Made by a program: the position numbers and the translations under genes
Shown here: positions 1 to 34,699 of the stretch, in pieces
How the letters are laid out: every line of letters starts with the position of its first letter
How positions within the stretch are numbered: the first letter of the stretch is position 1
Assembly (NCBI GenBank): GCA_937924035.1
Contig: CALDTK010000264.1
Location: 1 to 34,699 of the forward strand
DNA length: 34,699 nt
Source: an uncultured Saprospiraceae bacterium
GTDB lineage: Bacteria > Bacteroidota > Bacteroidia > Chitinophagales > Saprospiraceae
Direction of reading: 5' to 3'
The notes under the pieces: model-generated
Seen by the model: only the letters and a program-made list of their open reading frames with translations
What the model was told of the DNA's origin: nothing
Database searches by the model: none

Positions 1-1
1 A

Positions 2-1179
<1,178 letters not shown>

Positions 1180-1189
1180 GCTAATCGGA

Positions 1190-2008
1190 TTTTCTTTTCA
1201 GAAATGGCTAACCACCTGATTACAGTGGGAGAATTAAGGTGAATCGGGTAGTTTTTCATTCAGACTTCTCCTGTCTTCACTGAAACTGAAGTATTAAGCA
1301 TCTTCAAAAGCAAGTAATTTAGGATTTCGCTTCTAAAAAAGGAAACTCCTTGCTCTCCTGCTAATACAGCGTCCGCCACCCATTTGCAATATTAATGAAG
1401 AAAATTGCCAGCTTTCGCCAAAACGATCCACGATTGACTGTAAAATGAACCACGGTCATACCCCTAGAGCGGCATGCGGGTTTGCAGAAAGGAGACCAGC
1501 CCTAACCTCACAAGTTTGCTCTTCAATATCGCAAACTAGATGCATTGAAATTGCCGCATTGGGGCAAAACGTCGGCCCGACAGTCATGAGGTAAATCTGG
1601 GAACTCCCGAATGCGACGACTGCCATGAAGTCATTAACAGGTCTGACCTCACCTGTAGGAAAAAGATTTACTTATAATCCACTCGTTTCTATATGGGAAT
1701 TAGTAAGCCATAAACAAGGATTTATTGAATTCATCTCTAACGAAACGCTTAGTAGAAGAGTTGGGTAGGCATCCGAAAGTTGAAGCCAATAGGTTTAAAG
1801 ATTTGCATACCATAAACAGGTTAATAGTAATAATTCATTTTACGTAGTCTTCTTAGACTACATGGTCAATTACAAAGTCAAAAGAACCAACTACTAAATC
1901 TCTGAATCTGCGGAGAATCAGGATTCTAATTTGATCGCTCAACAGATAATTCGGAAACTCTAAAAACCCTTTTTATCTGAAATTATTCACTTCAAAATCA
2001 ACTCAATT
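1190..2008. other. Gene-free region with clustered inverted repeats
   Basis: No convincing gene of 60 or more codons is seen in this stretch between hppD and the giant surface-protein gene. Visible structure: one exact copy of the dispersed 14-base motif (1411-1424), a 7-base inverted repeat AGTTTGC/GCAAACT (1513-1519 and 1531-1537), a TTGCC/GGCAA pair near 1552-1567, a near-palindromic GTCGGCCCGAC, and an inverted repeat ACAGGT/ACCTGT (1637-1642 and 1651-1656). The AT-rich final 150 bases probably hold the promoter of the downstream gene, but I could not recognise a clear Bacteroidota -33/-7 pair. Confidence 0.4.
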
Positions 2009-5000
2009 GTGAACTTCTTTTCTACCCGCCATTCGACAACATTCGTGTTGTTTCTCTTTTTTTTAACTACCCTAGGATTTCAGCTACATGGCCAACAAGT
2101 CGTACTAGCCACTGAAGATTTTGATGGTGGAGGTATAGGATATACCACTACATCCGAATTCAATAGTGGAACGGGTAATAATCATTTTAATGATACTGAC
2201 GGAACTGACATTAGTAATGTTAGTGGACCCTATAGTTTTGAGGGTGGAGGCAATGTATTTTGGGCAGCCGAAAATGTTGATGATCCAGCAGGTAACGGTG
2301 CTAGCGAACAGTGGCTCGTCACCAATAATTTTCCCATTTCTGGATACGAAGGCATAGAGGTATGTATTGACATGGCTGCAGGCAATAATGGCCTTGGAAA
2401 TCTTGGGACGTACGATCAAAGTGACTATGTATTCGTTCAATACAATACCGATATACAACCGCTATACAGAGATGCTATTAGTTTTAGATGGAGTCCAAAT
2501 CCTTTCGACCCAAATGATTTATTTAATCAGCCGCTACATCACGATGTGAATAGAGATGGCGACGGGAGTGATGGTGTACAAATCACCACCACAGCGCAAA
2601 ATTTCTGCTATATAATTCCAAATATCCATACTATTGATGTTAGTGCTACAATGATGTCTATCAGGTTACTTGTACGAATGGATGCTAATAGCGAAGAAAT
2701 TGCTTTTGACAACATTTCGGTTTCAGGAATTCTTGCCGCAGATACTGAGCCACCTACTTCAACTTGTAATGATCCAATAGCTGTTAATGCAGATTTTTGC
2801 CCCATTGGAATCGGCCCAGGAACCCCAAATGGTGGTTGGGGCAATATTCCAGCAAGCGGAGTTATTTCACTCCAGGTCGGACCAGTTCATCAGGTTGATC
2901 TCAATTGCCTGATGGATAATGTATCACCTATTGGTGACTTACAAATTAGATTAGCTTCTGCTCAATATATTGGAACCCCGACATCATGCAATAGAGTAAT
3001 CGAGTCAGTCTACGATATCAGAGATGCGGCAGGTAACATTGCGCCTAGTCTGGTTAGGGTTCATTACACGCTGGAAAATAATGATCCAATAACTCAAATT
3101 CCATCACCAGGAATTACGTGTGGTGAAACCTTTACGATGCAGTCTGAAAATGACTATATATACATTGTAGAGCCACCAACAGTCGGAAGTGGGACTGCAT
3201 ATAACTGCTGGTCAGGTATTAGATTCCAAACTCCTACTTTCGAAACACCTTGTGGTGATTTCACGGATTTTGCGATAAAGTTCTCAGCAGAGAGTACTCC
3301 TCCACCCATCCAGCTACCTACAGATCAGTTCTTTGGTGGTACGAGTGGAAACCCTGTTCCATCTTTTCCATATGTACTACCAGCTCCATCCATAGCATTT
3401 TATGGAAGTGCTACAACATGCTCTGCCACAACAAGAGTTACGTATGAACTTACCGATGAGTGCGGTAAAGTATTTACCTGTTTTTTCCTAATGGAAGTAG
3501 AAGACAGTCAAGATCCTCAACCAAATTGTAATAACATTTCGGTCAGCTTGCCTGGATCAACACCATATACGCTAACTCAAGCAGACATAGATGCGATTGG
3601 AGCGGGTACTACTGACAATTGCGGCATTGACCCAACGAGCATTACGGTAACACCTAATACGTTTACTGCGGCAGATGCTGGCGATAATACAGTAACCTAT
3701 GAGGTTTCCGACAACTGTGGCAATACGGCAACGTGCTCTGCAATTGTCTCTGTTGTTTGTGAGTTGAACGTTGACTGTTCCAACATTATAGATCAAGATC
3801 TTGAGTGCCGAACAGATTTACCGCCAGTAGACTTTGATCTACCCATCATTGTTGACTCCTGCGGAATTGTCGTACAATCTGCACTCACTATTATCCCTGG
3901 CAACTCCGGCTGCCCTGGTGATGAAGTCATTATTCCAAGAACGTATTTCATACAAGATGCTGCTGGTAACATGGAGCAATGCGAGCAAACTTTCACAATA
4001 GAAAGTACTATTCCTCCAACAATTACTTGTCCCATAAACCTCACACTTGCTTGTGGTCAGGATACTAGTCCTGCAAACACCGGAATGGCTACAGGAACGG
4101 CTAGCTGTGGCAACTTTGCCTTGAATATCACCTTTGAGGATGCGTCAACGCAAACAACGACCGGGTGCAATCAATTTGATTACACGATAACGCGCACTTG
4201 GAAAGCTACAGATGACTGTGGAAGAGAAACAACCTGTGATCAACTCATTACAGTTCAAGATAACGATGCGCCCGTTGTTTCGTGCTCAGAGATAACGAAT
4301 ACATTTAGTCGATGTGCAGGCTCTATTTTCCCGAACACACCTAGTGGTTCTTGGTTTCCCGTACCATCGTCGGGCACTTTCCTGACCGCGGTAGGAGGAT
4401 CGTCTATCACTACAGTCGACCTCAACGGTTGTGTCGTTGACAATTGCAGTGACTTCGCAGACATGGAATGGGAGCTCGTAAGTTCGTACGAAGAAAACAG
4501 AACATCATGCTCTGTGGATATCATAAATGAGCTTGGAATTAGAGATGCCTGTGGAAATGAAGCTGCAACTACAATCATTGTGCGAAGCACAATTGTAGAT
4601 GACGAAGCTCCAGTTGTTACTTGCGCAGACTTCACTACAACATCAACAGGATGTTCATCTGGATTAGGAGCAAATACTCCGAACGGCGTTTGGATTCCTG
4701 TTGGCAGCGATGGTGGTTTCACAGCTGCCTCTGGTGGATCTTTTTCTATACCCGTTGACCTCACTTCATGCGTATCTGACAATTGCACAGATTTAGCTGA
4801 TATAGAATTCACGCTTCATAGTTCTTATGAAGAGAATAGAACGAGCTGCCAAGTGACCTTGGTAAATGAATTCTCGATAAGAGACGCATGCGGAACTATT
4901 GCCGCAGACCGAGTCATTACTCGAATTACAATTGTAGACGATGAGGCGCCAAGTGTTACTTGTTCAGACTTTGCAGCTACGATGACAGGATGTCCTGCGC

Positions 5001-8000
5001 CACTAGGTCCAAATACTCCAACTGGTTCTTGGTTCCGAGTGGGGACTGATGGAGGATTCACGGCTGTGTCAGGAGGAAGTTTCTCTATCCCAGTCGACCT
5101 CACCACGTGCCTAACCGACAACTGCTCAGATCTTGCAGACCTCGAACTTTCACTTCATAGTTCTTACGAGGAAAACAGAACTTCTTGCGCTGTAACCTTA
5201 GTCAATGAATTCTCAGTGCGAGATGAATGCGGCAATGTTTCTGCAGACAGAGTCATTACTCGAATCACTATTCAAGATGATGAAGCACCTGTGGTTACTT
5301 GTACAGAATTCTCAGAGACCTTCAATCGCTGCCCTGATAGTGTATTCCCCAATACACCAAGTGGTAATTGGCAAAACGTGCCCGCCGGCGGAATAGTACT
5401 AACTGCTATTGGAGGAAGTTCAATAGGAACGCTAGACTTAAACTGCATATCGGATAATTGTAGTGCCATTGGTGAACTACAAATTAGACTGACAAGATCA
5501 TTCGAAGAAAATCGTGTTCCTGGGTGTTCAGTTGATATCTTAAATGAGTATGAAGCCCGTGATGCTTGCGGAAATATATCTCCAGATTTAATTCTCTTTA
5601 GAGGACAATTGAGATTTGACGGACCACCACCTGTGCTCACCGCTCCAATTGCATTCCCACTAGAGTGCGGCATGTCAGCTGATCCATCCGTAACGGGTAT
5701 AGCAACTGCAACTTCTGGTTGTGGATCTCCAGTAGTTACTTACTCTGACCAATCAGCAGCAGGTCCTTGTGGCCTTTCTGAAATCATTACACGTACTTGG
5801 CTAGCCACTGATGGTTGCGGTAAAACGAGTGATGCAACTCAGCTCATCGTGATCACAGATAATACACCACCAGTAATTACAACTGCACCAGATGTAACGG
5901 TCAATTGTGATGACGACACAACTCCGACCGGTACTGGTATGCCTACTGCAACAGATGCATGTTCAGCAGGACTACCAACTATTACTTTCGCTGATGATGT
6001 ACGACCAGGAACGTGTCCAGGAAACTATATTATTCGACGTACATGGACCGCAACCGATGAGTGCAATAATTCAGATTCATACCTTCAAATAGTTACTGTT
6101 CAGGACATTGAAGGACCTGTTTTTGCCCAAGCTGTAGGCACACTGAATGCAAGTTTCTTAAACGATGCATTCGACCTAACCTATGGATCAGGAACTTGCG
6201 TCACAGCACTTGACCTCACTGGCTTAGAAGCTGCTATCAATGCGGCCCTAACCGCTGGCGCAACAGGCTCTATCGGAATAGTTTTCCCTACGCCAAGCGA
6301 TGCATGTAGTGATCCAATTGTGACGACAGCCGTTGCTGTTCTGAATGTTCGTTCGTCCGCTTGTAGAGCTGTGATTGATGTAACGTATACATCTACTGAC
6401 GCATGCGGTAATAGCTCTGACTACCTACAACAAATAGAAGTCAATGATCGATTAGCACCTACTATTTCTATCCCTGTAGCAGACCTTATTGTTGAGTGCG
6501 ATATGCCTACCGATGTAGCAGCAACAGGCACACCAACATTTGTAGATGAATGCCCTGCAGCTATCGTAGCTGTTACACATGCAGACGTTGAAGTAGCCGA
6601 TCCAACCTGCCCGAACGGGAAGACGATCACTAGAACCTTTACAGCCGAAGACCCTTGTGGCAATACTTCGAGCGTTGTTCAGATCATTACAGTTGTTGAT
6701 ACTGAAGCACCTGTGTATACTTCATTCCCACGTGACACAACGGTAGAGTGCTCAACCTTAGCTGGTATGAGAAACAATGCTACCAATGCAAAGTCCGTAG
6801 CTGATGCACAAGGATTCCCAGCCGTAGAAGACAATTGCTCTACTGGCTTATCAGCTCCGTTTACAGACGTCTTTACACTCTCAACGAATTGTCCTACCGT
6901 GGGTATCTATGAGCGAATATTTGCTCCAATAGATGACGGTTGTGGCAACATACTTCCTGCGCGAACTTTAACGATTACAATTATTGACACTCTCGCACCA
7001 GTATTTACATCAATTCCACTTGGAGGAGATTTTGATTGCACTGTAGGTATTCCACCTGTCGGCACAGCAACAGCTGTTGATTGTGATCCAAATGTGGTGG
7101 TTACTGAAGTAGATGATGAAACGATTGTTGGGGTAAACCAAGTGGTCAGTATCACTGAGCGTACCATTACGGCACGCGACTTCTGCGGCAATGAAACCAC
7201 GCAAGTCGAGACGTATCGTGTTCTTGATCAAGTTGGACCATTCTTGCTTAGCTGTCCTGACAATTTGGGGCCAATCGTAGCAAGACCGGACGATCGTGCT
7301 CAAGTAAACTTTGCTTCACCTGTCTTTGATGACAACTGTAGTTTTAGCGTAAGCGGAACACACGTCAGCGGACAGGACTTCCCTGTTGGAATAACTCAAG
7401 TTGTATTCACAGCCGTGGACGGCGGAGGGAATATTACCATCTGCGAATTTGAAATTGAAGTTGTAAAAGCGTTGAATTTAACTTGCTTGGATCAAAACAT
7501 TAGTATTGATGCTCCCGCAGACCTCACTAGGAGCGACATCAACTTCCCGTATGCTGCCACTGATTGTAGTGCTTGTCCGCAAGGAGAATCTCTCCCGAGC
7601 CTAGATTACTTAGGATACTTCCGCGGTCATCGATACTATGTTAGCGCTCCTGGAGATACACGCTCTTGGACTGAAGCTCAACGTCATGCGGTAAGCCTTG
7701 GAGGTCGCTTGGTAGAAGTGAATTCAGCTGAAGAGAACTTGTTCCTACAGCGCGAACTTCCATACGACCAAGCCTTGATAGGCCACTACACAGGACCTCG
7801 TTCTTCAACCTGGACAGGAACCTTCTCTCCAGTGATCTTCGAAAACTGGGCTCTAGGATTCCCAATAACAGGCACCAACGAGTTCTTTGCAATGCTCCAG
7901 TCTGCTGACGGAACGCATACCAATGCAAACCACAGTGAGCAACCATACATCATCGAATTCCCTTGCGTTGAAATCGAGGTGATCGATATGCCATCTGATA

Positions 8001-9145
8001 GTCTTTTTGACCGTGGTACACACTGCATTGTTTATGCGGCAGAAGACTTATGCGGAAATCGTGATACCTGTCACTACACGTTCGGGGTCAACACTTTTGA
8101 TGTAGTCTATTGTGCACCTACAGGCGATAACATCACACAAGAGGAGGATTACTTCATCACTAATGTTTCTATTGGAGCTTTCGCCAAAACACTTGATGCG
8201 TCTGACCTCTACATCCAAACGCGCGACACCGTAGAGTTAGATGAAGATATCGCTACTAACATTTCATTAAGTGCGGAGACGAGTGGCATGGAAGGAGCTT
8301 CGTTCCCAGCATACTGGCGCGTATGGGTCGATGCGAATGGCGATGGTGATTTTTACGAAGCTGGAGAAATGATTTATGAGGCATGGGGCGATGCAACCCA
8401 TACTGGGTCGATCATGCTTCCTTCAAGTCTGTCAACTGTGAATCCTGCTCGCATCCGAGTGGCATTCTCTCGCTTCGCTTACCCTGAACCTTGTGGTGAT
8501 AATCCGTTTGGCGCAGTTGTAGATTTCAGTTTGAAGTCTAATTCTACCGTTGCCCCTCGACTAGCTCTGCGGGGTATGCGAGGACAAGGAATGCATACGC
8601 TCACCACAACAAGTGTTGAAGATCCACAAGTAGACATGTACATGATGCTTAGAGGTGCAAGCGCTGACGATCTCACTAAGATCGACTTTTGGCAAGCTAC
8701 CTTTGGTAACAATGAACTTCGTGAATATGAAACAGAGGATCTTGATCCTATGCCTTCAGCATACTATCAAGCTGTAGCTCTCGATGATCGAGGCTTCATT
8801 ATTCGCTCGAGTAATGTTATTCAATTGACCATGCCGACTAGGCGGGATCCTGTCAAAGTTTTCCCTAATCCTGCTGTCCATGAAGTCTACGTAGACTTTG
8901 GTCATATTGACGAGGATACCTCTATCGAGCCGAAAGATGGAAAAGGTGAGATCATCTTATTTGATCCACTTGGACGTATGATTCAAACCCAAGCATTTGA
9001 ACTTGGTGTGAAGCGAATAAGAGTTCAACTTCCCGATCTCGTCTCAGGGTTTTACACGCTGCGCGTAACACGACCGAACAAGCAAGCGAAAAATGTTCGC
9101 ATAATGATCGATCAATCGGCGGAGATTAGAACCCCTCGGGCATAA
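2009..9145 (+). CDS. Giant HYR-like repeat surface protein with CTLD, GEVED and T9SS domains
   Basis: Predicted secreted adhesin-like protein of 2378 residues. The only plausible start is GTG, giving a short N-terminus and a hydrophobic signal segment (FVLFLFFLTTLGF) ending near GQQ. Residues about 245-358 and 751-1203 carry five copies of a ~113-residue cysteine-rich repeat; the last four are in tandem. Elsewhere HYR-like immunoglobulin-fold units recur, marked by DN(T/D)APxV starts and ACGN or ECGN turns. A C-type lectin-like domain follows at about 1866-1986 (SWTEAQ, GGRLVEVNSAEEN), then a GEVED-like domain at about 2050-2175 (WVDANGDGDFYEAGE). A T9SS type A sorting domain closes the protein (VKVFPNPA at about 2281, GFYTLRV near the end). 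By family knowledge such proteins cross the outer membrane by T9SS and attach to the surface or are released. The ligand is unknown. Confidence 0.93.
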   Translation: MNFFSTRHSTTFVLFLFFLTTLGFQLHGQQVVLATEDFDGGGIGYTTTSEFNSGTGNNHFNDTDGTDISNVSGPYSFEGGGNVFWAAENVDDPAGNGASEQWLVTNNFPISGYEGIEVCIDMAAGNNGLGNLGTYDQSDYVFVQYNTDIQPLYRDAISFRWSPNPFDPNDLFNQPLHHDVNRDGDGSDGVQITTTAQNFCYIIPNIHTIDVSATMMSIRLLVRMDANSEEIAFDNISVSGILAADTEPPTSTCNDPIAVNADFCPIGIGPGTPNGGWGNIPASGVISLQVGPVHQVDLNCLMDNVSPIGDLQIRLASAQYIGTPTSCNRVIESVYDIRDAAGNIAPSLVRVHYTLENNDPITQIPSPGITCGETFTMQSENDYIYIVEPPTVGSGTAYNCWSGIRFQTPTFETPCGDFTDFAIKFSAESTPPPIQLPTDQFFGGTSGNPVPSFPYVLPAPSIAFYGSATTCSATTRVTYELTDECGKVFTCFFLMEVEDSQDPQPNCNNISVSLPGSTPYTLTQADIDAIGAGTTDNCGIDPTSITVTPNTFTAADAGDNTVTYEVSDNCGNTATCSAIVSVVCELNVDCSNIIDQDLECRTDLPPVDFDLPIIVDSCGIVVQSALTIIPGNSGCPGDEVIIPRTYFIQDAAGNMEQCEQTFTIESTIPPTITCPINLTLACGQDTSPANTGMATGTASCGNFALNITFEDASTQTTTGCNQFDYTITRTWKATDDCGRETTCDQLITVQDNDAPVVSCSEITNTFSRCAGSIFPNTPSGSWFPVPSSGTFLTAVGGSSITTVDLNGCVVDNCSDFADMEWELVSSYEENRTSCSVDIINELGIRDACGNEAATTIIVRSTIVDDEAPVVTCADFTTTSTGCSSGLGANTPNGVWIPVGSDGGFTAASGGSFSIPVDLTSCVSDNCTDLADIEFTLHSSYEENRTSCQVTLVNEFSIRDACGTIAADRVITRITIVDDEAPSVTCSDFAATMTGCPAPLGPNTPTGSWFRVGTDGGFTAVSGGSFSIPVDLTTCLTDNCSDLADLELSLHSSYEENRTSCAVTLVNEFSVRDECGNVSADRVITRITIQDDEAPVVTCTEFSETFNRCPDSVFPNTPSGNWQNVPAGGIVLTAIGGSSIGTLDLNCISDNCSAIGELQIRLTRSFEENRVPGCSVDILNEYEARDACGNISPDLILFRGQLRFDGPPPVLTAPIAFPLECGMSADPSVTGIATATSGCGSPVVTYSDQSAAGPCGLSEIITRTWLATDGCGKTSDATQLIVITDNTPPVITTAPDVTVNCDDDTTPTGTGMPTATDACSAGLPTITFADDVRPGTCPGNYIIRRTWTATDECNNSDSYLQIVTVQDIEGPVFAQAVGTLNASFLNDAFDLTYGSGTCVTALDLTGLEAAINAALTAGATGSIGIVFPTPSDACSDPIVTTAVAVLNVRSSACRAVIDVTYTSTDACGNSSDYLQQIEVNDRLAPTISIPVADLIVECDMPTDVAATGTPTFVDECPAAIVAVTHADVEVADPTCPNGKTITRTFTAEDPCGNTSSVVQIITVVDTEAPVYTSFPRDTTVECSTLAGMRNNATNAKSVADAQGFPAVEDNCSTGLSAPFTDVFTLSTNCPTVGIYERIFAPIDDGCGNILPARTLTITIIDTLAPVFTSIPLGGDFDCTVGIPPVGTATAVDCDPNVVVTEVDDETIVGVNQVVSITERTITARDFCGNETTQVETYRVLDQVGPFLLSCPDNLGPIVARPDDRAQVNFASPVFDDNCSFSVSGTHVSGQDFPVGITQVVFTAVDGGGNITICEFEIEVVKALNLTCLDQNISIDAPADLTRSDINFPYAATDCSACPQGESLPSLDYLGYFRGHRYYVSAPGDTRSWTEAQRHAVSLGGRLVEVNSAEENLFLQRELPYDQALIGHYTGPRSSTWTGTFSPVIFENWALGFPITGTNEFFAMLQSADGTHTNANHSEQPYIIEFPCVEIEVIDMPSDSLFDRGTHCIVYAAEDLCGNRDTCHYTFGVNTFDVVYCAPTGDNITQEEDYFITNVSIGAFAKTLDASDLYIQTRDTVELDEDIATNISLSAETSGMEGASFPAYWRVWVDANGDGDFYEAGEMIYEAWGDATHTGSIMLPSSLSTVNPARIRVAFSRFAYPEPCGDNPFGAVVDFSLKSNSTVAPRLALRGMRGQGMHTLTTTSVEDPQVDMYMMLRGASADDLTKIDFWQATFGNNELREYETEDLDPMPSAYYQAVALDDRGFIIRSSNVIQLTMPTRRDPVKVFPNPAVHEVYVDFGHIDEDTSIEPKDGKGEIILFDPLGRMIQTQAFELGVKRIRVQLPDLVSGFYTLRVTRPNKQAKNVRIMIDQSAEIRTPRA
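4259..5617 (+). repeat. Four tandem 339-bp units encoding a ~113-residue repeat
   Basis: Units begin at 4259, 4598, 4937 and 5276, an exact 339-base period, each with a D(D/N)(E/D)AP start. Conserved landmarks are a cysteine after the start, NTPxGxW, a GG segment, a CxxDNC core, SYEENR or SFEENR, and RDACGN or RDECGN. Units two and three are the most alike. A fifth, more diverged copy lies at about 2741-3080. The exact spacing and graded similarity point to intragenic duplication. Confidence 0.9.
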
Positions 9146-9163
9146 CCTTTCACACTCCACATT

Positions 9164-9201
9164 AAAAAGCCTCAACTACGCAAGTAGTTGGGGCTTTTTT
9201 T
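9164..9201. terminator. Bidirectional rho-independent terminator
   Basis: A 12-base stem (AGCCTCAACTAC with GTAGTTGGGGCT, one U-G pair, GCAA loop) is flanked by an A-run on the left and seven T on the right. It lies between the convergent giant surface-protein and histidine-kinase genes and can serve both strands. Confidence 0.9.
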
Positions 9202-9226
9202 ATCCGATCTATGCCCAGCAAATAAT

Positions 9227-11281
9227 TTATTCCTCGTTGATAGAAATAACTACTCGTGTACCCGATGCAATATTTTGCTTATCGAATAAATCAATGACTT
9301 CTAAGCTCGCACTAAACCCGTGTAACTCTTTTAGCATTGCAATACGTTCGGCAGTAATTTCCATACCAAGACTCTTACTCCGATTTGGCATATTCGCTTT
9401 ACGGCTTTCAGAAGCCTTTCGGCCAATACCATTATCCTCGACAAGAATTTGAATTTCCCCACTTGCATGTTTTCCTACATGAATTCGGACATAAGCATCA
9501 CGCTCTTCTAACGGAAGCAGTCCATGCCAGATTGAATTTTCTACAAAGGGCTGAATAAGTGTGGGAGGCACTTGAATCTTATTTACATCAATTTCAGGAT
9601 CAGAAGATATAGAGTAAGAGAACTTATTATCAAAACGCATACTCTCCATTTCGACATAGTAGTCTAGTGTCTCTAACTCTCTAGACAGCGGTATAAGGCT
9701 AGCTTTAGAATTCTCAAGAACACGTCGTATTAGACGTGCAAATTTTGACAGGTAATCCGCAGCTTCATGACGTTTGTTATCTATAACAAAGCTCTTAATT
9801 GAATTCAATCCGTTAAACAAAAAATGAGGATTCATTTGTGCTCTAAGAGCCTTCATTTCAACGTCAATCAGTCTACGGTTATAAGCCCTTTCAATTTTAA
9901 CTTCGCGCTCCTTAGTCAACATTGCAACTGCGAAGGCAAAACAAAGTGCCATACCAACTATTCCAGCCTCAATGATATAATCAAATACTGGCCAAATAAT
10001 ATTCAAATACCATCTAACCGGACCGATATCTGCATAAGGTAAAATATAGGCCTGTGTTGTCACTATCATTACACCTACAACAAGCGACAGATTCCCATAC
10101 ATAAAAGCACGTGTTACGGAATCTTTATTTGCACGATAGTGAGCTATCACAACCCAGGAAAACGAAAATAAAGTTAGCATTAAGAGTATCCGAAAAGACT
10201 CTGGGACGAAAGAAGCTACCTCTTGTGACCAAAGCTTTTCGGCAAACAATGCGAGAATCAAATATGCCGCAACTTCCCCTAATTTTACTTTAAATAAAAC
10301 GCCTAGAACTCGATCACGATGAGCAACAAAATCAACGGCCCTTAACGTGAGACGTGCAAACCGGAAAAACCCCAACAAGCCTAAAGAACCTGAAACAAAA
10401 AGCCACAACTCGGATACTCGAAAATTCGAAAAAACTGCATGTAGCATAAAGTCATCATATAAAATGTATGACATGAGACCGAGCAGCATAAAACAATAAG
10501 TGATACCAAGTTCTGACCGGTAAACCACCCATTGTGTGAGTTGATAAAAGAAAAGAAGCAATAGACCTCCAAGTATTAATCCACTAAATACAAGATGCAG
10601 CCTTGCATCTTGATCAACAATCGCCTCTGGAAGAAGAGTAATCTCTAGTTTATCGTTTGTACCATACAGAGATTGCCCTCTGGGATTAGCATACCGAAAG
10701 AGGAGTTCATAATCCGAGCCGTAGATATTACTAAGCGGAGTGATGTTTAGATATGACTTAGACCAAATATGCGGATAAGCTCTTTGATTTAAAGGCAAAT
10801 CATTTCCCATTAAAGTTGAGTCAACAACTACACCATCTACGATTACGTACATTGAATTAAAGCCATGATGGCCTGCCTCAACCATCCAATTATCATTCGT
10901 TTTGGTGAAAGCTAACGTATCTGACCGAGGTGACCTATGCTTGAGCTTTACCTTGAGCCAATAGCATCCACGCGTATCTGAAGGAAAAAAGTCTTGATCG
11001 GCCTCTGACCACTCCCCCTTGATGGCCATCCGAATAGATGTTGAGCAACTGGAAGTTGGCAGGATGAACAGTTGGTCGCTCTTGATAACGACCTCATTTT
11101 TAACGGTCGGATATGCATCAATGTAGGTAACACTTTGACCAACTAAATTTAACGTAGTACATAGAAACAGCATGCTCCCAAAAGCAGGCAAACTTCTGAG
11201 AATCGGTAAAAGCCATTTACTGTGCCGAGACAATTGCACAGTTTGAAGGTAGTTTTTTACTCGAGAACGTGTATCACTCAA
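9227..11281 (-). CDS. LytS-like sensor histidine kinase with 7TM-DISM sensor
   Basis: Membrane sensor kinase of 684 residues. After a hydrophobic leader (about 24-48) comes an extracytoplasmic 7TMR-DISMED2-like domain (about 50-225), then roughly seven membrane segments (about 230-460), and a His_kinase (PF06580-type) module with the H-box QMNPHFLFNGLNS near residue 484. An HATPase_c domain follows with PFVENSIWHGL (about 580) and DNGIGR (about 615). Such kinases normally signal to a LytTR response regulator, but none is encoded next door. The longest frame starts at TTG; downstream GTG or ATG starts (for example the ATG at 11173) would weaken or remove the leader, so the exact start is uncertain. 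It lies 21 bases downstream of the flavodoxin-fold gene on the same strand, so cotranscription is likely. Confidence 0.9.
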   Translation of the reverse strand: MSDTRSRVKNYLQTVQLSRHSKWLLPILRSLPAFGSMLFLCTTLNLVGQSVTYIDAYPTVKNEVVIKSDQLFILPTSSCSTSIRMAIKGEWSEADQDFFPSDTRGCYWLKVKLKHRSPRSDTLAFTKTNDNWMVEAGHHGFNSMYVIVDGVVVDSTLMGNDLPLNQRAYPHIWSKSYLNITPLSNIYGSDYELLFRYANPRGQSLYGTNDKLEITLLPEAIVDQDARLHLVFSGLILGGLLLLFFYQLTQWVVYRSELGITYCFMLLGLMSYILYDDFMLHAVFSNFRVSELWLFVSGSLGLLGFFRFARLTLRAVDFVAHRDRVLGVLFKVKLGEVAAYLILALFAEKLWSQEVASFVPESFRILLMLTLFSFSWVVIAHYRANKDSVTRAFMYGNLSLVVGVMIVTTQAYILPYADIGPVRWYLNIIWPVFDYIIEAGIVGMALCFAFAVAMLTKEREVKIERAYNRRLIDVEMKALRAQMNPHFLFNGLNSIKSFVIDNKRHEAADYLSKFARLIRRVLENSKASLIPLSRELETLDYYVEMESMRFDNKFSYSISSDPEIDVNKIQVPPTLIQPFVENSIWHGLLPLEERDAYVRIHVGKHASGEIQILVEDNGIGRKASESRKANMPNRSKSLGMEITAERIAMLKELHGFSASLEVIDLFDKQNIASGTRVVISINEE

Positions 11282-11302
11282 TACCGATTTGAATGAGATA
11301 TG

Positions 11303-11848
11303 CTACTTAAACAATGCTTTCGCAGCATTCAAGGCAGTCAATTGAAGTAATACATCGCCTGCTGCATTCGCATGTGCGAGGACGTGTCCTCCCCACAGCA
11401 TGCCCATATAGTTTGCTGTCAACTGGAGGCTTTGAATGAGTGGTTCGGCTTCTTTTTTCTCAGACCCTGCCATCGACGTTGTTAAAAACAGATACCTCCC
11501 TTTCATTTTAGCTCGAAACTCAAGACCTGGCACACGCATCCAATGAGACCAATGGTCGAGATAAAGCTTTGCGGGCGCTGGCAGACTATACCAATACACA
11601 GGACAGGCAAAAACGATAACATCCGCAGCAAGTGTAGCATCCAATAAGGTTTTCGCATTGCCCATTGGCATTTCATAAGAAACCTCCTCTTCATGTCGGA
11701 AATCCTGAAAAGCATCAAGGGGGTAATCGCTAAGCTTCAGCCATGTCTGAGTTACACCCGAAGGAAGATTCTTTGCGGCCTCTCGCGCTAGGATTTCTGA
11801 ATTACCGTCTTGACGAGAACTTCCGAGTAAGAAAAGTATGGATGTCAT
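11303..11848 (-). CDS. NAD(P)H-dependent flavodoxin-fold oxidoreductase
   Basis: A 181-residue protein of the NADPH-dependent FMN reductase / flavodoxin-like fold family. It starts MTSILFLLGSSRQDGNSE, the classic first strand and FMN-phosphate loop (GSSRxxGNS). Later come ADVIVFACPVYWYSLPAPAKLYLDHW, the flavin-contacting loop of this family (about residues 75-100), and a central strand RYLFLTTS. An upstream in-frame start would add 11 residues, but the ATG at 11848 fits the family start. It probably reduces quinones or other small molecules; the substrate cannot be read from sequence. It is divergent from the VOC gene with 40 bases between starts and lies upstream of the histidine kinase on the same strand. 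Confidence 0.88.
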   Translation of the reverse strand: MTSILFLLGSSRQDGNSEILAREAAKNLPSGVTQTWLKLSDYPLDAFQDFRHEEEVSYEMPMGNAKTLLDATLAADVIVFACPVYWYSLPAPAKLYLDHWSHWMRVPGLEFRAKMKGRYLFLTTSMAGSEKKEAEPLIQSLQLTANYMGMLWGGHVLAHANAAGDVLLQLTALNAAKALFK

Positions 11849-11888
11849 AATTAAAGTAAAAATGATTGAAAATCCCGACATTGGCTCA

Positions 11889-12284
11889 ATGTCAATTATC
11901 GCACACCTTGCAATCTACTGCACTGACCTTGAGGTTATGCGCGAGTATTACATAAAGTACTTTGGTGCCGTCTCCAATGGTCGCTACACGAACGTAAAAA
12001 AGGGTTTCAACTCATACTTCTTAAGTTTTGGCGAAAGCCCAATGCGTCTAGAACTCATGACTAGACAAGACATATATGAGAAGGGAGTCAATCAAAATGC
12101 TGAGCGCTTAGGCCTAACTCATTTTGCCATGCAACTTGAATCAAAACAAGCTGTAGATGAGCTAACGAATCGGCTGCGCACGGATGGATTCGAAATTGCA
12201 GGAGAACCGAGAACAACAGGTGATGGATATTACGAAAGTGTCGTACTAGATCCTGAAGGCAACCGAATTGAAATTGTGGGCTAA
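11889..12284 (+). CDS. VOC-family (glyoxalase/dioxygenase-fold) protein
   Basis: A 131-residue single-domain VOC protein. It shows the first beta-alpha unit IAHLAIYCTDLEVMREYY with a potential metal-binding His, a central LTHFAM strand and the typical ending DPEGNRIEIVG carrying the metal-ligand Glu. The chosen ATG begins directly at the domain; the longer frame starting at 11838 would overlap the start of the divergent flavodoxin-fold gene and adds 17 residues unlike the family. Glyoxalase I or bleomycin-resistance-type annotation is possible, but no substrate can be assigned. The gene contains one exact copy of the dispersed 14-base motif (12025-12038). Confidence 0.88.
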   Translation: MSIIAHLAIYCTDLEVMREYYIKYFGAVSNGRYTNVKKGFNSYFLSFGESPMRLELMTRQDIYEKGVNQNAERLGLTHFAMQLESKQAVDELTNRLRTDGFEIAGEPRTTGDGYYESVVLDPEGNRIEIVG

Positions 12285-12333
12285 TTTTTTCTGTTCGCAT
12301 TAAACCTCTAATCTAGTTTTTCGTATAAAAAAC

Positions 12334-13659
12334 ATGAAGTCTCTATGCCATACCCTAATTCTTCTCGCCACAATAGGAATTATTGGTGTTCTAAATGCAC
12401 AGTCTCTTTATTTCCCGCCTCTTGATGGAGATAGCTGGGAAACCATGTTTGCAACTGAGGCAGGCTACTGCGATACCGATTTCAATAGCCTAGATTCACT
12501 ACTTGAGGCAGCCAACTCGAAGGCCTTTATCTTATTGAAGGACGGGAAAATCGTACACGAGCAGTATTTCGATTCCTTTACGAAAGACAGCTTATGGGTT
12601 TGGAACTCTGCAAGCAAAACCTTGACTGCGGCGCTCGTCGGTATTGCAGTCCAGGAGGGTCAACTCGACATCAATGATATGACTTCAGTCTACCTAGGAA
12701 CGGGATGGACATCAGCGCCTCAAGAGAAAGAAGACAAGATTACAATCTGGCATCAGCTTACAATGACAAGCGGGTTGGACTATGCTACTGGTGACCCGTA
12801 CTGCACTGAGCCGTCCTGTTTAATCTACCTTGCAGATGCAGGCACGAGATGGTCGTATCACAACGGCCCTTACACACTTTTGGACAACGTACTACTCTCA
12901 GCAACTGGTCAAAGTTTAAATACTTTATTCAGAACAAAAATTAGAGATAAAACTGGAATTACTGGCCTATTTTTTCGCATTGGATACAATAATGCATTTC
13001 TTAGTAAACCTCGTAGTATGGCACGATTTGGATTACTAACGCTCAACAAAGGAATGTGGGACGGAACGCCGATTCTTTCCGATACTGCTTATATCAGACA
13101 GTCAACTACTACTTCTCAATCGCTCAATCCTTCTTATGGATACTTATGGTGGTTAAACGGCAAGTCCACGTATCGCTTACCTGGATCTCAAGTCAACTTT
13201 CCTGGACCGATATCACCTTCAGCACCTAGTGATGCAGTAGCAGCAATAGGTAAGGATGGCCAGATCATTTGTGTCATTCCAAGTACGAATGAAGTTTGGA
13301 TACGTATGGGCAATAAGCCAGAAGGTGCTAGTCAGTTAGTTGCAAGCGTGCTTTTTGAAGACATTTCTAAAGCAATTAAAAATGAACGCTGCACATCTAG
13401 CCCAACAGCTCAGCCTTCGCCAAAACCTACTTTTCGCATCCAAACTAATCCTGTGGGTGATCAACTTCAGTTAGCAGAGACGGAAAGCTTGGCTCGTGTC
13501 GAAATCATCGATACGAATGGACGCAGAATGCTTGCGAAAGAAGGAAACTTGCCGAACTACATTGATGTAAGCCACCTTGCAAACGGTACCTACACCGTTA
13601 TCGGTTGGTCATCAAATGGCGATGGAATTGCGAAACGTTTTCTGAAGGTTTTGAACTAA
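12334..13659 (+). CDS. Secreted serine hydrolase (beta-lactamase/PBP-like) with T9SS tail
   Basis: A 441-residue exported protein. Signal peptide: MKSL plus a hydrophobic stretch ending at about LNAQS. The catalytic domain belongs to the serine beta-lactamase-like superfamily (class C / EstB type). The SxxK nucleophile motif is Ser92-Ala-Ser-Lys95, followed by the second motif Tyr175-His-Asn177. No clear KTG or HTG box is visible. From about residue 370 a T9SS type A sorting domain follows (RIQTNPVGDQLQL, then SHLANGTYTV), so the enzyme should be exported across the outer membrane. It could be an esterase, peptidase or inactive binder; antibiotic hydrolysis should not be assumed. The start ATG follows an AT-rich leader with no Shine-Dalgarno sequence. 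Confidence 0.92.
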   Translation: MKSLCHTLILLATIGIIGVLNAQSLYFPPLDGDSWETMFATEAGYCDTDFNSLDSLLEAANSKAFILLKDGKIVHEQYFDSFTKDSLWVWNSASKTLTAALVGIAVQEGQLDINDMTSVYLGTGWTSAPQEKEDKITIWHQLTMTSGLDYATGDPYCTEPSCLIYLADAGTRWSYHNGPYTLLDNVLLSATGQSLNTLFRTKIRDKTGITGLFFRIGYNNAFLSKPRSMARFGLLTLNKGMWDGTPILSDTAYIRQSTTTSQSLNPSYGYLWWLNGKSTYRLPGSQVNFPGPISPSAPSDAVAAIGKDGQIICVIPSTNEVWIRMGNKPEGASQLVASVLFEDISKAIKNERCTSSPTAQPSPKPTFRIQTNPVGDQLQLAETESLARVEIIDTNGRRMLAKEGNLPNYIDVSHLANGTYTVIGWSSNGDGIAKRFLKVLN

Positions 13660-13743
13660 AAATTTAATGCTCTTAAGGAGAATTTGAAGTCAATTATTGA
13701 GGGCCGTTGACTTTATTTACACCCGTCTACTTATAGAAATTCA

Positions 13744-13995
13744 ATGATAACAAACAACGACGCTTATAGAGCCGCCGTAGCCGAGTTAGAACGAACAATA
13801 GCTATCCTTGAAAAAACAGGAGGCATTCAAGGTTATGGCGCTCTACCTTCAGGATTTATAGAAACAACAGAAGGCGTAGGTAAAGCGACCTTTCAAATTG
13901 AGATTGAAGGCAAGAAGAAAAATATGTCCGTTAAGGTTCACCTGTCAAAAGAACCTGAAGGAGATTGGACAGTACATAAATTGAAATATAAATAG
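13744..13995 (+). CDS. Small protein resembling the Coa1 fold
   Basis: An 83-residue protein without signal peptide or membrane segment. The N-terminal half is a predicted helix (DAYRAAVAELERTIAILEKTG), and the C-terminal half alternates GKATFQIEIEGKKK, SVKVHLSKEP and DWTVHKLKYK. This pattern (helix, then A-F-x-I-x-V-x-G, then W-x-hydrophobic) resembles the cytochrome oxidase assembly factor Coa1 domain without its usual membrane anchor. That is a pattern-based guess. It ends 7 bases before the stop of the convergent radical SAM gene and follows the serine hydrolase by 84 bases, so it may be transcribed alone. Confidence 0.65.
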   Translation: MITNNDAYRAAVAELERTIAILEKTGGIQGYGALPSGFIETTEGVGKATFQIEIEGKKKNMSVKVHLSKEPEGDWTVHKLKYK

Positions 13996-14002
13996 CTTCG
14001 AA

Positions 14003-14899
14003 CTACTCAGTGGCTCCTAAAGCCGGATGCACATTTTTCTTCCCCTTCTTAAATCGATTGATGAAAGTGCAATGTTGACAGAAATCTTCAACGAGCACTC
14101 CATTCATAAAGCCCTCTCGCATTTTAGTGAAACGCTCGCTTTCCAGAATACTCCTCAACGTTTGCTCTTTTGCATTGCCCAAATTGATGACTGCATTTTT
14201 ATCAAGGCAACATGGTACAACTGAACCATCAGCATGAATACCAATATGATTCACTGCTCCGTGACAACGCCCCTGGGTTCCTTGATGAGGCAAAAGAAAA
14301 CTAGGCCACTCAAATCGAGAATCGAAATGTAAATAGAGACGATTCCAAATACGCTTTGACTTTATGCCTCCAACCTCAACTGATCGATTAATTTCTAGAT
14401 CAAATTCGCTTTCTATTAATTGAAATATTTCTTCGTTATCTGAGGCATTACTTTGTTGATTCCACAATCTATAGTTGACATACATTTCTGGCTTGACTAC
14501 GTGCGCCAACTTCGCAAAGGCAAATATTGGATCAATGTAGGGATGAATGTCACGCGTCGGAAAATTATCACGAAAAGCTTGCAAGGAAAAATTCACTTGA
14601 CGCACACACTTTGAATTTACGATCGCCTCTGCGTATCGATCTATTAAGATACCATTGGTCGTCAGGTCTATTTGAGTTTCGTACTTCTCACAGAGGTGCA
14701 GGATTTCTAAAAACTTTGGATGCGCGAGTGGCTCACCCATAAGGTGTAAACAGACGATTTCCGTGAGTGGTGCCACCTGCATAAGTACTTCCTCAAACTC
14801 ACTTACATCCATAAGCTTATTATCCTTCTCCACGATCGGACAGAAGGAACACTGCACATTGCAGATGTTAGAGATTTCGAGATAGACTCGTTTGAACAT
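14003..14899 (-). CDS. Radical SAM protein with SPASM-like C-terminus
   Basis: A 298-residue radical SAM enzyme. The 4Fe-4S motif is CNVQCSFC (Cys13, Cys17, Cys20) directly after the first strand MFKRVYLEISNI. The GE motif is HLMGEPLAHP and the next strand is IDLTTNGI. The C-terminal part carries further cysteines (GRCHGA, ADGSVVPCCLDK, FCQHC), as in SPASM or twitch domains that hold auxiliary clusters. The frame can be extended 36 residues to 15007, but that extension translates a degenerate tandem repeat and does not resemble the family, so ATG 14899 is preferred. No precursor peptide, transporter set or cofactor operon is adjacent that would show its substrate. Confidence 0.9.
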   Translation of the reverse strand: MFKRVYLEISNICNVQCSFCPIVEKDNKLMDVSEFEEVLMQVAPLTEIVCLHLMGEPLAHPKFLEILHLCEKYETQIDLTTNGILIDRYAEAIVNSKCVRQVNFSLQAFRDNFPTRDIHPYIDPIFAFAKLAHVVKPEMYVNYRLWNQQSNASDNEEIFQLIESEFDLEINRSVEVGGIKSKRIWNRLYLHFDSRFEWPSFLLPHQGTQGRCHGAVNHIGIHADGSVVPCCLDKNAVINLGNAKEQTLRSILESERFTKMREGFMNGVLVEDFCQHCTFINRFKKGKKNVHPALGATE

Positions 14900-14903
14900 G
14901 GTC

Positions 14904-14947
14904 GGGACGTGAGATCTAGGACGTGAGATGTGGGATCTAATGTGCGA
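14904..14947. repeat. Degenerate short tandem repeat (GTGAGATST-like)
   Basis: Three imperfect units of about 13-14 bases (GGACGTGAGATCTA, GGACGTGAGATGT, GGGATCTAATGTG) lie in the 143-base spacer between the divergent radical SAM and permease genes. This looks like a non-coding microsatellite. Confidence 0.6.
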
Positions 14948-15042
14948 GGCAAACATACCTACTTGGAATCGTATACCTACGAAAAAGGTACGTTTGTCGA
15001 TTGTCAAGAATACGTCAGTATGATTGCCCGTTACTTCCGTAT

Positions 15043-16287
15043 ATGAACGCCTTACTCAGCTCCTTTTCTGACGCATGGACCAGTCTCAGATCCAATTTTC
15101 TTCAGACGTTTCTTTCAATGCTAGGCATCATCATAGGTGTAGGCGCACTGGTGGCCATGCTGTCATTAATAGATGGTTTAGAACAGCTGGCGCGCGATCA
15201 GATTGCTGGGAAAACGTCAATGGAGAACATGTCCATCTCGGTCAGTACACATCGTAGAGTTGATGACATACGCGTAAAAAGAGACTCAGTGGCAGTCTTC
15301 TCAAAAGACTTGATGGACGACCTCTTAACTGAACTCCCACAAGAGGCTACTGCCCAGTTAAGCGTAGGTGGGTCTGCACTTGGAGCCACGCGCGACACCC
15401 AGCAACTAGGCATCACCTATCGAGCTGTAACCTTCCCAGTAATAGATAAGACTTTTGATTTAGTCGCCGGTCGGTGGCCAGACTCAGCAGCACAGCAAGC
15501 GAACTCTACGACGGTTGTTGAAGCACTTGTTAATCACAAGCTTGCGCTAAAACTTATCTCACCCGACACAAACGCAGCAGCCGCATTAGGCAGCACATTC
15601 CAACTCCTAGGAGGGACACTCAGGGTTGTAGGCGTTGCAGAAAAAAGCGACAAAATTGATGTTAACGGCACCTTGTTCGGCTACAACCAACTACCAGCAC
15701 TTCCTGACGCAAAACTTGGATCTGGCCAAATGGTCTTATCCTTTGCTTCGGTTGAAGACGTGCTCCCTGCTAAGGAATACATTGAGCCTTGGATGGAGAA
15801 TCGATTTGCTGGAATTGAAGATCCTGTGCGTATAGACACACACACAAATTACCTAGAAGCAATGCAAGAAGGGTTTCTAGTCTTTCGCCTAGTCATGGGT
15901 TTTCTCATCGGTATTGCTGTTGTAGTAGGGGGTGTCGGCATTATGAATGTATTGGTCATGTCTGTCGTAGAACGCACCTCAGAAATAGGAATTCGAAAAG
16001 CAATTGGCGCAGATCGGAAATCTATCATTGTTCAATTCCTTTCAGAGGCGATTGCACTATCTGTAATAGGTAGTGTATTTGGTACCATACTAGGTGTATG
16101 TGTTGCCTTACTGGGCGCTCCTATTGTTTCTATGTTTTCAAACGAAATAGAGTTTTCAGCTATTTTCACGTTGAATACACTTCTAATCGTCGGATTAGTT
16201 GCGATTGGTATCGGCTGCCTATTTGGTACATATCCAGCTTTACGAGCAAGTCGACTCGACCCTGTAAGCGCAATACGGCGGCTTTAA
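15043..16287 (+). CDS. MacB/FtsX-type ABC transporter permease
   Basis: A 414-residue inner-membrane permease. An N-terminal membrane helix (about 20-45, TFLSMLGIIIGVGALVAML) is followed by a long periplasmic MacB_PCD-like domain (about 46-270) and three C-terminal helices (about 277-305, 328-358, 368-395). The coupling motif ERTSEIGIRKAIGA (about 309-322) and the ending ASRLDPVSAIRRL are diagnostic of the MacB/LolC-like FtsX family. No ATPase or membrane-fusion partner is encoded nearby, so it must use one made elsewhere. The ATG at 15043 is chosen over the upstream TTG at 15001 because the family begins about 15 residues before the first helix. The next gene starts 9 bases after its stop. 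Confidence 0.93.
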   Translation: MNALLSSFSDAWTSLRSNFLQTFLSMLGIIIGVGALVAMLSLIDGLEQLARDQIAGKTSMENMSISVSTHRRVDDIRVKRDSVAVFSKDLMDDLLTELPQEATAQLSVGGSALGATRDTQQLGITYRAVTFPVIDKTFDLVAGRWPDSAAQQANSTTVVEALVNHKLALKLISPDTNAAAALGSTFQLLGGTLRVVGVAEKSDKIDVNGTLFGYNQLPALPDAKLGSGQMVLSFASVEDVLPAKEYIEPWMENRFAGIEDPVRIDTHTNYLEAMQEGFLVFRLVMGFLIGIAVVVGGVGIMNVLVMSVVERTSEIGIRKAIGADRKSIIVQFLSEAIALSVIGSVFGTILGVCVALLGAPIVSMFSNEIEFSAIFTLNTLLIVGLVAIGIGCLFGTYPALRASRLDPVSAIRRL

Positions 16288-16296
16288 ACCAAGAAT

Positions 16297-16659
16297 ATGA
16301 AAGCAAAGTCTATCCGACCGTTTATAGGATCGAAAGATTATGAGACTTCAAGAAAGTTCTATCGTGCTTGGGGTTTTAGCGAAAGCGAACTAGGCGAACA
16401 GATGTCAGTATTTATGCTTGACGACCAAGCCTTTTATCTGCAGAACTACTACAAAAGAAGTTGGATAGACAACACGATGCTCTTTCTCGAGGTTACCCAT
16501 CTAACTTCCCATCATGCTCAAACAGTTTCTCTAGACTTACCAAGTCAATTTAAAGGAGTCCGAGTATCGGAGATTAAAGTCTTAGACTGGGGAAGGGAAT
16601 ATTTCGTTCACGATCCTTCCGGCATCCTGTGGCACGTTGGTCAGTTCAATACAGTATAG
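16297..16659 (+). CDS. Small VOC-family protein
   Basis: A 120-residue glyoxalase/bleomycin-resistance-like protein. Its outline is the VOC fold: FIGSKDYETSRKFYRAWGF at the start, a middle strand with MLFLEV, then DWGREYFVHDPSGILWHVGQF at the end, with the DPSG turn and His near the usual metal-site region. The typical C-terminal ligand Glu is replaced by a WHVG segment, so metal binding is uncertain. It starts 9 bases downstream of the permease and is probably cotranscribed with it; the functional link is unclear. Confidence 0.82.
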   Translation: MKAKSIRPFIGSKDYETSRKFYRAWGFSESELGEQMSVFMLDDQAFYLQNYYKRSWIDNTMLFLEVTHLTSHHAQTVSLDLPSQFKGVRVSEIKVLDWGREYFVHDPSGILWHVGQFNTV

Positions 16660-16662
16660 TAA

Positions 16663-17328
16663 TCAATACTTCCAAAATACGCCAAGGTTTAGTTGGTCGC
16701 GCCCACCCACATTAAAGTACTGATTGAGGTATCCTAATTCAACAGAAAATGAATCGGTAACTTTATAGCCGAGCCCTCCATACAAACGGTTTCGATCAAA
16801 CTTATTCCCACTAGTATTGATAAAGAGCTCATCATAAGCGACTAGGTACAGCGTCTTTGCAATAAGTGATGGTTTTGTAAGAGCAAATTTTGCGTTAAGC
16901 ATATATCGAAAGCGCACACGAAAATCTCTTTCAACCCATCGCTCTTCAATTCGATATCGATGCATAAAGGAGAATCTTCCAAAGGACTGCTTCGATACAA
17001 ACTGCTGATAGATACGATGCTCACTGACATCTACTTTCTCATCCGAAGCCCCCAAATAATTTTGGCTTAAAATGTAGCCATAACCAATGAGGAGATTATT
17101 ATTATTCTCAGCAAGGTTATAGCCAAGCCCAGCACGTAATAGCAGTTGCTCTAGATCTCCAGCTACGTTATAATTTCGATATTGCACTTCGTGATGGAGG
17201 TTAAAATTCTTTGGTAGCTTCTTATTCCCGAAGTACATTAACCAATTACCGAAATCGCTAGACTGGGTGAATCCGATAGAGGATGAAAAAAACAGTGCTA
17301 CAACAAGCGAGAGGACATACTTTCTCAT
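16663..17328 (-). CDS. DUF2490 outer-membrane beta-barrel protein
   Basis: A 221-residue exported protein with a clear signal peptide (MRKYVLSLVVALFFSSSIGFTQ). The mature part has alternating amphipathic strands typical of DUF2490, including FGNWLMYFGNKKL near the start, HEVQYRNY, RYRIEERW and the final LGYLNQYFN...LNLGVFWKY ending in aromatic residues as outer-membrane barrels do. The function of the family is unknown. The gene is convergent with the small VOC gene, with three bases between the stops. Confidence 0.88.
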   Translation of the reverse strand: MRKYVLSLVVALFFSSSIGFTQSSDFGNWLMYFGNKKLPKNFNLHHEVQYRNYNVAGDLEQLLLRAGLGYNLAENNNNLLIGYGYILSQNYLGASDEKVDVSEHRIYQQFVSKQSFGRFSFMHRYRIEERWVERDFRVRFRYMLNAKFALTKPSLIAKTLYLVAYDELFINTSGNKFDRNRLYGGLGYKVTDSFSVELGYLNQYFNVGGRDQLNLGVFWKY

Positions 17329-17519
17329 TGTGCATAGTTATCTCTTTTTTTCAAATATTCTGCAACCAAATAACGTCTCCATTTTGCATAAAATAGTAAA
17401 AATAGCAGCGATAAGATTTACAAACACCTCATTTACTTAATATTAGTCATTCAATACTTTTCAACATGAATTGAGAACAACATGCAAAATAAGGGTCTAA
17501 GCTTTGTATAACTACAAAA

Positions 17520-17547
17520 CCGGCACAACCAATTCAGATTGCACCGG
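17520..17547 (-). terminator. Terminator-like hairpin after the small exported gene
   Basis: An 11-base stem with G-U pairs (CCGGCACAACC with GATTGCACCGG) and a 6-base loop is followed, on the minus strand, by TTTTG. It lies 23 bases past the stop of the 17570 gene. The T-run is short, so termination is probable but not certain. Confidence 0.6.
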
Positions 17548-17569
17548 CTAGATTTATAGCATAAAAACC

Positions 17570-17929
17570 CTAATTTCTCAGTTCAGGTGTTTTTGACAAT
17601 ATTGCCTCACCTCCTTGAAGTCTGATTTTAGTAGTACCTGTTGAGATAGACTGTACAGCAAGAGTAAAGTCTCCTTTATAGAAGATTCCTCCGTCAGGTT
17701 GGGTGACTGAAAAAAGGGTGTTACCTGCTTCAGCGATGGTTGCAACATTGGCATTATTAAGCTGAAGCACTGTATCACCAACAGCTCTGCCATTAATCAA
17801 AAGTTGTCCACCTTCATGAATTTTTATTGCCAACGTATGGGTTGGAGGACTGCTTGGAACGCTTGTCGCAGTTTGTGTGAAAACAACACTACAAGTAAGA
17901 AGGAATGAAGAAAGAATTGAGACTGACAT
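17570..17929 (-). CDS. Small exported protein, unknown function
   Basis: A 119-residue protein with a signal peptide (MSVSILSSFLLTCSVVFTQTA). The mature part is low in cysteine and rich in short beta-like segments (HTLAIKIHEGGQLLINGRAVG, TLFSVTQPDGGIFYKGDFTLAVQ). ATG 17929 is preferred to the TTG two codons upstream. I do not recognise the family. It sits alone, between the DUF2490 gene and a gene-poor spacer, and has its own terminator-like hairpin. Periplasmic or surface location is inferred from the signal peptide. Confidence 0.7.
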   Translation of the reverse strand: MSVSILSSFLLTCSVVFTQTATSVPSSPPTHTLAIKIHEGGQLLINGRAVGDTVLQLNNANVATIAEAGNTLFSVTQPDGGIFYKGDFTLAVQSISTGTTKIRLQGGEAILSKTPELRN

Positions 17930-18007
17930 AGTCAATATTTTAAAGTACTCATTTTCAATGAGCGAGTTTAGGTTTAGCGTGGCAGTACTCCATCAAGGGA
18001 TCAATAA

Positions 18008-18160
18008 GTAACCACCACTGGGGTTCGTAAACAAAGACGATTCAAGGGGCCAACCGTTGCAGCAATACGAGATGAGTTCGACAAATTGATCAGTTCCTTA
18101 GATGGAACAGGTCATGCATTACGACGAATGCTTAGCAATAAGTATATCTTAGTTCTGTGA
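18008..18160 (+). other. Open stretch overlapping the glycosyltransferase start
   Basis: A 50-codon open stretch, bounded by TAA at 18005 and TGA at 18158, reads like protein (KGPTVAAIRDEFDKLISSL) but has no good start codon at its beginning; only a TTG or a late ATG is available. Its TGA overlaps the GTG of the next gene as GTGA, the layout of translational coupling. It could be the tail of a decayed gene, a leader ORF, or chance. Confidence 0.3.
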
Positions 18161-19449
18161 AAATATTGCTCTCTTCTATTGGCACTCGTGGCGACATGGA
18201 ACCCTTCCTGGCGGTTGGTCTGTTACTTAAGCTAAGAGGTCACGATGTGGTCTGCACCATGCCTGAGCAATTTGGTACTCTTGTTGAGGAGACGGGGCTG
18301 CGCTTTAAGTCGATTGGTCCTGAGTTTGTAAATATGCTTGATAGCGAAGATGGCAAGAAAGCAATGGGAGGCGGCGGCGGATCAAGCCTTCAAAAACTCT
18401 TTGCGATGGTCCGCTTAGCACGTCTTGGCCCAATCGTGAATCGAAAAATGATCGAACGGCAGCGCTCCGTTTTTGAGGAGGAGAAGCCCGACCGTATCGT
18501 GTGCAATGGAAAGTCCACCTATCCCTTCATTTATCAGATTGAAGGACGACACTTAGGAGTTCAGCGCCCAGCGCCCATAGTATTGCTCCCTATTCCGTAC
18601 ATGCACTATGTAAAGGGACACGCTCACCTTGTGTTCAATCGAAATCTAGGGAGCATACTCAATAAGCTAACGTTCAAGCTCACCAACTTTGGACTGATAC
18701 AATCGGTCATGAGTTCTATTCAAGCGCTCAACCTTGCGTGCCGCATCAAACGAAGAGAAGTAAAAGATGCGCTTTTTCAAGCGAAAACTATTTATACGAT
18801 ATCCCCTACTCTATTTCCACGCCCTAGTGAATGGCCATCTCATCTTCAAGTACTTGGATATCATGAAAGAACAGCAGACACAAACTGGACGCCTCTAAAA
18901 GAATTAGAAGATTTCCTATCTAAATCTGAGAAGACGGTATTCATTACGTTTGGAAGCATGACCAATCCAGCACCAGAGGCTGTAACACGTCTTTTCATGA
19001 CAGCATGCGAGCAACATGGTATTCAAGCGATTTTCAATACAGCAGCAGGTGGCTTGGCCGAGCCAAAGCATTACGACAAGAACCAATTTCATTTTCTTGA
19101 AAAAGTGCCTTACGCGTGGATATTCCCTAAAGTCTACGCGGTCATTCATCACGGAGGATCAGGCACAACACATACTGCCCTCAAATACGGATGTGCGAGT
19201 ATGGTCATTCCGCACATCATTGATCAGTTTGCATGGAATGATATTATTTCTTCAAAAGGTGCTGGTCCTAAGGGGCCTTCAATGAAGGCTATTCAAAGAA
19301 AAATGCCAAAAATAAAAAGCGAGATTTCCGAATTAATCTTGGCGCTACTCAGCAATTCAAAATACAAGGAAAAGTCCTTAGAATTGAGTACTCAAATAAA
19401 ACTGGAGAACTACAAAGAATCGTTGTTGGAAGCAATAGAAGTAGAATAA
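18157..19449 (+). CDS. GT1-family glycosyltransferase (UDP-sugar type)
   Basis: A 430-residue two-domain GT-B glycosyltransferase. The N-terminal acceptor domain begins ILLSSIGTRGDMEPFLAVG, the GT28-type loop seen in sterol and macrolide glycosyltransferases. The C-terminal nucleotide-sugar domain carries FITFGSM (about 262) and the family signature HHGGSGTTHTALKYG (about 331-345), followed by PHIIDQFAWN. The likely reaction is transfer of a hexose from UDP to a lipid or small hydrophobic acceptor in the cytoplasm. The start is GTG. Neighbours give no clue to the acceptor. Confidence 0.92.
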   Translation: MKILLSSIGTRGDMEPFLAVGLLLKLRGHDVVCTMPEQFGTLVEETGLRFKSIGPEFVNMLDSEDGKKAMGGGGGSSLQKLFAMVRLARLGPIVNRKMIERQRSVFEEEKPDRIVCNGKSTYPFIYQIEGRHLGVQRPAPIVLLPIPYMHYVKGHAHLVFNRNLGSILNKLTFKLTNFGLIQSVMSSIQALNLACRIKRREVKDALFQAKTIYTISPTLFPRPSEWPSHLQVLGYHERTADTNWTPLKELEDFLSKSEKTVFITFGSMTNPAPEAVTRLFMTACEQHGIQAIFNTAAGGLAEPKHYDKNQFHFLEKVPYAWIFPKVYAVIHHGGSGTTHTALKYGCASMVIPHIIDQFAWNDIISSKGAGPKGPSMKAIQRKMPKIKSEISELILALLSNSKYKEKSLELSTQIKLENYKESLLEAIEVE

Positions 19450-19537
19450 CATTCAGAAATATAAAGTAGTGTATTTATTAGTTATCTCTACTCGAAGTTC
19501 AATTAAAGCTGAAGCCTTATCATAAAAGCCTACCATA

Positions 19538-20008
19538 CTAATCCGTAAACACTGGAAGCATAGTCGAACTCTTCACTTCATTGAATACGAACGAACTTCG
19601 AATCTGAGATACGTTATCGAGCGCGGCGAGCTTTCCTGAAGAGAATAAGTGGTAAGCGGTCAGATCAGCCACTACCACTTTCAACAGAAAATCACTCTGT
19701 CCTCCCATTAAGTAGCACTCCATCACTTCATCAAATTCCTCAATTGCTTTGCTGAATCTATTGATCTCCTCAAGTTTCTGGCTATCAAGGGAAACAGAGC
19801 AAAAAACAACGATGTAAGAAGGCAGTTGATCCTTATCTAAAACGGCCACATACTTAGCGATCACTCCGCTTTGCTCGAGTCGTTTCATCCGCTCATAGAT
19901 GGGCGTCTTCGTCAAACCCAACTCAGCGGCTAACGCTTTTACGTTACGCTTGGAGTCCACTTGAAGCAAATTCAAGAGCTGTCGATCTATGGCATCTAGC
20001 TTAATCAT
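19538..20008 (-). CDS. Lrp/AsnC-family transcriptional regulator
   Basis: A 156-residue regulator of normal family length. The N-terminal helix-turn-helix (LDAIDRQLLNLLQVDSKRN, then LAAELGLTKTPIYERMKRLE, residues 3-50) is followed by the RAM ligand-binding domain (about 65-145) with ECYLMGGQSDFLLKVV. It is divergent from the PLP-enzyme gene with a 155-base spacer. Lrp/AsnC proteins commonly bind amino acids and control adjacent genes of amino-acid metabolism, so it probably senses methionine or a related amino acid and regulates the neighbour and itself; that is inference. Confidence 0.95.
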   Translation of the reverse strand: MIKLDAIDRQLLNLLQVDSKRNVKALAAELGLTKTPIYERMKRLEQSGVIAKYVAVLDKDQLPSYIVVFCSVSLDSQKLEEINRFSKAIEEFDEVMECYLMGGQSDFLLKVVVADLTAYHLFSSGKLAALDNVSQIRSSFVFNEVKSSTMLPVFTD

Positions 20009-20027
20009 AGGAATCTGTACGGTTTAG

Positions 20028-20106
20028 GCTTTCGCCAAAACCCTAAAGTAGTCAATATTCCTAAAAGGTCATTCAAAACAGAACTGTTTCCTGTTTTGGC
20101 GAAAGC
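20028..20106. promoter_or_regulatory. Inverted pair of the 14-base motif in the Lrp/PLP-enzyme intergenic region
   Basis: GCTTTCGCCAAAAC (20028-20041) and its exact reverse complement (20093-20106) are separated by 51 bases inside the divergent promoter region. Each copy is 19-57 bases from a start codon. The pair could be operators, or a long-range hairpin, or two chance placements of the dispersed motif. No canonical promoter could be fixed in the spacer. Confidence 0.55.
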
Positions 20107-20163
20107 TGTAGCGTTTTCTCCCTACTCTTCCTAATTTTATAGGACTTCAAAATTTCCTCAGCC

Positions 20164-21408
20164 ATGAAAAAGACCCTTCGCCCAGAAAGCCTTATGATGT
20201 CTCATGGCTTTAAGCCAGAACTTTCAGAAGGTTCTATCAAACCGCCGATCTTTCTCACTTCGACCTTCGTGTTCAAGACGGCCGAAGAGGGAAAAGCCTT
20301 CTTTGAACTTGCCTACGGCATCCGTCAAAAAGAGCAGGAAGAAGAACTAGGACTCATTTACAGTCGGATCAACAATCCCAATCTACAGATCCTTGAAGAG
20401 CGTCTTTGTCTTTGGGACAAAACCGACGACTGCGCGATTTTCGAAAGTGGCATGTCTGCAATCAGTACTGTTTTTCTCGAATTTTTAAAGCCGGGAGATT
20501 TACTCGTTTACAGTTCGCCGACCTATGGCGGAACGGATCACTTCATCCACGACTTTCTCGACCTCATTGGGATTCACAGTATTGGCGTGACAGTGAACGA
20601 TAGTAAAGAAGATATCATCAAGCGTATTTCTGATTCGGGGCTTTCGCCAAAACTAGGGTTGGTCTACCTCGAAACTCCTGCGAACCCAACCAATGACCTG
20701 TTTAACATTTCGATGTTTAGGGAAATAGCCGATCATTTTCAAACTAAGGATCGACATATTCCACTAGCAGTAGACAATACTTACATGGGCCCTATTTGGT
20801 GTAGCCCAACTGATCATGGTGCTGACCTTGTCATTTATTCAGCGACCAAGTTTATCGGTGGACATAGCGACCTCATTGCTGGTGCAGTACTTGGAAGTAC
20901 CGGACTAATGGGTAGACTGAAAGTTATGCGAACCTTCCTAGGCAACATGGCAAGTCCGCATACCTGCTGGCTACTCCTTCGAAGTTTAGAAACGCTAAAA
21001 GTGCGAATGGAACAACAGACGAAGAATGCTCAATTAGTAGCCAAGGCTTTGATAACCCACCCAAAAGTTAAAAAAGTAAATTTCCTCGGACTACTATCAG
21101 AGAGGGATAAAAATCATGAGCTTTTCATGCGCCAATATTCCTCGCCTGGCACGATGATCTCTTTCGAACTTTATGGAGGAGAGAAAGAAGCGTTTGCTTG
21201 TCTCAACAAGATGAAGTTAGTGAAGCTTGCGGTAAGCTTAGGCAGCACAGAGAGCCTTGCACAACATCCAGCATCTATGACACACATCGGCATCAAGCCC
21301 GAGTCAAGACAAAAACTTGGTATCACCGAAAGCTTAATTCGCCTTTCGGTTGGTATCGAACACCACGAAGATTTGATTGCTGATTTGTTTCAAGCGATCG
21401 AAGACTAA
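20164..21408 (+). CDS. Cys/Met-metabolism PLP enzyme, methionine gamma-lyase-like
   Basis: A 414-residue PLP-dependent enzyme of the cystathionine gamma-synthase/methionine gamma-lyase family. Visible landmarks: YSRINNPN (Tyr66, Arg68, phosphate contacts from the partner subunit), ESGMSAIS, the aspartate in LAVDNTYMGP (Asp204) that pairs with the PLP nitrogen, and the Schiff-base lysine Lys229 in SATKFIGGHSD. A C-terminal substrate arginine region is present (ESLIRLSVGIE). Both gamma-lyase and gamma-synthase activities fit the fold. The neighbouring divergent Lrp regulator favours a catabolic gamma-lyase, releasing methanethiol, ammonia and 2-oxobutyrate. One exact 14-base motif lies inside the gene (20640-20653). 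Its stop overlaps the ankyrin gene's stop by four bases. Confidence 0.92.
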   Translation: MKKTLRPESLMMSHGFKPELSEGSIKPPIFLTSTFVFKTAEEGKAFFELAYGIRQKEQEEELGLIYSRINNPNLQILEERLCLWDKTDDCAIFESGMSAISTVFLEFLKPGDLLVYSSPTYGGTDHFIHDFLDLIGIHSIGVTVNDSKEDIIKRISDSGLSPKLGLVYLETPANPTNDLFNISMFREIADHFQTKDRHIPLAVDNTYMGPIWCSPTDHGADLVIYSATKFIGGHSDLIAGAVLGSTGLMGRLKVMRTFLGNMASPHTCWLLLRSLETLKVRMEQQTKNAQLVAKALITHPKVKKVNFLGLLSERDKNHELFMRQYSSPGTMISFELYGGEKEAFACLNKMKLVKLAVSLGSTESLAQHPASMTHIGIKPESRQKLGITESLIRLSVGIEHHEDLIADLFQAIED

Positions 21409-21869
21409 CGGAACACCGCAACGACATCAGCTGCTAGACCTTTTGCCTGAGCATGGTCTGCTGCCGTTTTGCCTTGCGCATCAACAAGCGTTTTGTCTGC
21501 GCCGTTTTCGATAAGCAACTTGGCCAATTCTACCTGGCCAAACATAGCGCACATCATCAGCGGAGTCGTTCCCTCAGCATTACGAAAGTTCACATTTGCT
21601 TTATGAGCAAGCAAGGCTTTCGAAGGTTCCATATACCCTTTGAATGCCATTCCCATAAGCGGTGTATTGCCTCGAGCATCCTTAGAGTCAGGCAGAGCAC
21701 CCTTCTCTAATAGTAGTTTGGTGGCCTCTAGCTGATTACTATAGGCGGCAATCATCAAAAGACTAAATCCTCTAGCATCTACTAAGTTTGGGTTTAGCCC
21801 TTTATTGAGTAATTCGTCTAGTAAGGAAACGTCACCTTGGCGGGCAACATCGTGTGGAGGTGTTGACAT
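21405..21869 (-). CDS. Ankyrin-repeat protein
   Basis: A 154-residue cytoplasmic protein made almost entirely of ankyrin repeats. Units start near residues 6, 38, 71 and 104, with a partial last unit, and show the usual TPLMxAAxxGxxExxKxLLxxGA pattern (for example GNTPLMGMAFKGYMEPSKAL and GTTPLMMCAMFGQVELAKLL). There is no signal peptide. It presumably mediates protein contacts, partner unknown. Its stop overlaps that of the convergent PLP-enzyme gene. Confidence 0.93.
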   Translation of the reverse strand: MSTPPHDVARQGDVSLLDELLNKGLNPNLVDARGFSLLMIAAYSNQLEATKLLLEKGALPDSKDARGNTPLMGMAFKGYMEPSKALLAHKANVNFRNAEGTTPLMMCAMFGQVELAKLLIENGADKTLVDAQGKTAADHAQAKGLAADVVAVFR

Positions 21870-21930
21870 TAGGAAATGTATTTAGTAGAGCAACGCGCTG
21901 CACAAAAAAGCGTTCTCACTTCCCTCCAGA

Positions 21931-24900
21931 CTAGTCTAGAGAGATCCGGACCACGGGGTTTCCGGAAGGGCACTCTATGTCTTCACAATCTGTATCGCCG
22001 TCCCCATCATCATCGATTCCATTGTCACAAATTTCTGTAGGTGACAATTGTAGACCGAAATCTATGTTATCTAAAAATGAATTAGCTATCACCGGAATAA
22101 GCCCAGTTCTACCACTGTTCGAAGGATTTCCATCGGAATCTGCATTCGCGTCTCCACCTTGCCCGCTAGCAGAAAGTGTTGCCCCAGTGGGAATCTGAAG
22201 GCGTACTCGATACGAAGCCTGTGTAAGATTATCAAAAAAGAAATACCCAGGATTCCCGGATTCATCAACACCAGATTGAGTTGTCGCCAAAACAGTATTA
22301 CCATTTGACAATAACTCCACGGTCACACCATTAATTCCAGCAGCAACTCCTTCATCTTGGATGCCATTCGCGTTAGCATCGTTCCAAACGTAGTCGCCAA
22401 TAGCTCCCAAACCTGTAGGCACAAGTGAGAGGTCCATCGAAAAGTTGAAATCTGTATTCGTTACGGTAGTGATATCAGAAATAGCTCCCGAAATTCCGTT
22501 TGACGTATATACCGTTCCGTCACTATCTAACTCAGGGTCAGCACCTTGTTGCTTAGGACCAATAGAAAACGTTGGTGGTTTTACAAAGTAGACAAAGTAG
22601 TTTCCTGAACTCAGCCCAGGAAAGAGGTAGCTACCATCACCAGTTGTACTAGTAAACCCAATGTAGGTATCTGTACTCGTATTTGCGATTCCGTCACCAT
22701 TGTCTTCATAAAGCTCTACACGAACGTTATTCACTCCAGGTTCACCAATGTCTTGAATGCCATCACCATCTGTATCTGACCATACGCGATCACCAATTAC
22801 ACCTGGGACCATACTCATAATTTGCAGGCCAGTCTTCACTGGCTCCGATGGGAGAAGTACTGAACTTGAACCGTCTACGGAGGCTACAAATCCCGCAGAA
22901 TTATAAGCCACATCTCCAGGGACAACTCCTGGTTGAGAAAGCACATCTATTGGCGTACGCATAGGCCACTCAAATGTGAGCGTGTCATTAGGTTCTATCA
23001 AAACGTTACCAAATTCAACTTTAATAGAATTTACACTCGTAATATCTGCTGGAGGAACGATCGTCCAATTAGCATTTTGACATCCTACCGGATCTGTTGT
23101 AAGAAATCCATCTGCTGCTCTGCATGGATTTGGTGCAGTTGAATAATAAACCACTACACCTGTTGGCGCAATTACAGGCCCGATCAAATTTGGTCGCCAA
23201 GCTGAGTTTCGTTGTTGTGGATCTATAATACCTACATCTCCCACCTGAGGAAAAATATCTAGGAATGTAAAGTCGCGTAGATTGACATTACCTTGATTTA
23301 CAATAGTCAACTTATAGTCAGCCAATCCTCCTGGCAATGTTTGTCCTTCAGCAGGAAAAGCCGAGTAACCATTGTCCAGACTTCCTTTCACTGTTAAGTT
23401 AGAAGAAATAGCGATGTAATCAGAGATGACAATAGGTGTTTCAGCGTAGCACATATTCTCTGAACTATTCAAATCACCATCAAGGTCATGTTGGTCGACT
23501 AATTCTTCGACAGTACAACTCTCTATCACATCAGAAGAAGAAGCGAAGACTCTTAATGGTATTCCTCCCATATTAGCAACAGCCTTGTTATTCGCTTTTG
23601 CCCTGAAGTTAAAATCAAATAAACCATCTATTGGTAAACTCCCACTCCATTTTATTCGAAGAATGGAATTTCCAGCACCGTCAAAATCTTCTACGTACTC
23701 AAGTGCCGGAGCCCCAACCAATCCATCTTGCCGATTCGAGACAAAAGAACCAGGAACATACTCAGATCCTTTAGGGAAATAGATGATCCCCATAAAATTA
23801 TCCATAGTACTTCCTGAAATAGATTGATTATGAATATAACTCGAAAATTCAATTTCATCACCTACTGAAAAAGGATTTGTGAACCCTGATTCTCTTTCCA
23901 AATTAATATAAACGGAAGGCCCCGTAAGTGGCTCAGTAACATCGAAATCGACACAATGCGAATCCAGAATAGCACCAGGAGTCGTTGAAGATGTTGTAAC
24001 GCAGTTGGTGATTGTCCCTGGAGGAGTACCATTCCGCACACGATAGCTTAACCAGATGCGACGGTAGGATTCGAATACATTAGACCTATCTCCATAAGAA
24101 AACCGAACTTGAGTAAGATATTCAGAACCACCGAAAGCCAGGCCTAGATCAGACAATTCAACTTCTCTGCCGTCCCATGATTTCATTGGGCTTGCTGAGT
24201 AGGTTTGCCAGGTAGAATTTAAATTGGTTTGGTACTGAAGGGTCACAAAACTAGAGTTAGGATCAGCGGCGTCAGAGTATTCTCCTACCGTGATTCTAAA
24301 TACTTCCGTTTCGTAAGGAATGACATCTGTGACTGTCAAATCTGTAAGTACCTCTGTCCCCGAGTTCCTTACGTAGATATTATACCCAGAGTATCCTCCA
24401 GGATACACATTTGGATTGTCTACCCCTTTGTTTACCCCCGAACTTGCATCAGTACTATGAAATTGATGTGAAATTGCATCAGTAACAGTTTCTGGTCCTT
24501 TACCGACTGGCGTTGATGTGACAGATACATTGTTAGTTACAGTCTGCCCTAGATTATTTGTAGCAGCATCATAGCTTACAATGAATCTAACCCACCTACA
24601 CTCCCCAGATGACAAACCACCTAGAGTCCAATTGGCCGTATGAGTTCCTGCATCATAGTTTGACGAAAGAATACCAGAAGTACCATAATCAAACCTTTCA
24701 AACGTAGCAGTAGCTGGAAGCTGGTCTTGGACTGTTATTACTCCAAGGTCCAATGTTCCATCTTCTATCTCATTGTGCTCGCCATTACAAATAGTTATGC
24801 CGTAAACGGTCTCGTTCCCTATACCCGGTTGGCCTAACACATATTTGGAAGCGGTCAAACGAGAATGGGCCTCAGCGGTAATCGTATAGCTAGAATTAAC

Positions 24901-25353
24901 AGAGGTTGCTCCATCTGCAGAAAACACACCACTCAGCGTTGCTGTCTGACCATCAGGTGTGACTCCATTAGGAAAGCGTACCCTAACGGCTACTTCTCCT
25001 GTAGTACCAGCCGATAAAGGATCTACGAATTCAAACCAGGCTTTTTGCGTACCGGCATCGTAGCCCGAATTTGCAATGTGAGGAGAGTTTACGGTCTCAA
25101 TAAACTCGAGTGTAGAAGGTATACCAATCTCTAAGCGCGCCTGATTAGCTGCTTGATTAGTACTTGCACATCTGTACTGAAATCTGACTCGCAATCCTAC
25201 TCCAGTCAATCTAGGACCAGTTGGTCCTGAAGAAGTGAGTTGCAGGTTGACTTGCGCTCCTAGTTGGTCTGAATAGACACATAGAAGCAAAAAAAGCAAC
25301 GAAGCCACTATATAGGGTAGCTCCAACCAGCTGTTTCGTTTTGTGTTGATCAT
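21931..25353 (-). CDS. DUF11/SdrD_B repeat surface protein, paralog A
   Basis: A 1140-residue exported protein. Signal peptide: PYIVASLLFLLLCVYSDQLGAQ. The N-terminal ~850 residues are a chain of beta-sandwich DUF11-like domains with recurrent TVTDVIPYETEV-type motifs and YDAGT elements. Two SdrD_B (Cna-B-like) domains follow at about 851-974 (GDRVWSDTDGDGIQD, VELYEDNGDG) and 981-1102 (GDYVWNDANANGIQDEG). A calcium-loop-like segment ICDNGIDDDGDG (about 1104-1116) lies near the end, which is GNPVVRISLD. No T9SS type A or B tail is recognisable. It is the downstream one of two tandem paralogs on the minus strand. Surface-adhesin or matrix role is inferred from architecture. Confidence 0.9.
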   Translation of the reverse strand: MINTKRNSWLELPYIVASLLFLLLCVYSDQLGAQVNLQLTSSGPTGPRLTGVGLRVRFQYRCASTNQAANQARLEIGIPSTLEFIETVNSPHIANSGYDAGTQKAWFEFVDPLSAGTTGEVAVRVRFPNGVTPDGQTATLSGVFSADGATSVNSSYTITAEAHSRLTASKYVLGQPGIGNETVYGITICNGEHNEIEDGTLDLGVITVQDQLPATATFERFDYGTSGILSSNYDAGTHTANWTLGGLSSGECRWVRFIVSYDAATNNLGQTVTNNVSVTSTPVGKGPETVTDAISHQFHSTDASSGVNKGVDNPNVYPGGYSGYNIYVRNSGTEVLTDLTVTDVIPYETEVFRITVGEYSDAADPNSSFVTLQYQTNLNSTWQTYSASPMKSWDGREVELSDLGLAFGGSEYLTQVRFSYGDRSNVFESYRRIWLSYRVRNGTPPGTITNCVTTSSTTPGAILDSHCVDFDVTEPLTGPSVYINLERESGFTNPFSVGDEIEFSSYIHNQSISGSTMDNFMGIIYFPKGSEYVPGSFVSNRQDGLVGAPALEYVEDFDGAGNSILRIKWSGSLPIDGLFDFNFRAKANNKAVANMGGIPLRVFASSSDVIESCTVEELVDQHDLDGDLNSSENMCYAETPIVISDYIAISSNLTVKGSLDNGYSAFPAEGQTLPGGLADYKLTIVNQGNVNLRDFTFLDIFPQVGDVGIIDPQQRNSAWRPNLIGPVIAPTGVVVYYSTAPNPCRAADGFLTTDPVGCQNANWTIVPPADITSVNSIKVEFGNVLIEPNDTLTFEWPMRTPIDVLSQPGVVPGDVAYNSAGFVASVDGSSSVLLPSEPVKTGLQIMSMVPGVIGDRVWSDTDGDGIQDIGEPGVNNVRVELYEDNGDGIANTSTDTYIGFTSTTGDGSYLFPGLSSGNYFVYFVKPPTFSIGPKQQGADPELDSDGTVYTSNGISGAISDITTVTNTDFNFSMDLSLVPTGLGAIGDYVWNDANANGIQDEGVAAGINGVTVELLSNGNTVLATTQSGVDESGNPGYFFFDNLTQASYRVRLQIPTGATLSASGQGGDANADSDGNPSNSGRTGLIPVIANSFLDNIDFGLQLSPTEICDNGIDDDGDGDTDCEDIECPSGNPVVRISLD

Positions 25354-25521
25354 TATGAGACTTCTTAAGAGCTATTTTTATCAAGAAGTGAGCCAACACT
25401 AATTTTCAATATATGTACTTCCTCTCAACACCATGAGCTTGCCTCCATGATATATCAAAATAGAGAACGCCCAAAATAGAATGTTACCAGGCTAAGGGTA
25501 ATTTCTAATTACAATTAGACT

Positions 25522-28500
25522 TTAATCAATGTCGATACGTACAACAGGATTTGCAGGCGGACACTCTTGATCGAGACAATCGATAAATCCATCCCCGTCA
25601 TCATCAAATCCGTTGTCACATATTTCCGCAGGTGGCAATTGAAGGCCAAAATCAATATTATCTGTAAATGTATTTGCAGAAATAACAATCAAACCAGTAG
25701 CTCCACTATCTGCTGGATCCCCATCTGAATCTGCATTTGAATCGCCGCCTTGCCCACTTGCAGAAAGTGTTACACCTGCTGGAATTAAAAGACGTAGCGA
25801 GTAAGATCCTGGAGCAAGATCATCAAAAAAGAAATAGCCTGGCTTCCCAAATTCATCTGGGCTGGTTTGTGTTGTCGCCAATACTACACCAACACTCGAA
25901 AGCAATTCAACACTTATACCATTGATTCCGGCAGCTACTCCTTCGTCCTGGATTCCATCTGCATTTGCATCATTCCAAACATAGTCGCCAATAGCCCCTA
26001 AACCTGTTGGCTCCAAACCGAGATCTATTGAAAAATTGAAGTCAACGTTTGTAACTCCTACAACATCCGAAATTGCTCCTTCAATTCCATTTGATGTATA
26101 AGGTATTCCATCACTATCTAATTCAGGATCCAATCCTTCACCTTTAGAGGCTATGGAAAATGTTGGGGGTTTTGAGAAAAATGCAAAGTAGTTTCCACTC
26201 GGAAGATTTGGGAAGAGGTAATTCCCATCACCAGCAGTACTTGTGAAGCCTACATATGTATCTGTAGATGTATCTGCGATTCCATCACCATTATCTTCAT
26301 ATAATTCAACACGAACATTATTTACACCTACCTCACCAAAATCTTGAATTCCATCACCGTTTGTATCCGACCATACACGATCTCCAAAAACGCCAGGAGT
26401 CATGCTTCGTATCGCCAATCCAGTCTTCACTGGCTCTGAAGGCAGCAAAGTGGAGCCTGATCCATCGACGGTAGCAATAAATCCAGTCGAATTATAGGCT
26501 AGATCTCCAGGACTTACTCCAGGCTGAGAAAGTACATCAGTTGGTGTGCGCATGGGCCACTCAAATACCAACGTATCTTTTGGTGCAATAAGGGTACTTC
26601 CGAATTCAACCTTGATTGAATTAACGCTCGTAATATCGGCAGGAGGTACTATCGTCCAATTGGGCGCTTGACATCCTGAAGGATCAGAACTAAGAAAACC
26701 ATCAACTGCCCGACATGGATTAGATGCCGTTGAATAGTAAACAACCACTCCACTTGGTGCGTCTACTGGCCCCACCAAATTTGGTCGCCACGCAGAGTTT
26801 CGTGCCTGTGGGTCGATGATTCCAACATCTCCTACTTGAGGAAAAATATCAAGAAATGTAAAATCTCTAAGATTGACGTTTCCTTGATTTACAACGGTGA
26901 GACGATAATCCGCTAAGCCACCTGGCAACGTTTCGCCTTGCTCCGGAAAACTAGAGTATTCTGTATCCAGGCTTCCTTTCACCGCTAATTCCGAGGATAT
27001 TGCCACATATTCAGAGACATCAATCTCAGCTGTCCTGAAACAAATATCCTCTGACGTGTTCGCGTCACCATCTAAGTCATCTACATCTGTCTCATACGAG
27101 TTAGAACATTCATCAAGAGAATTCAAAGAAGAAACAGCCCACTTAAATTCAAGTGCACCCGGGCCAGCAACTGCTTCCGTTCCAATCAAAGCCTTAAAAG
27201 TAAATCTTAAAATCTGCCCTACCCCTAAATCACCGTCTGAACCACTCCACTTTATCCGCAGAATACTATTCCCGTCTCCATCAAAATTTTCGACGTATTC
27301 TAAGTCTGGAGCGCCCACAAGATCATCTTGCCTATCAATAAGTATAGAACCAGGTACAAATGAAGATCCTTTAGGAAAATAGATAATCCCCATTAAATCA
27401 TCAAGGGCAGCTCCTGCCTCAGTTCTGTTATTGACAGAACATTTGTACTCAACTTCATCTCCGACAGAAAAAGGATTACTGTATCCAGGCTCAAGCGTCA
27501 TAGCTAAATAAGCTGCAGGACCTGAATAAGGCGCTAAGATTTCAAAATCTGTACAGTCAGTACTAACACTTGCTCCAATTGTAGAAGTTGAACTAGTTAC
27601 ACAATTTGTAATTGTTCCTGGAGGGGTTCCAGACCTGATCCTATAATAAAGTTTTATATCTTTATAAGATCCAAAAGTATTACCTCTATCTCCATAAGTG
27701 AATCTAACTTGAGTTAAATACTCTGGGCCTCCAAGGGTCAACCCCAGTTCGGAAATGTAAATCACTCTACCATCCCATGCCTTCAATGGACTGTCTGAAT
27801 AAGTTTGCCACGAAGAGTTTAAATTAGTCTGATATTGAAAGGTTACGAAATTTTGATCAGCTCCTGCAATATCAGCATACTCACCAACCTCAAGCCTATG
27901 AATCTCCGTTTCATATGGGATTACATCCGTTAAAGTGACATCATTCAATACTTCAGTACCAGTATTATTTATTCCAATACTATAAAAGGCATAGCCTAAC
28001 GGATATCTACTAGGCGAACTGGTCTCTTTCCTTACATCAAGGCTTGAAGACGATGCATTGAGAACATGAGAAACTGCATCGCCCATCGTGATAGGAGACT
28101 CTCCCACAGGTGTGGTAGTCACTGAAACCGTATTGGTAATCGTTTGACCAACAGAATTAGCCGGCGCGTCATATCGCACAATTACCCTGACCCACCTACA
28201 TTCACCTGATGACAGGCCGGTTACTGTCCAATTTGCGGTATGTGTTCCGGCATCATAATTAGTAGTAAGAACCCCTGTAGACAGTGTACCAAAGCTGACA
28301 AAAGTTGCCGTAGCAGGCAACACATCTTCAATTGATAAGGTTCCTAAATTTAAAGTCCCTGTTTCAACTTCACCGTCTTCACCATTACAAATAGTAAAAC
28401 CGTAGATCGTCTCATTGCCGATGCCGGGTTGCCCCAAATCGTACTTACTTACCGTTAACCTTGATTGCGCCTCAGAAGTAACTGAGACACTGCTGCTCAC

Positions 28501-28956
28501 CGAAGTAGCGTCTTGCGCAGAAAATAAACCCTGCAAGCTCGCTACAGTTCCATTTGGAGTTGTTCCATTCTCAAAACTCACCCTCAGAGCAACCTCTCCT
28601 GTAGTTCCTGCAGCAAGCGGATCAATAAACTCAAACCAAGCGGTGCTCGTCCCTGCATCGTACCCAGAATTTTGAATATGAGGAGAATTACGAACGCTTG
28701 AAAATGTCAACTCTGCAGGAACAACTACCTCTAAACGGGCTTGATTAGCGGCTTGAACTGTACTTGCGCAGCGATATTGAAATCGTACGGAGAATATTTC
28801 TCCTGAAGGTTGGGGTGTGGTTGGAGCACTTGAAGTAAGCTCCAGGTTGACTTGCGCCAATGTAGTGTCAAACGAGCAAATACTCGCGACTAGCAAGAGC
28901 AGAATTGGTAGTATACCAACTCTTCTATTTATCGTAATTATAAATTTCAATGACAT
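25522..28956 (-). CDS. DUF11/SdrD_B repeat surface protein, paralog B
   Basis: A 1144-residue close paralog of the downstream gene, with the same domain order throughout. Signal peptide: GILPILLLLVASICSFDTTLAQ, then VNLELTSSAPT. DUF11-like chain to about residue 850; SdrD_B domains at about 854-975 (GDRVWSDTNGDGIQD) and 982-1105 (GDYVWNDANADGIQDEG); then ICDNGFDDDGDG and the end ANPVVRIDID. The two genes are 168 bases apart and probably arose by tandem duplication; local identity of the SdrD_B and end regions is clearly high by eye. As in the paralog, the usual C-terminal sorting domain is absent. It may be cotranscribed with the downstream gene, but an intergenic promoter cannot be excluded. 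Confidence 0.9.
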   Translation of the reverse strand: MSLKFIITINRRVGILPILLLLVASICSFDTTLAQVNLELTSSAPTTPQPSGEIFSVRFQYRCASTVQAANQARLEVVVPAELTFSSVRNSPHIQNSGYDAGTSTAWFEFIDPLAAGTTGEVALRVSFENGTTPNGTVASLQGLFSAQDATSVSSSVSVTSEAQSRLTVSKYDLGQPGIGNETIYGFTICNGEDGEVETGTLNLGTLSIEDVLPATATFVSFGTLSTGVLTTNYDAGTHTANWTVTGLSSGECRWVRVIVRYDAPANSVGQTITNTVSVTTTPVGESPITMGDAVSHVLNASSSSLDVRKETSSPSRYPLGYAFYSIGINNTGTEVLNDVTLTDVIPYETEIHRLEVGEYADIAGADQNFVTFQYQTNLNSSWQTYSDSPLKAWDGRVIYISELGLTLGGPEYLTQVRFTYGDRGNTFGSYKDIKLYYRIRSGTPPGTITNCVTSSTSTIGASVSTDCTDFEILAPYSGPAAYLAMTLEPGYSNPFSVGDEVEYKCSVNNRTEAGAALDDLMGIIYFPKGSSFVPGSILIDRQDDLVGAPDLEYVENFDGDGNSILRIKWSGSDGDLGVGQILRFTFKALIGTEAVAGPGALEFKWAVSSLNSLDECSNSYETDVDDLDGDANTSEDICFRTAEIDVSEYVAISSELAVKGSLDTEYSSFPEQGETLPGGLADYRLTVVNQGNVNLRDFTFLDIFPQVGDVGIIDPQARNSAWRPNLVGPVDAPSGVVVYYSTASNPCRAVDGFLSSDPSGCQAPNWTIVPPADITSVNSIKVEFGSTLIAPKDTLVFEWPMRTPTDVLSQPGVSPGDLAYNSTGFIATVDGSGSTLLPSEPVKTGLAIRSMTPGVFGDRVWSDTNGDGIQDFGEVGVNNVRVELYEDNGDGIADTSTDTYVGFTSTAGDGNYLFPNLPSGNYFAFFSKPPTFSIASKGEGLDPELDSDGIPYTSNGIEGAISDVVGVTNVDFNFSIDLGLEPTGLGAIGDYVWNDANADGIQDEGVAAGINGISVELLSSVGVVLATTQTSPDEFGKPGYFFFDDLAPGSYSLRLLIPAGVTLSASGQGGDSNADSDGDPADSGATGLIVISANTFTDNIDFGLQLPPAEICDNGFDDDGDGFIDCLDQECPPANPVVRIDID

Positions 28957-29009
28957 GGAGCACTTGTAGGACTATAGTACACATTGCAATAAGTGTGCTA
29001 AGACGTGTT

Positions 29010-29034
29010 CCGATTATTTATATTCTGTAATCGG
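29010..29034. promoter_or_regulatory. Inverted repeat upstream of paralog B
   Basis: CCGATTA (29010-29016) and TAATCGG (29028-29034) form a perfect 7-base inverted repeat with an AT-rich 11-base loop. It lies 54 bases before the paralog B start and about 165 bases past the stop of the preceding gene. There is no T-run on the minus strand, so an operator fits better than a terminator; evidence is weak. The rest of 28957-29196 shows nothing recognisable. Confidence 0.35.
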
Positions 29035-29196
29035 CTTTCTCCTTACGTCCATTTACGCCATGCGCACGTTTATTAACCAACAGGACTCTACAGTTTGTCA
29101 TGGTCAATTACTGAAAATCTATTCAAAAAATAGCCAATTACTTACCCTAAGAATCAGCTACAAAACATCTTTTTGCTCTTTTATATAGAGTTACTC

Positions 29197-30057
29197 TTAG
29201 CGCTTCCAAACCAACTCTGGCACCTCCACATCTTCTTCTACCAAACCGGCAACTTTTAAGTTGTGGATCACACTGCGAAGCATTTTATCGCTCACCCAGC
29301 CGTGAATCGCCCACTCCGTAGCATGATACCAGCGCTCTACATCCTTGAGCTTCTGCTCGTAACGCTTGGCCACCAGCGGAATACTATCCTCGGCTTGCAT
29401 AAACTTATCAGCACTATCATGTATCGTTCTCAGCATACGAACGATAGAATCCGGCTCTTGCTCCAGAATGTCATTTGTAGCCGCAATCATGAAACAAGGC
29501 CAAGGGGTAGCAAAGTCACCAACTCGCCTCAACAGTCCGCGATCCACATAGGGCTTGGTCGTGAATTTTTCCCAATAGAAGACATCGCTTTCTAACTTTT
29601 GAAGCGAAGCAAGAGCGCCGTCCAAGTTTTTAATCACGTTAAACTGATCAGCCTTCAGCGTACGTTCATTCATGTTCGCATCTACCGCAGCTATCAGATG
29701 CGATCCCGAACCAAAACGACTAATCGCGTAGCGCTTATCATACACCTCACTATGGTGTTTAAGCGAATTTTTCGCCCCAGTATGCACACCCCAAATCAAA
29801 GGCGTATTGATGTAGCCGGAAATGATTTTACTCTCATTCCCACCGATAATATCCTTCACGATTCCCTCGGTCAACAAAATGCATGCATCCACTTCACCAT
29901 TGCGAAGTGCTTTAGTCATTTGACCTGTCCCTCCATGAAAAGTCGTCCACTCCACCTTTACACCCCTGGATGCAAAACTCCCATCCTCAATAGCCTGGTG
30001 AATAGGAAGATTAAAATGCTCAGGAACTCCGCCAAGACGGATCGTAGTCAATGCCAT
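29197..30057 (-). CDS. Periplasmic-binding-protein-fold protein without signal peptide
   Basis: A 286-residue protein with the outline of an NMT1/THI5-like or SsuA-like type 2 solute-binding protein: IRLGGVPEHFNLPIHQAIEDG, GVKVEWTTFHGGTGQMTKAL, GEVDACILLTEG, then a second lobe with SRFGSGSHL and ALASLQKLESD. It starts directly with the domain and has no signal peptide or lipobox, and no ABC ATPase or permease is adjacent. It may be a cytoplasmic enzyme or binder derived from this fold. MqnA/MqnD-type menaquinone enzymes share the fold, but the sequence here does not let me say so. Function unassigned. Confidence 0.8.
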   Translation of the reverse strand: MALTTIRLGGVPEHFNLPIHQAIEDGSFASRGVKVEWTTFHGGTGQMTKALRNGEVDACILLTEGIVKDIIGGNESKIISGYINTPLIWGVHTGAKNSLKHHSEVYDKRYAISRFGSGSHLIAAVDANMNERTLKADQFNVIKNLDGALASLQKLESDVFYWEKFTTKPYVDRGLLRRVGDFATPWPCFMIAATNDILEQEPDSIVRMLRTIHDSADKFMQAEDSIPLVAKRYEQKLKDVERWYHATEWAIHGWVSDKMLRSVIHNLKVAGLVEEDVEVPELVWKR

Positions 30058-30141
30058 ATCATTAATGATTCAGTAGAAGTGAAGTACGCTTCTTACTAAA
30101 TAAGGTTTGGGGAGTCTGCTCGGTTGTAAAACAAGGACAAG

Positions 30142-30594
30142 TTAGACGCCAAACTGCGTCAAGTGATGATCCAAGTGCTTCGAAAAGAGTGTATTCCACT
30201 CTTGCAAGCTAAGCTTACCAAATCCTTGATTTTCCTTTCCATCGTAATGGGCAGCACCAAGTGCACAGGTCTTGTCTAGATGTTCAAACATGCGGCTTTT
30301 CTCCACCTCAAAATCGCGCTCATCTGTGATGATAAACATTGGCGCAGTGCGACCATATCGAGGATATGGCTTCGGGCCCACTACTTGGCTTTTAGCGAAA
30401 ACTTTAATCATAAAGCGACCAAAAGCTCCTGGCTTAGGATGCTTATCCGTGTACTCAATTTCATAGGCTACATTACAGTGCGCCAGCATTTGAGTAACGT
30501 TCATTTTACCCCACTGCGGTGTAGTGTCGGGTGTAAGTTTGTTTATGCGGGCCTTCATGTTGTCAACTCCCGGCTGAGTAAAGAGATCTTCCAT
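30142..30594 (-). CDS. DUF1569 (DinB-like) protein
   Basis: A 150-residue cytoplasmic protein of the DUF1569 family, related to the DinB four-helix fold. Hallmarks are WGKMNVTQMLAHCNVAYE near residue 30 and the C-terminal GFGKLSLQEWNTLFSKHLDHHLTQFGV, whose histidines probably form the metal site with His of MLAHC. ATG 30594 is chosen; the longer frame adds 20 residues rich in cysteine that do not fit the family. It is divergent from the OxyR gene with 95 bases between starts. The biochemical role is unknown; DinB-fold thiol transferases suggest, but do not prove, a redox role. Confidence 0.88.
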   Translation of the reverse strand: MEDLFTQPGVDNMKARINKLTPDTTPQWGKMNVTQMLAHCNVAYEIEYTDKHPKPGAFGRFMIKVFAKSQVVGPKPYPRYGRTAPMFIITDERDFEVEKSRMFEHLDKTCALGAAHYDGKENQGFGKLSLQEWNTLFSKHLDHHLTQFGV

Positions 30595-30689
30595 ACTACC
30601 GAATATAGTAACCGTCCTGCGGATCTGGAGATCAGCAGGACAACAACTACACAACTCATTAATTAAATAACTGACTTTACTTTCACCAC

Positions 30690-31571
30690 GTGACCCTCCA
30701 ACAACTTCGCTACATAGTTGCCATTGCCGACACCATGAGTTTTGCGCAAGCAGCTCTCTCTACTGGTGTCACCCAACCAACACTCAGTGCCATGGTGCGC
30801 AAACTAGAGCTAGAGCTTGGCGCTACCCTATTTGACCGCAGCACAAAACCTATTTCAATCACCGAAATGGGCAGCGTTGTGGTTCCAAGAGCGCGGAAAG
30901 TTTTGGCGGAAGCTGAAAGCATCTCACAAGCTATTGCAGAAGCTCAACACTCGCTAAGCGGACCGCTTCGCTTGGGGATCCTACCCACCATTGCCCCTTA
31001 CTTACTTCCTCTTTTTCTGCGAACTTTCGTCAAAACCTATCCGCAATTAGAACTCGTCATTCAAGAACTCAAAACTGGTGAAATTGCCGCTCGACTACTC
31101 GATGGAAGACTAGATATTGGCATCCTCGCAACACCACATGAGTACGTAAAAGGACTAGAAATTCTGCCGCTTTTTGAAGAGTCCTTTTATGCTTACGCCA
31201 AAACTCCAACTACTAAAAAGTACCTCTTGGCAGAAGAAATAGACCCCGATGAACTATGGGTTCTAGAAGAAGGACACTGTTTTGGTGACCAAGTACTCGA
31301 CCTTTGCGCACTCAGTAGATCCAGCCACTCACTCCATTATGTAAGCGGTAGCATAGACACCCTCAAACGCTTGGTTGAAGCGCAAGGTGGAATCACCGTT
31401 CTTCCCGAACTAGCACTTCGCAGTTTGAGCAAAAAAGAGATAAAGCATACCAGACCTTTCGCACCTCCTACTCCAAAGCGCACCGTTAGCCTTGTGATGC
31501 GTAAAGATTTTGTCCGTACTCAGGTAACTGAGGTTTTGGCAAAAGCTGTAAAAGATGCTGTAGAAGAATAA
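30690..31571 (+). CDS. oxyR: OxyR-type LysR-family peroxide sensor
   Basis: A 293-residue LysR regulator. N-terminal winged helix: LQQLRYIVAIADTMSFAQAAL, then TQPTLSAMVRKLELELGATLFDR. The effector domain carries Cys197 and Cys206 in LEEGHCFGDQVLDLCALS, with the nine-residue spacing of the redox pair (Cys199/Cys208) of Escherichia coli OxyR and the same GHC context, so thiol-disulfide sensing of hydrogen peroxide is expected. The start is GTG. It may also regulate the divergent DUF1569 gene; no catalase or peroxiredoxin gene is in the window. One-mismatch copies of the 14-base motif lie inside it at 30900, 31191 and 31533. Confidence 0.93.
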   Translation: MTLQQLRYIVAIADTMSFAQAALSTGVTQPTLSAMVRKLELELGATLFDRSTKPISITEMGSVVVPRARKVLAEAESISQAIAEAQHSLSGPLRLGILPTIAPYLLPLFLRTFVKTYPQLELVIQELKTGEIAARLLDGRLDIGILATPHEYVKGLEILPLFEESFYAYAKTPTTKKYLLAEEIDPDELWVLEEGHCFGDQVLDLCALSRSSHSLHYVSGSIDTLKRLVEAQGGITVLPELALRSLSKKEIKHTRPFAPPTPKRTVSLVMRKDFVRTQVTEVLAKAVKDAVEE

Positions 31572-31695
31572 ACATGCTTACGTTTCTGTCGATGCTTTGG
31601 CCGCCTTTCCTCTCTAAATGGTCCATGCTCGTCGATTGGGATACAATGTGACGTACGGTGCAGCGGTTCCTCTTGCTCACCAACACTCTTTGTGT

Positions 31696-32109
31696 ATGCC
31701 TAGTCTACAAAAACCCACCAATGCGTTTGTTTTCGCCTCTTGGATCGCCGTAGCAACTGGAATTCTAGGTTTCATTATCGGACTCTGGCAATCCGACTTA
31801 CTCCTCAATGAGAAATACTACTACGTTACCATCTTGCTCTTTGGCCTATTTGCCGTCGTGTCTTTGCAAAAAAGTGTACGCGACAGACTTGAGGGCATCA
31901 AAGTGACGGATATCTATTACGGCATCTGCTGGTTCGGCGTGTTAATCTCGCTCACCCTACTAACTGCTGGCTTGATCTCTGCAGACCTATTGCCAAGCGA
32001 AAAAGGATTCTACGCCTTTGCTTATCTCCTCGGCATTTTTGGAGCGGTCACTGTCCAGAAAAACACACGCGACAACTTGCTATTCGTGCAGAACGATACC
32101 CAAGAATAA
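31696..32109 (+). CDS. yiaA: YiaA-like inner-membrane protein
   Basis: A 137-residue membrane protein with two similar halves, each with two hydrophobic helices: FASWIAVATGILGFIIGLW then YYYVTILLFGLFAVVSLQK, and ICWFGVLISLTLLTAGL then FYAFAYLLGIFGAVTVQK. The SLQKSVRDRLEG and TVQKNTRDN turns and LNEKYYY or PSEKGFY segments match the YiaA/YiaB family (E. coli YiaA is of similar length). ATG 31696 starts the family core; the upstream in-frame extension to 31618 is unlike it. The function of the family is not established. Confidence 0.9.
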   Translation: MPSLQKPTNAFVFASWIAVATGILGFIIGLWQSDLLLNEKYYYVTILLFGLFAVVSLQKSVRDRLEGIKVTDIYYGICWFGVLISLTLLTAGLISADLLPSEKGFYAFAYLLGIFGAVTVQKNTRDNLLFVQNDTQE

Positions 32110-32128
32110 CGCGATTTTATAGCCTAGC

Positions 32129-32155
32129 GCCCTGCGAACGATCGGTTCGCAGGGC
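32129..32155 (+). terminator. Strong hairpin after yiaA
   Basis: A perfect 11-base inverted repeat, GCCCTGCGAAC and GTTCGCAGGGC, with a 5-base loop, lies 20 bases past the stop. It is very stable but lacks a T-run, so it may stop transcription with Rho, or protect the 3' end, rather than be a classic intrinsic terminator. Confidence 0.6.
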
Positions 32156-32231
32156 AAACGCAAGCATACTGAATTAGAAATGGCTGTAACATGTCTTAAC
32201 TTCAAGCTTCTCTTCAGTACACGTTTCCGCC

Positions 32232-33089
32232 ATGTCCTTACTACGCTCTTCGATTGCTTTACTGCTCTTTTGCCTCCTAACCCTTGGGGCAGACATTCAA
32301 GCGCAAGACATAACTGCAAGTCTACTTGATGAAATGGGAGTGGGAATACCTTTTGCAAACGTCTACATACCCAGCGCTTCAAAAGGAACCGTTTCTGACA
32401 TGAATGGTGTTTTTTCGCTTTCGCTAAAACAAGCTTCCGCCGATTCGATAGCCACGATTAGTTGTATTGGTTACGAGACGAAACAACTGGAACTTCGAGG
32501 CCTCCTCAATGGTACTGTGACTTCTATTCAGCTTGCAAACGCTAATTATGAATTAGCACAAGCAACTGTTGTTGGATCAAACCTGGACTACAATCGAGCG
32601 ACCGTTTTAGGTAATCCAAAGTTGAATAAAAGTGTCACTGGCGGCTATTCGCAGGACTCAACCGCATCGGCAGGAATGGAGCTCGGCAACCTCATGAAAA
32701 CCAAGCGGAATTGGATGCTCGATAAAGCCGGTTTTCATATTAGAACGATTAGTCGAGACACTATGCACTTTGAGGTCAATGTCTACCAGGCCCGAAAAGG
32801 ATTCCCCAGTGGCGAGCCCATTAACCGTGAACGCATTTTCCTTTCGGTAGACTCTACCACAATCGAAGAACCCGTCATGGTTGACTTTTCAAATCAGGCG
32901 ATTTATGGTAAAGGTGATTTTGTGGTAACGCTCGAATTATTAGACGACATCAATTCAACTGATTACGTCTCGTTTCCTGCCAACCTAAAAAAAGGATTGA
33001 CACGCTATAAGAGTGGTGCTGGTAAATGGCGTAAGGCGCCAGTATTTATGTCGGTAGGGATATGGGCGGAGGTCAGGGAGGCGGAGTGA
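32232..33089 (+). CDS. Exported CarboxypepD_reg-like protein
   Basis: A 285-residue protein. Signal peptide: LLRSSIALLLFCLLTLGADIQAQ. Residues about 25-105 form a CarboxypepD_reg (CnaB-like) beta-sandwich with GVGIPFANVYIPSASKGTVSDMNGVFSL and SCIGYETKQLEL, the form found at the N-terminus of SusC/TonB receptors. The remaining ~180 residues (TKRNWMLDKAGFHIRTI, then MHFEVNVYQARKGFP) form a second beta domain and not a barrel, so it is not a TonB receptor. Envelope location is expected. It contains a one-mismatch copy of the dispersed motif (32417). Confidence 0.85.
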   Translation: MSLLRSSIALLLFCLLTLGADIQAQDITASLLDEMGVGIPFANVYIPSASKGTVSDMNGVFSLSLKQASADSIATISCIGYETKQLELRGLLNGTVTSIQLANANYELAQATVVGSNLDYNRATVLGNPKLNKSVTGGYSQDSTASAGMELGNLMKTKRNWMLDKAGFHIRTISRDTMHFEVNVYQARKGFPSGEPINRERIFLSVDSTTIEEPVMVDFSNQAIYGKGDFVVTLELLDDINSTDYVSFPANLKKGLTRYKSGAGKWRKAPVFMSVGIWAEVREAE

Positions 33090-33128
33090 GAGAACAATCC
33101 CTCAAGTTTGCGCGTCATAAAGCATAAC

Positions 33129-33431
33129 ATGCCACTCCACGTCAGCAAAACTTTCGGAACCTGTGTCCTTTGCCTCCGCGAAGAAATATCGCTCACTGAG
33201 CATCACCTCATACCAAGAAAAGTGCACCGCAAAAAGTGGTTTCGCAAGCGCTTTGAATTGGAAGACATGCGCCACCGCAAAATTCTAGTCTGCCGTCGTT
33301 GTCACGTCGGTATCCATAAGCTCATTTCTGATGAGTCAAACTTGGCCCGCAACTACAATACTCTCGAATTGCTTCAGGCTCATGAAGGCTTGCAGCGGCA
33401 TGTGGAGTGGGTCAAAAAGCAGCGGGGTTAG
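33129..33431 (+). CDS. Small HNH-type zinc/nuclease-fold protein
   Basis: A 100-residue protein with the HNH beta-beta-alpha layout. Zinc-knuckle cysteines: Cys12-x2-Cys15 and Cys55-x2-Cys58. Catalytic-type histidines: His25-His26 in EHHLIPRKVHRK, His59 and His63 in CHVGIHKLI. The ATG at 33129 is preferred to the upstream TTG. It could be a DNA endonuclease. No phage, methylase or toxin-immunity partner is adjacent, so its role is open. It starts 39 bases after the CarboxypepD_reg gene. Confidence 0.85.
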   Translation: MPLHVSKTFGTCVLCLREEISLTEHHLIPRKVHRKKWFRKRFELEDMRHRKILVCRRCHVGIHKLISDESNLARNYNTLELLQAHEGLQRHVEWVKKQRG

Positions 33432-33540
33432 GTGCATTTTGAGTGTTTGTATTTCGACGAATTACATGTAGGGTACTTATTAATCACATATAAGCAATAC
33501 CTTATTAGTCATTAGAATATGAGCATTTATTTCTTGGGGT

Positions 33541-33575
33541 GGTCGGCCGAAAAAGCGCTCCGCCGCAGACTGACC
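33541..33575. repeat. 35-base palindromic element, copy 1
   Basis: Starts GGTCGGCCGAAAAAGCGCTC and ends CTGACC; arms pair imperfectly around an inner AGCGCT palindrome. It matches copy 2 at 32 of 35 positions in the same orientation. It lies in the 305-base spacer 33432-33736, which otherwise shows no gene and only a possible TACATTTG box. Confidence 0.8.
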
Positions 33576-33672
33576 ACTTCCTGAAAAACGTAACCCATCG
33601 AACCCTAGCAAAAAAGGTCAAAACACAAATAAGCTTCCAAAATCATCAACTATGTGCTAGCTTCGTAGGGAC

Positions 33673-33680
33673 TACATTTG
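33673..33680 (+). promoter_or_regulatory. Possible Bacteroidota -7 box
   Basis: TACATTTG matches the TAnnTTTG consensus, 57 bases before the ATG of the next gene. No TTG -33 element is seen at the right spacing, so this is weak. Confidence 0.3.
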
Positions 33681-33736
33681 TGAAATAGTAATTCAAAAAT
33701 CTAGACAATTAGTTTATTTTAATTGCAAAACCAACC

Positions 33737-34324
33737 ATGGTCAAATTTTTATCGACAACCTGTCTATTTATCAGTTTATTTTTCTGTGCATGTGCTGCAA
33801 CTGGTGAAGAAAAAATCCAATCCACGCAGTTAGCTTTTGACCAAAGTACCATACCTCTTAGAGTCTCCACACACCAATCCTCTCTAGAATTTTTATTCAA
33901 ATTTCTTGTCAAACATGCAGACGAAATATTAAAGCATAATTTGAACGACGAAAGCCTTGATCAAGAAAGAGTGCTAATCTTTCATAACACACAGGAACAA
34001 CATATCCCGAAGATAATATCCAAACCTATTGACAGCCTCTGGAATGTTATAGGTGTAAAGTATTTACAAGCTATCACAATCGACAATGAAGTCAGGCATA
34101 GGCCTAACGGAGACTACCCAGCGATCAGAGTTTCATTCTATGATGCAAATGGCGATTTTTCTGACTGTAATTGCCGAGGTCAACTCAGATTAGATTGGAA
34201 TGATAGACATCGAGAAAATCTAGTCCTAAAGAATACAATGGGGATGCTAGAACGTAGTATTTTATATTCCGAAACTCATGATATTTACTTCACAATTCGG
34301 ACTGAAGCTTATATTGGATGGTAG
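33737..34324 (+). CDS. Exported protein of unknown function
   Basis: A 195-residue protein. The N-terminus MVKFLSTTCLFISLFFCACAATG is a signal peptide; whether it is lipidated is unclear because no classic lipobox is present. The mature part is probably helical first (LEFLFKFLVKHADEILKH), then beta-rich (IRVSFYDANGDFSDCNCRGQLRLDW and a tail with DIYFTIRTEAYIGW). I recognise no family. It is flanked on both sides by the same-orientation 35-base palindromic element. Confidence 0.7.
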   Translation: MVKFLSTTCLFISLFFCACAATGEEKIQSTQLAFDQSTIPLRVSTHQSSLEFLFKFLVKHADEILKHNLNDESLDQERVLIFHNTQEQHIPKIISKPIDSLWNVIGVKYLQAITIDNEVRHRPNGDYPAIRVSFYDANGDFSDCNCRGQLRLDWNDRHRENLVLKNTMGMLERSILYSETHDIYFTIRTEAYIGW

Positions 34325-34412
34325 CGAAATTTTAAAGTATTGAGGCTGAAAGTGAAATATGCGGGAAAATGATAGGTAACATATTCTCTTTGTCAAGTAT
34401 CCCTCAAAGCAT

Positions 34413-34447
34413 GGTCAGCCGAAAAAGCGCTCCGCCGTAGGCTGACC
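34413..34447. repeat. 35-base palindromic element, copy 2
   Basis: GGTCAGCC and GGCTGACC are perfect 8-base arms around the same inner 19-base core as copy 1. Same orientation as copy 1 and 872 bases further on. It resembles a repetitive extragenic palindrome. Confidence 0.8.
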
Positions 34448-34477
34448 GTCCCATGAATTACTCTTGAACCTGAGCAT

Positions 34478-34500
34478 CCCTGAACCCTGAACCCTGAACC
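34478..34500. repeat. CCCTGAA short tandem repeat
   Basis: Three perfect 7-base CCCTGAA units plus CC, with a diverged TTGAACCTGAGCAT just before. A small non-coding microsatellite. Confidence 0.7.
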
Positions 34501-34525
34501 AAACAACACACCTTAAGGACGACCT

Positions 34526-34699
34526 CTACTCCACCAACAAACACTGACTCACCTCCCGACTTAGCGTCTCGCGATGTTTCTCTTTGCCGTATACCACATC
34601 AACACTCCCATCAAACGGCTCAACGTTTTGGACAGTGAATACCGTCCCAAGCGCAATGCCCTTGCGCGTTAAAAAGGACAGCAGGTTGCTTGTTTCGTG
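34526..34699 (-). CDS. C-terminal part of a DtxR/MntR-like metal regulator (partial)
   Basis: The last 57 residues of a gene that continues beyond the right edge. The frame reads LLSFLTRKGIALGTVFTVQ, then EPFDGSVDVVYGKEK and SREVSQCLLVE before a TAG stop. This matches the FeoA-like SH3 domain that ends DtxR/MntR repressors (pattern L-x-G-x-x-[FV]-x-V, D-G-S-[LV]-x-[LV], ending LLV). In full it would be a manganese- or iron-dependent repressor. The DNA-binding domain cannot be seen, so a FeoA protein is an alternative. Confidence 0.75.
   Translation of the reverse strand, partial: HETSNLLSFLTRKGIALGTVFTVQNVEPFDGSVDVVYGKEKHRETLSREVSQCLLVE

Follow-up and report, generated by a model that had tools for sequence, protein, structure and literature searches.

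A short C-terminal module, one disulfide repeat plus a 12-residue tail, as a candidate sorting or anchoring signal on tandem giant proteins of an uncultured Saprospiraceae bacterium

P0001 and P0002, two tandem giant proteins of an uncultured Saprospiraceae bacterium, share a C-terminus in which a single probable acidic double-disulfide repeat (ADDR; NCBIfam NF033662) is followed by 12 residues of the form CPxxNPVVRIxxD and the stop codon. We suggest, with a probability of about 0.58, that repeat and tail form a short C-terminal module which replaces the T9SS domain of relatives; its sorting or anchoring role is one that we infer from sequence. Both genes lie in the window, i.e. the whole stretch of 34,699 nucleotides analysed here (contig CALDTK010000264.1), and their features are listed in Table 1.

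Table 1. Features of the two tandem giant genes and their products (positions of the window)
Feature	Position	Strand	Basis
P0001, 1140-aa DUF11/SdrD_B protein	21931..25353	-	ORF and Pfam
P0001 signal-peptide-like start, residues 1-33, then A↓Q	25255..25353	-	cleavage site by eye
P0001 SdrD_B region, about residues 849-1101, two stretches	22051..22809	-	Pfam; region start by eye
P0001 ADDR, residues 1108-1128	21970..22032	-	NF033662, 38.9 bits, cut-off 41
P0001 12-residue tail PSGNPVVRISLD	21934..21969	-	translation
P0002, 1144-aa DUF11/SdrD_B protein	25522..28956	-	ORF and Pfam
P0002 signal-peptide-like start, residues 1-34, then A↓Q	28855..28956	-	cleavage site by eye
P0002 SdrD_B region, about residues 853-1105, two stretches	25642..26400	-	Pfam; region start by eye
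P0002 ADDR, residues 1112-1132	25561..25623	-	NF033662, 42.6 bits, cut-off 41
P0002 12-residue tail PPANPVVRIDID	25525..25560	-	translation

The reading frames, signal peptides and common domain chain described in an earlier note on this DNA were borne out, i.e. both minus-strand frames start with a hydrophobic, signal-peptide-like N-terminus followed by A↓QVNL, and Pfam assigns DUF11 and two SdrD_B stretches to each. The C-termini read ICDNGIDDDGDGDTDCEDIECPSGNPVVRISLD-stop and ICDNGFDDDGDGFIDCLDQECPPANPVVRIDID-stop, respectively. The NF033662 scores in Table 1 are those of the 38-aa ends scanned alone, while in whole-protein scans both proteins stayed below the cut-off. Judging from this model, the shared ICDNG(I/F)DDDGDG segment, which the earlier note had taken for calcium-loop-like, is most likely one ADDR; the common NPVVRI end stands, with the corrections that it is preceded by P-(S/P)-(G/A) and followed by exactly three residues in both proteins, not three or four. 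P0001 and P0002 are 67 % identical over 1132 aligned positions, and dS across the whole pair is 2.8, i.e. synonymous sites are near saturation. Within NPVVRI, five of the six codons differ, all synonymously, with no non-synonymous change. Considering these synonymous-only changes at such a dS, as well as the recurrence of the end in other genes and genera, the shared end goes beyond chance.

Similar ends were found elsewhere in the genus. A third paralogue in the same genome (L135, contig C281) carries the same chain and SdrD_B and ends in CPGANTAVRVNRS-stop. It has inner ADDR repeats downstream of SdrD_B and reaches its end, which is of the same type, 1960 residues later. In another genome of the genus (G075), a protein ending in CPGANVVVRVIID-stop is encoded on C184 and is syntenic with P0001 through an ankyrin gene (71 % identity) and a Cys/Met-enzyme gene that aligns as two pieces (86 and 78 %). 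Two genus proteins without the chain, i.e. one on C205 of G075 and a 5'-cut fragment on C38 of the window's own genome, end in CPSVLTVSTISQN-stop and CPGVGVVGTVNN-stop, respectively. The stop follows 11-12 residues past the ADDR in all six genus cases. As for the PVVRI end in unrelated architectures, for which the earlier note advised to look, a similar end occurs on chain-less proteins, but PVVRI is no universal signature; it is a genus-level form, its P being replaced by T or V in relatives and VR missing from two genus tails.

None of the known sorting domains was detected at the two ends. A six-frame search of the whole genome at E up to 0.001 gave 98 type A and 27 type B T9SS matches, of which just two, both type A, fall on this contig (8858-9091 and 13447-13620); type B is absent from it. 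From the placement of all contig matches, P0001 and P0002 carry no T9SS domain and none lies downstream of either frame at this threshold, in agreement with the claims that such domains are absent from these ends though present on other proteins of the window, and that no hidden continuation exists. Type A (PF18962/TIGR04183) and type B (TIGR04131) models gave no match to the two ends at E up to 10. Membership in CVP-CTERM (NF058574, a 17-position model) was rejected at the same limit. A CTERM signal with a membrane helix was rejected on hydropathy, which over 19 residues peaks at 1.05 and 0.86 within the final 60 residues.

In other genera, members of the same protein family carry an ADDR and a related tail, mostly CCxAxAPxLSK, although conservation of these short tails from genus to genus is weak. 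We classified 30 relatives whose ends are intact and distinct, applying the ADDR, type A and type B models at E up to 0.01. Half of them (15/30) end in ADDR plus tail and six in a CVP-CTERM-like tail (assigned by eye; one passes E 0.01), while two have a T9SS end (L130, type A; L141, type B) and seven show neither of these tails nor a T9SS domain. Among the ADDR ends, L140 has only CPCSGSN and L185 is unlike the others. The sequences themselves show that the module exists, that it is conserved, that unrelated proteins carry it too and that within one family it takes the same end position as T9SS domains. In the tree, L130 is sister to L133, an ADDR-tail protein, with an SH-aLRT of 100. Relatives running into a normal sorting domain had been named as grounds for giving up the idea of a real end; such relatives do occur (2/30), but since L130 adjoins an ADDR-tail protein, they read as an exchange of ends. 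End labels are clustered on the tree (17 changes; as low in 2/200 shuffles), suggesting that such exchange is occasional.

A terminus that is real rather than broken, one of the two options in the earlier note, is therefore well supported by sequence comparison: the syntenic gene, the third paralogue and chain-less genus proteins all retain the end, as do, in the form of ADDR plus tail, family members in other genera. It is very improbable that a stop codon removed a normal T9SS domain before the duplication, an option for which the T9SS domains of two relatives would speak, but which is opposed by this retention, also on unrelated proteins, and by the lack of any T9SS match downstream at E up to 0.001; we reject it because the compact layout with ADDR and tail is found in two other genera as well (L129, 1160 aa; L134, 1180 aa). 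Another possible form of loss, in which recombination between ADDR repeats deletes the intervening stretch while the final repeat stays joined to the original end, giving rise to short forms that carry the tail along, is in keeping with the inner repeats and distant end of L135 and with the finding of compact and long versions in several genera. This appears improbable as the explanation, as it accounts for a change of layout but neither for the retention of the end nor for its sharing by unrelated proteins, and the window proteins do not group as sisters with the compact L129 and L134.

The ADDR is terminal on seven proteins that have a 5' end and no match to P0001, i.e. the module appears conserved at the extreme C-terminus of unrelated, putatively exported proteins, as expected of a short sorting signal. 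Tails on unrelated proteins occur in genome-specific dialects, and the sharing of a dialect by chain and non-chain proteins of one genome was as high in only 2 of 20000 shuffles (25 tails). With three proteins with incomplete 5' ends dropped (22/25 tails), 108 of 5040 permutations, about 2 %, were as high; parts of three of the unrelated proteins in this test share 23-32 % identity. Over the 128 aa immediately preceding the repeat, the C38 fragment is 50 % identical to L132, which comes from another genus, yet the two differ in their tail dialects. Among 93 ADDR-like motifs with a known stop, the distance from ADDR to stop was under 40 aa in 25, 40-119 aa in none and longer in 68, a histogram shaped by ascertainment, many loci having been picked by the ADDR-plus-tail profile.

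Wider searches gave the following picture. In a named genome scan, most of P0001 was matched at about 30 % by Candidatus Albibeggiatoa (L095), whose longest frame ends without an ADDR tail, and Chloroheliaceae (L096, cut); three Saprospiraceae records were also returned. Across 298 genomes of the order, five matches to ADDR plus tail in other families (E 1e-9) reach only model position 22-29 of 33; in the four caught by the motif the repeat is not terminal, while the fifth (L299) was not caught. A first profile of the CVP-like tails (class II) gave 30 loci; among the matches listed, nine are in frames >400 aa and eight of these lie no more than four residues from the stop, while those in short frames look like chance.

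Could the end be no more than a cap that naturally stabilises an extracellular protein leaving by another route, its tail being read by nothing? The ADDR also occurs inside proteins, where it too can run into a strand-like stretch (L024, L053), and tail dN to the G075 orthologue (0.50 from P0001 and 0.33 from P0002, over 12 residues) is not below that of the aligned proteins (0.20 and 0.23). In addition, no partner was found, i.e. no PorP/SprF-type shuttle gene among the 10 window genes scanned, nor any noticed by eye beside the other tail genes. We nevertheless consider such a cap unlikely, given that the tail dialect tracks the genome on unrelated proteins, that ADDR tails hold the end where sister proteins carry a T9SS domain, and that the distance to the stop is so uniform in the genus. 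A predicted structure of the last 182 residues of P0002 was too low in confidence for use (mean pLDDT 36.9, from two sequences).

We thus favour a sorting or anchoring module. Each giant would be a Sec-exported surface-type chain (DUF11-like plus two SdrD_B) with a self-contained C-terminal module, the window's version being a genus dialect of a putative short signal that several Saprospiraceae genera have in common. Once the protein has passed the Sec system, the repeat, braced by its disulfides, would display the tail, a putative strand-forming peptide that is basic in part in many dialects. The tail would be recognised by an outer-membrane protein, which may hand the cargo to the surface or retain it there; candidate readers are the T9SS, with a shuttle of the PorV or PorP/SprF kind, or a different machine. 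A specific form of this proposal is a minimal T9SS signal, with the tail replacing the last strand and basic motif of type A, or type B with its own shuttle. Type A and type B domains within the same family and the many T9SS matches in the genome point in this direction, as do functional T9SS domains of 40-55 residues reported in Prevotella intermedia and the report that, in one P. gingivalis cargo, the final 22 residues are absolutely required (PMC11969387). Still, this form seems rather unlikely, as the ends remain unmatched by type A/B models even at E up to 10, the module has only about 35 residues and no shuttle gene was seen alongside.

Among known systems, CVP-CTERM (NCBIfam 'putative sorting domain') is likewise a short C-terminal tail with cysteine and proline, borne by surface-type proteins of Saprospiraceae, and similar tails terminate some relatives of the giants; the window tails differ in following an ADDR and in spacing the cysteine from the P/T/V position by four residues, not one. 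T9SS type A and B domains (TIGR04183/PF18962 and TIGR04131/PF13585) take the same end position in L130 and L141 but are absent from the window ends, and are reported to span about 100 and 150-235 residues, respectively, with five motifs (PMC12618676, PMC10202324). The short P. intermedia domains are, like the window's, shortened C-terminal signals, but are described with recognisable motifs B, D and E (PMC11969387), which by eye the window ends lack. The window repeat most likely belongs to NF033662, with one end scoring just above and one just below the cut-off, while its terminal use with a dialect tail falls outside that model. MYXO-CTERM, described as C-terminal with an invariant cysteine (PMC11980579), and other helix CTERM signals depend on a membrane helix with a basic end, in contrast to the window proteins, which have no membrane helix in the last 60 residues.

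It is tempting to speculate, if with somewhat less than even confidence, that Saprospiraceae use a further surface-sorting class, i.e. a repeat held by disulfides and followed by about 10-18 tail residues specific to the genus, exchangeable with T9SS type A/B domains and CVP-CTERM-like tails. Its reader would be either the T9SS, using a shuttle for short signals, or an outer-membrane machine of its own, and co-evolution with the recognition protein would then account for the dialects. Bacteroidota surface proteins are usually recognised via their T9SS domain, and if the short ending replaces it, many giant adhesin-like Saprospiraceae proteins would be missed by current predictions. The ending would also provide a natural minimal signal for probing what the outer-membrane step reads, and close relatives, one ending in type A and the other in the short module, would be a ready-made pair for that question.

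The two tandem proteins P0001 and P0002 share 67 % identity and are encoded on the window contig, C264, of a genome of 4.11 Mb (364 contigs, completeness 85.6 %). As the earlier note had described, both have a signal peptide and a common domain chain. The start is signal-peptide-like with A-Q after the signal, DUF11 and two SdrD_B stretches come next, and then one acidic double-disulfide repeat (ADDR, NCBIfam NF033662). The tail, i.e. the twelve residues past the last cysteine of the repeat, reads PSGNPVVRISLD or PPANPVVRIDID, and the ADDR was the sole match to NCBIfam models at E values up to 10.

Genes and Por_Secre_tail matches on the window contig
Feature	Position	Strand	Description
P0001 gene	21931-25353	-	1140 residues
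P0002 gene	25522-28956	-	1144 residues
Surface-type gene	2009-9145		2378-aa protein, type A end
Surface-type gene	12334-13659		beta-lactamase-fold protein, type A end
Por_Secre_tail match	8858-9091		
Por_Secre_tail match	13447-13620		

The T9SS models did not match the ends of P0001 and P0002. When the genome was searched in all six frames with Por_Secre_tail, 98 matches came up (E up to 0.001), with only the two in the table on this contig, and the type B model matched 27 times in the genome, none of them on the contig. Therefore, type A and type B domains are both in use in this genome, and P0001 and P0002 carry neither, which confirms by model searches the earlier observation that such domains are missing from the two giants, yet present, as type A, on other proteins of the window.

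Their shared end had been interpreted either as a real terminus or as the result of a truncation before the duplication. In G075, the only second genome of the genus in the comparison set, the orthologue of P0001 (71 % identity over 521 aligned residues, start cut by the contig end) has as its next neighbours counterparts of two window genes, the ankyrin gene (71 %) and, in two pieces, the Cys/Met-enzyme gene (86 and 78 %), and ends in ECPGANVVVRVIID. The window's genome also encodes a third paralogue, L135 (1960 aa, start cut off), in which SdrD_B is followed by inner ADDR repeats and TSP3 segments, and then by a terminal ADDR and PGANTAVRVNRS. The same type of end was found in two proteins of the genus without a match to P0001, i.e. 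a 667-aa protein on G075:C205 with one marginal PKD-like match, ending in PSVLTVSTISQN, and a 5'-cut fragment on contig C38 of the window's genome, ending in PGVGVVGTVNN. With P0001 and P0002, these make six proteins of the genus, and they account for six of the 14 ADDR matches in the list for both genomes; in each, 11 or 12 residues lie between the last cysteine of the repeat and the stop. Truncation is rejected on this recurrence, and the end is a real terminus. Five of the six NPVVRI codons differ between P0001 and P0002, every change being silent, and dS across the pair is 2.8, which points to an old duplication and a preserved motif. As counter-evidence, dN measured against the G075 orthologue reaches 0.50 and 0.33 in the 12-residue tail, higher than for the aligned proteins (0.20 and 0.23); thus, conservation concerns the shape of the tail rather than each of its residues.

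The chain (P0001 residues about 37-851) was found in 46 of 298 genomes of the family. The end survey covered 40 fetched regions, six loci already in the set and the window, from a sample of genera, and yielded 30 matching, stop-terminated frames of at least 250 aa with distinct ends, some of which match the chain only in part. According to classes assigned by eye and NCBIfam, 15 of the 30 end in ADDR plus tail (NF033662 also matches 15, as a count rather than by named protein), and six in CPxxxCLPV-like tails (one matched by NF058574 at E up to 0.01). L130 alone closes with a type A domain (TIGR04183, 41.8 bits) and L141 alone with one of type B (TIGR04131, 69.2 bits); the remaining seven end in TATTNPHIMYYRSR (two), ...DF or ...GSF (three) or otherwise (two). 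Relatives running into a normal sorting domain, which the earlier note would have taken as a sign of truncation, thus occur in the form of L130 and L141; as L130 is placed beside an ADDR-tail protein in the tree, this reads as an exchange of ends.

Beyond the window's genus, ADDR tails mostly follow CC-x-A-x-(A/S)-P-x-L-x-K, e.g. DCCGAQAPTLSKF; those of G167 read CPCCKADAPNLNDLNKNDP and similar, and that of L140 is merely CPCSGSN. L129 (1160 aa) and L134 (1180 aa) show the compact layout of P0001 and P0002. Chain proteins with ADDR tails occur in six genera including the window's, of which G068 and G149 may count as one case, as they share a near-identical 3165-aa gene (L093, CAKZUK010000218.1; L094, CALGLU010000022.1); this likeness between MAGs placed in different genera may be due to misbinning, a recent transfer or an error of placement. 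On G167:C53 (63000-113226), four giants (L229, L133, L116 and L119; 6325+, 3612, 2655 and 1407+ aa) lie on the same strand within about 50 kb, three with a CPCC...KKDP/KNDP-type tail and the fourth leaving the contig. The identical TATTNPHIMYYRSR of L142 and L148, from different genera, is a candidate for another conserved short end, and L117, L118, L127 and L224, relatives or kin of neighbours, close similarly in ...V..D..DF or ...DG(T/G)SF, the end of L127 having no NCBIfam match. Outside Bacteroidota, the matches of L095 (JAOXRS010000066.1, Candidatus Albibeggiatoa) and L096 (JACAUC010000354.1, Chloroheliaceae) to P0001 stand at about 30 % and extend over most of its length; an order search at E 1e-9 found no ADDR plus tail outside the family, and weaker relatives may exist.

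A tree built from 38 chain regions grouped the three proteins of the window's genome in one clade and placed L130 (type A) as sister to L133 (ADDR tail), both with support of 100. For 21 rows with seven labels, excluding cut-off and unclassified ends, at least eight end changes are required (minimum possible six). Using all rows and giving cut-off ends their own label, 17 changes were counted; shuffling gave 20.7 on average, and 2 of 200 shuffles were as low. Thus, ends track kinship, yet were exchanged at times, and close relatives can have either a T9SS domain or an ADDR tail in the same place.

In the fetched loci, the ADDR is terminal in 25 distinct frames, 15 matching P0001 and ten not; since L185, L229 and L234 lack the 5' end, seven of these ten are clear. 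Comparing matching with non-matching proteins only, tail likeness within genomes was equalled in 2 of 20000 shuffles for all 25 frames, and in 108 of 5040 permutations (144 with genus labels) after removal of the three incomplete ones. The C38 fragment and L132 (G137) share 50 % identity over 128 residues before the repeat, while their tails differ, each in its own genome's style. L218, L219 and L221, unrelated to P0001, have parts in common with one another, and L216 (ADDR tail) shares a 153-residue stretch (30 %) with L238 (CVP-like tail). L185 (G156:C61) has an unusual tail, DCLPATPGTIMRSNEKE. Among 206 distinct ADDR-like motifs in the loci sampled for this count, the distance to the stop was known for 93, a partly profile-chosen sample, with 25 below 40 residues, none at 40-119 and 68 beyond.

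The CLPV-type ends resemble NF058574, 'CVP-CTERM putative sorting domain', and CVP-like ends were seen in L236-L238, L241-L245, L247-L251 and L254. This model seems to miss true cases, as many C-termini that are clearly of the CLPV type are below its cut-off of 19 bits (L237, 18.6; L249, 16.3; L254, 15.2; L190, 13.5) or unmatched (L251, L191 and L214). It scored above cut-off at six places in three of 150 family genomes and in none of 14 control genomes, five of which had weaker matches. By eye, such a tail ends the frame in 15 of 18 fetched profile matches, which were picked with a preference for long frames, the count referring to ends rather than to chain relatives. Literature searches found neither 'CVP-CTERM' nor 'acidic double-disulfide', nor 'type IX secretion' and 'C-terminal domain' with 'Saprospiraceae' in one paper, and broader searches gave no title about such tails.

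According to PMC12618676, T9SS cargo combines a Sec signal with a C-terminal domain, which in type A has about 100 residues and is read by PorV; in type B, it has 150-235 residues and is read by PorP/SprF-like shuttles, whose genes often neighbour that of the cargo. Two further papers describe a required 100-residue region for type C (PMC10202324), and short domains of 40-55 residues, cleaved and glycosylated, in Prevotella intermedia, as well as a P. gingivalis cargo whose last 22 residues are absolutely required (PMC11969387). ADDR plus tail comes to about 35 residues. MYXO-CTERM and similar anchors, which act via a membrane helix (PMC11980579), do not fit, since the ends of P0001 and P0002 have no such helix. 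As to a possible reading of the module by the T9SS, no shuttle gene was found among the ten window genes scanned or noticed beside other tail genes, and no partner protein was found. The main argument for a related job is that ADDR plus tail occupies the place of T9SS domains in related proteins; on this comparison of sequences, the module would have a sorting or anchoring role, with a probability of roughly 0.58.
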